From contig NZ_CANMTE010000005.1 of the NCBI RefSeq assembly GCF_947500795.1, positions 124,001 to 188,000 on the forward strand: a stretch of DNA of 64,000 nucleotides. The letters run 5' to 3'. The stretch's first letter is position 1; the number at the start of each line of letters is the position of its first letter. This document shows, in pieces, positions 1 through 64,000 of this stretch. The notes under the pieces are model-generated. The model saw nothing but the letters and a program-made list of their open reading frames with translations. It ran no database searches and was not told the DNA's origin. Position numbers and translations under genes: made by a program. This stretch comes from an uncultured Gelidibacter sp. (GTDB taxonomy: Bacteria; Bacteroidota; Bacteroidia; Flavobacteriales; Flavobacteriaceae).

Positions 1-1
1 T

Positions 2-67
2 AACTATCTGGATAATCCAGACGCGCGTCGTTTTGGAGTTACGGGAAGTTTTGGTTTTAATTTTTAA
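2..67 (+). CDS. C-terminal end of an outer-membrane beta-barrel protein (partial)
   Basis: An open frame enters from the left edge and stops with TAA at 65-67. The last 21 residues end in GSFGFNF. Alternating aromatic and small residues with a terminal Phe are typical of the last strand of a TonB-dependent receptor or similar beta-barrel, where the final Phe is part of the BAM recognition signal. Only the end is visible, so the family is an inference. It converges on the minus-strand gene that follows, with a 20-nt gap. Confidence 0.5.
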   Translation, partial: NYLDNPDARRFGVTGSFGFNF

Positions 68-87
68 GGTATCATCCAGCGTTTTCC

Positions 88-618
88 TTAAGGATCCAAA
101 CGTTTGGTTTTGATGTTTTTTAATAATCCCTTCCCGAATTCTTTCAAATTGCCGGCTAATCTTAAATGTGGACTTGGGATTTTGTCGAGAATGAGTTCTA
201 ATTTACCTATGGCAGAATCGACATTTTTCTCATTCAATTCGCTCATCTTTATGCGTTCAACAATTTGAATGTGCGGATCTAAACTGGGTACGCCTTTTAC
301 AAACAATCTGTAGATGTATCCGATTTCGACCACTTGACTATTTTGGAAATACGTGCGTTTCCCATCAATGTTTTTATAGGGTTCCACATGAATTATAAAA
401 TCTGATTTTTCAGCGCCAGAAAGGTAGCCTTTTTCAAATTCGGATTGCTTTTCGGTGCGCATTTGATCGAGAATCTGATTTTTTTCTTTCTCAAAATCAA
501 TTTCTATCGCCCTCAATGCGGCCATCTGCTTCTGTTTTTGTTGTGAATTAACAATCAAAAGGATGATGATCCAAATAAGTGATGCAGCGATTATTCCTAT
601 TAATATATCTTGTGTCAT
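88..618 (-). CDS. Membrane-anchored hypothetical protein with coiled coil
   Basis: This 176-residue protein is not recognised. Residues 5-24 are strongly hydrophobic (IGIIAASLIWIIILLIV) and look like one N-terminal membrane anchor. Residues 25-65 are rich in Gln, Lys and Glu and probably form a coiled coil. The rest is a soluble domain of about 110 residues without a motif I can name. The topology suggests a single-pass inner-membrane protein with a cytoplasmic coiled-coil domain. It is transcribed away from ppa across a 318-nt divergent region. No function is proposed. Confidence 0.7.
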   Translation of the reverse strand: MTQDILIGIIAASLIWIIILLIVNSQQKQKQMAALRAIEIDFEKEKNQILDQMRTEKQSEFEKGYLSGAEKSDFIIHVEPYKNIDGKRTYFQNSQVVEIGYIYRLFVKGVPSLDPHIQIVERIKMSELNEKNVDSAIGKLELILDKIPSPHLRLAGNLKEFGKGLLKNIKTKRLDP

Positions 619-837
619 ATGGTTATTCTCTTAATTCTGCTTCAAAAGAAGTGATTTTCGCTTAAATAATGCGAGTTTAAACTATAAGTAGCGTCACAAA
701 ATCAACTACCACAAAATACAATGTTTTGACCACAGTCACAATAAATATTCGAGGGTTGTTAGAGTGTGACTGGTATAATAGCATTCGTAATAATTACAAG
801 GTTTAACTGCTTGTTTCAAAATAACTGTAGCCTAAAA

Positions 838-867
838 TTGCAGATCACAAAGAGTTGCGTATCTTTG
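838..867 (+). promoter_or_regulatory. Candidate flavobacterial promoter for ppa
   Basis: TTG (838-840), a 19-nt spacer and TATCTTTG (860-867) fit the flavobacterial housekeeping consensus TTG-N17-23-TAnnTTTG. The start codon of ppa lies 69 nt downstream. The rest of the divergent region 619-936 is AT-rich and shows no gene or strong hairpin. Confidence 0.6.
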
Positions 868-936
868 CACGCCGAAAAAATTGAAGAACGACTAACATAA
901 GCCGCTATTAAAAAGGCTACTAAAATAAAAAATATC

Positions 937-1464
937 ATGAGTCCAAAAGGAAAAAGCACGTTTGATGTGTTGATTGAAATACCAAAAGGAAGCCGTAACA
1001 AATACGAATACGATTTTGAATTAAAGAAAATCCGTTTTGACCGTTTGTTGTTTTCTTCTATGATGTATCCTGCTGACTACGGTTTCATTCCTGAAACTTT
1101 AGCTTTAGATGGAGATCCATTAGACGTTTTGGTATTAGGTACTGAACCTACTTTCCCAATGTGCGTAATGGAAGTAAAACCTATTGGTGTGTTCCATATG
1201 GCAGATGAAAAAGGAAACGATGAGAAAGTCATTTGTGTTCCAGTTTCTGATCCTATTTGGAATACCCTTAACGACTTGGGTGATGTGAACCCACATCAAA
1301 TAAAAGAAATCGAGCATTTCTTCCAAGTTTATAAAGATTTAGAAAAGAAAAAAGTTGACGTTGGAGGATGGGGAGATGCAAAAGAAGCATACGACATTCT
1401 ACAAAAATGTGTGGAGCGTTATGAAAATAGCGAGCACAAAACCAACGGGAATTTTACCATCTAA
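937..1464 (+). CDS. ppa: Inorganic pyrophosphatase, family I
   Basis: This 175-residue cytoplasmic enzyme hydrolyses pyrophosphate to two phosphates with Mg2+ and pulls biosynthetic reactions forward. The family signature DGDPLDVLVLG is present at about residues 66-76, with the metal-binding aspartates of the D-x-D-P-x-D motif. YPADYGFIPET just before it is also typical. Length matches bacterial family I enzymes. A clear terminator follows, then hppA, so a soluble and a membrane-bound pyrophosphatase are neighbours. Confidence 0.96.
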   Translation: MSPKGKSTFDVLIEIPKGSRNKYEYDFELKKIRFDRLLFSSMMYPADYGFIPETLALDGDPLDVLVLGTEPTFPMCVMEVKPIGVFHMADEKGNDEKVICVPVSDPIWNTLNDLGDVNPHQIKEIEHFFQVYKDLEKKKVDVGGWGDAKEAYDILQKCVERYENSEHKTNGNFTI

Positions 1465-1489
1465 TAGAGTTCCAATTTATTAAATATTC

Positions 1490-1525
1490 AAAACCTCTTA
1501 TATTACATAAGGGGTTTTCTTGTTT
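1490..1525 (+). terminator. Rho-independent terminator after ppa
   Basis: AAAACCTCTTAT (1490-1501) pairs with ATAAGGGGTTTT (1507-1518), a 12-bp stem with one G-U pair and a short loop, followed by a T-rich tract. It separates ppa from hppA transcription. Confidence 0.8.
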
Positions 1526-1585
1526 ATCGGTGTTTTTTTTAATTACTTTAGCAATCGTTTAACACTTTTTAACTAAACTAATTAT

Positions 1586-3976
1586 ATGGGATCACTGATG
1601 ATTTATATGCCTATTGCAATGGCCGCTTTAGGATTAATTTACATGCTAATAAAGAAGTCTTGGGTTATGAAACAAGACGCTGGAGATGGTAAAATGAAAG
1701 AAATTTCAGATCACATCTATGAAGGCGCCCTTGCTTTTTTAAATGCAGAGTACCGATTGCTGGCAATTTTTGTAGTCGTAGTGAGTGTATTGCTTGCTAT
1801 CGTTTCAGTAATCGTTCCAACAACACATTGGCTCATTGTAATTGCTTTTATTTTTGGAGCAGTATTTTCAGCTTTCGCAGGAAATATTGGGATGAAAATC
1901 GCTACTAAAACTAACGTTAGAACTACACAGGCGGCAAAAACCAGTTTACCAAATGCACTAAAAATCTCTTTTGGAGGTGGAACTGTTATGGGACTTGGTG
2001 TTGCTGGATTGGCAGTTTTAGGATTAACTACATTCTTTATAATTTTCTTTTGGTTCTTTATGGGGAGTACCTGGACCAACACTATGGACATGACCATTGT
2101 TTTGGAAACCCTTGCTGGTTTCTCGCTTGGTGCAGAATCTATTGCATTATTTGCGCGTGTTGGTGGTGGAATCTATACTAAGGCTGCCGATGTTGGTGCC
2201 GATTTAGTTGGTAAAGTGGAAGCGGGTATTCCTGAGGACGATCCGCGTAACCCTGCAACCATTGCAGATAACGTTGGTGATAATGTTGGTGATGTTGCTG
2301 GTATGGGAGCCGATTTATTCGGGTCTTATGTTGCAACTGTTTTAGCAGCTATGGTGCTTGGTAATTATGTAATTAAAGATATGGGCGGCGCTATTTCCGA
2401 TGGATTTGGCGGTATTGGTCCAATCTTACTACCAATGGCAATTGCAGGCGCGGGAATTATTATTTCTGTAATCGGAACGATGTTGGTTAAAATAAAAAGT
2501 AACGACGCCAAGGAAGCGCAAGTTATGGGGGCTTTAAACCTTGGTAACTGGGTGTCTATTGCATTAGTTGCAATCTCTTGTTTCGCTTTGGTAACTTGGA
2601 TGTTGCCAGAAACCATGCAGATGAATTTCTTTGGTGAAGGACTACAGGATATTTCTTCAATGCGTGTTTTCTATGCTACTTTAGTTGGTTTGGTTGTGGG
2701 TGCAGTCATTTCATCCGTAACAGAGTATTATACAGGTTTGGGTAAAAAACCTATTTTGAAAATTGTACAACAATCGAGTACTGGTGCAGGAACTAACATT
2801 ATTGCAGGTTTAGCAACAGGAATGATCTCTACTTTTCCATCTGTATTATTATTTGCTGGCGCCATTTGGGCCTCTTATGCATTTGCAGGATTCTACGGTG
2901 TAGCATTAGCGGCATCAGCAATGATGGCAACTACGGCCATGCAGTTAGCTATTGATGCTTTCGGACCTATTTCTGATAACGCAGGGGGTATTGCTGAAAT
3001 GAGTGAGCAAGATCCTATTGTAAGAGAGCGTACGGACATCTTGGATTCTGTTGGAAATACCACCGCTGCTACTGGTAAAGGTTTCGCTATTGCCTCCGCG
3101 GCACTGACCTCATTGGCTTTATTTGCGGCTTATGTAACATTTACAGGAATTGACGGCATAAATATTTTTAAAGCACCTGTTTTGGCGATGTTGTTCGTGG
3201 GTGGAATGGTACCTGTAGTGTTTTCAGCGCTTGCGATGAATGCTGTAGGTAAAGCAGCCATGCAAATGGTTGAAGAAGTACGTCGTCAGTTTAGGGAAAT
3301 TCCAGGAATTATGGAAGGTACCGGGAAACCTCAATACGATAAATGTGTGGCTATTTCAACTGAAGCGTCCCTAAGAGAAATGATGCTGCCAGGATTGTTG
3401 ACTATTGGTTTTCCTTTGGTTATTGCATTTGTGCCGATGATTTTCGGAATGAACAATTTAGCGATTGCTGAAATGCTAGGGGGTTATATGGCTGGTGTTA
3501 CCGTAAGTGGTGTGCTTTGGGCTATTTTCCAAAATAACGCTGGTGGCGCTTGGGACAACGCTAAAAAATCTTTTGAAGCTGGTGTATTAATCAATGGCGA
3601 AATGACCTATAAAGGCTCTGATGCACATAAAGCGGCCGTTACGGGTGATACTGTTGGAGATCCTTTTAAGGATACCTCCGGACCATCAATGAATATTTTA
3701 ATTAAGTTGACCTGTTTAATTGGATTGGTAATCGCTCCAATTTTAGGAGGTCATACTATTGAAACTGCCGTTGTTAAAACGGAGTTTGTTGAGGGTACTA
3801 ATGGTGTTACTGATGCTCTTGATGTTGAAATGGTAACAGTAGATGCTGATAACGCGAAGGCTGTTATTACTAGAACTTTTACCGAGAATGGTAAAGTTAT
3901 GAAAGAAGAACGTGTTGTGGAAGGTACTTTGGAAGAAGTAAGAGCTGCCATAGACAATCTGAAGAAAAATAAATAG
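1586..3976 (+). CDS. hppA: Membrane-bound ion-translocating pyrophosphatase (K+-dependent type)
   Basis: This 796-residue integral membrane protein couples pyrophosphate hydrolysis to pumping H+ or Na+ across the inner membrane. It has many hydrophobic helices and the family signatures [17 protein letters not shown] and [19 protein letters not shown] near residues 198-250, which carry the pyrophosphate- and Mg-binding aspartates. The string [13 protein letters not shown] has Ala where K+-independent enzymes carry Lys, which points to the K+-dependent class. The ion pumped cannot be read securely from the sequence. An extra polar C-terminal stretch of about 60 residues (rich in V, T, E, K) follows the last helix and is longer than usual. 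Confidence 0.96.
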
Positions 3977-4004
3977 AACAAACATTTGTACTAAAATTCT
4001 TAAT

Positions 4005-4041
4005 AAAGGCTATGTCTCAATGATGTAGCCTTTTCTTTTTT
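4005..4041 (+). terminator. Rho-independent terminator after hppA
   Basis: AAAGGCTA (4005-4012) pairs with TAGCCTTT (4026-4033), followed by a T-rich tract to 4041. It ends only 16 nt before the next start codon. Confidence 0.8.
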
Positions 4042-4057
4042 TAGTAACTTAGTCTTT

Positions 4058-5323
4058 ATGAACTACGACGATTTAACCACATTAGGTATCGCCTTTGGAC
4101 TTGGCTTATTAGTAGGCTTGCAACGTCAGCGGAGTAAAAGTGAAATGGCCGGTGTACGGACGTTTACCTTAATATCCATGTTGGGCGTCATGGCAGGATT
4201 TCTGTCCCGCGAATATGACAATCCGTTTATTCTTCCTGCTTTAGGGCTATGTGTGGCTGCCATGCTAATGATGGCGAATTTCATAAAAGTCAAAAAATTT
4301 GATCAAGCTGATGTTGGTCAGACCACTGAAGTAGCTGCGCTCTTAATGTTTGCCATTGGGGCCTATCTTGTGATGGGAAGTCAGTTGGTGGGTGTATTTG
4401 TGGGTGCCACTATGGCTGTGTTGCTCTACATAAAAGAGAAATTGCATGACTTTATAGATAGTTTAAGTAATAAAGATTTATCGGCAATTATGACCTTGGT
4501 GGGGATAAGTTTGATTGTCCTTCCTATTTTACCGGACAGAACATTCGGCCCTTTGGATGTTATCAATCCGAAAAACATTTGGCTCATGGTCACACTTATT
4601 GTTGGTATAAGTGTGTTCGGTTATTTTATCTATAAACTCGTCGATAAGAAAATGGGAATCATTTTCAATGGTATTTTGGGCGGATTGATTAGCAGTACAG
4701 CAACAACTGTAAGTTATGCCAGAAAGACCAAAGATCAGGCGTCTATTAGTAAAATGGCCATTTTTGTAATAACAACTGCGTCAATGGTCTCGATGATTCG
4801 TGTGCTTGTTGAAATTGCAGTAGTGGTGCCAGAGAAATTGAGTAGGTTATTTCTGCCGATTCTTGCCGAAATTGTCATTGTAGCACTCTTGTCTATCGGC
4901 TTGTTTTATTTGGTGAATAAAGAGTCGAAGGATGAAAAAATGCCTGAGCCTGAAAATCCCGCGCAATTTAAAAGCGCCATCATTTTTGGGCTGCTGTATG
5001 GGTTTATCCTACTATTGGTAGCTTTTACAAAACGACAATTTGGTGATAATGCATTGTATATCGTTTCAATAATTAGTGGACTCACTGATGTTGATGCCAT
5101 TACGTTGTCTTTATCCCAAATGATGAAGTCTGATCGGTTAGAAACAGATTTAGGTTGGCGATTGATTTTATTGGCGGCGTTATCAAACCTCGTTTTTAAA
5201 GGGGTTATGGCGATTGTAATTGGGGCAAAAGAAATGGCGAAATGGGTAATAATGGTGTTCGGAATAGCTTTAATTACAGGATTATTAATTTTATGGCTTT
5301 GGCCAGATACTTGGCATTTTTAA
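4058..5323 (+). CDS. MgtC/SapB and DUF4010 domain membrane protein
   Basis: This is a 421-residue polytopic membrane protein. The N-terminal part (about residues 9-140) carries GLGLLVGLQRQRS and AGVRTFTLISMLG, typical of the MgtC/SapB fold. The C-terminal half (about 170-415) is a run of hydrophobic helices of the DUF4010 type, including GGLISSTATTVSYARK and SGLTDVDAITLS. The transport function of the family is not settled. The stop is followed after one base by the start of the App1-like gene, so the two are probably co-transcribed and translationally coupled. Confidence 0.85.
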   Translation: MNYDDLTTLGIAFGLGLLVGLQRQRSKSEMAGVRTFTLISMLGVMAGFLSREYDNPFILPALGLCVAAMLMMANFIKVKKFDQADVGQTTEVAALLMFAIGAYLVMGSQLVGVFVGATMAVLLYIKEKLHDFIDSLSNKDLSAIMTLVGISLIVLPILPDRTFGPLDVINPKNIWLMVTLIVGISVFGYFIYKLVDKKMGIIFNGILGGLISSTATTVSYARKTKDQASISKMAIFVITTASMVSMIRVLVEIAVVVPEKLSRLFLPILAEIVIVALLSIGLFYLVNKESKDEKMPEPENPAQFKSAIIFGLLYGFILLLVAFTKRQFGDNALYIVSIISGLTDVDAITLSLSQMMKSDRLETDLGWRLILLAALSNLVFKGVMAIVIGAKEMAKWVIMVFGIALITGLLILWLWPDTWHF

Positions 5324-5324
5324 T

Positions 5325-6329
5325 ATGGGATTATTCAAAAAAGACCCTTTACAGGTTATTGTTTTTCAAAGTTATGGCACGTCATCGCATTTATACGTTA
5401 GAGGTAGGGCGTTGGAAGACGAATCTATTGATTTGGAAGGGAAGCATCCAATAAAACTTTTAATCAACGCTTACAAGCGCTTTGAAACTGATGAAATAAG
5501 AAATACAACCTTGCTTCTGAAATTACCTAACGGAAGGATTTTTGAAACCGTTACTGATGACAAAGGGTATTTTTTGGTCGATTTCAATATAGAAGGTTTA
5601 GATGAATTAACTAACGAAGAAGGTTGGTTGTCTTTTGAATTGGCCTATAAAGATTTTACAAACACAAGAGTCATTCAGTTAGAAAACCGTTTTCCTGGTG
5701 AAATGCTGATTCCTTCAGAGCAAATTTCATTCGGCGTGGCGAGTGATATTGATGATACCATTTTACATACGGGCTTGGTCTCCATTCTTAAATGGCGGGT
5801 TATTTACAACACATTTCTGAAAAGAGCCTCCAAACGTTCACCTTTGGAAGGTGCTGCCGAATTTTATCACCAGTTGCACCGTGGAAAGAGTGGGGAAGAG
5901 GCCAATCCGATATTTTATGTGAGCCATAGCCCTTGGAATATGTACCGCTATTTGGAGTTTTTTCTAAAAAAGAACAATTTCCCTAAAGGTCCCATCTTAC
6001 TTCGTGATTTCGGTAATTTTTTGAATCGGAAGAAAAATGCCGAAAAGCCACAGAAACAACGTGAGATTTTAAACATCCTCAAGACTTATCCAGAATTAAA
6101 ACTTATTCTGATAGGCGATAGTGGCGAGCGCGATGCCGATATCTATCTGGAGATTGCAGAGCTTTACCCTGACCGAATCTTAGCCATTTATTTGAGAAGT
6201 GTAAAACATAAAAAGAAAATGTTCCGGGTAAAAAGTTTATATGAAAATTACAAAACGGTTCCGGTGCTATTGGTAAATAGCAGCAAGGAAGCTATTGAGC
6301 ACGCGCGAGAAAACGGCTTTATTGCATAA
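5325..6329 (+). CDS. App1-like phosphatase domain protein (DUF2183)
   Basis: This 334-residue protein carries the DUF2183 domain of the App1 family, whose yeast member is a phosphatidate phosphatase of the HAD type. The motif GVASDIDDTILHTG near residues 138-151 supplies the DxDxT catalytic aspartates. A second conserved block, LILIGDSGERDADIY near residue 265, matches the HAD acidic motif. The N-terminal 130 residues resemble a beta-rich domain. Lipid phosphatase activity is inferred from the family only. The start ATG lies one base after the upstream stop, indicating an operon. Confidence 0.85.
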   Translation: MGLFKKDPLQVIVFQSYGTSSHLYVRGRALEDESIDLEGKHPIKLLINAYKRFETDEIRNTTLLLKLPNGRIFETVTDDKGYFLVDFNIEGLDELTNEEGWLSFELAYKDFTNTRVIQLENRFPGEMLIPSEQISFGVASDIDDTILHTGLVSILKWRVIYNTFLKRASKRSPLEGAAEFYHQLHRGKSGEEANPIFYVSHSPWNMYRYLEFFLKKNNFPKGPILLRDFGNFLNRKKNAEKPQKQREILNILKTYPELKLILIGDSGERDADIYLEIAELYPDRILAIYLRSVKHKKKMFRVKSLYENYKTVPVLLVNSSKEAIEHARENGFIA

Positions 6330-6362
6330 AAAAACCTCACAGATATCATGGTCTGTGAGGTT
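6328..6362 (-). terminator. Terminator between the App1-like gene and ppk1
   Basis: AACCTCACAG (6333-6342) and CTGTGAGGTT (6353-6362) form a perfect 10-bp stem. The A-run at 6328-6334 becomes a U-run in minus-strand transcripts, so it mainly serves ppk1. It can also stop plus-strand transcription less efficiently, because T residues after 6362 are few. Confidence 0.75.
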
Positions 6363-6386
6363 AGATTCTTGAGAGCGAAATTAATG

Positions 6387-8435
6387 CTACTTCAATTTTT
6401 TTATATACTCATAAATCTCATATTGAGATCTGATTTCAGGTTTTTTACCGATTTTTACGTACTCGTTTTTTTGTTCAGCGTCAATAATTCTGGCTTTAAC
6501 TGTATCGGCCAATTGAATATCGATAACATCTCTAATAATCTTAAAGTTGTCCGGGTCTAAAATTGGTGTCACCACCTCAATACGATGCGTTAAATTACGC
6601 GTCATCCAGTCGGCAGAACCGATAAACATTTTTTCCTCGCCGCCATTTCCAAAAATATAAACACGGCCATGTTCTAAAAAGCGATCTAAAATACTCGTCA
6701 CTTTTATGTTTTTACTCTGGCCTTTAATGCCGGGGACCAAACTACACATGCCTCTCACCAATAAATCGATTTTCACCCCTTTATTGCTGGCTTCATAGAG
6801 CAATTTGATCATTTTTTTATCCTCGAGGCTATTCATTTTTAAAATGATATGAGCTTCTTTGCCTGCTTGCGCCAAATGAATTTCCTTTTCTACCAAACTC
6901 ACAAATTTGTTGCGCATGGTAAAGGGTGAAATCAGTAGTTTTTTCGCTTTAGGAACGATAAAAATGCCCTCCAGGACTAAAAATAGTTTATTTAGATCTT
7001 CAGTTATCTTTTTATTGTTGGTCATCAAACCAAAATCGGTGTAAAGGGTTGACGTATCTTCGTTGAAATTCCCAGTTCCGATGTAGCAATACGGATTGAT
7101 TTCTTCCCCAATTTGACGCTCTATGTATAGAATTTTGGAATGTACTTTAATTCCAGGATAGCTATAAAGTACTTGAGCGCCGTTTTCTTTAAAAATTTCG
7201 CCCCATTTCAAATTGTTATGCTCGTCAAAACGGGCTTTCACCTCAATAAAAATAATAACCTTTTTACCGTTTTTTGCCGCTTTCGCAATGGCATTGTTCA
7301 GTCTTGACTCTTCAGCAACACGATACAAGGTCATTTTTATGGTGGTCACTTGTGGATCTTCTGCTGCCTCTTCCAAAAGTTTAATCACCGGTTCAAAAGA
7401 CTGATACGGATAATGCATCAATTGGTCTTTCGTGTCAATGGCCTCAAACATCGTTTTAAATTTTGAGGTTGCCGGATGGTCAATTGGAGGTAGTGGCTTA
7501 AATGAGAAATCCTTTTCTGTTGGATTTGGGAAACCGAAAAAATCCTTGAAATTATGATAGGTTCCACCTAAAATAATGTCCACATGCGTCACGTCTAAAG
7601 CTTTTTTTAAGACGTTTTGGAAATTTTCAGGCATACGCTGGTCAATTAAAACCCTAGTAGCTTGACCAGTTTCTCTTTTTGGAAGCGATTCCTTAATCTT
7701 TTCCATCAGATTCCCTGAAAACTCATCCTCTATATAAAGTTCAGCATCGCGAGAAATTTTTACCGCGTAAAACGAGATGTCGAGTTCTGAATGTGTTTTA
7801 TAAAGATTGTATTTGATGATGTCATCAATAAAGGTGATATAATGTTGTCCTTTATCCGTTGAAGAATCTCCTGGAAATACAAAAAAGCGAGGCTCATCTT
7901 TTGGAATTTGAACAATTTGAAACGAATCTTTTGAAAGCAACGCCGTAATGTAGGAGCTTTCATTTTCTACAAATACTGAATCTTTGGTCGAAAAAATCGT
8001 TTTCTCTAAATCTATTTTAGACTTTAAAGTCGATTCAAAATAGGCTTCAGCTGCTTTTTTTTGAGCTGCTGAGAAGTCTGAATGTTTTATTAAATGAATC
8101 CCTTCTTTTTTTAAATCGGGAATGATTTCATTTTGAATAAGCTTGCCAAATTCCTGCTGAAGGATGTCAACTTGTACCTTAATTTCAGCAAGCACACGAT
8201 TTGGTTTTGTGACCAATTTTCGGCGCAACGATTTGTCTAAATCCTTAATTTGTCTGATATCGGAAACCCTTACTCTAAAAAATTCATCCAAATTAGATGA
8301 AAAAATAGCCATGAACTTTATGCGCTCATAAAGTGGATTTCTCTTGTCTGCAACCTCTTGCAAGACACGGTGATTAAAGCGTAACCAAGAGAGATCCCGG
8401 TGGTAATACTTAGAGTTATAAAGTGGTAATGCCAT
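6387..8435 (-). CDS. ppk1: Polyphosphate kinase 1
   Basis: This 682-residue enzyme reversibly transfers the gamma-phosphate of ATP to inorganic polyphosphate. The N-terminal domain begins with YHRDLSWLRFNHRVLQEV, as in other PPK1 proteins. The two phospholipase-D-like catalytic domains carry KVHSKILYIE (the autophosphorylated His, about residue 430) and EHGRVYIFGN (second conserved His, about residue 590). Length is near the usual 690. It lies beside phosphate-metabolism genes (ppa, hppA), though on the opposite strand. The gene is separated from the upstream kinase gene by 116 nt. Confidence 0.96.
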   Translation of the reverse strand: MALPLYNSKYYHRDLSWLRFNHRVLQEVADKRNPLYERIKFMAIFSSNLDEFFRVRVSDIRQIKDLDKSLRRKLVTKPNRVLAEIKVQVDILQQEFGKLIQNEIIPDLKKEGIHLIKHSDFSAAQKKAAEAYFESTLKSKIDLEKTIFSTKDSVFVENESSYITALLSKDSFQIVQIPKDEPRFFVFPGDSSTDKGQHYITFIDDIIKYNLYKTHSELDISFYAVKISRDAELYIEDEFSGNLMEKIKESLPKRETGQATRVLIDQRMPENFQNVLKKALDVTHVDIILGGTYHNFKDFFGFPNPTEKDFSFKPLPPIDHPATSKFKTMFEAIDTKDQLMHYPYQSFEPVIKLLEEAAEDPQVTTIKMTLYRVAEESRLNNAIAKAAKNGKKVIIFIEVKARFDEHNNLKWGEIFKENGAQVLYSYPGIKVHSKILYIERQIGEEINPYCYIGTGNFNEDTSTLYTDFGLMTNNKKITEDLNKLFLVLEGIFIVPKAKKLLISPFTMRNKFVSLVEKEIHLAQAGKEAHIILKMNSLEDKKMIKLLYEASNKGVKIDLLVRGMCSLVPGIKGQSKNIKVTSILDRFLEHGRVYIFGNGGEEKMFIGSADWMTRNLTHRIEVVTPILDPDNFKIIRDVIDIQLADTVKARIIDAEQKNEYVKIGKKPEIRSQYEIYEYIKKLK

Positions 8436-8551
8436 AAATAAGTATCGATAATTTTCTCCCTTATTGGAGCCGTTAATTATTTTTAATTGAAATTCAGGAT
8501 TGGAAAATTACGATTTTATGACCAAAAAAATGTTAGAAAAATGATAAGGTC

Positions 8552-9166
8552 CTAAAATAGGCCATTAATCTCAGCATCAATCGTATTGATGATGCTTCCT
8601 AAATCTTCAGGATTTGCAACAAAATCTAAATTATCAACGTCAATTATTAAAAGCTTCCCTTTATTGTAGCCATGAATCCAAGCTTCATAACGTTCATTCA
8701 ATCGGCTTAAATAATCAATGCTGATGGAGTTTTCATAGTCACGACCGCGGCTGTGAATTTGCTTCACTAAGTTAGGAATTGAACTGCGCAAGTAAATAAG
8801 AAGATCCGGACCTTGAACAAAAGATTCCATCAACTCAAATAAAGACCTGTAATTTTCGAAATCACGGTTGGTCATTAAGCCCATAGCATGAAGGTTAGGC
8901 GCGAAAATGTGAGCATCTTCATAAATGGTTCGGTCCTGAATAATATCCTTACCGCTTTCGCGTATTAAAGAGATTTGTCTAAAACGGCTATTCAAAAAAT
9001 AGACTTGCAAATTGAAACTCCAACGTTCCATCTGGTTGTAGAAATCGTCCAAATATGGGTTGTCAACAACATCCTCCAATTGGGGTTCCCATCTGTAATG
9101 TTTGGCTAATAATTTTGTAAGCGTGGTTTTCCCTGCACCAATATTTCCGGCGATTGCAACATGCAT
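8552..9166 (-). CDS. Deoxynucleoside kinase
   Basis: This 204-residue cytoplasmic enzyme phosphorylates deoxynucleosides (salvage of dA, dG or dC). The P-loop GNIGAGKTT spans residues 7-15. The substrate motif RTIYEDAHIF (about residue 80) and the lid region with Arg residues (LRSSIPNLVKQIHSRGRDYE) are typical of the dCK/dGK family. Substrate preference cannot be read reliably. The start codon is 2 nt after the stop of the upstream exported protein, so the two genes are probably coupled. Confidence 0.9.
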   Translation of the reverse strand: MHVAIAGNIGAGKTTLTKLLAKHYRWEPQLEDVVDNPYLDDFYNQMERWSFNLQVYFLNSRFRQISLIRESGKDIIQDRTIYEDAHIFAPNLHAMGLMTNRDFENYRSLFELMESFVQGPDLLIYLRSSIPNLVKQIHSRGRDYENSISIDYLSRLNERYEAWIHGYNKGKLLIIDVDNLDFVANPEDLGSIINTIDAEINGLF

Positions 9167-9168
9167 AT

Positions 9169-9948
9169 TTAATTTGTTTTTAGTTGGAATTGATGAAGTG
9201 TTTCATCGGTGTAAATATACAAGGTTTCATTGGTTACTAAAAACTGTTTTATCAACAATTCAGGCAGTTGAATAGGTGTAAGTTGAGCGGTTTCTTTGGC
9301 TAAAAAATAGAGCCCGTTTTTAGTTTGAATAATTAAATTTCCATTCGATTCTTCCAATTTTATAAAGCCCTCGTTTTTAATTTTTGAAATAGTGCTACCA
9401 AAATAATTGTAGGTGTACAAATAATCTTCAGTCAACAACCAACTGTAATTGTAGTTGCTTTTAAGATCTAAAACATGCGATTGTACTGGCATTGTTGTGG
9501 CTCTAGTCTGATTGGATTTAAAATCGAATAGCTCTAACTGTTGTGCATCCTGATTAAAGATCCAGATGGTGTTATCCGATCCGGTAGAAGTATGCGTTAC
9601 ATTTTTATAAGGTTGGATGTTGTTGAAGTCAATTTTATAAATTTCAGAAAGCCGATTGTCCAACACAACAACCGTATTGAAATTCTTATATAAAACATGA
9701 ATTTTTAACGGATTGAAAGCGTGTGCCGAAGTGATAGTCCCTAACTGCACATTGCTATACGTGTAGTCCTTTGTGGGTTCGGTTTTGTAAATGACGTTAC
9801 CTAAGAGATAAAAAACAGTTCCAAAATTATCGATTTGAATAATCTGATCTGCTTTTAAAGGTTTGCTGGCTAAAGCTGTCGTCTCAATTTTTTCTTGTGA
9901 AAACAGAGGAGTTGAAAGAAATACTAGAAGGTATACGAGGCTTTTCAT
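9169..9948 (-). CDS. Exported hypothetical protein, possible beta-propeller
   Basis: The start at 9948 is chosen because MKSLVYLLVFLSTPLFSQ is a clear signal peptide; an upstream in-frame Met would add a non-signal extension. The 259-residue protein is rich in short beta-strand-like segments (for example QIDNFGTVFYLLGNVIYK and DNTIWIFNQDAQQLELFDF) that recur at roughly 40-residue spacing. This suggests a WD40-like or other beta-propeller fold. I do not recognise a named family. It sits 2 nt upstream of the deoxynucleoside kinase gene, although the predicted locations (periplasm versus cytoplasm) do not suggest a shared task. Confidence 0.75.
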   Translation of the reverse strand: MKSLVYLLVFLSTPLFSQEKIETTALASKPLKADQIIQIDNFGTVFYLLGNVIYKTEPTKDYTYSNVQLGTITSAHAFNPLKIHVLYKNFNTVVVLDNRLSEIYKIDFNNIQPYKNVTHTSTGSDNTIWIFNQDAQQLELFDFKSNQTRATTMPVQSHVLDLKSNYNYSWLLTEDYLYTYNYFGSTISKIKNEGFIKLEESNGNLIIQTKNGLYFLAKETAQLTPIQLPELLIKQFLVTNETLYIYTDETLHQFQLKTN

Positions 9949-10162
9949 TATGGATTGAAAATTACAAAATTCAATTATAATTATCAGATTTACTTTTAAT
10001 GAAATACTGAAGATCAATCATTCACACAAAAGACAGAATTTTAATAGCCTATGTTGTTTTTTAAGAGAGTTTTAACATTTGGAGTTTTAACTATTTCACC
10101 TTTTATGAGTCCAATCGACACAAAGTGTTGTTTTACAGCACGGCATCTTAATCAAATAAATT

Positions 10163-11041
10163 ATGAAATCACTTTCAATTAAATTCTTTTCGTTTTTAAT
10201 TCTTTTGGCCTCCGGGACACTGATGGCGCAAGACTTTCAGGGTAGGGCACATTACATGTCCAAAACTACAATGGATATGAGCAATTTTGGTGGCAACCAA
10301 ATGAGCGAACAGCAGAAGAAAATGATGGCGGAACGTATGAAGAGTATGTTGGAGAAATCTTATATCTTAAGCTTTAATAGAACGGAATCTATTTATAAGG
10401 AAGTAGAAAAATTAGAAGCTCCAGGTGCCGGTGGTAGCGGTAGAATGGGCGGCATGATGAGTAGCTTTACAGCCGGGCCTCAATATAAAAATGTAAAAGA
10501 GCAGCAACTGATCCAAGATCAGGAGTTTTTTGGGAAACAGTTTTTAATCAAGGATTCCATCCCACAATTGGAATGGAAAATGGAAAATGAATCCAAACAA
10601 ATTGGTCAGTACTTAAGCTTTAAAGCTACGGCAATTAAAAAAGGTGATGATTTAGATTTCGCAAATATGAGACGTCGTAATCGAGATAACGATCAGCGAA
10701 ATGAGGGCAACAAATCTAAAGATTCTACAAAATCTAACACGACTACGGACGAACTTGAAGTGCCAAAAGAGATTGTCATTACGGCATGGTACACCCCACA
10801 GATTCCGGTGAACCAAGGTCCTGGCGAGTATTGGGGTCTTCCAGGGTTAATTTTGGAGGTTAATGCAGGGCGCACTACAATTTTATGTACAAAAATTGAA
10901 ATCAATCCTTCTGATAAAATAGACATTAAAGCGCCTTCAAAAGGTAAAGAAGTTACCAAAGAAGAATACGAGAAAATCGTTAAGGAAAAAACCGAAGAAA
11001 TGCGTGAAATGTTCGGCGGTAGAGGTCGTGGCCGTAACTAA
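10163..11041 (+). CDS. GLPGLI family exported protein
   Basis: This 292-residue protein begins with a signal peptide (FFSFLILLASGTLMAQ). It contains the name-giving motif YWGLPGLILEVNAG near residues 223-236. The family is confined to Bacteroidota and has no established biochemical role; members often sit next to a beta-barrel outer-membrane protein, as here (41 nt upstream). The sequence has a Met/Gly-rich stretch around residues 90-105 and ends in an Arg/Gly tail (FGGRGRGRN). It probably works in the periplasm with the protein encoded next. Confidence 0.9.
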   Translation: MKSLSIKFFSFLILLASGTLMAQDFQGRAHYMSKTTMDMSNFGGNQMSEQQKKMMAERMKSMLEKSYILSFNRTESIYKEVEKLEAPGAGGSGRMGGMMSSFTAGPQYKNVKEQQLIQDQEFFGKQFLIKDSIPQLEWKMENESKQIGQYLSFKATAIKKGDDLDFANMRRRNRDNDQRNEGNKSKDSTKSNTTTDELEVPKEIVITAWYTPQIPVNQGPGEYWGLPGLILEVNAGRTTILCTKIEINPSDKIDIKAPSKGKEVTKEEYEKIVKEKTEEMREMFGGRGRGRN

Positions 11042-11082
11042 ATAAACTTACCAACTTAACTAACCAAATCAAAAATTTCAAA

Positions 11083-13839
11083 ATGAAACATTTCATAATG
11101 TTGGCGCTACTTTTTGTAGTAGGAAACACTTTTGCGCAACTCAAATTAGAAGGTGTTGTAAAAGATAGTATCGGCAACCCATTAGAACTTGCAAACGTAA
11201 TTGCCATCAATCAAGAAACCAAAGGATTGGAATCTTACGGAATCACCAATAGTCAAGGACAATATCAACTCGCATTGACAAAAAATAACACCTATACCAT
11301 TCAGGTCAGTTATATCGGCATGAAAACCTTTGAAGAAGTCTTGAGTGCTAAAGAAGCGGATATTACAAAAAACTTCACTTTAAAAGATGATAATACTCTT
11401 GATGAAATTCAGTTAACCTACGAAATGCCGGTAACGATTAAAGGTGATACCTTAACTTATAATGCCGATTCTTTCAATAAAGGTACCGAACGTAAACTTG
11501 AAGACGTTTTAAAGAATTTGCCAGGTGTTGAAATTAATGCCGATGGAAAAATCGAAATTGAAGGTAAAGTCGTTAATAAATTAATGGTGAATGGAAAGGA
11601 TTTTTTTGATGGCGATTCAAAATTAGCCACTAAAAATATTCCATCAAACGCCGTCGATAAAATACAAGTGTTGCGTAATTACGCCGAAGTTGGTCAGTTA
11701 AGTGGTGTCCAAAATAACCAGGATAATGTGGCCATCAACATCAAACTGAAAGAAGGGAAAGAGAACTTTTGGTTTGGTAACGTCACCGTTGGCGGCGGAT
11801 TTGCACCAACCCCAAATGATGAGTTGTATTTAGTGCAGCCCAAATTATTTTATTATAGCCCAAAGTACAGTATTAATGTTATTGGCGATTTGAATAACAC
11901 GGGAGAAGTTGCATTGACAGGTCGTGATATTAGAAATTTTGGCGGCGGATTTAGACGACCAAGCGGCGGCAGTGGTACAACTATTAATTTAGGGGATAAT
12001 GGTTTGGGAAGTTTAACCAATCTTGGGAATGCGCAAACAATACAATCTAAATTAACGGCTTTCAATTTTAGTTATGCACCTAACAAAGCTTTGGATATAA
12101 GCGGATTCGCAATATATAATAGCAACAGATTAAAAACGCGTCGCGAAAGTTTTGTGCGGTACACCGATTCTGATTTAGGAATTCCTGATGAGGAAAAGGT
12201 AGAAATTGGCCGTGAAGCTACAAATCAAGGGTTGGCAAAATTGAGTTTAAGATATAAGCCAGATTCCAATAACCAGTTAGATTATGATGTTTTAGGACGA
12301 ATTTCAGACGATTCTGAAGCTAATGGCATCTTTTCTTCGGTAGTTGGGAACACCAATCAATTGGATAAAGCCAAACCGTTTAGCATCAATCAAAATGTCA
12401 ATTACTATTACACATTAAACGAAAGACATATTTTCGCTTTTGAAGCACAGCACTTGCTGAAGGACGAAGATCCATTTTACAATGCACTTTTGGTAAACGA
12501 TCCTACCAATAATGATGGTCAGCCAAATGAACGCGATGCTTTTGATAATACGGCGGAAGGTTTAGGTTTAAATAGAGATCAATTTGGATATAATTTGAAT
12601 CAGGAACGTCGCATTAAATCCAATCAATTGGATGCGAAGTTGGACTATTATTATATTTTGAATGCAACGAGTAATATCAACTTTACGTTGGGAACTATCT
12701 TAAGTAATCAACAATTCGACTCTAATATTTTTCAATTTTTAGATGATGGATCTTACTTTGATCCAATAGCGAATATTACGGACAGCGATGGGAATTCCAT
12801 ACGCAATGAAAATGATACCGAGTACAATTTTAGCGATGTCTATTTAGGGGTTCATTACAGATTGAAATCAGGTAAATTCACCTTTACACCAGGTTTTTCG
12901 CTGCATGCCTATGGAAATAATAACACCCAATTTGGAGAAGCTTATAAAGACAATTTCTTTAAGATCTTACCTGATTTTGAAACCTTAATTCAATTTAAGA
13001 AGAGCGAAAGTTTAACCTTTAGATATAACATGCAAAATTCCTTTACGGATGTGACGAGGTTAGCTCAAGGATTGATCTTAAATAATTATAACAGCATTCA
13101 GTACGGGACGCCAGATTTGCAAAACGCCTTGTCTCACAATTTAAGTTTGCGTTATTTCAGTTTTAATTTGTTTAATTACACCAACATTTTTGCGTCGCTT
13201 AACTATAATAAGAACATTGATCAAATTAGATCAGTCACTCAGTTTGACAATGTTATTAGAACCAGCACTTACTTTAATTCCAACTTTGCAGATGAAAGTG
13301 TGTCGGCATTTGGGCGTATACAACGTACGTTTGGAAAGTTGAGAGCAAGCATGGGCGTGAATTATAACTACAGTAAAAGCAATCAATTTATCCAGGATAG
13401 AAGATCGATTAATGAAAGTTTTTCTCAAAGCTACAGTCCAGAATTAAGGACCAACTTTAAGAAAGCTCCAAATGTATCTTTAAAATATCAGTACCGTGTA
13501 ACTGATAATAACCAAGGAACTAACAAGTCCAAATTTACCACTAACTCACCATCTATAGAATTTGATGCGTATATCTGGAATGCCTTTACATTTAAAACAG
13601 ACTATTCCTATACCAAGCAAAATAGTGATGTTGGCCCTTCAGATTCGTACCAAACATGGAACGCAAGTTTGGCCTATAGAAAGGATAAAGATGCCAAATG
13701 GGAATATGAATTAAGAGCGTCCAACTTACTGAACATAGATTCCAATATCAACAACGGATCGAATAACATTTCAGTTTACAGTTCAGAAACATTCGTTCTA
13801 CCACGATTTGTGACTTTCAGATTTATTTACACTTTATAA
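11083..13839 (+). CDS. Outer-membrane beta-barrel protein with carboxypeptidase-like domain
   Basis: This 918-residue protein has a signal peptide ending near VGNTFAQ. Residues 20-105 form a carboxypeptidase-regulatory-like beta-sandwich (LEGVVKDSIGNPLELANV, TYTIQVSYIGMKTFEE). A plug-like region follows (LEDVLKNLPGVEINADGKI, near residue 140). From about residue 250 to the end it is a beta-barrel of the OMP_b-brl_3 type, finishing with an aromatic strand (VTFRFIYTL). These proteins resemble TonB-dependent receptors. The substrate is unknown. The operon with the GLPGLI gene and a strong terminator after it make a two-gene unit. Confidence 0.9.
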   Translation: MKHFIMLALLFVVGNTFAQLKLEGVVKDSIGNPLELANVIAINQETKGLESYGITNSQGQYQLALTKNNTYTIQVSYIGMKTFEEVLSAKEADITKNFTLKDDNTLDEIQLTYEMPVTIKGDTLTYNADSFNKGTERKLEDVLKNLPGVEINADGKIEIEGKVVNKLMVNGKDFFDGDSKLATKNIPSNAVDKIQVLRNYAEVGQLSGVQNNQDNVAINIKLKEGKENFWFGNVTVGGGFAPTPNDELYLVQPKLFYYSPKYSINVIGDLNNTGEVALTGRDIRNFGGGFRRPSGGSGTTINLGDNGLGSLTNLGNAQTIQSKLTAFNFSYAPNKALDISGFAIYNSNRLKTRRESFVRYTDSDLGIPDEEKVEIGREATNQGLAKLSLRYKPDSNNQLDYDVLGRISDDSEANGIFSSVVGNTNQLDKAKPFSINQNVNYYYTLNERHIFAFEAQHLLKDEDPFYNALLVNDPTNNDGQPNERDAFDNTAEGLGLNRDQFGYNLNQERRIKSNQLDAKLDYYYILNATSNINFTLGTILSNQQFDSNIFQFLDDGSYFDPIANITDSDGNSIRNENDTEYNFSDVYLGVHYRLKSGKFTFTPGFSLHAYGNNNTQFGEAYKDNFFKILPDFETLIQFKKSESLTFRYNMQNSFTDVTRLAQGLILNNYNSIQYGTPDLQNALSHNLSLRYFSFNLFNYTNIFASLNYNKNIDQIRSVTQFDNVIRTSTYFNSNFADESVSAFGRIQRTFGKLRASMGVNYNYSKSNQFIQDRRSINESFSQSYSPELRTNFKKAPNVSLKYQYRVTDNNQGTNKSKFTTNSPSIEFDAYIWNAFTFKTDYSYTKQNSDVGPSDSYQTWNASLAYRKDKDAKWEYELRASNLLNIDSNINNGSNNISVYSSETFVLPRFVTFRFIYTL

Positions 13840-13861
13840 TCAGATTAGAATTTAACACTGC

Positions 13862-13897
13862 AAAAAGGCAATTTCGAAAGAGGTTGCCTTTTTTTAT
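13862..13897 (+). terminator. Rho-independent terminator after the beta-barrel gene
   Basis: AAAAAGGCAA (13862-13871) pairs with TTGCCTTTTT (13884-13893), followed by more T residues. It ends the GLPGLI/beta-barrel operon. Confidence 0.85.
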
Positions 13898-13942
13898 TTT
13901 AGGATTCTCTCGAAGCAATTTCAAAGGTTTTAAATGATAAAT

Positions 13943-13966
13943 CCTACAGGTGTAGGTTGTTTTTTT
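13943..13966 (+). terminator. Second hairpin with T-run
   Basis: CCTACAGGTGTAGG is a 6-bp stem with a 2-base centre, or a 5-bp stem with a 4-base loop, followed by TTGTTTTTTT. It could be a back-up terminator or a dispersed intergenic hairpin. The rest of 13840-14134 shows no gene. Confidence 0.4.
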
Positions 13967-14134
13967 AGGTTGATAAAATGCAGGGAAAATATAGCAGTGG
14001 GAATACGAAGGAATTTTAACTTTTTTTAAGAAGAATATGAGTGTTTATAGTACTTTTTCGAGGGTTTTAGGAGGTGTATATTAATTAATAGTTGTATTTT
14101 CATACGCTTAAAATACTAAATAAATCTACTAGAA

Positions 14135-15682
14135 ATGAAAAGACTTTTTTTGAGCGCATTCGTTTTGTGCGCTACGTTAACTGTATCCGCTCAACAGAAA
14201 AATGCAGTTATTGAAAACATGATTAAAGAGGCTACTGAAAATTCCCAATTGGAACATTTAGGGCATGAATTATTGGATGTTATCGGTCCGCGATTGGTGG
14301 GAACACCAGAGATGAAACAGGCACATGATTGGGCTGTGGAAACCTATAAAAAATGGGGAATTCAGGCAGAAAATCAACAGTATGGCGAATGGAAAGCATG
14401 GCAACGTGGCATCAGCCATATTGATATGGTATCGCCACGTGTTCAAAGTTTGAAGGGGATGCAATTAGCTTGGAGCCCAAGTACAGGGCCTAAAGGTGTA
14501 ACTGCTGAGGTGATTACACTTCCAACGGTAAAAGATTCAATGGAATTTAAAAACTGGTTGAAAAATGCCAAAGGTAAATTCGTCATGATTTCAGAATACC
14601 AAATCACTGGACGCCCTGACTATAACTGGGAAGAATTTGCAACGCCAGAATCATTTGAAAAAATGAAAAAAGATCGCGATTCATTATCTAATGAATTTAG
14701 AGAAAATATGAAAAGAACAGGCTACAACTCTCGTTCTATCATTGAAGCTTTAGAGAATGCAGGTGCTGTAGGTATTGTGTCTTCGTATTGGTCTAAAGGA
14801 TTTGGAGCGAATAAAATATTCTCATCAAGAACCAAAAAGATTCCAACAATCGATTTAGAATTGGAAGATTATGGCATGTTATACCGTTTGGCAGAATATG
14901 GTGATAAACCAAAAATTAAAGTGGTTGCAGAATCTAAAGATTTAGGTGTAGCGCCAACATTTAATACTGTTGCAGAGATAAAAGGAACTGAGAAACCAGA
15001 GGAATATGTGATTCTTTCTGCACATTTCGATTCTTGGGATGGTGCTACAGGAGCAACTGACAACGGAACGGGAACACTTGTAATGATGGAAGCTATGCGT
15101 TTGTTGAAGAAATTTTATCCAAACCCAAAACGTACTATTTTAGTAGGTCACTGGGGTAGTGAAGAGCAAGGTTTAAATGGTTCACGAGCTTTTGTTGAAG
15201 ATCATCCGGAAATCGTAAAAAATATCCAAGCGGTATTTAACCAAGATAATGGTACAGGTCGTGTAGTGAACATGAACGGTGCAGGATTCTTACATTCATA
15301 TGAGTATTTAACACGTTGGTTAAGTGCAGCTCCAAAAGAAATTACGAAGCATATTGAAACTAATTTCCCTGGTTCTCCAAGTGGTGGTGGTTCTGATAAT
15401 GCATCGTTTGTAGCGGCTGGCGCACCTGCGTTTAACTTAAGTTCATTGAACTGGTCTTACTGGAATTACACATGGCATACTAACAGAGATACTTATGATA
15501 AAATTGTGTTTGACGACGTGAGAAGCAACGCTATTTTAACCGCTATCTTAACCTATATGGCTAGTGAAGATGACACGAAAGTTTCAAGAGAAAAAATTAT
15601 TTTACCTGTAAGCGAGCGTACAGGAAAACAAATGGAATGGCCAACACAACGTTCTCCAGAGCGTAAAGGTGGTTTGGATTAA
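14135..15682 (+). CDS. Secreted M28 family zinc metallopeptidase
   Basis: This 515-residue protein has a signal peptide (LFLSAFVLCATLTVSAQ). The C-terminal catalytic domain carries the co-catalytic two-zinc ligand motifs in order: ILSAHFDSWDGA (His, about residue 296), GATDNGTGT (Asp), GSEEQGLNGS (catalytic Glu and Glu ligand), FNQDNGTG (Asp) and TWHTNRDTYDK (His). The region of residues 120-280 is compatible with a PA domain inserted before the catalytic part, as in many exported aminopeptidases and carboxypeptidases. It should cleave amino acids from peptides in the periplasm or outside the cell. It is monocistronic, ended by a strong bidirectional terminator. Confidence 0.92.
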   Translation: MKRLFLSAFVLCATLTVSAQQKNAVIENMIKEATENSQLEHLGHELLDVIGPRLVGTPEMKQAHDWAVETYKKWGIQAENQQYGEWKAWQRGISHIDMVSPRVQSLKGMQLAWSPSTGPKGVTAEVITLPTVKDSMEFKNWLKNAKGKFVMISEYQITGRPDYNWEEFATPESFEKMKKDRDSLSNEFRENMKRTGYNSRSIIEALENAGAVGIVSSYWSKGFGANKIFSSRTKKIPTIDLELEDYGMLYRLAEYGDKPKIKVVAESKDLGVAPTFNTVAEIKGTEKPEEYVILSAHFDSWDGATGATDNGTGTLVMMEAMRLLKKFYPNPKRTILVGHWGSEEQGLNGSRAFVEDHPEIVKNIQAVFNQDNGTGRVVNMNGAGFLHSYEYLTRWLSAAPKEITKHIETNFPGSPSGGGSDNASFVAAGAPAFNLSSLNWSYWNYTWHTNRDTYDKIVFDDVRSNAILTAILTYMASEDDTKVSREKIILPVSERTGKQMEWPTQRSPERKGGLD

Positions 15683-15702
15683 TTCCTTAAATTCATCCTA
15701 TA

Positions 15703-15737
15703 AAAAAACCTTCAACAGCAATGTTGAAGGTTTTTTG
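15703..15737 (+). terminator. Bidirectional terminator between the M28 gene and metK
   Basis: AAAAAACCTTCAAC (15703-15716) and GTTGAAGGTTTTTT (15723-15736) form a perfect 14-bp stem with a 6-nt loop. A-run and T-run on the two sides make it work for both convergent genes. Confidence 0.9.
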
Positions 15738-15760
15738 TTTTATAAAAATTCGAGTTTTAT

Positions 15761-15804
15761 TTCTAACAGCGCAGCGCTCTTAATTCTAATAGCGCAGCGG
15801 TCTT
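15761..15804. repeat. 21-nt direct repeat in the convergent intergenic region
   Basis: TTCTAACAGCGCAGCGCTCTT (15761-15781) recurs as a near copy with AATAG and GGTCTT at 15784-15804, with two substitutions and a 2-nt gap. The high-GC core AGCGCAGCG stands out from the AT-rich surroundings. It may be a family of small dispersed intergenic repeats. The second copy ends 5 nt before the metK stop. Confidence 0.6.
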
Positions 15805-15808
15805 TGTA

Positions 15809-17104
15809 CTACTCAGAAATCCCAAATGCAGCTCTCACTTCGTCAATACGATCTAATTTTTCCCATGTAAACAATTCTACATCAAGCGTTATCGATTCGC
15901 CGTTAAACTGCTCAAAAGTTTTTGTAACCGTTTCATTAACGCGTCCCATATGGCCATAAGCAGCCGTTTCACTATACATTGGTTGACGTAGTTTCAAGCG
16001 TTCTTCAATTGCAGCTGGACGCATATCGAAAATCCCGAAAATTTTCTCAGCAATTTCACCATCTGTCAAATTATAAGGACACGTTCCATAAGTGTTCACA
16101 TAAATTGAGGTTGGTTGTGCAACACCAATAGCATAACTTACTTGAACCAAAATTTCATCACACAAACCAGCAGCAACAAGGTTTTTAGCAATATGACGCG
16201 CCGCATATGCAGCACTACGGTCAACTTTACTAGGGTCTTTGCCACTAAAAGCACCACCACCATGAGCACCTTTTCCACCATAAGTATCTACGATAATTTT
16301 ACGGCCTGTAAGTCCGGTATCACCATGTGGTCCACCAATTACAAATTTCCCGGTAGGGTTGATGTGGTAGGTAATGTCATCATTAAATAAAACCTGAATA
16401 TGCTCAGGAAGACCTGCAACAACTCTCGGAATTAAAATTTCGATAATGTCTTTTCTGATTTTCTCCAACATTTCAATTTCAGCAGCATCAATATCAGCTT
16501 TTGAATTTGATTTTGGTTTTACAAAATCGTCATGTTGTGTAGACACTACAATCGCATCAATACGTTGAGGTACATTGTCATCACTATATTCAATAGTCAC
16601 TTGACTTTTTGAGTCTGGACGTAAATAGGTGATCTCATTATTTTCTCTACGTAAAGCAGCCAATTCAATCATCAAACGATGTGAAAGATCTAATGCCAAT
16701 GGCATATAATTCTCAGTCTCATTAGTAGCGTACCCGAACATCATACCCTGATCTCCAGCACCTTGCTCTTCCTTGTTTGCCTTGTCTACACCTCTATTGA
16801 TGTCTTCAGATTGTTCGTGGATTGCAGAAAATACACCACAAGAATTGCCATCAAACATATAGGCACCTTTGGTGTAGCCAATTTTGTTGATGGTATCTCT
16901 AGCAATTTTTTGTACGTCTAAATAGGTGTTTGATCTCACTTCGCCTGCAAGTACAACTTGGCCGGTAGTGACCATAGTTTCACACGCTACTTTTGAGTCT
17001 TTATCAAAAGCTAAAAAATTGTCGATTAATGCATCGCTAATTTGATCTGCTACTTTATCAGGATGTCCTTCAGAAACGCTCTCTGAGGTAAATAAATACG
17101 CCAT
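15809..17104 (-). CDS. metK: S-adenosylmethionine synthetase
   Basis: This 431-residue cytoplasmic enzyme makes SAM from methionine and ATP. All key motifs are present: [15 protein letters not shown] near the N terminus, [15 protein letters not shown] in the middle, [16 protein letters not shown], and [19 protein letters not shown], which holds the phosphate-binding loop. It is somewhat longer than the E. coli enzyme (384), which is common in Flavobacteriaceae. It lies divergent to the metY operon. A structured leader just upstream suggests control at the RNA level by a methionine-pathway metabolite. Confidence 0.97.
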
Positions 17105-17131
17105 AACCTTTTGTTTATTATAGGTTTACGG

Positions 17132-17242
17132 AAGATTTGACGTTGCGCGTCGAAGGTAGTTTCCACTGCCTTTAGCATTTTTAGTCCCAAGTTCGATTTA
17201 AAATTTAAATCTATTGGAAGAGGTTGCAATCAGTCAAATCTT
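17132..17242 (-). promoter_or_regulatory. Structured 5' leader of metK, candidate riboswitch
   Basis: Read on the minus strand, AAGATTTGAC (17242-17233) pairs perfectly with GTCAAATCTT (17141-17132), closing a 91-nt region. Inside are TTGC/GCAA, a long hairpin (TTCCAA...TTGGGA enclosing GATTTAAA-T-TTTAAATC), and AAGGCAGTGGAAACTACCTT, a hairpin with GGAA loop. The strings GCAACC and TGCTAAA occur in the same order as in the SAM-I core, but the GATGAAGCC kink-turn arm of SAM-I is absent. Downstream, AACCT (17126-17122) can pair with AGGTT (17109-17105) immediately before the ATG, a possible translational switch. SAM sensing is inferred from the gene and the core strings; no known class is assigned. 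Confidence 0.55.
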
Positions 17243-17262
17243 TCCTCTCAATTAATATGTGG

Positions 17263-17292
17263 CAAAAGTAAAAAAATTAAACGGATGGCAAA
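17263..17292 (-). promoter_or_regulatory. Candidate promoter of metK
   Basis: On the minus strand TTTG (17292-17289), 18 nt and TACTTTTG (17270-17263) match the flavobacterial promoter consensus. Transcription would begin around 17257, about 15 nt before the closing stem of the metK leader. Confidence 0.6.
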
Positions 17293-17501
17293 TCCTTTTA
17301 AAATTATTTCGTTTAAAATTAACGTTTTAAAATTTTTTCAATTTAAAATGGATTCGTGTAAAGCACTGTAAATGCTAGTGTTATGACTGTGTTTTGAGGG
17401 TCTGGAAACGGTGTTTTTAAAAATTAAACCGCAATTAATTTGGAATTGTAATTTTTGTGTTGCAATATTTGTGTTCACAAAGTTCAAAAACTTATTGAAG
17501 T

Positions 17502-17620
17502 GTTATCAAGAAAGGCGGAGGGATTAGACCCGATGAAGCCTTAGCAACCCTCTAGCAATAGTGAAGGTGCTAAATTCTACTTAATTGCTGATTCATTTAT
17601 CGGCTAATTGGATAGATAAC
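17502..17620 (+). promoter_or_regulatory. SAM-I (S-box) riboswitch upstream of metY
   Basis: The S-box core is easy to read: GTTATCAAGAAAGGCGGAGG, then GACCCGATGAAGCCTTAGCA, ACCCT, GAAGGTGCTAAATTCTAC and GATAAC. GTTATC (17502-17507) pairs with GATAAC (17615-17620) as P1, GGC with GCC closes P2 with the kink-turn GATGA segment, and P3 and P4 follow. Bound SAM should lower expression of the downstream O-acetylhomoserine sulfhydrylase. The aptamer starts 241 nt before the metY start codon. Confidence 0.93.
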
Positions 17621-17625
17621 TAAAC

Positions 17626-17660
17626 ATAATTACTCATCTGTAATTATAATTTTTCTTTTT
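17626..17660 (+). terminator. Possible expression-platform terminator of the metY riboswitch
   Basis: ATAATTAC (17626-17633) pairs with GTAATTAT (17640-17647), followed by AATTTTTCTTTTT. The stem is AU-rich and weak but directly follows the aptamer, where an S-box terminator is expected. A second hairpin, CGTCA-GTGA-TGACG at 17680-17693, lies between it and metY. No clean antiterminator pairing with P1 was found. Confidence 0.4.
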
Positions 17661-17742
17661 AACATTTTTCTATTTGGTACGTCAGTGATGACGCATTTGG
17701 CTTTTGTTTTAATTCATTTATTAACTCAAAAAAATTAGAAAA

Positions 17743-19035
17743 ATGAGTACACACAAATTCGCAACCCAAGCGTTGCACGCAGGACACGATGTTCAAGCAA
17801 ATGGAGGCACCAGAGCAGTGCCAATTTATCAATCTACAGCGTATGTTTTTAAAGATTCAGACCATGCAGCAAACTTATTTGCATTGGCGGAACCTGGAAA
17901 CATTTACACGAGAATCAACAACCCTACCAACGACATTTTAGAGCAGCGTTTAGCAGCACTTGATGGCGGAATTGCAGCAGTTGTAACCGCTTCAGGAACC
18001 GCAGCAATTGCAACAACGCTCTTAACGCTCTTGAGAGCGGGAGACCATATTGTGGCATCTAGCAGCTTGTATGGAGGGACTTACAATTTACTAAGTGTAA
18101 CCTTACCAAGACACGGTATCACTACAACGTTTGTAGATCCGTCCGATCCAGAAAATTTTGATAAAGCAGCACAAGAGAACACACGCGTCTTCTTTATTGA
18201 ATCTCTAGGAAACCCAAAATTGGATGTCTTGGATATCAAAGGGATTTCTAAACAGGCAAAAGCTCATAAAGTGCCTTTAATTGTAGACAATACCATCGCC
18301 ACATCGTATTTGGTAAAACCTATTGAACACGGTACCAATATTGTCATTCACTCCTTAACAAAATACGTAAACGGTAATGGAACTGCCCTTGGAGGAGCAA
18401 TTATTGATGCCGGAACTTTCGATTGGGCCAATGGAAAATTCCCAGAATTTACTGAGCCTTCTGCAGGTTACCACGGATTGGTTTATACGGATGTTTTAAA
18501 AGAAGCGTCGTTTATTGCTAAAGTGCGTATTGAAGGTTTGCGCGATTATGGCTCTGCTTTGAGTCCGTTTAATGCGTTTCAAATTATTCAAGGTTTGGAA
18601 ACATTAGAATTACGTATCAAACAACATAGTAAAAATGCGTTGGAATTGGCCAAATGGTTACAAGAGCAAAAGGAAGTGACTTGGGTTAATTATCCTGGAC
18701 TTGATAGTAGTCCGTATAAAGCTTTAGCTGAAGAATATTTGCCAGAAGGGCAAAGCGGACTCGTGACCTTTGGTGTCATTGGTGGCTATGAATCGGCTAA
18801 AACCATTGCCGATAAAACACAATTATTTTCTTTGTTAGCTAATATTGGGGATACCAAATCGCTCATCATTCATCCAGCAAGTACCACACATCAACAATTA
18901 TCTGATGAAGCTCAGGAAACCACAGGAGTGACTAAAGACTTGATCCGTTTGTCAGTTGGATTAGAGCATATTGATGATTTAAAAGCCGATTTGAAACAAG
19001 TGTTCGCACTGATCAAAGAAAAGGTAGAAGCTTAA
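17743..19035 (+). CDS. metY: O-acetylhomoserine sulfhydrylase
   Basis: This 430-residue PLP enzyme of the Cys/Met metabolism family makes homocysteine from O-acetylhomoserine and sulfide. It begins ATQALHAGHDVQANGGTRAV, typical of MetY. The PLP-binding Lys is in HSLTKYVNGNG near residue 207. The long form (about 430 residues with an insertion around GTFDWANGKFPEFTEPSAGY) separates MetY from the shorter MetB/MetC/MetZ enzymes. It is preceded by a SAM-I riboswitch and followed by a terminator, then by the fused MetX protein that makes its substrate. Confidence 0.93.
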   Translation: MSTHKFATQALHAGHDVQANGGTRAVPIYQSTAYVFKDSDHAANLFALAEPGNIYTRINNPTNDILEQRLAALDGGIAAVVTASGTAAIATTLLTLLRAGDHIVASSSLYGGTYNLLSVTLPRHGITTTFVDPSDPENFDKAAQENTRVFFIESLGNPKLDVLDIKGISKQAKAHKVPLIVDNTIATSYLVKPIEHGTNIVIHSLTKYVNGNGTALGGAIIDAGTFDWANGKFPEFTEPSAGYHGLVYTDVLKEASFIAKVRIEGLRDYGSALSPFNAFQIIQGLETLELRIKQHSKNALELAKWLQEQKEVTWVNYPGLDSSPYKALAEEYLPEGQSGLVTFGVIGGYESAKTIADKTQLFSLLANIGDTKSLIIHPASTTHQQLSDEAQETTGVTKDLIRLSVGLEHIDDLKADLKQVFALIKEKVEA

Positions 19036-19044
19036 GAATTCTTT

Positions 19045-19084
19045 AAAAGCAAGTCAGCGTATTTAATGCAGACTTGCTTTTTTT
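19045..19084 (+). terminator. Rho-independent terminator between metY and the metX fusion gene
   Basis: AAAAGCAAGTC (19045-19055) pairs with GACTTGCTTTT (19071-19081), followed by T residues. It implies that metY is transcribed partly or wholly apart from the next gene. Confidence 0.8.
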
Positions 19085-19105
19085 AATCATCCTAATACGT
19101 GTTCT

Positions 19106-22100
19106 ATGATTCCATTGAATTTTCTAGAAATTAAAAAGTACACCACTGAAAATGGTACCGACGTAGACATTCAACTGTCTTATGAGCTATTTGGTCAGCC
19201 TTTGCACGAAGCACCTATCGTATTGGTTAATCATGCGTTGACAGGAAATAGCAATGTTGCTGGAAAAGGTGGCTGGTGGTTGGATTTGATTGGTCCTGAT
19301 AAAGTGATTGACACCAGTGTGTATACTATTTTATCGTTCAATATCCCTGGAAATGGGTATGACGGATTCCTGATTGATAATTATAAAGATTTTGTTGCCC
19401 GAGATATTGCCAAACTATTTTTAGAAGGGTTGAAACAATTAAAAATCACTAAAGTTTTTGCTTTAATTGGTGGTTCATTAGGCGGCGGTATTGCTTGGGA
19501 AATGGCGTTTTTATCTCCAAAATTGGCCGAACATCTTATTCCTGTGGCAACCGATTGGAAATCGACCGACTGGCTGATTGCCAATTGTCAAATTCAAGAG
19601 CAGTTTTTAGTCAATTCCAGCAATCCTGTTCATGATGCCCGCATGCATGCCATGTTATGCTACAGAACGCCAAAATCGTTTAAAGAGCGCTTTCAACGCA
19701 GTAAAAATGACGACTTGGAAATCTTTAATGTGGAAAGTTGGTTACTACATCACGGGAATAAATTGCAGGAGCGATTTCAATTGTCTGCTTATAAACTGAT
19801 GAATCAGTTATTAAAGACTATTGATGTTACCAAAAATAATGGTGACAATGCCGATATTTTAAACACAATCCATTCGAACATCACAATTGTTGGCGTCGAT
19901 TCAGATTTGTTTTTTACGGCTGAAGAAAATCGGGAAACTCAAAAGCAACTCGCATTAACACATCCAAATGTAACTTACAGCGAAATCAATTCAGACCACG
20001 GGCATGATGCTTTTTTAATAGAATTTGAACAATTGGAAAAAATTATAGAGCCAATTTTTAGGCCTAATACAGCAAATAAAAAAATGAAAATATTAAAGTT
20101 TGGTGGAAAATCTTTAGCGAATGGTGAAGGACTACAACGTACCATCGCTATCATCAAGAAAAAAGTTGAAGACCAAGAGAAAATTGCCGTCGTTGTTTCT
20201 GCTCGTGGGAGCGCTACAGACGATTTGGAACACATCTTATTAAAAGCATCGCGACGCGAGGATTATCAAGAAGAATTTGACGCTTTTAAAACATATCAAA
20301 CAGAGCCTTTACCAACAATAGATTTTAAAGAGGAATTTGCAGCCTTAGAAAATATTTTTCACGGGGTAAGACTTTTAGGCGATTATAGCAATAAAATAAA
20401 AGCTGAGGTTTTGGCTTATGGCGAACTCCTTTCTGCTAAGTTGATTACGACTTTATTAAAGAACGATAACATTAATGCGAATTCAACCAATGCAGCAGTA
20501 CTAATAAAAACGGACGATGATTTCCTAAATGCGCAACCTAATCAAAAACTATCTCGAGAGAATGTTTTGGCACATTTCAAGAATTATAATGGCACTACAG
20601 TAAATATTGTGACTGGTTTTATTGGGTCTAATGCCAAAAACGAAACAACATTGTTAGGAAGAAATGGCAGCAATTATTCGGCGTCCTTATTGGCGAATTA
20701 TTTAGATGCTGAAGAGCTTCAAAACTATACGCATGTTAACGGAATTTACACTGCAAATCCTGACTTGGTGACTGAGGCTCAAAAAATAAGGGAATTGTCG
20801 TTTTCTGAAGCAAATGAGCTGGCCAATTTTGGTACCACGGTATTGCACGCCAAAACCATCATTCCGTTGTTGGAAAAGAATATCAAACTGCGGATTTTAA
20901 ACACTTTCAATTCAGATGATGAAGGCACGTTGATTTCTGCGAAAGCGAATTCAAAAGAAGTGACGTCTTTATCGGTTTTGGATAACGTGGCTTTATTGAA
21001 TTTGGAAGGACGTGGATTACTTGGAAAAGTGGGCGTTGACGCTCGCATATTTAAGGCATTGAGCCAACATAATATTAGTGTCAGCATTGTTTCGCAAGGC
21101 TCTTCTGAGCGTGGCATTGGTTTAGTTATTGATGCCGATAAAGCCACTCAGGCTGTGATTGCCCTTGAACGTGAATTCGAAAATGATTTTTATTCTCAAG
21201 ATGTCAATAAAATTGAGGTCATTGATGATGTATCGGTAATTTCCATTATCGGAATTGAATTGGGATCGTTTCATAAACCGTTCAACGCATTAATTAAAAA
21301 TCAAATCACACCGTTATTATTTAACAACACCGTAACGGGTAGGAATGTGAGTTTGGTAGTGCGTAAAAAGCACTTGCATAAAGCGGTTAATGTGATTCAT
21401 GGTGAAATATTTGGAGTTTCCAAAAAAATCAATATTGCCATTTTCGGACATGGTGGTGTTGGTGGTGCGCTGATCAATCAAATTCTAAAATCAAAAGATG
21501 ATATTGAAAAACGAAAAGGCATCAACTTGAATATTTTTGCAATCGCAAATTCCAAACATGTGCTTCTTAATAAAAAAGGAGCTGATGAAAACTGGCAACA
21601 TGCGTTAGCGAATACTTCAGAAAGCTACACGGTACAAGATATTATTGATTTTGCAAAAACAAACCATCTCGAGAATCTCATTGCTGTAGATAACACGGCA
21701 AGTTCTGAGTTTTATAATAATTACATTCCGCTGGTTGAGGCCGGATTTGATTTGGTGTCTTCCAATAAAATAGCCAATACCATTTCTCATGACTTTTATA
21801 CAGAACTCAGAGATAATTTAGAGCAGAACAAAAAGAATTATTTATACGAAACTACGGTTGGTGCTGGGTTGCCATTGATTGATACGATTAAATTATTACA
21901 TGAGTCTGGGGAGAACATCACCCGCATTAGAGGGGTGTTTTCAGGCACGTTAAGCTATTTGTTCAATAATTTTTCAGTTCAGGACAAACCGTTCAGTTCG
22001 ATCATTCAAGAAACTATTGATAAAGGCTTTACGGAGCCAGACCCACGAGAAGATTTCTCAGGTAATGACGTCGCCAGAAAACTATTGATATTGGCAAGGG

Positions 22101-22501
22101 AACTCGATTTGCAAAATGAGTTTACGGATATTTCTGTAGAAAATCTGATTCCTGAAGCCTATAGAGATATTACTACCGCACAGTTTTTAGAGCAATTGGA
22201 GGTATTGGACGAGAAGTTCCAGACAATAAAAGAGGAACAAAAGGAAGGTCATGTGTTGCGTTATGTAGGCGACTTATCCGGTGACCTTACAAAGGATAAA
22301 GGACATCTTGAAGTCAAATTGGTGTCGGTTCCATTGGATAGCACGTTGGGGCATATTAAAGGCTCCGATGCTATTTTTGAAATTTTTACAGAATCTTACG
22401 GCGAGCGGCCTATTGTAATCCAGGGGGCAGGAGCAGGAGCAGAGGTGACCGCTAGAGGTGTCTTTGGAGATATTTTGAGATTGTCAAAACACATTAATTA
22501 A
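19106..22501 (+). CDS. Fused homoserine O-acetyltransferase / aspartokinase / homoserine dehydrogenase
   Basis: This 1131-residue protein joins three enzymes. Residues 1-325 are a MetX-type alpha/beta hydrolase: NHALTGNSN (42-50), nucleophile Ser124 in GGSLGGGIAWE, Asp265/267 in VDSDLFF and His300 in GHDAFL. At residue 327 a complete ThrA-like part begins with MKILKFGGKSLANGEG: aspartokinase, then two ACT-like segments near 615-770 (LLNLEGRGLLGKVG, SVISIIGIELG). From about 773 (INIAIFGHGGVGGA) comes NAD(P)-dependent homoserine dehydrogenase, with GAGLPLIDTIK and GFTEPDPREDFSGNDVARK. The 805-residue ThrA part matches E. coli ThrA (820). The protein would activate aspartate, make homoserine and acetylate it for MetY. 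No stop or frameshift separates the parts. Confidence 0.93.
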   Translation: MIPLNFLEIKKYTTENGTDVDIQLSYELFGQPLHEAPIVLVNHALTGNSNVAGKGGWWLDLIGPDKVIDTSVYTILSFNIPGNGYDGFLIDNYKDFVARDIAKLFLEGLKQLKITKVFALIGGSLGGGIAWEMAFLSPKLAEHLIPVATDWKSTDWLIANCQIQEQFLVNSSNPVHDARMHAMLCYRTPKSFKERFQRSKNDDLEIFNVESWLLHHGNKLQERFQLSAYKLMNQLLKTIDVTKNNGDNADILNTIHSNITIVGVDSDLFFTAEENRETQKQLALTHPNVTYSEINSDHGHDAFLIEFEQLEKIIEPIFRPNTANKKMKILKFGGKSLANGEGLQRTIAIIKKKVEDQEKIAVVVSARGSATDDLEHILLKASRREDYQEEFDAFKTYQTEPLPTIDFKEEFAALENIFHGVRLLGDYSNKIKAEVLAYGELLSAKLITTLLKNDNINANSTNAAVLIKTDDDFLNAQPNQKLSRENVLAHFKNYNGTTVNIVTGFIGSNAKNETTLLGRNGSNYSASLLANYLDAEELQNYTHVNGIYTANPDLVTEAQKIRELSFSEANELANFGTTVLHAKTIIPLLEKNIKLRILNTFNSDDEGTLISAKANSKEVTSLSVLDNVALLNLEGRGLLGKVGVDARIFKALSQHNISVSIVSQGSSERGIGLVIDADKATQAVIALEREFENDFYSQDVNKIEVIDDVSVISIIGIELGSFHKPFNALIKNQITPLLFNNTVTGRNVSLVVRKKHLHKAVNVIHGEIFGVSKKINIAIFGHGGVGGALINQILKSKDDIEKRKGINLNIFAIANSKHVLLNKKGADENWQHALANTSESYTVQDIIDFAKTNHLENLIAVDNTASSEFYNNYIPLVEAGFDLVSSNKIANTISHDFYTELRDNLEQNKKNYLYETTVGAGLPLIDTIKLLHESGENITRIRGVFSGTLSYLFNNFSVQDKPFSSIIQETIDKGFTEPDPREDFSGNDVARKLLILARELDLQNEFTDISVENLIPEAYRDITTAQFLEQLEVLDEKFQTIKEEQKEGHVLRYVGDLSGDLTKDKGHLEVKLVSVPLDSTLGHIKGSDAIFEIFTESYGERPIVIQGAGAGAEVTARGVFGDILRLSKHIN

Positions 22502-22513
22502 TATCCTGTCCCC

Positions 22514-22559
22514 TCGAGCGCAGTCGAGAGGTTAAACTAGAGATCTCGACTGCGCTCGA
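22514..22559. repeat. 16-bp inverted repeat after the fusion gene
   Basis: TCGAGCGCAGTCGAGA (22514-22529) and TCTCGACTGCGCTCGA (22544-22559) are perfect reverse complements with a 14-nt loop. Each arm also contains the smaller palindrome CTCGA..TCGAG. No T-run follows, so it is not a standard terminator. Its GC-rich sequence suggests a dispersed REP-like intergenic element. Confidence 0.7.
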
Positions 22560-22577
22560 TCTGACTAATAAAATCAT

Positions 22578-23756
22578 ATGATGAGTAGAGAACATAAATT
22601 CGAAACGGACGCTATAAGAACTCAAATGGAACGTTCAGAATTTCAAGAACATTCCACACCGTTACATTTAACGTCAAGCTTTATTTTTGAAGATGCTGAA
22701 GACATGCGGGCGTCTTTTGCTGAAGAAAAAGAGCGAAACATCTATAGCCGGTTTACCAATCCGAACACTTCTGAATTTGTAGATAAAATGTGTAAGTTGG
22801 AAGGTGCAGAAAGTGGCTATGCATTTGCTACTGGAATGGCCGCTGTGTTTTCAACCTTTGTTGCTTTGTTAAACGCAGGAGATCACATTGTATCAGCGCG
22901 CAGTATTTTTGGATCTACCCATACCTTGTTCACCAAGTTTCTACCCAAATGGAATATAGAAACCAGTTATTTTAAAGTGGATGAAGTTGACAACATTGAA
23001 AGTTTGATTCAGCCCAACACTAAGATATTATATGTGGAAAGTCCGACAAACCCAGCAGTTGATATTCTCGATTTAGAGGTGTTGGGAATTCTCGCTAAGA
23101 AACACAATTTAATATTCGTAATCGACAATTGCTTTGCAACACCTTATTTGCAAAATCCGATCAAATTTGGTGCTGATTTAGTGATTCATTCCGCCACGAA
23201 ATTGATTGACGGTCAGGGGCGTGTGTTAGGGGGCGTTACTGTAGGACGGGCAGACTTGATGCGAGAAATCTATCTCTTTTCCAGAAATACAGGCCCTGCA
23301 TTATCGCCGTTTAACGCTTGGATTCTTTCTAAAAGTTTAGAGACGTTGGGCGTGAGGGTAGATAGACATTGTGAAAATGCATTGAAGGTAGCCGAATTCT
23401 TAGAAACGCAAAACAAAGTGGCGTTAGTTAAATATCCATTTTTAAAATCCCATCCGCAATACGCGTTGGCCAAAAAGCAAATGAAACAAGGTGGAAATGT
23501 TGTCGCGTTTGAAGTAAAAGGAGGCATAGAGGCAGGACGGCAATTTTTAAATCAATTAAAAATGCTATCACTATCGGCTAATCTAGGCGATACACGTTCT
23601 ATAGCCACGCATCCGGCAAGTACCACCCATAGTAAATTAAGCGAAGCAGACCGATTGGAAGTTGGGATTTCTGACGGATTGGTTCGAATTTCAGTGGGCT
23701 TAGAACATGTGGATGATATTATTGCTGACTTGAAACAGGCATTAGAATATGTTTAA
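22578..23756 (+). CDS. metZ: MetZ-like O-succinylhomoserine (or O-acetylhomoserine) sulfhydrylase
   Basis: This 392-residue PLP enzyme belongs to the Cys/Met metabolism family. The PLP Lys lies in HSATKLIDGQG near residue 208, and SATKLIDGQGR is characteristic of MetZ-type sulfhydrylases. IYSRFTNPNT, GDHIVSARSIFGSTHTLF and SLGDTRSIATHPASTTH-like segments are also present. The exact acyl donor cannot be decided; beside a MetX acetyltransferase an O-acetyl substrate is likely, and a gamma-synthase role remains possible. Two Met codons open the frame (22578 and 22581), and either may be used. It follows the metX fusion gene by 76 nt and precedes the Rrf2 regulator by 18 nt. Confidence 0.85.
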   Translation: MMSREHKFETDAIRTQMERSEFQEHSTPLHLTSSFIFEDAEDMRASFAEEKERNIYSRFTNPNTSEFVDKMCKLEGAESGYAFATGMAAVFSTFVALLNAGDHIVSARSIFGSTHTLFTKFLPKWNIETSYFKVDEVDNIESLIQPNTKILYVESPTNPAVDILDLEVLGILAKKHNLIFVIDNCFATPYLQNPIKFGADLVIHSATKLIDGQGRVLGGVTVGRADLMREIYLFSRNTGPALSPFNAWILSKSLETLGVRVDRHCENALKVAEFLETQNKVALVKYPFLKSHPQYALAKKQMKQGGNVVAFEVKGGIEAGRQFLNQLKMLSLSANLGDTRSIATHPASTTHSKLSEADRLEVGISDGLVRISVGLEHVDDIIADLKQALEYV

Positions 23757-23774
23757 AAAAAGTATCTTTGCGGG

Positions 23775-24188
23775 ATGCTTTCAAAAAAGACGAAATACGG
23801 AATAAAGGCTCTCACCTATCTTGCCAAGCAGGAGACAGGCGTTCCAGTATCAATTGCGACCATTTCTGAAATGGAAAATATTTCGCTTAAATTCTTAGAA
23901 AGCATTCTACTAACGCTTCGTAAAAGTGGACTGTTAGGCTCTAAAAAAGGAAAAGCTGGGGGTTACTATCTGCTTAAGGATCCAAAAGATGTTAAAATGA
24001 CCACGGTCATGAGAGTATTGGAAGGACCTATTGCCATGGTGTCTTGTGTAAGTTTAAATTATTACGAAAAGTGCGCGGACTGCCCAGATGAGACAGCATG
24101 TGCCGTACATCATCTGATGATTCGGGTGCGGGATAGTAATTTAAAAATATACGGAGAAACCTCTTTAGCCGACTTGATCAGTTATTAA
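23775..24188 (+). CDS. Rrf2 family transcriptional regulator with four cysteines
   Basis: This 137-residue DNA-binding protein has the Rrf2 winged helix at residues 1-75 (YGIKALTYLAKQ, SLKFLESILLTLRKSGLL, GKAGGYYL). Cys91, Cys100, Cys103 and Cys109 form a cluster suited to an Fe-S centre, as in IscR-like members; CymR-type members that sense cysteine metabolism belong to the same family. The position between methionine genes and the sulfate operon suggests it controls sulfur assimilation. TATCTTTG, a good -10-like element, lies only 4 nt before the ATG, so the message might be leaderless, but no fitting upstream TTG was found. Confidence 0.88.
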   Translation: MLSKKTKYGIKALTYLAKQETGVPVSIATISEMENISLKFLESILLTLRKSGLLGSKKGKAGGYYLLKDPKDVKMTTVMRVLEGPIAMVSCVSLNYYEKCADCPDETACAVHHLMIRVRDSNLKIYGETSLADLISY

Positions 24189-24265
24189 ATCCGCAAAAAA
24201 AAACTATTATTTTTATTGATTTCAGGTTGCCCTATTTAAAAATAATATTTAGGTTTGCATATTAC

Positions 24266-24282
24266 CCTACTAAATCTATAGG
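24266..24282 (+). promoter_or_regulatory. Possible operator before the sulfate-assimilation operon
   Basis: CCTACTAAATCTATAGG has CCTA and TAGG ends in dyad arrangement, with a further TTTG at 24254-24257 that could be a promoter element. It lies 32 nt before the first start codon of the cys operon and just after the Rrf2 gene. Binding by Rrf2 is an inference from position and partial symmetry. Confidence 0.3.
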
Positions 24283-24313
24283 AGTAAAGTAAAATAATAA
24301 AATAGTTATCATA

Positions 24314-24583
24314 ATGGACACGATTTTTGAATCTGATATAAGACAAGAACAAAGCGAGACTACCACAAGTACGGGTTTGGAAACTAAAGAAAATATCAAA
24401 CGAACCTTATTAAAAACCATTAGTTGGCGCGTTGTAGGAACATTGGCTACCGTGGTCATTTCCTATGTCATAACCGGGACGTTAGCCTTGGCATTTTCAA
24501 TAGGAGCAATAGAGCTGGTTTCAAAAATGGCCTTATACTTTTTTCATGAACGTGCGTGGAATACAATAAAATGGGGGAAATAA
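24314..24583 (+). CDS. DUF2061 small membrane protein
   Basis: This 89-residue protein contains a DUF2061 domain at about residues 28-88: TLLKTISWRVVGTLATVV, IGAIELVSKMALYFFHERAW. Two hydrophobic segments suggest two membrane passes. The function of the family is unknown, but members recur at the start of sulfate-assimilation operons in Bacteroidota as far as I recall. Its TAA stop overlaps the ATG of cysH (TAATG), so it is translated in the same operon and might take part in sulfate uptake. That last point is speculation. Confidence 0.85.
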   Translation: MDTIFESDIRQEQSETTTSTGLETKENIKRTLLKTISWRVVGTLATVVISYVITGTLALAFSIGAIELVSKMALYFFHERAWNTIKWGK

Positions 24584-25197
24584 TGAACATAAATATAGAA
24601 CAGATCAATTCGGAATTACGGACTAAAACGCCGTCGGAAATCATCCAATGGGCAATTGAATTTGCCAAGAATCCGGTGGTGACAACCAATTTCAGACCTT
24701 ATGAAGTTGCAATTTTGCATGCTATCACCACCGTTAAACAGGATTTGAAAGTGATCTGGTGTGATACGGGTTACAATACCCCGCAAACTTACAAACATGC
24801 TGAAATAATTATCAAACAATTGAATTTAAATATTCATTTGTACGTCCCGAAGCAGACCACTGCCCATCGGGATGTCGTATTAGGAATCCCTCATGTTGAT
24901 GATCCAAAACATAAACTTTTTACTGAGCAGGTAAAACTTGAGCCTTTTATAAGGGCTATGGCGGAGCACCAGCCTGATTTGTGGTTCACAAATTTGCGCA
25001 AAGGCCAAACGGCTTTTAGAAATAGTATTGATATTGTCTCTCAAGCGGCTGACGGAATTATAAAGGTGAGTCCATTTTACTATTGGTCAGATGAAGAGCT
25101 TAATGCGTATGTAATTGAACATAATTTGCCTAATGAGTTCAAGTATTTTGATCCAACAAAGCAATTAGAGAACAGAGAATGTGGCTTACATGCCTAA
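24583..25197 (+). CDS. cysH: Phosphoadenylyl-/adenylyl-sulfate reductase, no Fe-S motif
   Basis: This 205-residue enzyme reduces activated sulfate to sulfite. The start at 24583 is chosen because its ATG overlaps the previous stop; an upstream in-frame ATG would overlap the DUF2061 gene more. VVTTNFRPYEVAILHA is the PP-loop region (unusually T-T-N-F-R instead of S-S-S-F-G), VIWCDTGYNTPQTY follows, and the catalytic Cys sits in ECGLH at the C terminus. The CC and CxxC pairs that bind the 4Fe-4S cluster in APS reductases are missing, so it resembles the PAPS type. Yet no APS kinase is encoded here. Confidence 0.88.
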   Translation: MNINIEQINSELRTKTPSEIIQWAIEFAKNPVVTTNFRPYEVAILHAITTVKQDLKVIWCDTGYNTPQTYKHAEIIIKQLNLNIHLYVPKQTTAHRDVVLGIPHVDDPKHKLFTEQVKLEPFIRAMAEHQPDLWFTNLRKGQTAFRNSIDIVSQAADGIIKVSPFYYWSDEELNAYVIEHNLPNEFKYFDPTKQLENRECGLHA

Positions 25198-25209
25198 AAA
25201 AATAGACTT

Positions 25210-26115
25210 ATGACAAAAGATACCTCAAAAGTTAACCCGTTAGAAAATGAAGCTATTTATATCATTAGGGAAGTAGCTGCACAATTTGAAAAACCCGTCC
25301 TATTATTTTCTGGGGGGAAGGACTCTATCACATTGGTGAGATTGGCGCAAAAAGCCTTCTATCCGGCTAAAATACCGTTCCCCTTAATGCACATTGATAC
25401 CGGTCATAACTTTCCCGAGACCATCGCATTTAGAGATCGACTTGTTAAAGAGTTGGGGTTGGAATTAATTGTGAGAAATGTACAGGATTCTATTGACGAA
25501 GGAAAAGTTAAAGAGGAATCAGGCAGATATTCCAGCAGAAACAGTCTCCAAACCACAACGCTTTTAGATGCTATTGAAGAATTTAAATTTGATGCGTGTA
25601 TTGGAGGCGCCAGAAGAGATGAAGAAAAGGCGAGAGCTAAAGAACGTATTTTTTCTGTAAGGGACGATTTTGGACAATGGGACGAGAAAAATCAGCGTCC
25701 AGAATTATTTGATATGTTAAACGGTCAAATTCATTTGGGACAAAATGTACGGGTGTTTCCTATTTCTAACTGGACTGAGTTGGATGTCTGGTCTTACATC
25801 GAAAGAGAACATATTGAAATACCATCCATCTATTTTGCCCACACCAGAGAAACATTTTTAAGGGATGGATTGATTTGGTCTTCAGATGATGAGGTGGTAT
25901 ACAGAGATGAAAATGAAGTGGTTGAAGAACGATTGGTACGCTTTAGAACGGTTGGAGATATGAGTTGTACCGCTGCAGTGCTTTCAGATGCGGCTGATAT
26001 TGCTTCTGTAGTACAGGAAATCAGAGAGTCCACCATTTCAGAACGTGGAGCGCGAATTGACGATAAACGTTCAGAAGCAGCCATGGAGAAACGTAAACAA
26101 CAAGGGTACTTCTAG
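25210..26115 (+). CDS. cysD: Sulfate adenylyltransferase subunit 2
   Basis: This 301-residue catalytic subunit of ATP sulfurylase forms APS from sulfate and ATP together with CysN. It has the PP-loop VLLFSGGKDSITLVRLA near residues 34-50, MHIDTGHNFPET and CIGGARRDEEKARAKERIFS, all typical. The end, RTVGDMSCTAAV and AAMEKRKQQGYF, matches the family closely. It is 12 nt after cysH in the operon. Confidence 0.96.
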   Translation: MTKDTSKVNPLENEAIYIIREVAAQFEKPVLLFSGGKDSITLVRLAQKAFYPAKIPFPLMHIDTGHNFPETIAFRDRLVKELGLELIVRNVQDSIDEGKVKEESGRYSSRNSLQTTTLLDAIEEFKFDACIGGARRDEEKARAKERIFSVRDDFGQWDEKNQRPELFDMLNGQIHLGQNVRVFPISNWTELDVWSYIEREHIEIPSIYFAHTRETFLRDGLIWSSDDEVVYRDENEVVEERLVRFRTVGDMSCTAAVLSDAADIASVVQEIRESTISERGARIDDKRSEAAMEKRKQQGYF

Positions 26116-26228
26116 TATTAAGAAGTTAGTACAAAGAATTAAGTACGAAATGAATTATCAGTAAAACATATAAGTATAAAGTGCGTAAAATCTTAATACA
26201 ACCTACTTAATACTTAATACTAAAAAAT

Positions 26229-27476
26229 ATGGAAGTTTTAAAAATTGCAACAGCAGGAAGTGTAGATGACGGAAAAAGCACTTTAATTGGAAGAATCCTC
26301 TACGATACAAAATCATTAACGAGTGATAAACTCGAAGCCATAGAGAAAACTAGCAAACAAAAAGGTTACGATTATCTCGATTTTTCTTTGGCTACGGATG
26401 GATTGGTAGCGGAAAGAGAACAGGGCATCACCATTGATGTGGCGCACATCTATTTCTCCACACAAACCAAGAGTTATATCATAGCCGATACCCCTGGCCA
26501 TGTAGAATACACAAGAAATATGGTTACAGGCGCTTCTACTTCACAAGCGGCCATCATTTTAATTGATGCCAGAAAAGGCGTTATTGAACAAACCAACCGT
26601 CATTTCTTTATTAATAATTTATTGCGGGTCAAAGAGGTGATCGTGGCGATTAATAAAATGGATTTGGTCGATTTTTCTGAAGACATCTATAACAAGATCA
26701 AGGCTGATTTTGAAATCTTGATGCAGAAACGGGATTATCAAGATCAGAACATCACCTTCATTCCGGTAAGTGCGTTAAAAGGTGATAATGTCGTGCATAA
26801 ATCTAAAAACACGCCATGGTACAAAGGACAAACCTTGTTGGAGCACTTTGAACTGTTAGATACTGAAGATGTTTATAATGTAGGGACTCCAAGATTTCCT
26901 GTGCAATATGTGATCAGGCCCAAAACGGAAGAATTCCATGATTTCAGGGGCTATGCGGGCAAAGTATATGGAGGTGAATTAAGTGTTGGTGACGAGGTGG
27001 TTGCTTTGCCATCACAAACCAAGTCAAAAATAAAAGAGATTTATCTGTATGACCAATCTTACCAAACGGCTTCAAGACGCTCTTCAGTGACCATTACTTT
27101 AGAAGATGATATCAATGTGAGTAGAGGGGATATGTTAGTGAAAGTTGACGACTTGCCAACTATTGACAAACAGTTTACCGCGACCATTTCTTGGATGGAT
27201 TCGCAAAATTTAGTTACGGGAAATAAATATGTGTTACAACACGGCGTGAATAAAGTCCTGGCAAAGGTAGATGTCATCCACCATAAGATTCATCCAGACT
27301 ATTCAGGCATTGAAGAACATATAAGTGCCTTAGGGATGAATGATATCGCCTCTGTCACATTTAAGTTGAATAAGTCCATATTTTTCGACCCTTTCAAAAA
27401 TCACAGGACCAATGGCTCGTTTATTTTAATCGATTCACAATCCAATAATACCGTTGGTGCGGGTTTTATTCAGTAA
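26229..27476 (+). CDS. cysN: Sulfate adenylyltransferase subunit 1 (GTPase)
   Basis: This 415-residue GTPase drives APS synthesis with CysD. The P-loop is GSVDDGKST (residues 10-18), G3 is DTPGHVEYTRNM near residue 86, and G4 is NKMD near residue 142. EF-Tu-like beta domains follow. It ends after the GTPase and beta domains, so there is no fused CysC APS kinase. A 113-nt AT-rich gap separates it from cysD and contains AGTATTAAG (26114-26122) with its inverted copy CTTAATACT (26213-26221). Confidence 0.95.
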   Translation: MEVLKIATAGSVDDGKSTLIGRILYDTKSLTSDKLEAIEKTSKQKGYDYLDFSLATDGLVAEREQGITIDVAHIYFSTQTKSYIIADTPGHVEYTRNMVTGASTSQAAIILIDARKGVIEQTNRHFFINNLLRVKEVIVAINKMDLVDFSEDIYNKIKADFEILMQKRDYQDQNITFIPVSALKGDNVVHKSKNTPWYKGQTLLEHFELLDTEDVYNVGTPRFPVQYVIRPKTEEFHDFRGYAGKVYGGELSVGDEVVALPSQTKSKIKEIYLYDQSYQTASRRSSVTITLEDDINVSRGDMLVKVDDLPTIDKQFTATISWMDSQNLVTGNKYVLQHGVNKVLAKVDVIHHKIHPDYSGIEEHISALGMNDIASVTFKLNKSIFFDPFKNHRTNGSFILIDSQSNNTVGAGFIQ

Positions 27477-27614
27477 AAATTTCACTCCCACAAAATCGGA
27501 ATTAGCTGGTTTTATAAAACAGATTACTAACAATATTCTCGCTTACCCGAGTTAGAATTCCTTCCTGAGCCTGCATCAACCGCAGTCAAAATGGACGGTT
27601 AATAGGGACTTTTT

Positions 27615-29708
27615 ATGCAAAGTTTTAGAACAGAATTAGAAAATCCAGTCGTCGAAAAAGACATTATCGATTTAGCCCAAAAGATTGAGCTCTTCAAATA
27701 TGGCAAGATTGATGACGATCAATTTAGAAGTGTGCGGTTGGCACGCGGTATTTATGGGCAAAGACAACCAGGGGTGCAGATGGTGCGTATCAAGTTGCCC
27801 TACGGGAAGGTGATGAGTCAACAATTAAAACGGATTGCGGATGTTTCTGACGAATATTCCCGCGGACGATTACATATCACTACACGGCAGGACATTCAAA
27901 TTCATTATGTGGATGTTGACAGAACGCCAGAACTCTGGTCTGAGTTAGAAAAAGATGCGATGACCATCCGTGAAGCCTGTGGGAACACCGTAAGAAATGT
28001 TACGGCAAGCGAAACGGCAGGGATTGATATCAACGAACCTTTTGATGTCTCGCCTTATGCCGATGCGGTGTTTCGATTCTTTTTGCGAAATCCTATCTGT
28101 CAAGAAATGGGACGGAAATTCAAGGTGTCCTTCTCGGCTTCCGATGAAGATTCGGGCTTGTCCTACATGCACGATTTAGGGTTTATTGCAAAAACTGACA
28201 ACGGTGTCAGAGGTTTTAAAGTGATGTTAGGTGGCGGCTTGGGCTCACAACCACGACTTGCAGATGTGCTTTATGAATTTTTGCCAACAGACAGAATTAT
28301 TCCACTGATGGAAGGCGTGTTACGAGTGTTTGATCGTCATGGCGAACGTAAAAGTCGCGCAAAGGCCCGTATGAAATTCCTAATTAATGCTATTGGATTA
28401 GAAGAGTTTAAGCGTTTGGTTGATGAAGAACAAGAAGCAATTGCGCAAACGACTATTCCTATTGATGTTAAAGATTATCCAATTTCAGTACCCGCCGACA
28501 TTGAAATGCCTAAAGTAATCCTCAAAAATAAAGAGGCTTTTGATCTGTGGAAATCAACCAACGTCATTCCTCAAAAGCAAAATGGCTATGTGGCTATAGG
28601 AATAAAAGTCTTGTTGGGCGATTTCTATACTGATAAAGCGCGTTTGTTGGCTGATTTAGTTGAGAAGTATGCCGCAGGAGAAATCCGATTGACCTTACGT
28701 CAAAATATTCTTATTCCGTTTGTGAATGAAGACTTGTTACCCTACTTCTATCAAGAATTAGATAACCTTGGTTTTACGGAAGTGGGCTATAATAAAGCGG
28801 TTGATATTACGGCATGTCCCGGTACAGATACCTGTAATTTAGGTATTGCCAGTAGTACAGGCATTGCGGAAGAATTGGAGCGGGTCATTAAAAGCGAGTA
28901 TCCACACTATGTCAATAATAATGATTTGGTCATTAAAATTAGCGGTTGTATGAACGCTTGTGGTCAGCACAATATGGCCAATATCGGGTTTCAGGGCATG
29001 TCTGTCAGAACTCCAGAAAAACTCGTGGCGCCTGCACTTCAAGTGTTGCTTGGCGGCGGAAATTTAGGGAACGGGAAAGGCGTATATGCAGACAAAGTGG
29101 TAAAAATCCCAAGCAAAAGAGGACCAGATGCTTTACGCCGAATTTTGAATGATTTTGAAGCTAATGCCAATGGTCAAGCTTTCTTGGATTATTATATAGC
29201 CCAAGGCGAAAAGTATTTTTATAATCTTTTAACCGACTTGTCTGACGTAACCAATTTATCTCAGGACGATTTTATTGATTGGGGTACCAATGAAGCTTAC
29301 GTAAAGGCCATTGGAATTGGCGAATGTGCGGGTGTAATGATTGATTTGATAGCTACCTTGTTTTTGGAAAGTGAAGAAAAAATTGATAGGGCCAAGGAAG
29401 CTTTAGGTCATAAAGTATATTCCAACGCCATCTATTTTGCCTACAGTGCTATGGTAAATACGGCAAAAGCGCTCTTGATTTCTGAGGATATCACTACAAA
29501 TACCCAGGCCGGAATTATCAGTCAGTTTGATGAAGTGTTTATTGACTCCAAGAAAATAAGTTTGGCAACGTCTTTTTCAGAAATTATCTATCAAATTAAG
29601 GAAAATGCGCCAACAGAAGCCTTCGCTAAGGCATATATTAAAAACGCCTTTGTGTTTTTAGCCACAGCAAGAGCTTATAGAGCGCAGAAACAATCCGTTG
29701 CAATTTAA
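27615..29708 (+). CDS. Sulfite reductase hemoprotein with C-terminal HEPN domain
   Basis: This 697-residue protein has two nitrite/sulfite reductase repeats with siroheme and 4Fe-4S binding. Cys near residues 401 and 407 (TACPGTDTCNLG) and near 445 and 449 (SGCMNACGQHN) are the cluster ligands. It should reduce sulfite to sulfide with six electrons from ferredoxin. Residues 550-690 form an extra helical domain (KEALGHKVYSNAIYFAYSAM, KAYIKNAFVFLATARAYR) of the HEPN type. Nitrite reduction is a formal alternative, but the neighbours cysN and siroheme genes favour sulfite. It begins 138 nt after cysN and is followed by cobA. Confidence 0.9.
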   Translation: MQSFRTELENPVVEKDIIDLAQKIELFKYGKIDDDQFRSVRLARGIYGQRQPGVQMVRIKLPYGKVMSQQLKRIADVSDEYSRGRLHITTRQDIQIHYVDVDRTPELWSELEKDAMTIREACGNTVRNVTASETAGIDINEPFDVSPYADAVFRFFLRNPICQEMGRKFKVSFSASDEDSGLSYMHDLGFIAKTDNGVRGFKVMLGGGLGSQPRLADVLYEFLPTDRIIPLMEGVLRVFDRHGERKSRAKARMKFLINAIGLEEFKRLVDEEQEAIAQTTIPIDVKDYPISVPADIEMPKVILKNKEAFDLWKSTNVIPQKQNGYVAIGIKVLLGDFYTDKARLLADLVEKYAAGEIRLTLRQNILIPFVNEDLLPYFYQELDNLGFTEVGYNKAVDITACPGTDTCNLGIASSTGIAEELERVIKSEYPHYVNNNDLVIKISGCMNACGQHNMANIGFQGMSVRTPEKLVAPALQVLLGGGNLGNGKGVYADKVVKIPSKRGPDALRRILNDFEANANGQAFLDYYIAQGEKYFYNLLTDLSDVTNLSQDDFIDWGTNEAYVKAIGIGECAGVMIDLIATLFLESEEKIDRAKEALGHKVYSNAIYFAYSAMVNTAKALLISEDITTNTQAGIISQFDEVFIDSKKISLATSFSEIIYQIKENAPTEAFAKAYIKNAFVFLATARAYRAQKQSVAI

Positions 29709-29759
29709 AATCCAATCTGTGAAGTTTTCAAAGCTTTGTAGGTTTCAAAAAACAAAAAA

Positions 29760-30527
29760 ATGAAAACTCCAAAATTAACAGTCGTTGGTGCAGGGCCAGG
29801 AGATCCGGAACTCATCACTTTAAAAGCTATCAAAGCGATTGCATCTGCTGATGTTATTTTATATGACGCCTTAATCAATGTGGCCTTATTAGACCATGCA
29901 TCGCCACAGGCAGAACTTATTTTTGTAGGTAAACGCAAAGGATGTTATGCCTATCAGCAAGATCAAATTAACGATCTGATTGTGGCACGGGCTAAATCGC
30001 ACGGACATGTGCTCCGATTAAAAGGAGGAGATCCTTTTATTTTTGGTCGTGGTGCAGAAGAAATTGATGTTGCGCGTCAACACGGGATAGAAACGTATGT
30101 GGTGCCAGGTATATCATCAGCTTTAGCCGTGCCTGCCTACCAAGGGATTCCATTGACAAAACGGGGCGCTTCTGAAAGTTTTTGGGTCATTACTGGGACC
30201 ACGAAATCGCATCAATTGTCTAATGACGTCAAACTTGCTGCCCAATCTACAGCAACGGTCGTCATCTTAATGGGCATGGGTAAACTGTCTGAAATTGTTG
30301 CTGTGTTTTCAACGGAAGGGAAAGCGCACACCCCCGTTGCCATCATTCAAAATGGAACCACAAAGGATGAAAAATTTGGAGTTGGTACGGTAGCGACTAT
30401 TTGTGATATTGTCAAAAAACAGAACCTTGCCAACCCCGCAATTATTGTTATTGGCGAAGTGGTTAACCAACGGGTCCAACTCGATTCGGCATTAACAGAC
30501 CTAAACCATCTACTCCTAACGGCATAA
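29760..30527 (+). CDS. cobA: Uroporphyrinogen-III C-methyltransferase
   Basis: This 255-residue SAM-dependent enzyme adds two methyl groups to uroporphyrinogen III to give precorrin-2, the first step to siroheme. Signatures are VVGAGPGDPELITLKA near the N terminus, RLKGGDPFIFGRGAEE near residue 82, and VVPGISSALAVPAYQGIPLT. It ends 3 nt before the next gene, which completes siroheme. The product serves the sulfite reductase encoded just upstream. Confidence 0.95.
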   Translation: MKTPKLTVVGAGPGDPELITLKAIKAIASADVILYDALINVALLDHASPQAELIFVGKRKGCYAYQQDQINDLIVARAKSHGHVLRLKGGDPFIFGRGAEEIDVARQHGIETYVVPGISSALAVPAYQGIPLTKRGASESFWVITGTTKSHQLSNDVKLAAQSTATVVILMGMGKLSEIVAVFSTEGKAHTPVAIIQNGTTKDEKFGVGTVATICDIVKKQNLANPAIIVIGEVVNQRVQLDSALTDLNHLLLTA

Positions 30528-30530
30528 ACC

Positions 30531-31106
30531 ATGGAACGAAATAATTTATATCCTATTTTCTTAAAAATGCATCACATCCAAACCCTTATAGTGGGTGGTG
30601 GCAATGTAGCCTTAGAAAAACTCACCTTTTTATTAAAATCGAGTCCCAATGCCAATGTAGAGATGGTCGCTCCTTTTTTTAGAGATGAGGTCAAAACGCT
30701 TGCGGCACAATTCAACATCAATCTGATCGTCATGGCCTATGATGATGCGTTTTTATGCGATAAAGACTTGGTGATAGCCACCACGGATAACTTGGAGGTC
30801 AACAAGCAAGTTTATAGCGATGCAAAACGACGAAATTTATTGGTAAATGTTGCGGATACGCCAGAGTATTGCGATTTCTACCTCGCTGGCATCGTTACAA
30901 AAGGCAACGTCAAAATAGCCATTTCTACCAACGGAAAATCGCCAACAACAGCGAAACGACTACGTCAGTTTTTTGAAGATGTCATTCCAGAAGATGTGAA
31001 TGCAATGGTAGAAAATTTAAATCAGTACAGAAAAACAATAAAAGGAAATTTTGAGCAAAAAGTGCATGCACTCAACAAAATAACCGAAACCTTAATTAGT
31101 AAATAA
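30531..31106 (+). CDS. Precorrin-2 dehydrogenase / sirohydrochlorin ferrochelatase
   Basis: This 191-residue protein corresponds to the N-terminal part of CysG (Met8-like). It oxidises precorrin-2 with NAD+ and inserts Fe2+ to give siroheme. The NAD motif VGGGNVALEKL lies near residues 20-30, and NVADTPEYCDFYLAGIV and STNGKSPTTAKRLR are conserved blocks. In Bacteroidota the two CysG activities are usually separate genes, as here. Confidence 0.92.
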   Translation: MERNNLYPIFLKMHHIQTLIVGGGNVALEKLTFLLKSSPNANVEMVAPFFRDEVKTLAAQFNINLIVMAYDDAFLCDKDLVIATTDNLEVNKQVYSDAKRRNLLVNVADTPEYCDFYLAGIVTKGNVKIAISTNGKSPTTAKRLRQFFEDVIPEDVNAMVENLNQYRKTIKGNFEQKVHALNKITETLISK

Positions 31107-31107
31107 C

Positions 31108-32157
31108 ATGATTACAACAGACATTTTAATAATAGGAGCAGGACCTACAGGACTATTTACCGTTTTTGAAGCCGGATTGTTAAAACTCAAATGCCATTTG
31201 ATTGACGCATTACCCCAACCAGGTGGCCAGTGTTCAGAATTATATCCTAAAAAACCCATTTATGATATTCCAGGTGTTCCTGATATCTTGGCGGGCGATC
31301 TAACAAAAAACCTGTTGGAACAAGGCAAACAATTTGAACCGGGCTTTACCTTAGGCGAACGTGCAGAAACCATAGAAAAACAAGAAGATGGTAGTTTTAT
31401 AATCACGACAAATAAAGGCTCCAAACATCATGCGCCAATTGTAGCTATTGCTGGCGGATTAGGGTCATTTGAGCCTCGAAAACCTTTGATTGACAATATT
31501 GCGTATTACGAAGATTTAGGGGTCGACTATTTTATTAAAGATCCTGAAGTGTACAGAAATAAAAAAGTTGTGATTTCTGGAGGTGGGGATTCAGCCTTAG
31601 ATTGGAGTATCATTTTAGCTGATATTGCAGAAGAAGTGACACTCATCCATAGACGTAATGAATTTAGGGGCGCTTTAGATTCCGTAGAAAAGGTGCAGGA
31701 ATTAAAGTTGTTAGGAAAAATCAATCTTATCACACCCTCTGAAGTTACTGCTTTACACGGTAACAAAAGATTGGAAGGCGTCACCATAGAACACGACGGA
31801 GCGAAAATTTTATATGAAGCGGACCATTTTATTCCACTCTTTGGATTGTCGCCAAAATTGGGACCAATTGGAGGTTGGGGATTGGAGATTGAAAAGAATG
31901 CCATAAAGGTGGATACGTTTGACTATCAAACCAATATTCCGGGAATTTTTGCCATAGGCGATGTTAATACATATCCTGGAAAACTAAAGTTGATTCTGTG
32001 TGGCTTTCATGAAGCAACGCTCATGTGCCAATCAGCGTATCAAATCATTAATCCTGGTAAAAAGTATGTACTTAAGTACACAACGGTCAGTGGCATTAAT
32101 GGTTTTGATGGATCTCGAAAAGAAGCACCAAAAGCAGTTGTGCAAGCGATTCAATAA
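31108..32157 (+). CDS. Ferredoxin-NADP reductase, thioredoxin-reductase-like
   Basis: This 349-residue flavoprotein has an N-terminal FAD motif (IIGAGPTGLFTVFEAGLL) and a middle NADPH motif (VVISGGGDSALDWSIILA). The C-terminal part contains GIFAIGDVNTYPGKLKLI. It lacks the CxxC disulfide of thioredoxin reductases and matches YumC-type ferredoxin/flavodoxin-NADP reductases. In this operon it probably supplies reduced ferredoxin for sulfite reductase in place of CysJ. It starts 2 nt after the previous stop. Confidence 0.9.
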   Translation: MITTDILIIGAGPTGLFTVFEAGLLKLKCHLIDALPQPGGQCSELYPKKPIYDIPGVPDILAGDLTKNLLEQGKQFEPGFTLGERAETIEKQEDGSFIITTNKGSKHHAPIVAIAGGLGSFEPRKPLIDNIAYYEDLGVDYFIKDPEVYRNKKVVISGGGDSALDWSIILADIAEEVTLIHRRNEFRGALDSVEKVQELKLLGKINLITPSEVTALHGNKRLEGVTIEHDGAKILYEADHFIPLFGLSPKLGPIGGWGLEIEKNAIKVDTFDYQTNIPGIFAIGDVNTYPGKLKLILCGFHEATLMCQSAYQIINPGKKYVLKYTTVSGINGFDGSRKEAPKAVVQAIQ

Positions 32158-32171
32158 ATGGCAGAAAATAA

Positions 32172-32981
32172 ATGCTTAATTTTGATATTACAATTATGAA
32201 TAACACGCAATATCAATATATGAGTAAAGTATCGCATCATCTCAACCAGTTTCAAACTTTTAATATCTGTTTGAAAGATCCTATAGAAACCTTCACGAAC
32301 GCCTTGTTTTATATGCTGTTTGATGAAGAATATCGGAATCATAACTGTCAGTTTGTAAAGGACACTTTTCTTAAGATTACCAAGAAACTGAAATTAGAGG
32401 ATGGTGAAGAAACATGGTTGCAATTTGAAAAACAATTCAGTACTATACGGGAAAAATTAGATTTAGACGCCATTGCTATTGAAAAAGGCGACCCTGCTGC
32501 ACGAAGTTTAACGGAAGTCTATTTGGCCTATCCTGGTTTTCACGCGATTGCCATCCATAGACTTAGTCATGCCCTATATAATTTGAAATATTTCGTCATT
32601 TCTCGAATGATGAGTGAGCATGTGCACGGTTTAACCGGCATTGATATTCATCCCGGCGCCACCATTGGCGATTCATTCTATATAGATCATGGTACGGGCA
32701 TTGTTATAGGTGAGACGGCCATCATCAAAAGTAACGTGAAAATTTATCAAGGGGTCACTTTGGGTGGTATTCAAATTAAAAAGGAGTTTTCAGACACCAA
32801 AAGACATCCAACCATTGAAGACAACGTCACCATCTATGCCAACGCTACCGTTTTGGGAGGCGATATTGTTATTGGTGCCAATAGTACCATTGGTGCTAAC
32901 GTATGGATTACGCAATCCGTTCCAGAGAATTCGTTAGTAACTTATCAAACAGAAATTAAGATTAGCACGCGCAACAAATGA
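32172..32981 (+). CDS. cysE: Serine O-acetyltransferase
   Basis: This 269-residue enzyme acetylates serine for cysteine synthesis. It has the N-terminal helical part (SLTEVYLAYPGFHAIAIHRL) and a C-terminal left-handed beta-helix with hexapeptide repeats (IHPGATIGDSFYIDHGTG, IGETAIIKSNVKIYQGVTLG). Catalytic His candidates are in IDHGTG and IHPGA. Start is uncertain: ATG at 32172 or the in-frame ATG at 32196. The stop overlaps the start of cysM by 4 nt (ATGA), so the enzymes that make and use O-acetylserine are coupled. Confidence 0.94.
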   Translation: MLNFDITIMNNTQYQYMSKVSHHLNQFQTFNICLKDPIETFTNALFYMLFDEEYRNHNCQFVKDTFLKITKKLKLEDGEETWLQFEKQFSTIREKLDLDAIAIEKGDPAARSLTEVYLAYPGFHAIAIHRLSHALYNLKYFVISRMMSEHVHGLTGIDIHPGATIGDSFYIDHGTGIVIGETAIIKSNVKIYQGVTLGGIQIKKEFSDTKRHPTIEDNVTIYANATVLGGDIVIGANSTIGANVWITQSVPENSLVTYQTEIKISTRNK

Positions 32982-33868
32982 TTAAAAGTCAATCGATAAT
33001 AGATCAAATAGGGAACACACCACTTGTAGAAGTGAAACATATCATTTCTAAAAAAGGGGTGCGATTATTTTTAAAATTAGAAGGCAAGAATCCAGGAGGA
33101 AGTGTGAAAGACCGTGCCGCCTATAATATGATTTCTGAAGCTTTAAAACGGGGTGATATTAAAAAAGGCGACACCTTAGTAGAAGCCACTAGCGGCAATA
33201 CAGGCATTGCATTGGCTTTTATAGCGCAATTGTTAGGCGTTAAAATGATCTTGATTATGCCAGAGAATTCGACTGAAGAGCGGATTAAAACTATGCGTGC
33301 TTACGGCGCCGAATTAATTTTAACCCCAGCTGATGATGGGATTGAGGGGTCTCGAGATCTTGCCGAAAAACTCGAGAAAGAAAAAGGCTATTTCATGCTG
33401 AACCAATTCGCAAATGACGACAATTGGAAAGCCCATTATAAAAGTACCGGCCCTGAAATCTGGCGAGATACCAACGGCGAAGTCACACATTTTGTATCCG
33501 CAATGGGTACCACAGGAACCATCATGGGGGTTTCAACATTTCTTAAAGAGCAAAATAAAAACATTACTATTGTTGGTGCGCAACCTAAAGACGGTGCTAA
33601 AATCCCCGGAATTCGCAAATGGCCTGAAGCGTATCTTCCCAAAATTTTCAATCGCTCTAAAGTAGATGAGGTTATTGAGGTGAGTGAAGAAGAAGCCATA
33701 GTTACTACTAATAGATTGGCAAAAGAAGAAGGTGTTTTTGCTGGTATGAGTAGTGGTGGTTCCGTAGCTGCGGCATTAAAAGTGGCAGAAAGTTTAGATC
33801 GAGGTATTATCGTTGCCATCATCTGCGATATCGGCGATAGATATTTGTCGTCAGATTTATTTGCTTAA
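32978..33868 (+). CDS. cysM: Cysteine synthase B
   Basis: This 296-residue PLP enzyme makes cysteine from O-acetylserine and sulfide. IIDQIGNTPLVEV opens the protein and the PLP Lys sits in GGSVKDRAAYNMI near residue 43. EATSGNTGIALAF binds substrate. The form ends with GIIVAIICDIGDRYLSSDLF, shorter than CysK and typical of CysM. It is the last gene of the sulfate-assimilation operon; the metH riboswitch begins 60 nt later. Confidence 0.92.
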   Translation: MIKSQSIIDQIGNTPLVEVKHIISKKGVRLFLKLEGKNPGGSVKDRAAYNMISEALKRGDIKKGDTLVEATSGNTGIALAFIAQLLGVKMILIMPENSTEERIKTMRAYGAELILTPADDGIEGSRDLAEKLEKEKGYFMLNQFANDDNWKAHYKSTGPEIWRDTNGEVTHFVSAMGTTGTIMGVSTFLKEQNKNITIVGAQPKDGAKIPGIRKWPEAYLPKIFNRSKVDEVIEVSEEEAIVTTNRLAKEEGVFAGMSSGGSVAAALKVAESLDRGIIVAIICDIGDRYLSSDLFA

Positions 33869-33927
33869 AACTTGGTAAACCATTTTTTATGACTTAAATT
33901 CGCCCTTAGTTCATACTATTAATAATT

Positions 33928-34064
33928 GTTATCACGAAAGGCAGAGGGAATAGACCCAATGAAGCCTTAGCAACCCTTAAAATTCCTGCGTAGGCAGGAA
34001 TCTCAATAAGAAGGTGCTAAATTCTACTTTATGCTGAATTTAATTCAGGATTTAGACAGATAAC
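33928..34064 (+). promoter_or_regulatory. SAM-I (S-box) riboswitch upstream of metH
   Basis: P1 is GTTATC (33928-33933) with GATAAC (34059-34064). AAAGGCAGAGGGAATAGACC, CAATGAAGCCTTAGCAACCC and AAGGTGCTAAATTCTAC match the S-box core and the metY copy closely. The P3 loop is enlarged by a separate hairpin (33982-34001). SAM should repress the split methionine synthase genes downstream. Confidence 0.92.
33982..34001. repeat. Dispersed-type hairpin inserted in the P3 arm of the metH riboswitch
   Basis: ATTCCTGC (33982-33989) and GCAGGAAT (33994-34001) form a perfect 8-bp stem with loop GTAG. The metY riboswitch has only a short loop here, so about 20 nt appear to be inserted. The sequence resembles short palindromes found in many flavobacterial intergenic regions. 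Confidence 0.65.
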
Positions 34065-34092
34065 CAAAGTGTATTTTTCCTCACTTTCCTGA

Positions 34093-34122
34093 TGACATTT
34101 TTATTTTTTTACAAGAATGTCA
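34093..34122 (+). promoter_or_regulatory. Possible start-codon-sequestering hairpin of metH
   Basis: TGACATT (34093-34099) can pair with AATGTCA (34116-34122), which contains the metH ATG (34117-34119). It may be the output hairpin of the riboswitch. The same string TGATGAC also follows the metY riboswitch (17686-17692). Confidence 0.35.
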
Positions 34123-35118
34123 GATATAAAAACCGCATTACAATACCGAATTTTAGTTTTAGATGGCGCTATGGGTACTATGCTTCAGCGCTATAATTTT
34201 TCAGAAGAAGATTTCCGTGGCGAGCGATTTAAAGATTATCCAAGCTCCGTTAAGGGCAATAATGATTTGTTATCGCTCACCCAACCACAAGCAATTGCCG
34301 AGGTTCACCGCAAGTATTTTGAGGCGGGTGCTGATATTGTGGAAACGAACACCTTCTCAGGAACTACTATTGCTATGGCGGATTATAACATGGAAGATTT
34401 GGTTTACGAACTGAATTTTGAATCGGCTAAAATTGCAAAACAAGTTGCGGAAGAATTTACGAAAGCCAATCCTGACAAACCCCGATTTGTTGCCGGAAGC
34501 ATTGGGCCTACCAATAAAACGGCGAGTTTATCACCTGATGTTAACAAACCTGAATTTAGAGCCATTACGTTTGACGAATTGCGCGTTGCCTATAAGCAAC
34601 AAGTGGAAGCCTTGATTGATGGCGGCGTAGATGTCCTTTTGGTCGAAACCATTTTTGATACCTTAAATGCAAAAGCTGCATTATTTGCTATTGAAGAAGT
34701 TAAGGAAGAACGGAACATTGATATTCCTATCATGGTATCCGGGACCATCACCGATGCCTCTGGACGTACACTTTCAGGACAAACGGTGGAAGCGTTTTTA
34801 TTATCCATTTCACATATTCCATTGCTCAGTGTCGGATTTAATTGCGCACTGGGTGCTGATCAGTTGCAGCCTTACTTGCAACGTTTATCTAACGAAACTG
34901 AATTTTACACGTCAGCCCACCCCAATGCTGGTCTGCCTAATGCGTTTGGCGAATATGAGCAAACTGCTGATCAGATGAAGGTTTTAATTGAAAATTATCT
35001 GAAAGATGGTTTGGTCAATATTATAGGCGGCTGTTGCGGAACCACCCCAGAACACATTAAGAAAATTGCAGACACCGCAAAAAATTACGCACCTCGAAAA
35101 ATTGAAGTAAGTATTTAA
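34117..35118 (+). CDS. metH: Methionine synthase, homocysteine-binding part
   Basis: This 333-residue protein is the N-terminal module of cobalamin-dependent methionine synthase as a separate protein. It binds homocysteine through zinc: [13 protein letters not shown] opens the domain, and the Zn ligands are Cys in [11 protein letters not shown] and the CC pair in [13 protein letters not shown]. The module is complete, so this is a genuine split and not a truncation. The following gene supplies the remaining modules. A SAM-I riboswitch lies just upstream. Confidence 0.94.
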
Positions 35119-35125
35119 AAAATCC

Positions 35126-35144
35126 TTCCCTTTTTTCAAGGGAA
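35126..35144. repeat. Hairpin between the two metH genes
   Basis: TTCCCTT (35126-35132) pairs with AAGGGAA (35138-35144) around a TTTTC loop. It has no T-run after it. It could tune the ratio of the two subunits or be an intergenic repeat. Confidence 0.45.
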
Positions 35145-35171
35145 GTCGGAAGGGTGAAAATCAAAAAGAAC

Positions 35172-37847
35172 ATGAGCAAGACTAAGAAATACCTAACACT
35201 TTCAGGACTCGAACCATTAATTGTGACTCCTGAGAGCAATTTTATTAATGTAGGTGAACGCACCAACGTTACAGGGTCACGAAAATTCCTGCGACTTATT
35301 AAAGACGAAAACTATAGTGAAGCTTTAGATGTAGCACGTGATCAAGTGGAAGGCGGTGCCCAAATTATAGACGTCAATATGGATGAAGGCATGTTGGACG
35401 GCGTTTATGCAATGACCAAATTTTTAAATTTAATTGCTTCAGAACCTGATATTGCCAAGTTGCCGATTATGATTGACAGTTCCAAATGGGAAATCATTGA
35501 AGCGGGCCTAAAAGTGGTTCAGGGGAAATCAGTGGTCAACTCCATCAGTATAAAGGAAGGCGAGGAGACTTTTATCAAACAAGCCAAATTGGTAAAGCGC
35601 TACGGCGCCGCAGTAATTGTGATGGCGTTTGATGAAGATGGCCAAGCCGATACTTTGGATAGGCGGATTGAAATATGCAAACGCTCCTATGATATTTTAG
35701 TGGATAAGGTCAAATTTCCTGCTCAGGACATTATTTTCGATCCTAATATTTTCCCCGTGGCTACCGGTATGGACGAGCACCGATTAAATGCCTTGGACTT
35801 TTTTAAGGCAACCAAATGGATTCGAGAAAATCTACCATACGCCAATGTTTCGGGTGGTGTCAGTAACGTGTCTTTCTCTTTTAGAGGAAATACTGTTGTT
35901 CGGGAAGCCATCAACTCGGCATTTTTATATCACGCCATTCAACATGGGATGAATATGGGAATCGTCAACCCAACCATGTTGGAAATTTATGATGAAATTC
36001 CGAAGGATCTATTGGAGCATGTTGAAGATGTATTGTTTGATAGACGCGAGGATGCTACTGAACGCTTGTTGGATTTTGCAGAGACCGTTAAAGGGGATAA
36101 GAAAGAAGATGTTGCAAAAATTTTGGAATGGCGAAAAGACGCCTTACAAGACCGTATTACGCATGCGCTGGTGCGAGGAATTGAAACTTTTATTATTGAA
36201 GATGTAGAGGAAGCGCGTCAGCAAACGGGAAAACCTATTGAGGTTATTGAAGGCCATTTAATGATTGGGATGAGCGTTGTTGGAGACCTCTTTGGAAGCG
36301 GTAAAATGTTTCTTCCCCAAGTAGTCAAATCGGCGCGGGTTATGAAAAAGGCAGTAGCCTATTTACAACCGTTTATTGAAGCAGAAAAAGATGGAAAGCA
36401 GGAGTTTGCCGGCAAGGTTTTAATGGCGACCGTTAAAGGTGATGTTCACGACATTGGTAAAAATATTGTGAGTGTCGTTTTAGGTTGTAACAATTATGAA
36501 ATCATCGATTTAGGAGTGATGGTGCCACCGGAGAAAATCATTGAAACCGCCATCAGAGAGAATGTCGATATTATTGGGTTGAGCGGATTGATTACGCCTT
36601 CTTTGGATGAAATGGTGTACGTGTCCAAAGAAATGGAAAAAAAGAACATCAATATTCCACTAATGATTGGCGGTGCGACTACGTCTAGAGCACATTCTGC
36701 CGTAAAAATTGCCCCAAATTATGGGCATACTGTCGTGCATGTTAATGATGCTTCGAGAGCAGTAACCGTGGTGGGTAATTTACTTCAAAAGGACAATCGC
36801 GTTTATAAAGAGCAAATTCGTGAAGAATATGAAAAATTTCGAGAGCAGTTTTTAAAGCGAGGCAAACAGAAAAATTTTGTGACTATTGAAGAAGCCAGAA
36901 AACGAAAATTTAAAATCGATTGGAACACTACGGAAATTGTCAAACCTAACCTATTGGGCGTTCAGATTATTGAAGATTTTGAGCTTAAAAAATTAGAGGA
37001 TTTTATTGATTGGAGTCCGTTTTTTAGAAGTTGGGATTTACATGGTAAATATCCTGAAATTCTTACAGATGAGGTCGTGGGTGAACAAGCGACGGAGTTG
37101 TTTGCTGATGCAAAAGCCTTATTGAAAAAAGTGTTGGATGAAAAGCTCTTGAAAGCAAAGGCCATCTTCGGATTGTACCCCGCAAATACCATTAATGATG
37201 ATGATATTGAAATCTACGATGTTTCAGGAAAAACACAAGTCACCTTTTTAACCTTGCGTCAACAATTAGAAAAACGGGAAGGCCTACCGAATTTTGCGTT
37301 AGCGGATTTTATAGCGCCTAAAGATTCAGGAAAACAGGATTACATGGGCTGTTTCTGTGTGTCTACTGGTTTTGGAACGGAAGAATTAGCCAAGCAATAT
37401 GAGAAGGATCTCGATGATTATAATTCGATTATGATTAAAGCGCTAGCCGACCGACTTGCGGAAGCTTTTGCTGAATATCTACATAAGGAAGTGAGAACCA
37501 GTCATTGGGGCTATGATTCTGATGAGAATTTATCTAATGATGAATTGATCAAAGAAAGCTATAAAGGCATTCGCCCCGCACCAGGGTATCCTGCATGTCC
37601 TGACCATTTGGAGAAAAAAACAATTTGGAAGCTGTTGCAGGTGAAGGAAAATATTGGTGTGGAAATTACAGACAGCTTAGCGATGTGGCCAGCCGCAAGT
37701 GTTTCAGGCTATTATTTTGGAAACAAAGAATCCAAATATTTCGGACTTGGGAAAATCACCCAAGACCAATTGAAAGACTACGCCAAAAGACGCGGCATTA
37801 GCAATGAGGAAGCGGAAAAATGGTTGAATCCTAATTTGGCGGATTAA
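35172..37847 (+). CDS. metH: Methionine synthase, folate-, cobalamin- and SAM-binding part
   Basis: This protein of about 891 residues carries the remaining MetH modules in order. The pterin (methyl-tetrahydrofolate) domain opens with [16 protein letters not shown]. The cobalamin domain has [20 protein letters not shown] (the DxHxxG motif, His as lower cobalt ligand). The activation domain carries [15 protein letters not shown], which binds SAM for reductive methylation. The ATG at 35172 is preferred over an in-frame GTG at 35154, because the extra six residues are not conserved in appearance. With the upstream gene it makes methionine from homocysteine. Confidence 0.94.
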
Positions 37848-37992
37848 AGTCAGTTGGTGGTTGTGAAGAAAATTTCACAGAGGTTCACAGAAGGTACGCA
37901 TAGCTACATAGAGAAGTTAAAAAATAATAAAACGGCCAAGAAAACATTCGTGTATTCGTGGCAAAAAAATCCCACTTAAGGGGAAAATACAC

Positions 37993-38949
37993 ATGAAAGT
38001 AACAGATCACATTAAACAAGCGAACGGAAATACACAATTTTCTTTTGAAATCTTACCACCATTAAAAGGGCAGCACATCCAATCAATTTTTGATAATATT
38101 GACCCATTGATGGAATTTAAACCGCCGTTTATTGACGTCACTTACCATCGCGAAGAGTATGTGTTTAAAGAACAAGAAAATGGCCTGCTCAAAAAACAAG
38201 TGGTAAAGAAGCGACCAGGAACCGTAGGTATTTGTGCGGCCATTCAAAATAAATATAAAGTCGATGCCATTCCGCATATTTTGTGTGGTGGATTTACCAA
38301 AGAAGACACTGAGAATTTTCTGATAGATCTAGACTTTTTAGGCATTCAAAATGTGATGGCGTTGCGCGGGGATGCCGTTAAAACGGAAACTTATTTCAGG
38401 CCAGAAAAAGATGGTCATGAGTATGCTAATGGCTTGGTGCAACAAATTAGTGCTTTAAATGAAGGCGTTTACTTGGATGAAGAACTCCAAAATTCCTCTA
38501 AAACCGACTTTTGTATTGGCGTAGCCGCCTATCCTGAAAAGCATATGGAATCTCCGAGTTTAGAAAGTGACATTCACTTCTTAAAGAAGAAAATTAAGAA
38601 TGGCGCCGAATATGTCGTGACCCAAATGTTTTTTGACAATCAGAAATACTTCGATTTTGTCGAGAAATGCCGAACTGAAGGCATCACGATTCCCATCATT
38701 CCAGGATTAAAACCGATTGCTACAAAAAAGCAATTGAATTTGTTGCCACATCGTTTTCATGTGGATTTGCCTGAAGATTTGATTTTAGAGATTATCAAAT
38801 GCAAGGACAATGCAGCAGTGAAACAAGTGGGCATTGAGTGGTGTATCCAACAATCTAAAGAATTGCAACAAGCAGACATTCCGGTGTTGCATTATTATTC
38901 CATGGGGAAAAGCGATAATATTCAAACGATAGCATCGCAAATTTTCTAA
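37993..38949 (+). CDS. metF: 5,10-methylenetetrahydrofolate reductase
   Basis: This 318-residue flavoprotein makes methyl-tetrahydrofolate for MetH. FSFEILPPLKG opens the barrel, then FIDVTYHRE, ALRGDAVK and GAEYVVTQMFFDNQKYFDFV. These match MetF-type reductases. It lies 145 nt after metH; the gap contains a direct repeat (TTCACAGAGG then TTCACAGAAGG) and no gene. The same-strand order makes it likely to share the metH regulon. Confidence 0.95.
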   Translation: MKVTDHIKQANGNTQFSFEILPPLKGQHIQSIFDNIDPLMEFKPPFIDVTYHREEYVFKEQENGLLKKQVVKKRPGTVGICAAIQNKYKVDAIPHILCGGFTKEDTENFLIDLDFLGIQNVMALRGDAVKTETYFRPEKDGHEYANGLVQQISALNEGVYLDEELQNSSKTDFCIGVAAYPEKHMESPSLESDIHFLKKKIKNGAEYVVTQMFFDNQKYFDFVEKCRTEGITIPIIPGLKPIATKKQLNLLPHRFHVDLPEDLILEIIKCKDNAAVKQVGIEWCIQQSKELQQADIPVLHYYSMGKSDNIQTIASQIF

Positions 38950-39048
38950 GCACCACAAGAGTCTTTTAAATGGTAAATCTAAAAGATAGATTCCTACAAG
39001 CAGCGCAATTTTAATTATTGCATTAAATTTGCCGCTTAATTTAAATTA

Positions 39049-40143
39049 ATGAGGCGTCTAATAGTAGGTTTATTGTGTTTAACGAATGCGATCGTATTTT
39101 CTCAGGAAGAACCGGATGTGTTCACTCTTGACGCCAACTATTTCTACGGGACCATCTTGCAACATAATGCGGGAATTTCACATCTTATTACAGATCATCC
39201 CTCAGGAGTCATTTTAAGTTTTAATAAAAAAACCTACGGATTCAAACCTTGGGAAAGTCGCTACAATTATCCAGATTGGGGCTTTTCATTCATTTATCAG
39301 GATATGAAAGATTCGTATTTGGGTGAAAATTATGGGGTGTCAGCGCATTATAATTTCTATTTTTTAAAACGAAACTTAAACCTTAGAATCGGTCAAGGTC
39401 TTGCCTACACTACGAACCCTTATGATAGGGAGACTAATTATTCGAACATTGCGTATGGCTCAAAATTGATGAGTTCCACCTACCTCATGTTTAATTATAA
39501 AAAAGAGAATCTGTTTGAGGGCTTAGGGGTTCAGGCAGGACTTTCGCTCATCCATTATTCTAATGCCAACGTTAAAGCACCAAACAGTTCTACGAATACC
39601 TTCGCTTTTAATGTGGGTGCCAATTATATGATTGGGTATAAGGAGGAACCCGAGTTTCAACCGTCTACAGAAAGTAAGGAATTCACCGAGAAAATTAAAT
39701 ATAATATCGCATTTAGTGCTGGGGTTAATGAAAGTGATATTGTCGGAACCGGACAGTTTCCTTTTTATAATTTAGCTTTTTATGCGGATAAGCGGATTAA
39801 CAGGAAAAGTGCATTGCATGTAGGAACAGAAGCATTTTTTGCGCAGTTTTTAAAGGAATTGATCTATTATTATTCGGTGGCATATCAAGAACGAAACATT
39901 GATCCTAATACAGATTATAAAAGATTTGGCGTTTTTGTTGGCCATGAATTGTTCATTAATAAAATGTCTTTTCTAACACAATTGGGCTACTACGTCTACT
40001 ATCCATACGATTTTGAAGGGCGTGTCTATAACCGAATTGGATTGAAACGCTATTTTGGAGATCAGTTTTTTGGAGCGATCACATTAAAGGCGCATGCAGC
40101 AAAAGCAGAAGCGGTAGAATTTGGAATTGGTGTGCGCTTATAA
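39049..40143 (+). CDS. PagL-like acyloxyacyl hydrolase (lipid A deacylase)
   Basis: This 364-residue protein has a signal peptide (LIVGLLCLTNAIVFSQ). The N-terminal 200 residues are beta-barrel-like and contain SLIHYSNANVKAPN near residues 167-180. HxSNA is the catalytic His/Ser segment of the PagL family of outer-membrane lipid A 3-O-deacylases. The C-terminal half adds about 150 residues of further strands, as in Bacteroidota members. The lipid substrate is inferred from the family. It is followed by a DUF2807 lipoprotein gene 10 nt downstream. Confidence 0.8.
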   Translation: MRRLIVGLLCLTNAIVFSQEEPDVFTLDANYFYGTILQHNAGISHLITDHPSGVILSFNKKTYGFKPWESRYNYPDWGFSFIYQDMKDSYLGENYGVSAHYNFYFLKRNLNLRIGQGLAYTTNPYDRETNYSNIAYGSKLMSSTYLMFNYKKENLFEGLGVQAGLSLIHYSNANVKAPNSSTNTFAFNVGANYMIGYKEEPEFQPSTESKEFTEKIKYNIAFSAGVNESDIVGTGQFPFYNLAFYADKRINRKSALHVGTEAFFAQFLKELIYYYSVAYQERNIDPNTDYKRFGVFVGHELFINKMSFLTQLGYYVYYPYDFEGRVYNRIGLKRYFGDQFFGAITLKAHAAKAEAVEFGIGVRL

Positions 40144-40153
40144 AATTAAAAAC

Positions 40154-40903
40154 ATGAAGAAATTACTATACATATGTATTACAACCTTATTGCCTTCATG
40201 CAACGGTAATTCTGTGCCTGATTGTTTTTTAGCATCGGGAGCAATCATCCAAAAGGAGGTTGTTGTTTCGGAGTTTACTGAAATTGTTGTTTATGATCGG
40301 GTGCAGCTCATAGTTAAAGAAGCGCCTGAACAAAAAGTGACGGTGGAAACAGGCGAAAATCTGTTGGATGGTATTTCCATAAAAGTAGAAGGCGATCAGC
40401 TCATCCTAAAAAATAATAACAGTTGTAATATTGCTAGAAACTATGGTCTCACAAAGGTGTATGTGAGTTCGCCAAATATTACGTTTATCAGGTCTAGTAC
40501 AGGATTGCCTGTGGTGAGTGATGGCGTTTTAAACTATCCGGAGTTTAAAATATTTTCTGATGATACTGAGGAAAAAGGAAAATACAACACGGCGGGAGAC
40601 TTCAGAATGGACCTTAATTGTAAGAACTTATGGGTTCGAAACAATAATATATCAAACATGTATTTAAGCGGAACTGCTGAAAACATGCTGTTAGAATCGT
40701 GTTCTGGCGATTCTCGTTTTGAGGGTAGAAACCTTATTGTTCAAAATATTAAGGTTTTTCATCGCAGTAGTAATGACATGATCCTTAATCCGCAAGCGTC
40801 CATAACTGGCGAAATCAGGAGTACAGGAAACGTTATTTTAGTCAACGAGCCACCTGTGGTTGATGTAAAAGCAGTGTATAAAGGACGGTTAAAAATAGAG
40901 TAA
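40154..40903 (+). CDS. DUF2807 (head GIN domain) lipoprotein
   Basis: The ATG at 40154 is chosen because it gives a lipoprotein signal peptide (LLYICITTLLPSC, Cys at residue 16); a longer frame would overlap the previous gene. The 249-residue protein has the DUF2807 pattern: VSEFTEIVVYDRVQLIVKEA, VTVETGENLLDGISIKVEGD. These domains form right-handed beta-helix or GIN-type adhesin folds. It should be anchored in the outer membrane. Function unknown. Confidence 0.85.
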   Translation: MKKLLYICITTLLPSCNGNSVPDCFLASGAIIQKEVVVSEFTEIVVYDRVQLIVKEAPEQKVTVETGENLLDGISIKVEGDQLILKNNNSCNIARNYGLTKVYVSSPNITFIRSSTGLPVVSDGVLNYPEFKIFSDDTEEKGKYNTAGDFRMDLNCKNLWVRNNNISNMYLSGTAENMLLESCSGDSRFEGRNLIVQNIKVFHRSSNDMILNPQASITGEIRSTGNVILVNEPPVVDVKAVYKGRLKIE

Positions 40904-40909
40904 GCTTTT

Positions 40910-41803
40910 TTAAGCCGTCAATTCTCTAAACAAACTTTCTAGATTCTTGTTTTTCTGATTCAGTTGCAGGATTTTTAAGCCGTTGTCATGCGCAAAATCA
41001 AAAACGCTCGGACGCATATCTTCTTTAGTTGAAAAGGTCAATTCATAAATAAAGTCGTGCGTGTTCTTTACATTTTCAATATGTTTTAAACGATTCAACA
41101 ATACGTCTTCCACACGGTAATCAAACTCTACTTCTATTATTTGTGCTTGATCAGCTTTTAAATCGGTGAGTTTTTTATCGGCAACAATTTCTCCCTTGTT
41201 GATGATGATAACCCGATCGCAGATTGCTTCTACTTCTTGCATAATGTGCGTAGATAGAAATACTGTTTTTTCCTTCCCTAAAGATTTGATTAATTCACGT
41301 ATATCGACCAACTGATTTGGATCTAAACCTGTAGTAGGCTCATCTAAAATCAACACCTCAGGATTGTGTAACAGAGCATTTGCCAATCCAACACGCTGAC
41401 GGTAGCCTTTAGAAAGCTGACCTATTTTTTTATGGGCTTCAGGAGATAGTCCTGTAAGTTGAATCACTTCTTTAATGCGCTCTTTAGAGACATTATATAC
41501 ATTGGCATTAAACGCTAAATATTCTTTAACATACATATCCAAATACAACGGATTGTGTTCTGGTAAATACCCAACACATTTTTGTACCTCACGAGCGTCC
41601 TGTTGCACATCAAAGTCGTTCACTTTAGCACCACCTTCAGTGGCATCAATATAGGTGGTCAAAATTTTCATCATCGTAGATTTTCCAGCACCGTTTGGCC
41701 CTAAGAATCCAACAATTTCGCCTTTATTAATCTTAAAAGAAATATTGTTAAGCGCTTTTTGATCAGCGTATAATTTAGTTAGATGAGTGACTTCAATGGA
41801 CAT
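40910..41803 (-). CDS. gldA: Gliding motility ABC transporter ATP-binding protein GldA
   Basis: This 297-residue ATPase powers an ABC exporter linked to gliding in flavobacteria, with GldF and GldG as partners elsewhere. Walker A is GPNGAGKS near residue 35, the signature LSKGYRQRVGLANAL near residue 135, Walker B VLILDEPTTGLDP. Its N terminus IEVTHLTKLYADQKALNNISF matches GldA. Other ABC ATPases are possible, but length and C-terminal region fit GldA well. TATTTTTG lies upstream on the minus strand (41828-41821), a possible promoter element. It converges on the DUF2807 gene with a 6-nt gap. Confidence 0.88.
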   Translation of the reverse strand: MSIEVTHLTKLYADQKALNNISFKINKGEIVGFLGPNGAGKSTMMKILTTYIDATEGGAKVNDFDVQQDAREVQKCVGYLPEHNPLYLDMYVKEYLAFNANVYNVSKERIKEVIQLTGLSPEAHKKIGQLSKGYRQRVGLANALLHNPEVLILDEPTTGLDPNQLVDIRELIKSLGKEKTVFLSTHIMQEVEAICDRVIIINKGEIVADKKLTDLKADQAQIIEVEFDYRVEDVLLNRLKHIENVKNTHDFIYELTFSTKEDMRPSVFDFAHDNGLKILQLNQKNKNLESLFRELTA

Positions 41804-41891
41804 GCTTCAAGATATTTGGTCAAAAATAAGCATTTTTGATATGTAATGAATTAACGAAATCGTTGTAATATAAAAAGAACAAAAAAAACAT

Positions 41892-41921
41892 TTTGTTTAT
41901 TCGATTTATTAGTTACATTAG
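41892..41921 (+). promoter_or_regulatory. Candidate promoter of the phe/tyr operon leader
   Basis: TTTG (41892-41895), an 18-nt spacer and TACATTAG (41914-41921) fit the flavobacterial consensus with one or two mismatches. The leader peptide ATG starts 13 nt further on. Confidence 0.5.
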
Positions 41922-41933
41922 CGATATCAAATA

Positions 41934-42011
41934 ATGAGAACAGCAGTTTACACATATCAAACTTGGAATTATTTCTTTTTTAGCAAAAGGAACGAGACTT
42001 CGTATGTGTAA
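41934..42011 (+). CDS. Aromatic-rich leader peptide of the phe/tyr operon
   Basis: ATG at 41934 opens a 25-residue frame that ends with TAA at 42009-42011. Eight residues are aromatic: VYTYQTWNYFFF holds seven of them and one Tyr follows near the end. Three consecutive Phe codons, four Tyr and one Trp make it a sensor of charged tRNA for the products of the downstream operon. The reading frame continues into the segment that can form the antiterminator. This is the classical design of amino-acid attenuation; that it is translated is an inference. Confidence 0.75.
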   Translation: MRTAVYTYQTWNYFFFSKRNETSYV

Positions 42012-42065
42012 TTTATAACTTATAAATTTTATGTAAAAGTCTCGATGAAAATCGGGACTTTTTTT
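41993..42065 (+). terminator. Attenuator (terminator and antiterminator) of the phe/tyr operon
   Basis: The terminator stem is AAAAGTCTCGAT (42035-42046) with ATCGGGACTTTT (42051-42062), loop GAAA, then T residues to 42065. CGAGACTT (41993-42000), inside the leader frame, is complementary over 8 nt to AAGTCTCG (42037-42044) of the terminator's left arm and thus can form the antiterminator. A ribosome stalled at the Phe/Tyr codons leaves CGAGACTT free; one that reaches the stop codon covers it, so the terminator forms. Confidence 0.8.
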
Positions 42066-42084
42066 GTTAGTGAAACGTTCATTT

Positions 42085-42467
42085 TATGAGTTCGAAGAAC
42101 GAAATAAAATGAACTAGTTGAACTAATCCCGCTGAAAGGCGGGATCCTTTTGAAGGTTTACGATCATTGGGTTCAGAGTGAAAATATGTTTGTTTTATCG
42201 TTTTCGGTTATGAGTTCGAAGAACGAAATAAAATGAACTAGTTGAACTAATCCCGCCGAAAGGCGGGATCTGTAAAATTTTGAGGCCATTGAATTCAATT
42301 CAGCAACAAGCATGTTTTATGAGTTCGAAGAACGAAATAAAATGAACTAGTTGAACTAATCCCGCTGAAAGGCGGGGTGCTTTTGAAAGTTTACAGCTGT
42401 TAAGTTAATTATTTGTATTGGATCATTTTACAAGATTGGTTATGAGTTCGAAGAACGAAATAAAATA
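42085..42467 (+). repeat. Three 62-nt repeats plus a truncated copy before pheA
   Basis: Copies at 42085-42146, 42209-42270 and 42318-42379 are almost identical (one to three changes); the fourth (42441-42467) keeps only the first 26 nt or so and runs into the pheA start. Spacers are 62, 47 and 61 nt and unrelated, except CTTTTGAA.GTTTAC after copies 1 and 3. Each copy contains ATG AGT TCG AAG AAC GAA, an 8-codon mini-frame MSSKNEIK with a stop, then TAGTTGAACTA and a hairpin ATCCCGC-loop-GCGGGAT. All lie in the operon leader after the attenuator. Function unknown. Confidence 0.85.
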
Positions 42468-42472
42468 AACAC

Positions 42473-43300
42473 ATGATAAAATCTGTTGCCATACAAGGAA
42501 TTAAAGGGTCATTTCATCATATCGTTGCCATGCAATATTTTGATGTTCCAGTAAAGGTGGACGAATGTCTAACATTTGACGGCGCTGTACAAAGTGTGTT
42601 AACCCACAAAACAGATGCTGTTATTATGGCCATTGAGAATTCAATTGCCGGATCCATTATCCCTAATTATGCGTTGATTGACAATAACCATCTACAAATT
42701 ATTGGAGAACATTATTTAGACATTCAGCATCATTTAATGGGATTGGCAGGGCAATCTATCGAGGATATTCATGAGGTGTATTCCCATCCCATGGCATTAT
42801 TGCAGTGTAAGGAGTTTTTTAAAAAATATCCGCATATCAAATTGGTGGAGGATAAAGATACTGCTGAGGTAGCCCAACGCATTCAACAAAACCAATTAAA
42901 AAATGTGGGCGCTATTGCAAGTCGTTTGGCTTCAGAGTTGTTCGAATTGGAAATTATTTCAGAAAGTATCCAAACTATTAAACACAATGAAACGAGGTTT
43001 GTTATCGCCAAAACATCTAGTTCTGAAGTTGACGAAGTAAGAGTGAATAAAGCATCTTTAAAATTCGAATTAGATCATAAACGCGGCAGTTTAGCGTCTA
43101 TTTTGAATGTGATGAGCGATTGCAATTTAAACCTTACAAAAATTCAATCCTTGCCAAAAATCGAAACACCTTGGAAATATTCATTTTTTGTGGATGTCAC
43201 TTTCGAAGCGTATCAAGATTATCAAAAAGCCAAATCAATAATGGAAATTATGGCACAAGACTTTAAAGTTTTGGGCGAATATAAAAATGCACGACAATGA
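42473..43300 (+). CDS. pheA: Prephenate dehydratase
   Basis: This 275-residue enzyme turns prephenate into phenylpyruvate. Catalytic domain segments are IQGIKGSFHHIVAMQYF, AIENSIAGSI and HNETRFVIA (the conserved Thr-Arg). The C-terminal ACT domain (about 195-270) has KRGSLASILNVMSDCNLN and KIQSLPKIETPWKYSFFVD, the usual Phe-feedback site. There is no chorismate mutase domain; that activity is fused to DAHP synthase in the same operon. The stop overlaps the next start (ATGA). Confidence 0.94.
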   Translation: MIKSVAIQGIKGSFHHIVAMQYFDVPVKVDECLTFDGAVQSVLTHKTDAVIMAIENSIAGSIIPNYALIDNNHLQIIGEHYLDIQHHLMGLAGQSIEDIHEVYSHPMALLQCKEFFKKYPHIKLVEDKDTAEVAQRIQQNQLKNVGAIASRLASELFELEIISESIQTIKHNETRFVIAKTSSSEVDEVRVNKASLKFELDHKRGSLASILNVMSDCNLNLTKIQSLPKIETPWKYSFFVDVTFEAYQDYQKAKSIMEIMAQDFKVLGEYKNARQ

Positions 43301-44442
43301 TCACTTTCGCAAACCGATTACAAACAGTTGAAGAATACTACTTCTCTAAGAAATTGAGAGAAGTTAATTTGCTTAAGGCGCAAGGAAAACCAATTATTAA
43401 TTTAGGAATTGGGAGTCCAGACTTAGAGCCGCCAACTCGCGTTATAGCAGCAATGACAGAAAGTTTGAACGACGCCGTGGCACATAAATATCAAAGTTAT
43501 CAAGGGTTGCCAGAATTAAGAGAAGCCATGACGGGCTTCTATAAAGAACATTTTGGCGTATCTTTAAGTCCATTGACAGAAGTGTTGCCGTTAATGGGAA
43601 GTAAGGAAGGTATCATGCACATTTCTATGGCTTTTTTGAATGAAGGTGATGAGGCTTTGATCCCTAATCCGGGATATCCAACTTATCAATCTGTAACAAG
43701 ACTTGTTGGTGCGACACCTGTTTTTTATGATTTAGTAGCTGAAAATGATTGGTGCCCTGATTTGATCGCTTTAGAAAAAAGTGATTTATCAAAAGTGAAA
43801 TTGATGTGGATCAGTTACCCTCATATGCCAACAGGAGCAACCGCTAGCAATAAGGTGTTTGAAGACATCATTGCCTTTGCAAAACGTCATAATATATTGG
43901 TCATTAACGATAATCCGTACAGTTTTGTGCTGAATGATTATCCGCGAAGCATTTTGAAATACAGAGGCGCAAAAGATGTCTGCTTGGAGTTGAATTCATT
44001 AAGTAAAACCTTCAATATGGCAGGCTGGCGTGTAGGGATGGTAGCAGGAAGACCTGAATATATTGACGCTATTTTAAAGGTTAAAAGTAACATGGATTCT
44101 GGTATGTTTTACGGCATTCAAAAAGGTGCTATTGAAGCCTTAAAATGTTCAAAAATGTGGTTCATTAGTTTGAACAGCGTTTATGAAGAACGCCGTAAAA
44201 AAGTATGGGAATTAGCAACCGCCTTAAAATGTACGTATGATGAGAATGCCACAGGCTTGTTTGTTTGGGCAAAGCTACCAGCACAAAAAACTGCTGAAGC
44301 CTATATTGATATGATCTTAAAGGAACACTCCATATTTGTGGCACCAGGAACCATTTTTGGAAGCAATGGCGAAGGATATATCCGGTTTTCATTGTGTGCT
44401 CCGATAGAGGAATTAGATGAAGCGATTGCAAGAGTAAAATAA
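43297..44442 (+). CDS. PLP aminotransferase of the aromatic pathway
   Basis: This 381-residue class I/II aminotransferase has the PLP Lys in LNSLSKTFNMAGWRVGM near residue 238, and NLGIGSPDLEPP and MGSKEGIMHISMAFLNEGDE near the N-terminal half. The position between pheA and tyrA implies that it aminates phenylpyruvate and hydroxyphenylpyruvate (or prephenate). It starts within the pheA stop by a 4-nt overlap, so the genes are coupled. Substrate range is inferred from context. Confidence 0.88.
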   Translation: MITFANRLQTVEEYYFSKKLREVNLLKAQGKPIINLGIGSPDLEPPTRVIAAMTESLNDAVAHKYQSYQGLPELREAMTGFYKEHFGVSLSPLTEVLPLMGSKEGIMHISMAFLNEGDEALIPNPGYPTYQSVTRLVGATPVFYDLVAENDWCPDLIALEKSDLSKVKLMWISYPHMPTGATASNKVFEDIIAFAKRHNILVINDNPYSFVLNDYPRSILKYRGAKDVCLELNSLSKTFNMAGWRVGMVAGRPEYIDAILKVKSNMDSGMFYGIQKGAIEALKCSKMWFISLNSVYEERRKKVWELATALKCTYDENATGLFVWAKLPAQKTAEAYIDMILKEHSIFVAPGTIFGSNGEGYIRFSLCAPIEELDEAIARVK

Positions 44443-44443
44443 T

Positions 44444-45295
44444 ATGAAAAATATATATGTCATAGGTGTTGGATTGATTGGCGGTAGTTTGGCGCTTGAT
44501 ATTAAACAACACGATCCCAAAATAAAAGTGTTCGGAATTGATCGTAATGATGCTCATTTGGACGAAGCACTTCAGTTACAGGTTATTGATGCCAAAGCCA
44601 CCTATGAAGATTTAAAACATGCCGATTTGGTCATTATGTCCATTCCTGTTGATGCGGCAGTGACGGAAATCATAAAAGTTTTGGAATTGGTATCTGATGA
44701 TGCTTTGGTGATGGATGTTGGCTCTACAAAAGCTGAAATTTGTAAGGCGATTGATCAGCATCCGAAACGGCGTAATTTTTTAGCAACACATCCCATTGCA
44801 GGAACTGAGTTCTCTGGACCAAAAGCCGCTATTTTAGGATTGTATAAAAACAAGACCAACATCATTTGTGAAGTTGAAAAAACAGCATTTAAGCTTCAAG
44901 AAAAAGCGTTGCAATTGTTAACAGATTTGGGCATGCGCATTCGCTATATGAATCCGGAAGCACACGACAAACACATTGCGTATGTGTCGCATTTATCGCA
45001 CATCAGTGCATTTATGTTAGGAAAAACGGTCATCGATAAAGAGAAAAACGAACGGGATATTTTTGACATGGCAGGGAGTGGATTTGCATCAACCGTGCGT
45101 TTGGCAAAAAGTTCGCCTGAAATGTGGACACCAATCTTTAAACAGAATAAAGCCAACGTCCTTGAAACCTTGGATGAATACATCAGCAATCTGACAAAAT
45201 TCAGGGCGCTCATGCATGATGATGATTTTGAGGCTATTTATTCAGAAATGAAGAACACCAATCACATTAAGGACATATTAAACGGGATAGAATAG
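44444..45295 (+). CDS. tyrA: Prephenate dehydrogenase
   Basis: This 283-residue NAD(P)-dependent enzyme oxidatively decarboxylates prephenate to 4-hydroxyphenylpyruvate for tyrosine. The nucleotide motif VIGVGLIGGSLALDI is at the N terminus; ATHPIAGTEFSGP contains the catalytic His, and AYVSHLSHISAFML follows. No ACT domain is present, so feedback on this step may be weak or exerted through the attenuator. It starts one base after the aminotransferase stop. Confidence 0.94.
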   Translation: MKNIYVIGVGLIGGSLALDIKQHDPKIKVFGIDRNDAHLDEALQLQVIDAKATYEDLKHADLVIMSIPVDAAVTEIIKVLELVSDDALVMDVGSTKAEICKAIDQHPKRRNFLATHPIAGTEFSGPKAAILGLYKNKTNIICEVEKTAFKLQEKALQLLTDLGMRIRYMNPEAHDKHIAYVSHLSHISAFMLGKTVIDKEKNERDIFDMAGSGFASTVRLAKSSPEMWTPIFKQNKANVLETLDEYISNLTKFRALMHDDDFEAIYSEMKNTNHIKDILNGIE

Positions 45296-45318
45296 AGAAA
45301 ATAGAATAGAGAAAAGAG

Positions 45319-45360
45319 AGACGAGAACAGAGATTTAATTTTTGTGACTTTTTCTCGTCT
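45319..45360 (+). repeat. Inverted repeat between tyrA and the DAHP synthase gene
   Basis: AGACGAGAA (45319-45327) and TTCTCGTCT (45352-45360) form a 9-bp stem with a 24-nt loop. The left side is part of a purine-rich stretch (AGAGAAAATAGAATAGAG). It might reduce read-through or stabilise the upstream mRNA; no T-run follows. Confidence 0.4.
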
Positions 45361-45393
45361 AAATAAAGAATTGAATTAGTAATTAAGAATATC

Positions 45394-46476
45394 ATGGAAA
45401 ACAAGAAAGAGTTAAGAACATGGTTGGATGATTTAAAATTAGATCACCCATTGGTCATTGCAGGCCCATGTAGCGCAGAAACAGAAGAACAAGTCTTAGG
45501 CATCGCCCATCAGTTAAAAGATACGGATGTGAGTTATTATAGGGCAGGAATATGGAAACCACGTACACGCCCAGGAATGTTTGAAGGTGTTGGTGCGTTG
45601 GGTCTAAAATGGCTGCAAAAGGTGAAAGCTGAAACGGGTATGAAAACCGCAACAGAAGTAGCCAATAGAGCGCATGTTGAATTAGCTTTGGAGCATGATA
45701 TTGATTTACTTTGGATTGGTGCACGTTCTACCGTAAGCCCTTTTATTGTTCAAGAAATTGCTGATGCCTTAAAAGGAACAGATAAAATTGTATTGGTTAA
45801 AAATCCGGTCAATCCAGATTTACCACTTTGGTTGGGAGCCATTGAGCGTTTAGCTTCTGCAGATATCAAAAGATTGGGAGCCATCCACAGAGGATTTTCA
45901 ACCTATGATAAAACAAAATATAGAAATAATCCGGAATGGCAATTGGCAATTGAATTGCAAACCAAATTCCCTGATTTACCATTAATCAACGATCCATCGC
46001 ACATTACTGGAAAACGCGATATGATTTTTGACGTGTCGCAAACAGCCTTAGATTTAAATTTTGACGGACTAATGATTGAAACGCATACCGATCCTGATGC
46101 GGCTTGGAGTGATGCAGCACAGCAAGTCACACCAAAAGCATTGATTCAAATGATGTCCGATTTGAAAATTAGAAAAGAATCAGATCCAGAAGCGGAATAC
46201 AATACCAATTTGAATAATTTGAGAGCTCAAATTGATGTTGTAGACAATCAACTTATTGAGATGATGGGCAAGCGTATGAAAATTGCTGACGGAATTGGCG
46301 CCTTGAAAAAACAGAAAAACGTTGCCGTGTTGCAAAGCAAACGTTGGAATGAAATTTTGGGTAAAATGGTATTGGAAGGTGAGCAAAACGGATTGAGTGA
46401 GGAATTTATCCTTAAAATGTTTAAAGCCATTCACCAAGAATCTATCAATCATCAAGAGAAAATTATCAACGCTTAG
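45394..46476 (+). CDS. Bifunctional DAHP synthase / chorismate mutase
   Basis: This 360-residue fusion starts the shikimate pathway and also converts chorismate to prephenate. Residues 1-265 are a class I beta DAHP synthase (VIAGPCSAETEEQ, GIWKPRTRPG, GAIHRGFS, INDPSHITGKRD). Residues 275-360 are an AroQ-type chorismate mutase (LNNLRAQIDVVDNQLIEMMGKRMKIA). Such fusions are common in Bacteroidota and control the first step through prephenate or Phe/Tyr. It complements the lack of a mutase domain in PheA and TyrA here. Confidence 0.94.
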   Translation: MENKKELRTWLDDLKLDHPLVIAGPCSAETEEQVLGIAHQLKDTDVSYYRAGIWKPRTRPGMFEGVGALGLKWLQKVKAETGMKTATEVANRAHVELALEHDIDLLWIGARSTVSPFIVQEIADALKGTDKIVLVKNPVNPDLPLWLGAIERLASADIKRLGAIHRGFSTYDKTKYRNNPEWQLAIELQTKFPDLPLINDPSHITGKRDMIFDVSQTALDLNFDGLMIETHTDPDAAWSDAAQQVTPKALIQMMSDLKIRKESDPEAEYNTNLNNLRAQIDVVDNQLIEMMGKRMKIADGIGALKKQKNVAVLQSKRWNEILGKMVLEGEQNGLSEEFILKMFKAIHQESINHQEKIINA

Positions 46477-46512
46477 TTCTTAGTAAATATCGCGTAACTA
46501 TCGGAAGAGTGA

Positions 46513-46543
46513 CGTTGAGGTTTTTATATGAAAAATCTCGACG
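46513..46543 (+). repeat. Hairpin upstream of rsgA
   Basis: CGTTGAGGTTTTT (46513-46525) pairs with AAAAATCTCGACG (46531-46543), 13 bp with two G-U pairs on the plus strand and loop ATATG. No T-run follows, so it is not a typical terminator. Nearby, AAAGAGCTCTTT (46565-46576) is a perfect palindrome. The rest of the 256-nt gap before rsgA is AT-rich without a gene. Confidence 0.4.
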
Positions 46544-46732
46544 CCGCTTCATCTGATAAGAAATAAAGAGCTCTTTAATATCTAGAATATTATACGGGTG
46601 TTTTGAAAATTCTATATTTTTATCAAACGCATTGAACGAATTCTAATGTCGCTAGTTTTTTCGATAACTTTAAACTCCAGAATTGCGCTTTCTACACATA
46701 AAAATTGTTATTTTGTTGTTTAAATTAGATTA

Positions 46733-47680
46733 ATGACAGGAATAGTTTATAAATCCACAGGAAGTTGGTACACCGTAAAAACAGATTTGGGTGTTGTGTA
46801 TGATTGCCGAATAAAAGGGAAATTCAGACTGAAAGGCATCAAAAGCACTAACCCCATTGCGGTTGGAGATGTGGTGGATTTTGATATCGAAACCTTAGAT
46901 AATGTTACTACAGGCATTATTCACACCATTCACGACAGAGAAAACTATATTGTTCGTAAATCGGTGAACCTTTCCAAGCAAACGCACATCATCGCTTCAA
47001 ATATTGATCAGGTGTTTTTGCTCATAACCATCAATAATCCGCCTACACTTACCAGTTTTATAGATCGTTTTTTGGTCACTACGCAAGCGTACGGGATTAA
47101 AACAGTATTAGTATTCAATAAAATGGATACTTACGATGAGAATAACGTGATGGAAGTTAAATATCTGGAATCTGTTTATCGAAAAATAGGGTATGAGTGT
47201 ATAGAAGTATCTGCAATGACGGGGCAGAATATTGAGCATTTAAAAGGCTTGATGAAAGATAAAACAAGCATGTTTGCTGGGCATTCGGGCGTTGGGAAAT
47301 CGACTTTGGTCAATGCTATAGAACCTGATTTAGATCTTAAAACCAAAGAAATTTCCATGCAACATATGCAAGGTCAGCATACCACTACGTTTGCGGAAAT
47401 GTACGATTTAGGTTTCGGTGCAAAAATTATCGATACTCCTGGAATTAAAGGTTTTGGTGTGGTAGATATGGATAAGGAAGAAATTGGCGATTATTTCCCA
47501 GAATTTTTTGCCTTAAAACAGGATTGTAAGTTCAATAACTGTCTCCACGTTGAAGAACCACATTGCGCTGTAAAAGACGCTCTAGATAAAGATGAAATTT
47601 CATTTTCCCGATACAGAAGTTACCTGCAGATTTTAGAAGGTGATGATGAGCATTATCGTACGGAAGAATGGATGAAGTAA
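46733..47680 (+). CDS. rsgA: Small ribosomal subunit biogenesis GTPase RsgA
   Basis: This 315-residue circularly permuted GTPase helps 30S maturation. Motifs appear in the permuted order: G4 (VFNKMD near residue 124), G1 (GHSGVGKSTLVNAI near 181) and G3 (DTPGIKGFG near 240). The N-terminal OB-fold and the C-terminal zinc knuckle (CKFNNCLHVEEPHC) are present. It precedes dtd with a 111-nt gap carrying a heptamer array. Confidence 0.95.
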   Translation: MTGIVYKSTGSWYTVKTDLGVVYDCRIKGKFRLKGIKSTNPIAVGDVVDFDIETLDNVTTGIIHTIHDRENYIVRKSVNLSKQTHIIASNIDQVFLLITINNPPTLTSFIDRFLVTTQAYGIKTVLVFNKMDTYDENNVMEVKYLESVYRKIGYECIEVSAMTGQNIEHLKGLMKDKTSMFAGHSGVGKSTLVNAIEPDLDLKTKEISMQHMQGQHTTTFAEMYDLGFGAKIIDTPGIKGFGVVDMDKEEIGDYFPEFFALKQDCKFNNCLHVEEPHCAVKDALDKDEISFSRYRSYLQILEGDDEHYRTEEWMK

Positions 47681-47685
47681 AGGAT

Positions 47686-47727
47686 TCAGTCTTCAGTTGG
47701 CAGTTCTCAGTCTTCAGTTGGCAGTTA
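47686..47727. repeat. Heptamer array, six units
   Basis: Six consecutive 7-nt units of the form [T/G]CAGT(Y/T)N: TCAGTCT, TCAGTTG, GCAGTTC, TCAGTCT, TCAGTTG, GCAGTTA. The first three units are repeated as a 21-nt block. The same unit type recurs at 55218-55273. Confidence 0.8.
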
Positions 47728-47791
47728 GTTTTTACACCGTTTTACAATTGGTTAATTAATTAAAATTTTTCTTTCCGAGACCTCACTAATC

Positions 47792-48244
47792 ATGAAAGTA
47801 GTTGTTCAAAGAGTTTCCAAAGCAAGTGTCACCATCGCTAATGAGAAAGTAGCTTCCATAGGCAACGGGTTATTAATTCTTTTGGGTATTGTAGATGAAG
47901 ATACACTGGAGGATATCCAATGGCTCACGCGGAAAGTAGCCAATCTTCGTATTTTTGAAGATGACCAAGGTATTATGAATCGTTCGCTTATTGATGTGGA
48001 CGGAGACGCCATCGTGGTCAGTCAATTTACCCTTCATGCGTCAACTAAAAAAGGCAACAGACCTAGTTATATTAAGGCTGCCAAACCTGAAGTGGCAATT
48101 CCATTGTATGAAAAATTCATAGCACAACTGGAAGCGCAACTTAGTAAGACGATTCAGACAGGTCAATTTGGCGCTGATATGAAAGTTGAGCTGTTAAATG
48201 ATGGTCCTGTTACTATAATTATAGACTCTAAAAATTTGGAGTAA
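47792..48244 (+). CDS. dtd: D-aminoacyl-tRNA deacylase
   Basis: This 150-residue enzyme frees tRNA from D-amino acids. MKVVVQRVSKASVTI opens the protein, SQFTLHASTKKGNRPSY carries the conserved SQFTL block, and NDGPVTIIIDS near the end is the GlyP motif (Gly-cisPro). Length and motifs match Dtd fully. Confidence 0.96.
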   Translation: MKVVVQRVSKASVTIANEKVASIGNGLLILLGIVDEDTLEDIQWLTRKVANLRIFEDDQGIMNRSLIDVDGDAIVVSQFTLHASTKKGNRPSYIKAAKPEVAIPLYEKFIAQLEAQLSKTIQTGQFGADMKVELLNDGPVTIIIDSKNLE

Positions 48245-48296
48245 ACTATTAGGTTATTTGTTAAAAAGTTCTAAATTAGCTTTCTAACAAGCCTCC

Positions 48297-50198
48297 ATGA
48301 TCAAAGTTTACCGCTTAATTTTTGTCTTGGTTTTTCCTATTCTTTGTGTGGCACAGGATGAGAAACTACTGACCTTCCATAACATTTCCACTGATTTAAT
48401 TGAAAACGCTAACGCTGTTGTAAGACTAAATGACGTTCATATTGAAGTCAAATCTTACAATAAAATGGTGTATACCAATAAGCGGATTGTAACCGTGTTA
48501 AATTCTTCCGGCAACTCTAAAGTTGGGGCTGTAATGGGGTATGATGAAAATGTTTCCATCAAGAAAATGGAAGCGCGCATCTATAATTCATTCGGAAAGG
48601 AAATTAAAAAAATAAAAAAGAACGATTTTGAAGATGTGAGTGCTGTTGATGGCGTTTCACTGTATACTGATAGTCGTGTTAAATATTTGAGATATACACC
48701 TACGGATTATCCTTACACCATAGTATTTGAGACCGAAGTTGACTACAATTCTACAGGTTTTGTGCCAGGTTGGAGGCCAATTGAAGGTTATTTTACCAGC
48801 ACTGAGAACGCGAGTTATAAAATCAGTAATCCCTCAGGTATTGAAATCAAAACTAAGACCAATAACTTCGAAACTTTTGGTATTGAAAAATTGAGCGACT
48901 TCTCTTATAAGGCAACTAATTTATCCGCATTAAAATCAGAATCTTATAGTCCGGATTTTATTCAATTCGCTCCCAACCTAAAAGCGACTTTAACCAAGTT
49001 TGAGATGGAAGGTGTTAAAGGTTCAAATAATAATTGGAGCGATTTCGGGAAATGGATGAATGAAACTCTGGTTATGGACACGCAAGCGCTTCCTGCTGAA
49101 GTTAAATCTGAAATCAAAGCCCTCACAGCTCATGCAACCACTGCTATTGAGAAAGCTAAAATAGTATATCAATATATGCAGAATAAAACACGGTACATCA
49201 GCGTGCAAGTTGGCATCGGAGGGTGGAAGCCTATGTTGGCAACGGATGTGCACAGGTTGGGTTATGGTGATTGTAAAGGGTTGACAAATTATACCAAGGC
49301 CTTACTAAATGAGGTTGGTGTTGAAAGTTATTATACGGTAATTTTTGGCGGACCTGATATTGAAGATATAGATGCCACATTTTCATCAATTCAAGGTAAT
49401 CATGTGATCTTGAGTCTGCCTGTTGAAGATGATTATATTTGGCTTGAATGTACGAGTCAAACGTCTCCTTTTGGTTACAACGCCAATTTTACTGATGATA
49501 GAGATGCACTTATTTTAACTCCAGAAGGTGGAAAAATAGTGCATACAAAAGTGTATAGCGCAGCAGAAAACCTATTAGATACCAAAGCAAAGGTGGTATT
49601 ATCTGCCGATGGCGATTTTAAGGCCAACATTCAGATGAACGCTTATGGCACTCAATATGGTCATCATGAAGGCGTCCAAAATAAACCTTTAAAAGAACAA
49701 GCACTTCACTATAAAGAGTATTGGAGCTATATCAATAATTTAGATATGCTCTCTATGGTTTATAATAATGATAAAGAGTCCATAACATTCACTGAAAATA
49801 TTGAATTAAGTGCTAAAAAATATGCTTCCATCACAGGAGACAGATTGTTGCTAAGTCCGAATTTCTTCAATGTATTATCGGCCGTTCCACCGCGTTATCG
49901 TGATAGAAAATTGCCTTTTGAAATTGAGCGTGGTTTTCATGATAAGGATAGCTATGAGATTTCAATTCCTGAAAACTTTGAAGTTGAAGCATTGCAAGAC
50001 GCTGTACATCTCAAAACCCAATTTGGTGAATATGCGTCTTCTATCGTTAAAAATTCAGACAACAGTTTAGTATTTAATCGTACGTTTATCTTAAATAAAG
50101 GGGCTTATGAAAAGGAAGATTACGAAGCCTTCAGAAGCTTTTGGTTAGAGGTCGTTAAACACGATAATTCGAGAATTATATTAAAATCAAAATCATAA
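48297..50198 (+). CDS. Exported DUF3857 / transglutaminase-like protein
   Basis: This 633-residue protein has a signal peptide (LIFVLVFPILCVAQ). Residues about 50-200 are a DUF3857 domain. The transglutaminase-like core follows: YGDCKGLTNYTKALL contains Cys326, and GNHVILSLPVEDDYIWLECTS supplies His and an acidic residue, so the catalytic triad seems intact. The C-terminal part resembles DUF3858. The family is common in Bacteroidota and its substrate is unknown. It is 4 nt from a paralogous gene. Confidence 0.88.
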   Translation: MIKVYRLIFVLVFPILCVAQDEKLLTFHNISTDLIENANAVVRLNDVHIEVKSYNKMVYTNKRIVTVLNSSGNSKVGAVMGYDENVSIKKMEARIYNSFGKEIKKIKKNDFEDVSAVDGVSLYTDSRVKYLRYTPTDYPYTIVFETEVDYNSTGFVPGWRPIEGYFTSTENASYKISNPSGIEIKTKTNNFETFGIEKLSDFSYKATNLSALKSESYSPDFIQFAPNLKATLTKFEMEGVKGSNNNWSDFGKWMNETLVMDTQALPAEVKSEIKALTAHATTAIEKAKIVYQYMQNKTRYISVQVGIGGWKPMLATDVHRLGYGDCKGLTNYTKALLNEVGVESYYTVIFGGPDIEDIDATFSSIQGNHVILSLPVEDDYIWLECTSQTSPFGYNANFTDDRDALILTPEGGKIVHTKVYSAAENLLDTKAKVVLSADGDFKANIQMNAYGTQYGHHEGVQNKPLKEQALHYKEYWSYINNLDMLSMVYNNDKESITFTENIELSAKKYASITGDRLLLSPNFFNVLSAVPPRYRDRKLPFEIERGFHDKDSYEISIPENFEVEALQDAVHLKTQFGEYASSIVKNSDNSLVFNRTFILNKGAYEKEDYEAFRSFWLEVVKHDNSRIILKSKS

Positions 50199-50202
50199 CC
50201 CC

Positions 50203-52212
50203 ATGAAAAAAATCATCTACCTATTTGTTTTTCTGGCCTTTAATTGGTCTAATGCTCAAGACTTCAGATTTGGGAAAGTGTCAAAGGAAGAACTTCATGA
50301 AGTTAAAAATCCGAAAGATCCCGAAGCAAATGCAACAATTTTATATCTCAATCAGAAAACCTATTATAATTACAATTCCACTGATGGATTTGTTCAGGTA
50401 ACTGATGTGTATAAGCGTATAAAAATTTATAATAAAGATGGTTTTGATTGGGCCACAGAAGAGATTCGCCTTCGAGATAACGGGTCAAAAAAAGAAGCGG
50501 TAGGTGGTCTTAAAGCGGTTACTTATAACTTGGTAAATGGAAAGATTGAAGAAACCAAACTTAAAAGAGATGGGGTTTTTACTGAAAAAGTAAGTAAATA
50601 TTGGACTTTAGAGAAATTCACGATGCCTAATATTAGTGAAGGTTGTGTGATTGAATTTGAATATCGCGTGACCTCTCCATATATCGGCATTGACGACATG
50701 AATTTACAGTATGGTATTCCTATTAAGGAGCTGGAAATTTCAGCAAGAATTCCAGAATATTTCAACTTTAATAAATTCGTGAATCCAAGAGCTACTTATA
50801 TCCCAAAAATTACGGATTCTCAGTTGCTCCGAACAGAAACTATAGACAGTAAAAATAGGCAACATGATGGAAAAACTAGTAAAACGAACTTTTCTAGCGA
50901 TAAATGGGAGTTTAAAGAGAATAAAACCGAAGTAAAGTTAAAAAACGTTCCTGCACTTAGAGACGAAGAATTTGTGAGTAATCTCAATACTTACAGAACC
51001 AAGTTGGTTTGGGAATATGCTTTTTTTAGAGATCCAAGCGGTAAATTTACAAGCTACGCTACCTCTTGGGATGAAGTCTCCAAAACGATTTATGATGACT
51101 CGGAATTTGGAGCACAATTAAAGCAAGACAACTATTATAAGGATGATGTTACAGCACTCATTAAGGATGCTAAAAACGATTCTGAAAAAATTAATTTGAT
51201 CTTCAATTTTGTCAAGTCTAAGGTGAAATGGAATAACTATAACGGGTATTTGACTGAAAATGGGGTTAGAAAAGCTTACAAGGATGGGGTTGGGAATGTT
51301 GCAGATATTAATTTAATGCTCACATCGATGTTGCGATTTGCTAATTTAAATGCCAACCCAATGTTGATTAGTACACGAGCTAATGATATTCCATTATTCC
51401 CTGGTACTGGCGGATTTAATTATGTGATTGCTGCCGTTGAGGTTCGTGATGATGTGATTGTTTTGGACGCTACTGATAAATTTGCAACGCCTAATGTCCT
51501 CCCAACACATGCCATTAATTGGCAAGGGAGAATTATTAGAGAATCGGGCAGTTCAACCTGGTTTGATTTGACGCCTAAAGAATCTGTAAGGGAAGTTGTG
51601 TTGTTAAATGCTAAAATAAATGACGATCTTACAATTGAAGGCAAAGTGAAACATCAAATGAACTCTTTTGCAGCCAAAGATTTTAGAACCAAATATCAAA
51701 ATTTCAATGCTGAAGAAAAGCTTATGGATGTTGAAAAAGGTAAGGGTGAAATTGAAGTGTCCAATTATGAAATTAAAGATATGGACAATATCGATCAACC
51801 AATTGCCTATGGATATGATTACAACTTAAAAAGTGGCATTGAGAAAATAGGGGATAAGGTTTTCGTGACGCCTATGTTGTTTTTTGCTCTTAAGGAAAAC
51901 CCATTTAAGCAAGATAAAAGAGATTTTCCTATTGATTATATTTACCCCTTCAATGACAGATACCAAGTTAACATCATGCTTCCAGAAGGGTATGTGGTAG
52001 AATCTATGCCTGCTAGTTCTATGGTTCAGTTTAATGGAAGTGAAGGTGAGTTTAAGTATATTGCAAATGAAAATGGAAAAATGTTGCAGTTTGTTATATC
52101 GGTTGATTTGAAACAACCTTTAATTTTGCCTAATGAATATGATGATTTTAAAGCGTTTTATCAATTGATGACAGAGAAACAAACTGAGAAAATTGTTCTG
52201 AAAAAGATATAA
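50203..52212 (+). CDS. Exported DUF3857 protein with degenerate transglutaminase core
   Basis: This 669-residue paralogue of the preceding gene has a signal peptide (LFVFLAFNWSNAQ). It has a DUF3857 domain, then GVGNVADINLMLTSMLRFANLNA near residues 360-385. Here the catalytic Cys position of the transglutaminase fold is not Cys (compare YGDCKGL in the neighbour), so enzymatic activity is unlikely. It may bind peptide or act with the active paralogue. Its stop is 1 nt from the next start. Confidence 0.85.
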   Translation: MKKIIYLFVFLAFNWSNAQDFRFGKVSKEELHEVKNPKDPEANATILYLNQKTYYNYNSTDGFVQVTDVYKRIKIYNKDGFDWATEEIRLRDNGSKKEAVGGLKAVTYNLVNGKIEETKLKRDGVFTEKVSKYWTLEKFTMPNISEGCVIEFEYRVTSPYIGIDDMNLQYGIPIKELEISARIPEYFNFNKFVNPRATYIPKITDSQLLRTETIDSKNRQHDGKTSKTNFSSDKWEFKENKTEVKLKNVPALRDEEFVSNLNTYRTKLVWEYAFFRDPSGKFTSYATSWDEVSKTIYDDSEFGAQLKQDNYYKDDVTALIKDAKNDSEKINLIFNFVKSKVKWNNYNGYLTENGVRKAYKDGVGNVADINLMLTSMLRFANLNANPMLISTRANDIPLFPGTGGFNYVIAAVEVRDDVIVLDATDKFATPNVLPTHAINWQGRIIRESGSSTWFDLTPKESVREVVLLNAKINDDLTIEGKVKHQMNSFAAKDFRTKYQNFNAEEKLMDVEKGKGEIEVSNYEIKDMDNIDQPIAYGYDYNLKSGIEKIGDKVFVTPMLFFALKENPFKQDKRDFPIDYIYPFNDRYQVNIMLPEGYVVESMPASSMVQFNGSEGEFKYIANENGKMLQFVISVDLKQPLILPNEYDDFKAFYQLMTEKQTEKIVLKKI

Positions 52213-52213
52213 C

Positions 52214-52540
52214 ATGGATATTAAAAACGCGCAATTAAATGTAGATGAGTGGATCAAAAATCATGGGGTCCGCTATTTTAATGAGTTGACAAACATGGCA
52301 CAACTTACTGAAGAAGTAGGAGAGGTTGCCAGGATTATTGCCCGTCGTTATGGCGAACAAAGTGAAAAGGAAAGTGATAAAGACAAAGATTTGGGTGAGG
52401 AATTGGCCGATGTTGTTTTTGTAGTATTGTGTTTGGCTAATCAAACGGGTATTGATTTGCAAGAAGCTTTTGATAAGAAAATGGAAAAGAAGACAAAGCG
52501 TGATCATGATAGGCACCATAACAACGAAAAGTTGAAGTAA
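52214..52540 (+). CDS. MazG-like nucleotide pyrophosphohydrolase
   Basis: This 108-residue all-helical protein has the MazG-like EExxE...ExxD pattern: LTEEVGEVARIIARRYG and DLGEELADVVFVVLCLAN. These acidic residues bind Mg2+ and nucleoside triphosphates. It probably hydrolyses non-canonical NTPs. It is the third gene of the DUF3857 operon and is followed by a strong terminator. Confidence 0.9.
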   Translation: MDIKNAQLNVDEWIKNHGVRYFNELTNMAQLTEEVGEVARIIARRYGEQSEKESDKDKDLGEELADVVFVVLCLANQTGIDLQEAFDKKMEKKTKRDHDRHHNNEKLK

Positions 52541-52567
52541 CGCATCTTTTATCTTAAGAATATAAAT

Positions 52568-52614
52568 TCTCCATGAATAGAAATATTGGTTTCTATTTAT
52601 GGGGATTTTTGCTT
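52568..52614 (+). terminator. Rho-independent terminator after the MazG-like gene
   Basis: TCTCCATGAATAGAAA (52568-52583) pairs with TTTCTATTTATGGGGA (52590-52605), a 16-bp stem with two G-U pairs and a 6-nt loop, followed by TTTTTGCTTTT. It overlaps a short spurious frame. Confidence 0.85.
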
Positions 52615-52694
52615 TTATTAATGAAACTTCATGCATCTTTTGGAGGCATTATGGATTTGCTTTTCTATTTTCGTAGACTGAAATTTTTAAAGAC

Positions 52695-53927
52695 ATGGTG
52701 TTCACTCTTCATAAATCGACTTTAGTAGAAAATCCTTCAAAAATTGTCATTACCGGATCTAAAAGCGAATCCAATAGACTCTTGCTTTTACAAGCACTAT
52801 ATCCTGAGTTGGAGATTCAAAATGTATCCAATTCTGACGATTCTGAAGTGATGCAAAAAGCATTGGCATCAACCTCAAATTTAATCGATGTGTCTCACGC
52901 TGGTACCGCAATGCGATTTTTGACCGCGTTTTTTGCTACGCAAGAAGGAAGGGAAATTACGATTACCGGTTCCGCTCGAATGAAAGAACGCCCAATTCAG
53001 GTCCTGGTAGAAGCTTTAAATACCTTAGGCGCTGATATTTCTTATCTCCAAACGGAAGGTTGTCCGCCGTTAAAAATCAATGGAAAAGCACTTTCAAAAG
53101 ATAAAGTTTCATTAAAAGCGAATGTGAGCAGTCAGTATATTTCAGCGTTATTGCTAATTGCTCCAAAACTCAAAAACGGGTTGCAATTAACTTTAGAAGG
53201 CGAAATTACATCCGTTCCATATATCAACATGACCTTGAATTTGCTCAATCAAATTGGTGTCAAAACCACTTTTGAAAATAATATCATAACAGTCAGTCCA
53301 CTTGTAAAACTAAATCAGCAACAACAGGTATTGACAGTTGAAAGCGATTGGTCATCAGTGTCCTATTTTTACAGCATCGTTGCCTTGAGTCCTGTCGGAA
53401 CGGAAATTACCTTGTCTTATTATAAAAAAGACAGTTTGCAGGGTGATTCAGTGCTGGCTAACATTTATAAAGATTTTGGCGTAGAGACGACCTTTGGTGG
53501 TAACTCCATTGCCCTGTTAAAACAGTCTGAATGCCAATTGGAATCTATCGATTGTGAACTTCAAAATGCGCCAGACATTGCACAAACTATAGCGGTAACC
53601 TGTTTTGGATTGGGTATTGGATGTTATTTGACAGGATTACACACCTTAAAAATCAAAGAAACTGACCGATTGGTGGCTTTAAAAACAGAACTTGAAAAAT
53701 TGGGAGCTCAAGTTGATATTACAAATGACTCGTTGGTACTAAAATCATCTACACAAATTAATGCAAATGTGAGTATTGCTACCTATCATGATCATAGGAT
53801 GGCAATGGCTTTTGCGCCTTTAGCCTTAAAAACGGATCTTCAAATTGAAGACGCCATGGTGGTTTCGAAATCATATCCTAAATTTTGGGATGATCTAAAA
53901 ACCATCGGATTTAAAATATCAAAATAA
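52695..53927 (+). CDS. aroA: 3-phosphoshikimate 1-carboxyvinyltransferase
   Basis: This 410-residue enzyme (EPSP synthase) makes EPSP from shikimate-3-phosphate and phosphoenolpyruvate in aromatic biosynthesis. ITGSKSESNRLLLLQAL binds substrate; HAGTAMRFLTAFFA and ITGSARMKERPIQ are conserved; LKIKETDRLVALKTELEKLG and TYHDHRMAMAFA complete the set. The protein is a little shorter than E. coli AroA (427). It lies 6 kb from the phe/tyr operon, not within it. Confidence 0.95.
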   Translation: MVFTLHKSTLVENPSKIVITGSKSESNRLLLLQALYPELEIQNVSNSDDSEVMQKALASTSNLIDVSHAGTAMRFLTAFFATQEGREITITGSARMKERPIQVLVEALNTLGADISYLQTEGCPPLKINGKALSKDKVSLKANVSSQYISALLLIAPKLKNGLQLTLEGEITSVPYINMTLNLLNQIGVKTTFENNIITVSPLVKLNQQQQVLTVESDWSSVSYFYSIVALSPVGTEITLSYYKKDSLQGDSVLANIYKDFGVETTFGGNSIALLKQSECQLESIDCELQNAPDIAQTIAVTCFGLGIGCYLTGLHTLKIKETDRLVALKTELEKLGAQVDITNDSLVLKSSTQINANVSIATYHDHRMAMAFAPLALKTDLQIEDAMVVSKSYPKFWDDLKTIGFKISK

Positions 53928-53942
53928 TAATCGGTCATTTAC

Positions 53943-53974
53943 TTGACAACGCCTACTTTGAGATTGTATATTTG
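53943..53974 (+). promoter_or_regulatory. Candidate promoter of queA
   Basis: TTG (53943-53945), a 21-nt spacer and TATATTTG (53967-53974) match the flavobacterial consensus exactly at the -10-like part. Transcription would start near 53980, giving a leader of about 130 nt. Confidence 0.6.
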
Positions 53975-53979
53975 CAGCC

Positions 53980-54110
53980 TGCAAAAAATCTATACAAATC
54001 GCGTGGTGAAATACTTATACCTGAGTTTGACACGGGCGAGATGATAGAAAAGGTATTCCTGAGATCTGCTGGCAGATAGATCTGATCATTTAAAATAAAT
54101 ACATTTAAAC
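53980..54110 (+). promoter_or_regulatory. Structured, unidentified 5' leader of queA
   Basis: TCGC-GTG (53999-54005) can pair with CAC-GG-GCGA (54031-54039) with a 2-nt bulge. ATACCT in its loop (54017-54022) can pair with AGGTAT (54051-54056), which would be an H-type pseudoknot. CCTGAG occurs twice (at 54020 and 54058). A hairpin AGATCT...AGATCT or ATCTG-CTGG-CAGAT (54062-54083) follows. I do not recognise a known riboswitch class. A tRNA is excluded by the lack of an acceptor stem and T-loop. Confidence 0.4.
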
Positions 54111-55160
54111 ATGAAATTATCCCAATTTAATTTTAAACTTCCTGAAGAATTATTAGCTGAACATCCTTCTGAAAATAGAGATGAAGCGCGTTTGATGGTC
54201 TTGAACAGAAAAAACAAGACGATTGAGCATAAATTGTTTAAGGATCTTATTGATTATTTTGATGAAGGAGATGTCATGATCCTTAACAATACGAAGGTTT
54301 TTCCTGCGCGTTTATACGGTAATAAAGAGAAAACCGGAGCACGTATTGAAGTGTTTTTATTAAGAGAACTTAATGAGGAACAACGTTTATGGGATGTTTT
54401 GGTAGATCCAGCTCGTAAAATACGTATTGGTAATAAATTATATTTTGGTGATGATGAAACGTTAGTAGCTGAGGTTATTGATAACACCACTTCAAGAGGT
54501 CGTACTTTGCGTTTCCTTTATGATGGTTCTTACAAGGAATTCCGCCAAAAATTAACTGAATTGGGTGAAACGCCACTTCCTAAATACATCAAAAGAGATG
54601 TAGAGCCAGAAGATGAGGAGCGTTACCAAACTATTTTCGCGAAAAACGAAGGCGCTGTTGCAGCACCTACTGCAGGGTTGCATTTTTCTAAACACTTATT
54701 AAAGCGTTTGGAAATTAAAGGAATCGATTTTGCTGAGGTGACACTTCACGTTGGATTAGGAACATTTAATCCAGTGGAGGTTGAAGATTTGTCTAAGCAC
54801 AAAATGGATAGTGAAGAGGCTTTCGTTGATCAAAAAGCGGCAGATATCGTAAATAATGCCAAACTTAAGAAAAAGAGAGTTTGTGCTGTTGGTACAACGG
54901 CTATGAGAGCTATTGAAAGTTCAGTATCGTCAAGCGGCACGCTAAATGAATTTTCAGGATGGACTAACAAATTCATTTTCCCTCCTTATGATTTTAGTAT
55001 TGCAAACTGTATGATTACGAATTTCCATACACCAAAATCAACCTTATTGATGATGGTTTCTGCATTTGCAGGTCATGATTTCATGAAAGAAGCTTATGAA
55101 GAAGCTGTGAAAGAAAAATACCGTTTCTATACTTATGGAGATGCCATGTTGATTCTCTAA
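54111..55160 (+). CDS. queA: tRNA preQ1(34) S-adenosylmethionine ribosyltransferase-isomerase
   Basis: This 349-residue enzyme transfers the ribosyl part of SAM to 7-aminomethyl-7-deazaguanine in tRNA, making epoxyqueuosine. [22 protein letters not shown]-like N terminus ([10 protein letters not shown]), [46 protein letters not shown] and [17 protein letters not shown] are all family signatures. A long structured leader precedes it and a terminator follows, so it is monocistronic. Confidence 0.96.
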
Positions 55161-55178
55161 TTAACATTAAATAATAAT

Positions 55179-55208
55179 AAAAGCCCTGTCGTAATGATGG
55201 GGCTTTTT
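55179..55208 (+). terminator. Rho-independent terminator after queA
   Basis: AAAAGCCCT (55179-55187) pairs with GGGGCTTTT (55199-55207), with one T-G pair, then further T. Confidence 0.8.
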
Positions 55209-55217
55209 GTTTAGGAG

Positions 55218-55273
55218 GCAGTTTGCAGTTTGCAGTCTTCAGTTTTCAGTCTGCAGTACGCAGTTTTCAGTGA
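55218..55273. repeat. Heptamer array, eight units
   Basis: Eight 7-nt units: GCAGTTT, GCAGTTT, GCAGTCT, TCAGTTT, TCAGTCT, GCAGTAC, GCAGTTT, TCAGTGA. It is the same unit type as at 47686-47727 and begins 10 nt after the queA terminator. Confidence 0.8.
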
Positions 55274-55303
55274 ATTATCCGCTATAACATTTTTGTGTCT
55301 AAA

Positions 55304-55369
55304 TTCATTTTCACTTTCAAGTTCAACTTCAATTTCAATTTCAGTTTCATTCCCAATTTCATCCTCAAG
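55304..55369. repeat. Hexamer array, eleven units
   Basis: Eleven 6-nt units near TTCANN: TTCATT, TTCACT, TTCAAG, TTCAAC, TTCAAT, TTCAAT, TTCAGT, TTCATT, CCCAAT, TTCATC, CTCAAG. It follows the heptamer array and ends 30 nt before rlmN. The period differs (6 versus 7), so it is a separate array. Confidence 0.75.
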
Positions 55370-55399
55370 TAGTTTCCTTTCATTATTTTTGCAATTGCA

Positions 55400-56440
55400 A
55401 TGGAAACAATAAAAAAAGACATACGAGCATTATCAAAAGAACAACTCCGTGAATTTTTTGTCGCGCAAGGCGATAAGGAATTTAGAGGGAATCAAGTTTA
55501 TGAGTGGCTATGGAATAAAGGCGCCCATAAGTTTGAAGACATGACGAATATCTCCAAAGAAATGCGTCAGGTTCTTGAAGATCATTTTGTAATCAACCAT
55601 ATTGAGGTGGATCAAATGCAACGGAGCTCAGACGGTACGGTTAAAAACGCTGTGCGCTTGCACGACGGATTGATTGTGGAGTCGGTGCTGATTCCTACCG
55701 CAAAGCGTACAACGGCCTGTGTGTCGTCTCAAGTAGGTTGCAGTCTTGATTGTAAATTCTGTGCGACAGCGCGTTTGAAGCGTATGCGTAACCTTAATCC
55801 GGATGAAATATTTGATCAGGTAGTTGCCATTGATAAAGAAAGCCGCTTATATTTTAACAGACCGTTGAGTAATATTGTGTTTATGGGCATGGGAGAACCG
55901 CTTATGAACTACAATAATGTGTTGAAGGCTATTGATAAAATCACCTCTCCAGAAGGTTTGGGCATGTCTCCAAAACGTATTATCGTTTCAACATCTGGCG
56001 TTCCTAAAATGATTAAGAAAATGGCGGATGACGAAGTGAAATTCGGCTTAGCGGTGTCGTTGCATTCTGCTATTGATGAGGTCAGAACGTCAATTATGCC
56101 TTTTAATGCTACGTTTCCTTTGGCCGATTTAAGAGAAGCTTTGGAATATTGGTATGCCAAAACAAAAAATACCATTACGTATGAGTATGTGGTTTGGAAA
56201 GGTATCAACGATTCTAAAAAGGACGTGGATGCCTTGATAAAGTTCTGCAAATTTGCGCCGAGCAAGGTTAATTTGATTGAATACAATCCTATTGATGATG
56301 GTCAGTTTCAGCAAGCCGATAATGACGCCTTAGACATGTATATTTCTATGTTGGAAGCAAATAATATTACCGTTACCGTAAGACGTTCCAGAGGTAAGGA
56401 TATTGATGCAGCCTGCGGACAATTGGCGAATAAATCTTAA
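55400..56440 (+). CDS. rlmN: 23S rRNA (adenine-C2) methyltransferase / tRNA methyltransferase RlmN
   Basis: This 346-residue radical-SAM enzyme methylates A2503 of 23S rRNA and A37 of some tRNAs. The cluster motif is Cys114, Cys118, Cys121 (CSLDCKFC), preceded by RTTACVSSQVG. The substrate-methylating Cys is in DIDAACGQLA near residue 341. GMGEPLMNY and SVSLHS-like (LAVSLHSAID) blocks are present. Same-strand neighbours on both sides have their own leaders or gaps. Confidence 0.96.
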   Translation: METIKKDIRALSKEQLREFFVAQGDKEFRGNQVYEWLWNKGAHKFEDMTNISKEMRQVLEDHFVINHIEVDQMQRSSDGTVKNAVRLHDGLIVESVLIPTAKRTTACVSSQVGCSLDCKFCATARLKRMRNLNPDEIFDQVVAIDKESRLYFNRPLSNIVFMGMGEPLMNYNNVLKAIDKITSPEGLGMSPKRIIVSTSGVPKMIKKMADDEVKFGLAVSLHSAIDEVRTSIMPFNATFPLADLREALEYWYAKTKNTITYEYVVWKGINDSKKDVDALIKFCKFAPSKVNLIEYNPIDDGQFQQADNDALDMYISMLEANNITVTVRRSRGKDIDAACGQLANKS

Positions 56441-56623
56441 AAATTAGTTTCTCTAAGATTGTGGTTGACTTCACGCACTATCATTTTTCTTAAACATTAG
56501 ATGAGATAAGTGAGCAATTTGATGATTTTTTCGAGCGGTGCACCTGTCTTTCTAAGCTTAATAATAGCATATCATTGACATTTTTAGTACGTTTGTTATC
56601 AAAATCTACAGTACGACATACAC

Positions 56624-57601
56624 TTGAAAATTGTTGAACAAATAAAGCAGCCCATTGCATATGAAATGGAACTTTTTGAACAAAAGTTTCTACTTTCTAT
56701 GTCTTCAAAAGTGGCGCTTTTAAACCGGATTACCACTTACATCGTTAACAGAAAAGGGAAGCAAATGCGTCCTATGTTCGTGTTTCTTGTGGCTAAAATG
56801 GTCAATAATGGTAATGTAAGTGAGCGTACCTATCGCGGGGCAGCTGTAATTGAATTGATTCATACCGCCACCTTGGTGCATGATGATGTGGTTGATGACA
56901 GTAATAGAAGGCGTGGTTTTTTCTCGGTTAATGCCCTTTGGAAAAATAAAATCGCCGTGCTTATTGGCGATTATTTGCTCTCAAAAGGTTTATTACTTTC
57001 CATCGATAACAACGATTTTGACCTTCTTAAAATAATTTCCGTTGCCGTAAGGGAAATGAGTGAAGGCGAATTACTTCAGATAGAAAAAGCACGTCAGCTC
57101 GACATTACAGAAGATATTTATTACGAAATTATACGTCAAAAAACGGCAACGCTCATCGCGGCGTGTTGTAGTCTTGGTGCGGCATCCGTAAAGCCCAATT
57201 CTCCTGATGTAGAAACCATGCGCAAGTTTGGAGAGCTTATCGGAATGGCGTTTCAAATTAAAGATGATTTGTTCGATTACGGTAATGAAGCCATCGGAAA
57301 GCCAACGGGCATCGACATCAAGGAACAAAAAATGACCTTGCCGCTGATTTACGCCATCAATAATTGTACGAAAAAGGAAAAATCTTGGTTGATCAATTCG
57401 GTCAAAAACAAGAATAAAGATAAAAAGCGGGTCAAGGAAGTGATTGCTTTTGTCAAAAGTAAAGGCGGACTCGATTACGCGGTTACTAAAATGGAGGCTT
57501 TTCAAGAGGAAGCCCTACAACTCCTCAATACCTATCCAGATTCACAATTTAAAGCATCTTTGTTGCTGATGGTCAATTATGTGATTGACCGTAAGAAATA
57601 G
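56624..57601 (+). CDS. ispB: Polyprenyl diphosphate synthase (TTG start)
   Basis: This 325-residue enzyme elongates isopentenyl units, probably to the side chain of menaquinone. The two Asp-rich motifs are DDVVDD (residues 87-92) and DDLFDY (about 214-219). The start TTG at 56624 is preferred, because the residues it adds (MKIVEQIKQPIAYEME) match the usual start of flavobacterial homologues as I recall it; the first internal ATG (56666) would cut the N-terminal helix. Chain length cannot be told from sequence. Confidence 0.9.
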   Translation: MKIVEQIKQPIAYEMELFEQKFLLSMSSKVALLNRITTYIVNRKGKQMRPMFVFLVAKMVNNGNVSERTYRGAAVIELIHTATLVHDDVVDDSNRRRGFFSVNALWKNKIAVLIGDYLLSKGLLLSIDNNDFDLLKIISVAVREMSEGELLQIEKARQLDITEDIYYEIIRQKTATLIAACCSLGAASVKPNSPDVETMRKFGELIGMAFQIKDDLFDYGNEAIGKPTGIDIKEQKMTLPLIYAINNCTKKEKSWLINSVKNKNKDKKRVKEVIAFVKSKGGLDYAVTKMEAFQEEALQLLNTYPDSQFKASLLLMVNYVIDRKK

Positions 57602-57763
57602 GAGGCTTGAAGCCTGAAAGTGACCTGTAATGTGGCATAATCAAGATTAAATATCTATTCCAGTGATTAACTTGAATTCCATTCATTATCTCCAAAGTCA
57701 TTCTCCTGATCCCTTCAAAGTTTACTTTGTTTATGCTATTTTTACAAAAAATTACGACAAGCT

Positions 57764-59731
57764 TTGATTTCAAAATTCTCTATAGAACAAGTATTCGAAA
57801 CCGCCCGAGTGGAGGAGGTCATTGGCGATTTCGTCAACCTTAAAAAATCGGGGAGTAATTTTAAAGGGCTAAGTCCTTTTAGTGATGAACGTTCACCAAG
57901 TTTTGTGGTGAGTCCTGTGAAGCAAATTTGGAAGGATTTTAGTAGCGGAAAAGGGGGGAACGCGGTGACTTTTTTAATGGAGCACGAGCATTTCACCTAT
58001 CCTGAGGCCATCAAATATTTGGCAAGAAAGTACAATATTGAAATAGAAGAAACCGAGCAGACCAACGAGCAGAAGGAAGAAGCTAATGAGCGTGAAAGTC
58101 TGTATTTGGTTAATGAATTTGCCAACACCTATTTTCAAAAAACACTTCATAAAACCGATCAAGGGAAGTCGATTGGACTCAGCTATTTTAAGGAACGTGG
58201 GTTTACAAATGAGACCATCAAAACCTTTAATTTGGGCTATTCTCTTGATGAATGGCAAGCCTTTACTGATGAAGCTTTAAAAAAAGGCTATCAATTGGAG
58301 TTTCTTGAAAAAACCGGGCTGACCATTGTTAAGGACGAAAAACGCTTTGACCGTTTTAAAGGTCGGGTGATGTTCCCAATCCATAGTATGAGTGGCCGAA
58401 TCTTGGGGTTTGGAGGCCGAATTTTAGGAGCCGATAAAAAAGCCGCAAAATACTTGAACTCACCTGAGAGTGAAGTCTATCATAAAAGTAAAATTTTGTA
58501 CGGGTTGTTTCATGCAAAACAGGCCATTGCAAAGGAGGATAATTGCTTTTTAGTTGAAGGTTATACCGATGTGATCCAATTTCACCAAACTGGGGTTAAA
58601 AACGTGGTTGCCTCTTCAGGGACCGCCTTATCACCAGAACAAATAAGATTGATCAATCGTCTGACAAAAAACATTACCGTGCTTTTTGATGGGGATGCTG
58701 CGGGTTTGCGAGCGTCTGTTAGAGGGATTGATTTGATTTTGGAGCAAGGCATGAACGTTAAGGTATGTTCATTTCCAAAAGGAGAAGATCCTGATAGTTT
58801 TGCAAGACAGAATACGCTTGAGGAACTTTCAGAATATCTTGAAGAAAACGCTAAGGATTTCATTCAGTTTAAAGCCTCATTATTAGTTGAAGACGCCAAA
58901 AATGACCCTATAAAAAAGGCAGATACCATCCGGGAAATCGTCAATAGTATTGCAAAGATTCCAGATCCTATTAAACGTGAGATTTATATAAGGGAGTGTT
59001 CTAATATTATGGACATCAGTGAGCAGGTTTTGTTTACGACCTTGGCCCAAATCAATAAAAAGGATGCACCGGAAAGTGGTAAGCCACAACAACGGCCGGA
59101 GCAGCGTGCTTTTGAAGTGGTGCGTACAGAAAAGCCAACCCAAAAGGTGAATCACCAATATGAACTCGAATTGAAAATCATCGAAATTCTATTGCTTTAC
59201 GGTAATGAAACGGAGCAATTTGAAGATTTGGTACTGAAGGAGGATGAGAAATCTGGCGAGTTAAAATTGGAGCCTGTAATTCATGAGGCAAAGGTTTTTG
59301 AAAAGATTTACTTGGACTTGCAGGAGGATGAAATGCAATTTTCGGATGAACGCTTTAAGAATTTATACTACACTATTATTGAAGCCCTGCACCAATCGAA
59401 TGAATTTCAATTGAAGGATTTTATCAATAGGCTCGATCAAAATATGGCCAATGAGGTCACTACTATTTTGATGAATGACGAGCGCTATAGTTTGCATGAT
59501 TGGGAGCGAAATCATATCGTTCCTAAAGAAAAGAAAGAGACCATTGCACAATTGGTTACGCAAACTATTTTAAGTCTGAGATGTTTCCTAATTGATCAAA
59601 AAGTGGTAGAATACCAAAACGATATCACACGGCCTGATGCCAATACGATGAGCATTATGGAAGATGTTAGAGATTATTTACGCTTGAAAACACTCTTATC
59701 TAAAAAACTAGGGAAAGTAGTTGGCGGGTAA
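57764..59731 (+). CDS. dnaG: DNA primase with degenerate zinc-binding domain (TTG start)
   Basis: This 655-residue enzyme makes RNA primers at the fork. The N-terminal CHC2 domain (1-100) keeps the fold signatures GLSPFSDERSPSFVVSP and SSGKGGNAVTFLMEHE, but the four zinc ligands of the family (C, H, C, C) are S37, S40, D58 and S61 here. The TOPRIM core has LVEGYTDVIQF near 263 and VLFDGDAAGLRA near 305 with the acidic metal residues. The C-terminal helicase-binding part is present. The TTG at 57764 gives MISKFSIEQVF, the expected start. Confidence 0.92.
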   Translation: MISKFSIEQVFETARVEEVIGDFVNLKKSGSNFKGLSPFSDERSPSFVVSPVKQIWKDFSSGKGGNAVTFLMEHEHFTYPEAIKYLARKYNIEIEETEQTNEQKEEANERESLYLVNEFANTYFQKTLHKTDQGKSIGLSYFKERGFTNETIKTFNLGYSLDEWQAFTDEALKKGYQLEFLEKTGLTIVKDEKRFDRFKGRVMFPIHSMSGRILGFGGRILGADKKAAKYLNSPESEVYHKSKILYGLFHAKQAIAKEDNCFLVEGYTDVIQFHQTGVKNVVASSGTALSPEQIRLINRLTKNITVLFDGDAAGLRASVRGIDLILEQGMNVKVCSFPKGEDPDSFARQNTLEELSEYLEENAKDFIQFKASLLVEDAKNDPIKKADTIREIVNSIAKIPDPIKREIYIRECSNIMDISEQVLFTTLAQINKKDAPESGKPQQRPEQRAFEVVRTEKPTQKVNHQYELELKIIEILLLYGNETEQFEDLVLKEDEKSGELKLEPVIHEAKVFEKIYLDLQEDEMQFSDERFKNLYYTIIEALHQSNEFQLKDFINRLDQNMANEVTTILMNDERYSLHDWERNHIVPKEKKETIAQLVTQTILSLRCFLIDQKVVEYQNDITRPDANTMSIMEDVRDYLRLKTLLSKKLGKVVGG

Positions 59732-59733
59732 TA

Positions 59734-60363
59734 CTAAGCGTTACCCATATGTTCCGCCTGATGGATTAAGTCTACCAAGTTGGTCACGTTTAATTTCTTG
59801 AAAAGTCGTGCTTTGTAAGTGCTTACCGTTTTTTCATTAATGTCAAGCTCAAGCGCAATTTCCTTATTCTTTTTACCAGAAGACAGCAGTTTTAATACTT
59901 CAACTTCCCGTGTAGACAGACGTTTATAGATTTTACTTTTCTTATTGCGGGTATCATTATAGTTCAAGTGTTTGGCCATTGCCTCACTCAAATAAATTTC
60001 ACCTTTATGTACTTTAAGAATGGCTTCTTTAATGGTGGCAGTGTCTACCGTTTTAGAAAGATAGCCTGATGCGCCTGCTTTTATGGTGCTTACAGCATAG
60101 ATTTCTTCAGGTTGATTACTAAACATAATCACTTTTAAATCGGTATTTTCTTTCTTGATGGCTCTTAAAGCTGTAATTCCATTAAGTTCAGGGAGATCAA
60201 TTTCAGAAATTAATACGTCCACTTCAAAGCGCCTAATAAATTCGAAAATCTCAATTCCCGTAGCCAACGAACCCACAACTTCTATGTCTGGATCTTTATC
60301 AAAATGTAGTGTTAGCCCTTCTCTTACTATGGGATGATTGTCCACAACCAGTACCTTGATCAT
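59734..60363 (-). CDS. LuxR/NarL-type response regulator with Glu at the phosphoacceptor site
   Basis: This 209-residue protein has a receiver domain (1-120) and a C-terminal LuxR helix-turn-helix (about 145-205: LSTREVEVLKLLSSGKKNKE). In the receiver, LISEIDLPELNG has Glu54 where the phosphorylated Asp normally stands, and the acidic pair is D8-N9 rather than D-D. The Ser83 and Lys104 switch residues are kept. The Glu could mimic phosphorylation, or the receiver may be phosphorylation-independent. No kinase gene is adjacent. It converges on dnaG (2-nt gap). Confidence 0.9.
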   Translation of the reverse strand: MIKVLVVDNHPIVREGLTLHFDKDPDIEVVGSLATGIEIFEFIRRFEVDVLISEIDLPELNGITALRAIKKENTDLKVIMFSNQPEEIYAVSTIKAGASGYLSKTVDTATIKEAILKVHKGEIYLSEAMAKHLNYNDTRNKKSKIYKRLSTREVEVLKLLSSGKKNKEIALELDINEKTVSTYKARLFKKLNVTNLVDLIHQAEHMGNA

Positions 60364-60513
60364 AATTTCTCAATTTATTAATTAGTCATGTCGGTTGATA
60401 TACTAAAGATTTGGGTTCGATTTGTGGAGATGCCTTACGTAAATGTATAAAAAAAAAGGTGAATTTTACTTAAGTTTGCTAATTTTCAGTGAATTAACTT
60501 ACAAAATTTATAG

Positions 60514-61302
60514 TTATTTTAAGTTTTCAGGAATTTCACAGATTGGAATCGGAACCATTTTGTGCTGGTTAATATTATTAAGTCTTGTAAACAATTTGAA
60601 AACTTCTTGTTGTCGACCTTCAAAGTCATCGGCAGTTTTGCCATTTTCTTTCATAGTCATCGCCCATTCCAATTCAGGGTAGGAAGCGCCAATTTGATCT
60701 TCGTCAGTTCTATCGTCTCCAAATAAACCATCGCTAGGAGCAGCATTTATTATTGAGTCAGTAACCCCTAATGTTTTTGCTAGTTCGTAAACTTCAGTTT
60801 TCATCAAATCTGCTATCGGACTTAAATCTACTCCGCCATCGCCGTATTTGGTATAAAAACCGACACCAAAATCCTCTACTTTATTTCCAGTTCCCGCAAC
60901 CAATAAGCCTTTTAATCCGGCGTAATAATAAAGTGTGGTCATTCTGAGGCGCGCACGTGTGTTGGCAAGTGCCATGTCTACAGTGGTTTGTTTTCCTTCT
61001 AAAGATACTTCGGTCTTAAATTCCTCAAAAACGGGCGTCAAATCCACTAAAGTGTCTTTTACATTGGCAAACCTGGATTTTAACTGTTTTATATGTTCTT
61101 GACCTCTTGATACATGGCTTGGTGGCTGATGGATGGGCATTTCAATACATAATACATCAAGGCCTGTTTTTGCACATAAAATTGAGGTGACGGCAGAATC
61201 AATTCCGCCGGAAATACCTACTACAAAACCATTTACATGGGCATTAGTGGCGTAGTCTTTTAGCCAATTTACAATGTGATCAATAACTTTTTCTGTTTGC
61301 AT
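60514..61302 (-). CDS. nadE: NH3-dependent NAD+ synthetase
   Basis: This 262-residue enzyme amidates deamido-NAD with ATP and ammonia. The PP-loop GISGGIDSAVTS is near residue 29; GTGNKVEDFGVGFYTKYGDGG and PIADLMKTEVYELA are typical. It has no nitrilase domain, so it depends on free ammonia. Divergent to gldB with a promoter-like string in the gap. Confidence 0.95.
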   Translation of the reverse strand: MQTEKVIDHIVNWLKDYATNAHVNGFVVGISGGIDSAVTSILCAKTGLDVLCIEMPIHQPPSHVSRGQEHIKQLKSRFANVKDTLVDLTPVFEEFKTEVSLEGKQTTVDMALANTRARLRMTTLYYYAGLKGLLVAGTGNKVEDFGVGFYTKYGDGGVDLSPIADLMKTEVYELAKTLGVTDSIINAAPSDGLFGDDRTDEDQIGASYPELEWAMTMKENGKTADDFEGRQQEVFKLFTRLNNINQHKMVPIPICEIPENLK

Positions 61303-61304
61303 TT

Positions 61305-61338
61305 TTTGGAAGATTTAACACAAAGAATACTACCTTTG
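61305..61338 (+). promoter_or_regulatory. Candidate promoter of the gldBC operon
   Basis: TTTG (61305-61308), 22 nt, then TACCTTTG (61331-61338), a perfect TAnnTTTG. The gldB start is 61 nt further on. Confidence 0.6.
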
Positions 61339-61398
61339 TACAACAAAAATAAAGTAATCACCCAAGTAATAAAAATTAAAGACCTTTAAAAATTGCCC

Positions 61399-62358
61399 AT
61401 GAAGAATGCTGGTTTTCTAATAGTCCTGTTGCTTTTTTTTAGTGCTTGTAAAGAAGATAATCAAATAGAGAAAGAAATTTCTAAAATTGTTGTAGACGTT
61501 AATATCGAGCGTTTTGATTTGGCCTTCGGCACTGCTCAACCTGGTGATTTACCAAAATTAAAAGCAGAGTATCCTTTTTTATTTTCTGAACGTATTCCGG
61601 ACTCTGTTTGGGTAGAGCGAATGAAAGACACGTTGCAGAATGAATTGGTGGCTGAAGTGAAATCTACGTTTTCAAATTTCAATAATGAACAGCAGGCAAT
61701 TGAGTCGCTTTTTCAACACCTCAAATATTACGATACAAGTTTTAAAGTCTCGCGTGTAATTACGGTAACCTCTGATGTGGACTACAGAAATAAAACGATA
61801 GTGACCGATACAATTGTCTTGATTTCTTTGGATACGTATCTTGGGTCGGATCATCATTTTTATGAAGGCATTCAAAAGTTCCTTACCCAAAACATGAAAC
61901 GCTCTCAAATTGTGAGCGATTTAGCCGCAAATTATGCAGAGCAGTATATATTTCAGGAAGATCCTAAAACACTTTTAGATGATATGGTCTATTTTGGAAA
62001 GCAGCTGTATTTTAAGGATAAGATGATTCCGTTTACATCAGATGCTGATAAAATAGGATATACAGAAGAACAGTTAGCTTGGGCGGCAGAAAATGAAAGT
62101 GAAATATGGCGCTATTTTATTGAGCGCGAATTGTTGTTTAGTACTGATAATAGTTTGGCAAGCCGATTTATCGCCGATGCGCCTTTCTCGAAATTTTATC
62201 TCGAATTGGATAGTGAGTCACCAGGAAGATTAGGGCAATATATGGGATGGCAAATCGTCAGAGCCTATATGAATACCAATGACGTCCCGTTAATGGAGAT
62301 GCTCCAAAAGAATGCGGACGAAATTTTTAATAAATCAAAATTTAAACCTCGTAAATAA
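61399..62358 (+). CDS. gldB: Gliding motility lipoprotein GldB
   Basis: This 319-residue protein has a lipobox (LIVLLLFFSAC) and then the GldB pattern: IVVDVNIERFDLAFG, LKAEYPFLFSERIPDSVW. GldB is needed for gliding and type IX secretion in flavobacteria; its biochemical role is unclear. The ATG at 61399 is preferred over an in-frame TTG at 61393. The stop overlaps the gldC start (TAATG). Confidence 0.9.
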   Translation: MKNAGFLIVLLLFFSACKEDNQIEKEISKIVVDVNIERFDLAFGTAQPGDLPKLKAEYPFLFSERIPDSVWVERMKDTLQNELVAEVKSTFSNFNNEQQAIESLFQHLKYYDTSFKVSRVITVTSDVDYRNKTIVTDTIVLISLDTYLGSDHHFYEGIQKFLTQNMKRSQIVSDLAANYAEQYIFQEDPKTLLDDMVYFGKQLYFKDKMIPFTSDADKIGYTEEQLAWAAENESEIWRYFIERELLFSTDNSLASRFIADAPFSKFYLELDSESPGRLGQYMGWQIVRAYMNTNDVPLMEMLQKNADEIFNKSKFKPRK

Positions 62359-62693
62359 TGTCAAAGAATAAAACCTCTACCATTGAACTTCATGTGGAAT
62401 TAGATGAAAATAAAATTCCTGAAAAATTAAGTTGGACGGCACAAGATGGTGGCATAGATAATGAAGAAGCTAAAGCCATGATGCTTTCAGTTTGGGATAG
62501 CAAAGCTCAGGAAACCTTAAGAATTGATCTTTGGACCAAAGACATGCCTGTAGATGAAATGAAACTATTTTTCCATCAGACGTTAGTTGAAATGAGCAAT
62601 ACGTTCCATCGTGCTACCCAAGATGAAAAAATGACGGCAACCATGAAGGATTTTTGTGATTATTTTGCTGAAAAGTTAGAACTTAATAAGTAA
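62358..62693 (+). CDS. gldC: Gliding motility protein GldC
   Basis: This 111-residue cytoplasmic protein is the usual partner of GldB. It has IELHVELDENKIPEKLSWTA and AKAMMLSVWDSKAQETLRID, typical of GldC. In other flavobacteria gldC aids gliding but is not fully essential. It overlaps gldB by one base. Confidence 0.92.
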   Translation: MSKNKTSTIELHVELDENKIPEKLSWTAQDGGIDNEEAKAMMLSVWDSKAQETLRIDLWTKDMPVDEMKLFFHQTLVEMSNTFHRATQDEKMTATMKDFCDYFAEKLELNK

Positions 62694-62697
62694 ACCT

Positions 62698-63312
62698 ATG
62701 ATGCGGAAACTTCTGTATGTCTTGATATTAGTAATGGTAGTGATGTTTGGCTATCGCTATTTTTTTAATGATAAAGATGAAACCATATTACAGGAGAATT
62801 CCGCGCTCATTCAGGAACAGATCAGGAATGTCAGCAAATTGGTGGTTACTGAAGGGCATTTCAGTCAGGTATTCACCTATAAAAATTCCAAAGCCATTTT
62901 TGCCAATTTGGTGAATGTGGAAAAGAAGGCCTTAGTGGTGGTCAATGCTGATGTTACGGTTTCCTATGACTTGAGCCAGATTCAATATGAACTGGATGAA
63001 AAATCAAAAACCCTGAAAATCTTAAGTATTCCGAAAGAGGAAATCAATATCAGCCCAGATTTTGAATATTATGATGTTACGGCCGATTTCCTGAATCCGT
63101 TCCAAGCGGAAGATTACAATAAAATCAAGAATAAAGTCAACGCGCAGCTGATGAAGAAGATTGAGGCGTCCAACTTAAAGAGCAACGCACAAAACCGACT
63201 GATCAGTGAATTGTCAAAATTCTATATTTTGACCAGTTCATTAGGGTGGACGCTTCAATACAATGGCAATTCTATCAGGTCGTCAGACGAGTTACAGAAT
63301 ATTAAGCTATAA
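62698..63312 (+). CDS. DUF4230 membrane-anchored protein
   Basis: This 204-residue protein has one N-terminal membrane helix (LLYVLILVMVVMFGYRYFF) and a DUF4230 domain (about 40-195: SKLVVTEGHFSQVFTYKNSK, VNADVTVSYDLSQIQYELDE). Function is unknown. It is 4 nt after gldC, so it probably shares the transcript, and overlaps the rhodanese gene tail-to-tail by 6 nt. Confidence 0.85.
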   Translation: MMRKLLYVLILVMVVMFGYRYFFNDKDETILQENSALIQEQIRNVSKLVVTEGHFSQVFTYKNSKAIFANLVNVEKKALVVVNADVTVSYDLSQIQYELDEKSKTLKILSIPKEEINISPDFEYYDVTADFLNPFQAEDYNKIKNKVNAQLMKKIEASNLKSNAQNRLISELSKFYILTSSLGWTLQYNGNSIRSSDELQNIKL

Positions 63313-63615
63313 CTTCTTTTTCAAGCTTAGCCAGCTGCCACCATTGATGGATTCAATGTTTTTTGATTTTAAAATTTGAGCAGCTTTGGCTGAACGCATG
63401 CCGCTTGCACAACAGGTTATGATAGGTTTGTTCAGTTTCTTTAGTTTTTCAACTTGATTTTGTAAGTCGTCTAAAGGCACATGTTTAGCATTGGCAATAT
63501 GGCCGTTATCCCATTCTCTCTTGGTTCTAACGTCTAAAATGATGGCGCCTTTTTGCATCAGTTCCTGAACTTGCTGTTTTTTATTATTGCCAAATAAAAA
63601 GTCAAAAAATCCCAT
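63307..63615 (-). CDS. Rhodanese-like sulfurtransferase
   Basis: This 102-residue single-domain protein has ILDVRTKREWDNGHIANAKHVPL and the active-site loop TCCASGMRSAKAAQIL, with the catalytic Cys as the second C. It is likely cytoplasmic and transfers sulfane sulfur. Diverges from the TetR gene that follows. Confidence 0.92.
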   Translation of the reverse strand: MGFFDFLFGNNKKQQVQELMQKGAIILDVRTKREWDNGHIANAKHVPLDDLQNQVEKLKKLNKPIITCCASGMRSAKAAQILKSKNIESINGGSWLSLKKKL

Positions 63616-63651
63616 AGTTTATTTTTTATTTAAATTTACAAATTATCCACC

Positions 63652-63669
63652 ACTCAAAGAACTTTGAGT
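63652..63669. promoter_or_regulatory. Palindrome in the rhodanese/TetR divergent region, possible operator
   Basis: ACTCAAAG (63652-63659) and CTTTGAGT (63662-63669) are perfect inverted arms around AA, 18 nt in total. It lies 16 nt before the proposed tetR start and 37 nt from the rhodanese start. Such symmetry and location suit a TetR-type autoregulatory site, but binding is an inference. Confidence 0.45.
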
Positions 63670-63684
63670 CTTAAATTTCAACTA

Positions 63685-64000
63685 TTGAATAGTACAGGCC
63701 AAACTCGCAAACAAGAAATTATTAAAACAGCCGCTAAACTTTTTAAAGAAAAAGGGTATAGCGCGGTCACAATGCGCGATTTGGCAAAGGCGGTCAACAT
63801 TAGGGCAGCTAGTCTTTACAATCATATCGATTCCAAGCAAGACATTCTCAAATCGATTATAATCTCTTTGGCCGAAGAATTTACAAATGGCATGGAGACG
63901 ATTAAAAATTCAGACGTTTCAATAATTGATAAATTACGAGCTATTGTCTCGTTGCATGTCAATATTACTATTCACAACACCTACGGCATGGCCTCGCTCA
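63685..64000 (+). CDS. TetR/AcrR family regulator (partial, right edge, TTG start)
   Basis: The frame opens with QTRKQEIIKTAAKLFKEKGY and continues MRDLAKAVNIRAASLYNHI, DSKQDILKSIIISLAEEF, the TetR helix-turn-helix. The N terminus lacks an ATG before the DNA-binding domain; TTG at 63685 (or 63664) is the plausible start. The C-terminal ligand domain lies beyond the window. Target and ligand unknown. Confidence 0.85.
   Translation, partial: MNSTGQTRKQEIIKTAAKLFKEKGYSAVTMRDLAKAVNIRAASLYNHIDSKQDILKSIIISLAEEFTNGMETIKNSDVSIIDKLRAIVSLHVNITIHNTYGMASL

Follow-up and report, generated by a model that had tools for sequence, protein, structure and literature searches.

The stretch of Gelidibacter DNA that we analysed (64 kb; hereafter, the window) carries metH split over two genes downstream of an aptamer of the SAM-I (S box) class, together with metF; the names metH and metF are ones that we take from protein families. 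A second SAM-I aptamer, used here for comparison, precedes metY (Table 1). Both aptamers score above the gathering score of the Rfam SAM family (44.4), and the metH aptamer matches the model RF00162 over its whole length. Its end lies 50 nt from the start codon of metH (ATG, 34117-34119), which places it in the leader of a methionine gene. The metH leader is, on these grounds, a SAM-I riboswitch, which would bind SAM and change expression.

The core of the metH aptamer is near the consensus of the Rfam SAM alignment, with a single odd base: the strongly conserved A at model position 10 is a C at window position 33935. The same C was found in all nine Gelidibacter metH aptamers that we compared, with and without the insert described below, and A stands at this position in the aligned metY aptamers. 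Since carriers and non-carriers share the C, it is unlinked to the insert. The core looks intact, as an initial annotation of the DNA had claimed. The same annotation had noted an extra perfect hairpin relative to the metY aptamer, and this we confirm. Indeed, Rfam places an insertion of 20 nt in the P3 loop of the metH aptamer, the loop of the metY aptamer is short, and the tip of P3 forms the perfect hairpin ATTCCTGC-GTAG-GCAGGAAT, followed by CTCAA. The predicted fold of the 37-nt P3 tip reaches -12.3 kcal/mol (z -4.24) and that of the 59-nt P3 arm, with the hairpin on the tip of P3, -20.3 kcal/mol (z -5.00); in neither case was any of 200 shuffles as good.

Table 1. Features of the metH leader, its genes and the comparison aptamer (window positions)
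Feature	Position	Strand	Basis
SAM-I (S box) riboswitch aptamer, metH leader	33926..34066	+	Rfam RF00162, 70.3 bits, E 2.2e-14, model 1-108 of 108
Comparison SAM-I aptamer before metY, short P3 loop, without insert	17500..17622	+	Rfam, 72.7 bits
P3 helix, 5' strand (TTAGCAACCCTTA)	33967..33979	+	Rfam alignment and RNA folding
Segment in place of the short P3 loop of non-carriers, including the short flanks of the repeat	33980..34006	+	Alignment with short alleles (G001, G002, G005) and other carriers; exact ends inferred
Copy of the dispersed palindrome: perfect 8-bp stem, GTAG loop, then the unpaired tail CTC	33982..34001	+	Sequence, repeat counts, folding
P3 helix, 3' strand (TAAGAAGGTGCTAA)	34007..34020	+	Rfam alignment and RNA folding
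Possible expression platform CTGATGACATT ... AATGTCAG, hairpin enclosing the metH start codon (P1 forced)	34089..34123	+	Predicted folding only
First metH gene, homocysteine-binding part, 333 aa	34117..35118	+	ORF list; relatives by tblastn
Second metH gene	35154-37847		ORF list
metF	37993-38949		ORF list

The window also contains a SAM-II riboswitch (17161-17253 on the minus strand; Rfam, 46.1 bits for a gathering score of 44) upstream of a metK-like gene and about 250 bp from the divergent SAM-I aptamer of metY. The same pair of SAM-II and SAM-I was found in another Gelidibacter genome (G008, locus L270, 2149-2250 and 2497-2619). According to the passages of a 2007 article that deal with the two classes, no single species had been found with both (PMC2258182).

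A dispersed palindrome in Gelidibacter

Copies of a dispersed palindrome of REP-like type, (A)ATTCCTGCGNAGGCAGGAATCTC, recur in Gelidibacter, and the metH hairpin is one of them; the palindrome is directional and takes the form (A)ATTCCTGC-GNAG-GCAGGAAT-CTC. We searched for this repeat in the genome of the window (G000) and in eight other Gelidibacter genomes (G001 to G008; L numbers denote individual loci). Exact matches to TTCCTGCNNNNGCAGGAA numbered 5, 2, 9, 17, 64, 2, 31, 66, and 78 for the genomes G000 to G008, respectively, and the reversed-pattern control gave none in any of the nine. Over the whole of G000, nine further places fit TTCCTGCNNNNGCAGGAA with one mismatch, against none for the reversed pattern. 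The directional 22-nt pattern TTCCTGCGNAGGCAGGAATCTC, searched on both strands with up to three mismatches, gave 15, 7, 27, 55, 105, 9, 52, 103, and 120 strand matches in the same order, a symmetrical copy possibly counting on both strands, against 0 for its reversed control in all nine genomes. The repeat is therefore present in many dispersed copies in G003, G004, G006, G007, and G008 (52 to 120 matches), and is scarce in G000 and its nearest relatives (15, 7, and 9 matches). The 15 matches in G000 place the hairpin elsewhere in this genome as well as in metH; in the 64-kb window, the pattern was found once with up to three mismatches allowed (0.29 expected).

Three of the five exact palindromes of G000 (L001, L003, and L005, the last being the metH copy) have a loop of the repeat type. 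The loops of L002 and L004 are non-consensus and their flanks recur in G005 (L076 and L068, respectively), those of L004 also in G001, G003, and G006. These loops and recurring flanks suggest that L002 and L004 are probably fixed terminator-like hairpins and not copies of the repeat. The two exact palindromes of G001 and the two of G005 likewise have loops that are not of the repeat type. At L004, L064, L065, L068, and L075, the palindrome stands beside A- and T-runs with similar flanks in five Gelidibacter genomes; it is probably a bidirectional terminator there, and perhaps an old copy of the repeat.

Among 19 variants of the palindrome, chosen by eye from the match list and not constituting a sample, 10 keep every changed pair (e.g., TCCCTGC/GCAGGGA, TACCTGC/GCAGGTA, and TTCCCGC/GCGGGAA) and 9 have at least one broken pair. 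We oriented 26 copies, of which 21 come from Gelidibacter: the four positions after the 7-bp core read T-C-T-C in 22, 26, 22, and 17 of them, respectively, and the 5' side of the repeat is no more than A-rich. The palindrome also occurs in other Flavobacteriaceae: ATTCCTN8AGGAAT was found at 38 places in G074 (control 0), where many copies have a GAAG loop and some form opposite-facing pairs 49 to 53 bp apart.

We then considered the surroundings of the copies. An Rfam scan of 20 repeat loci identified one copy between tRNA genes (L073), and the sole structured RNA containing a copy was the metH aptamer of G008 (L270). In G007, nine exact palindromes stand in a row between the metH genes (L269, reverse complement 13038-13795; the first metH gene ends at 13039 and the second starts at 13884), where G006 has one. 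Other tandem arrays, with a spacing of about 135 to 265 bp, occur in G007 and G008. Some copies (L063 and L071 in G007, L070 in G008) fall inside mechanical ORFs (149 and 492 aa), close to the beginning of the frame, and may, by analogy with the palindromic elements of Rickettsia, add residues to proteins. Such ORFs make the initial description of the palindrome as intergenic too narrow, although the palindrome is dispersed as claimed. A preference of the repeat for the tips of inverted repeats was rejected as a general rule: over 49 distinct Gelidibacter copies, the pairing energy of the two flanks averaged -2.66 kcal/mol against -3.18 kcal/mol for mispaired flanks, and 298 of 300 shuffles were at least as strong. 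Two metH copies rank first and second for flank pairing among these 49.

Comparable palindromes are on record from G. forsetii, a flavobacterium. The CGTC-1 REP, in the part of its description that covers structure and distribution, shares with the Gelidibacter repeat an 8-bp stem beginning with AT, a 4-nt loop, and a short unpaired tail, as well as opposite-facing pairs about 50 bp apart (for some copies, in a related genus) and the lack of association with transposase genes (PMC3733652). In the corresponding sections, Di Nocera et al. (2013) report CGTC repeats as unassociated with transposase genes and name G. forsetii among the hosts, which include Bacteroidetes (PMC3733652). In contrast to CGTC-1 as presented there (PMC3733652), the tag CGTC/TGTC/CCTC occurs in 0 of 21 oriented Gelidibacter copies and in 1 of 62 in a wider set, and the Gelidibacter tail is TCTC, not CCA. 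TGTC is present in three of five copies from related genera; copies with TGTC come from G237, G370, and G026. Because the stem and the loop size match but the tag and the CCA tail are missing, we treat the Gelidibacter repeat as CGTC-1-like and stop short of assigning it to that family. The same article equates, where it turns to R. conorii, RPE-6 and RPE-4 with CGTC-1 and CGTC-4 (PMC3733652). The Rickettsia elements, as treated in that part of the article, are also small palindromes tolerated inside functional genes, but the cases given are protein genes, whereas the host here is a regulatory RNA aptamer (PMC3733652).

The GTAG REPs and REPINs associated with RAYT transposases are likewise short dispersed palindromes. 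However, no GTAG was found at the foot of the palindrome in 26 oriented copies, the GTAG of the metH copy being its loop, and no repeat lies beside the Y1_Tnp loci that we examined. Y1_Tnp (PF01797) had no match in G000 and none in G005. In one survey of relatives, 12 of 25 genomes had a match, and relatives rich in copies do have such genes; G074, with its 38 places for the looser palindrome, presented one weak match only. The matches listed numbered 72 (53 + 19), and 39 loci were examined with about 1.5 kb on each side, or less at contig ends. None of these 39 had a copy of the repeat with up to two mismatches beside it, and 6 had one chance-like match with three mismatches. Dispersal driven by RAYT is thus unsupported.

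Presence and absence of the hairpin in metH P3 loops

The palindrome occupies the same spot at the tip of P3 in six of the nine Gelidibacter metH aptamers (G000, G003, G004, G006, G007, and G008). The other three have a short P3 loop. It reads CTTTACTTATAAAG in G001, as it does in a further Gelidibacter record (L184), and differs slightly from this in G005 and G002. All eight aligned metY aptamers were devoid of the palindrome (the metY aptamer of G002, at a contig end, was left out). We extended the comparison to 80 metH loci from named genomes, for which P3 was readable by pattern in 33, three of them from Gelidibacter; none of the 30 readable P3 arms outside this genus had the palindrome. 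The comparison of relatives shows that the hairpin is not conserved throughout, and the filled and empty sites, together with 7 to 120 matches per genome against 0 for the control, support the earlier proposal of a mobile or repeated palindrome in a tolerant loop. It is from the filled and empty sites, rather than from any known transposase, that we infer movement of the repeat.

Like other members of RF00162, the metH aptamer combines a full-length match above the gathering score with a position in the leader of a methionine gene and an insertion at a peripheral loop. What differs is that the extra P3 hairpin is here a copy of a dispersed genomic repeat. It could be argued that the hairpin is a native extension of P3, part of the riboswitch, and that its likeness to the repeat is accidental. 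Other genera do have long P3 arms with a hairpin that is not dispersed (CTGATGNCTATCAG in G089, G237, and G370). The Gelidibacter hairpin, however, reproduces exactly, down to the tail, a repeat family that reaches 120 matches in one genome against none for the control, and three of nine congeners lack it, so that we find a native origin very hard to credit.

We built a tree from the region surrounding metH (at most 17 kb; 12.9 kb in G002) after removal of the P3 tip, and rooted it at the midpoint. It separated (G002,(G001,(G005,G000))) from (G003,(G008,(G006,(G004,G007)))), every fork being supported at 95 or more. On this tree, the insert needs at least two changes, and a single clade of carriers, a group chosen with the tree in view, was rejected (p-AU 0.00095). 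A 2.1-kb tree including L184 placed this record just outside G001, G005, and G000 (99/99), with the rest of the genus left unresolved by the same tree. Among the four close relatives, G000 alone carries the hairpin. The short loops found in G001, G002, G005, and L184 differ little from one another and resemble those found in other genera. This speaks for a short loop in the ancestor, and a separate arrival of the insert in the lineage of the window fits best.

All six carriers share similar junctions (CTTA..AATT / ATCT..TAAG), as would be expected if the palindrome had inserted once in the ancestor of Gelidibacter and had then been lost several times. This history would require separate losses in G002, L184, G001, and G005, each returning to nearly one loop, and this form of the loop is common in other genera; we therefore consider it improbable. 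Alternatively, homologous recombination over a short tract, with a Gelidibacter carrier as donor, may have brought the insert into the lineage of G000 in place of the repeat's own movement. The common junctions are consistent with such an exchange, as are the equal lengths of the G000 and G003 alleles and the scarcity of the repeat in G000 and its nearest relatives, which makes a fresh transposition less likely there. Over 150 nt on each side of P3, however, the best match to G000 is the empty sister G001 (95.5/93.8% identity), compared with 89.7/94.4% for G005, 83.0/90.7% for G002, and 82.9-89.1/81.3-84.4% for the carriers, so any exchanged tract would need to be short. G005 (89.7%) and the carrier G003 (89.1%) are almost equally similar to G000 on the 5' side. 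In addition, the GTAG loop of the G000 copy is absent from the other five metH carriers. Recombination with a carrier appears, on balance, somewhat unlikely.

The hairpin, the switch and other long P3 arms

We compared the predicted folds of the nine Gelidibacter metH leaders. With P1 forced, the start codon of metH was paired in the hairpin CUGAUGACAUU...AAUGUCAG in all nine. Without constraint, the 5' half of the aptamer paired with the conserved CCUCACUUUCCUGAUGAC region in eight of the nine, the minimum of G006 being the P1 fold, and the start codon was still paired at two or three of its three bases in every leader. No ON (open) state was found in silico among the predicted folds of these leaders. 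The folds with P1 suggest translational control, in which SAM would close P1 and the start codon would then be hidden; since the start codon is paired in the unconstrained folds too, such a mechanism remains conjecture by analogy with the family. The energy gap between the two predicted folds was 2.1 kcal/mol for both G000 and G001 and 2.9 kcal/mol for G005; it ranged from 0.0 to 5.3 kcal/mol over all carriers and from 2.1 to 6.3 over non-carriers. In each of the six carriers, the inserted hairpin stands as a separate arm in either predicted fold, and no shift between the alternative folds was predicted in G000 relative to its nearest non-carriers (G001 and G005).

We observe a dispersed repeat, a single site that is filled in some genomes and empty in others, and an aptamer core still fitting the model; the operation of the switch, the neutrality of the insert in the cell, and the manner in which the repeat moved are our interpretation. 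The palindrome copy sits in the terminal loop of P3, and because this loop is unconserved in the Rfam consensus, the copy would form its own hairpin atop P3 and leave the remaining aptamer as in non-carriers. With the aptamer outside the insert as in non-carriers, the switch should work as in the relatives, probably hiding the metH start codon in the downstream hairpin once SAM closes P1. We consider it likely that a copy of a REP-like dispersed palindrome lies in the P3 loop of the metH SAM-I aptamer as a hairpin of its own, with the aptamer otherwise as in non-carriers, and that the insert is a near-neutral, tolerated passenger. Many riboswitches tolerate insertions at specific sites, typically stable stem-loops that leave the core undisturbed, according to the 2007 article cited above (PMC2258182).

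The hairpin might instead have been co-opted, as a stabiliser of P3, a ribonuclease barrier, or a protein site, and be kept by selection. The pairing of the stem is kept in 47 of 48 cells over the six metH carriers, with a two-sided change from C-G to U-A in G003 and one broken closing pair in G008. Moreover, when 15 G000 places were compared with the directional consensus, the metH copy alone matched it perfectly, the next best having two mismatches. The two-sided change is nevertheless not beyond chance, as shuffles reach the same in 86 of 500 cases, and the conservation of the stem is thus no proof of selection. Three congeners manage without the hairpin, and the balance of the predicted folds is unshifted relative to the nearest non-carriers. 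We give co-option little credence and retain the reading of the insert as a passenger that is probably close to neutral.

Finally, we searched the family for other long P3 arms. The long-P3 pattern yielded 40 rows in 37 of 397 family genomes. For 30 of these rows, the loci were available: 22 lie before a methionine gene and 8 look like chance matches. The 22 methionine-gene rows comprise 10 metH (including G000 and G003), 9 metY (one being a weak metY/metB relative), and 3 metX-like cases. The motif CTGATGNCTATCAG occurs once each in G089, G237, and G370 (3 of 19 genomes), in a long P3 arm before metH; at these loci (L107, L112, and L113), the hairpin stands at the P3 tip as a single copy whose sequence is conserved across three genera. 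Some other long arms contain hairpins similar to CCGATNGCTATCGG, a palindrome of modest dispersal. Of 19 genomes searched for this motif, 7 (including G000, G001, and G008) returned between 5 and 15 strand matches, 4 returned one or two, and 8 none, for one match of the control in one of the 19. Its copy in the metY P3 of G408 is one of five places in that genome, and since only the G408 P3 allele fits CCGATNGCTATCGG exactly, a second case of a captured palindrome is weak. In G059 and G284, where a ATTCCTRTGGAAATAGGAAT arm precedes metX, a looser pattern was counted at 18 and 8 places, respectively (control 0), as totals without the matched strings.

The idea that all long P3 arms are captured repeats was rejected, CTGATGNCTATCAG being single-copy where it is found. 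P3 tips take up hairpins repeatedly, and not all of these are dispersed repeats. More speculatively, and with more doubt than conviction, the SAM-I P3 tip may be a recurrent safe landing place, which the same repeat would have entered at least twice in Gelidibacter metH and the dispersed CCGATNGCTATCGG in the metY P3 of other genera. If this is true, the peripheral helices of riboswitches would grow partly by the capture of mobile palindromes, and a captured copy could later be fixed as an arm, which might explain the single-copy CTGATGNCTATCAG hairpins of other genera.

Among the papers listed in a literature search over titles and the beginnings of abstracts, with a coverage that leaves most subscription journals outside, none reported a REP inside a riboswitch. 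The peripheral helices of riboswitches vary in length, and the origin of their extra hairpins is seldom traceable. Here, an extra hairpin is traced to a dispersed repeat, and the filled and empty sites in sister species constitute a natural experiment. A metabolite-sensing RNA took up a foreign hairpin and kept its core, which shows where switches can accept foreign DNA, and the natural alleles make the neutrality of such a capture directly testable.
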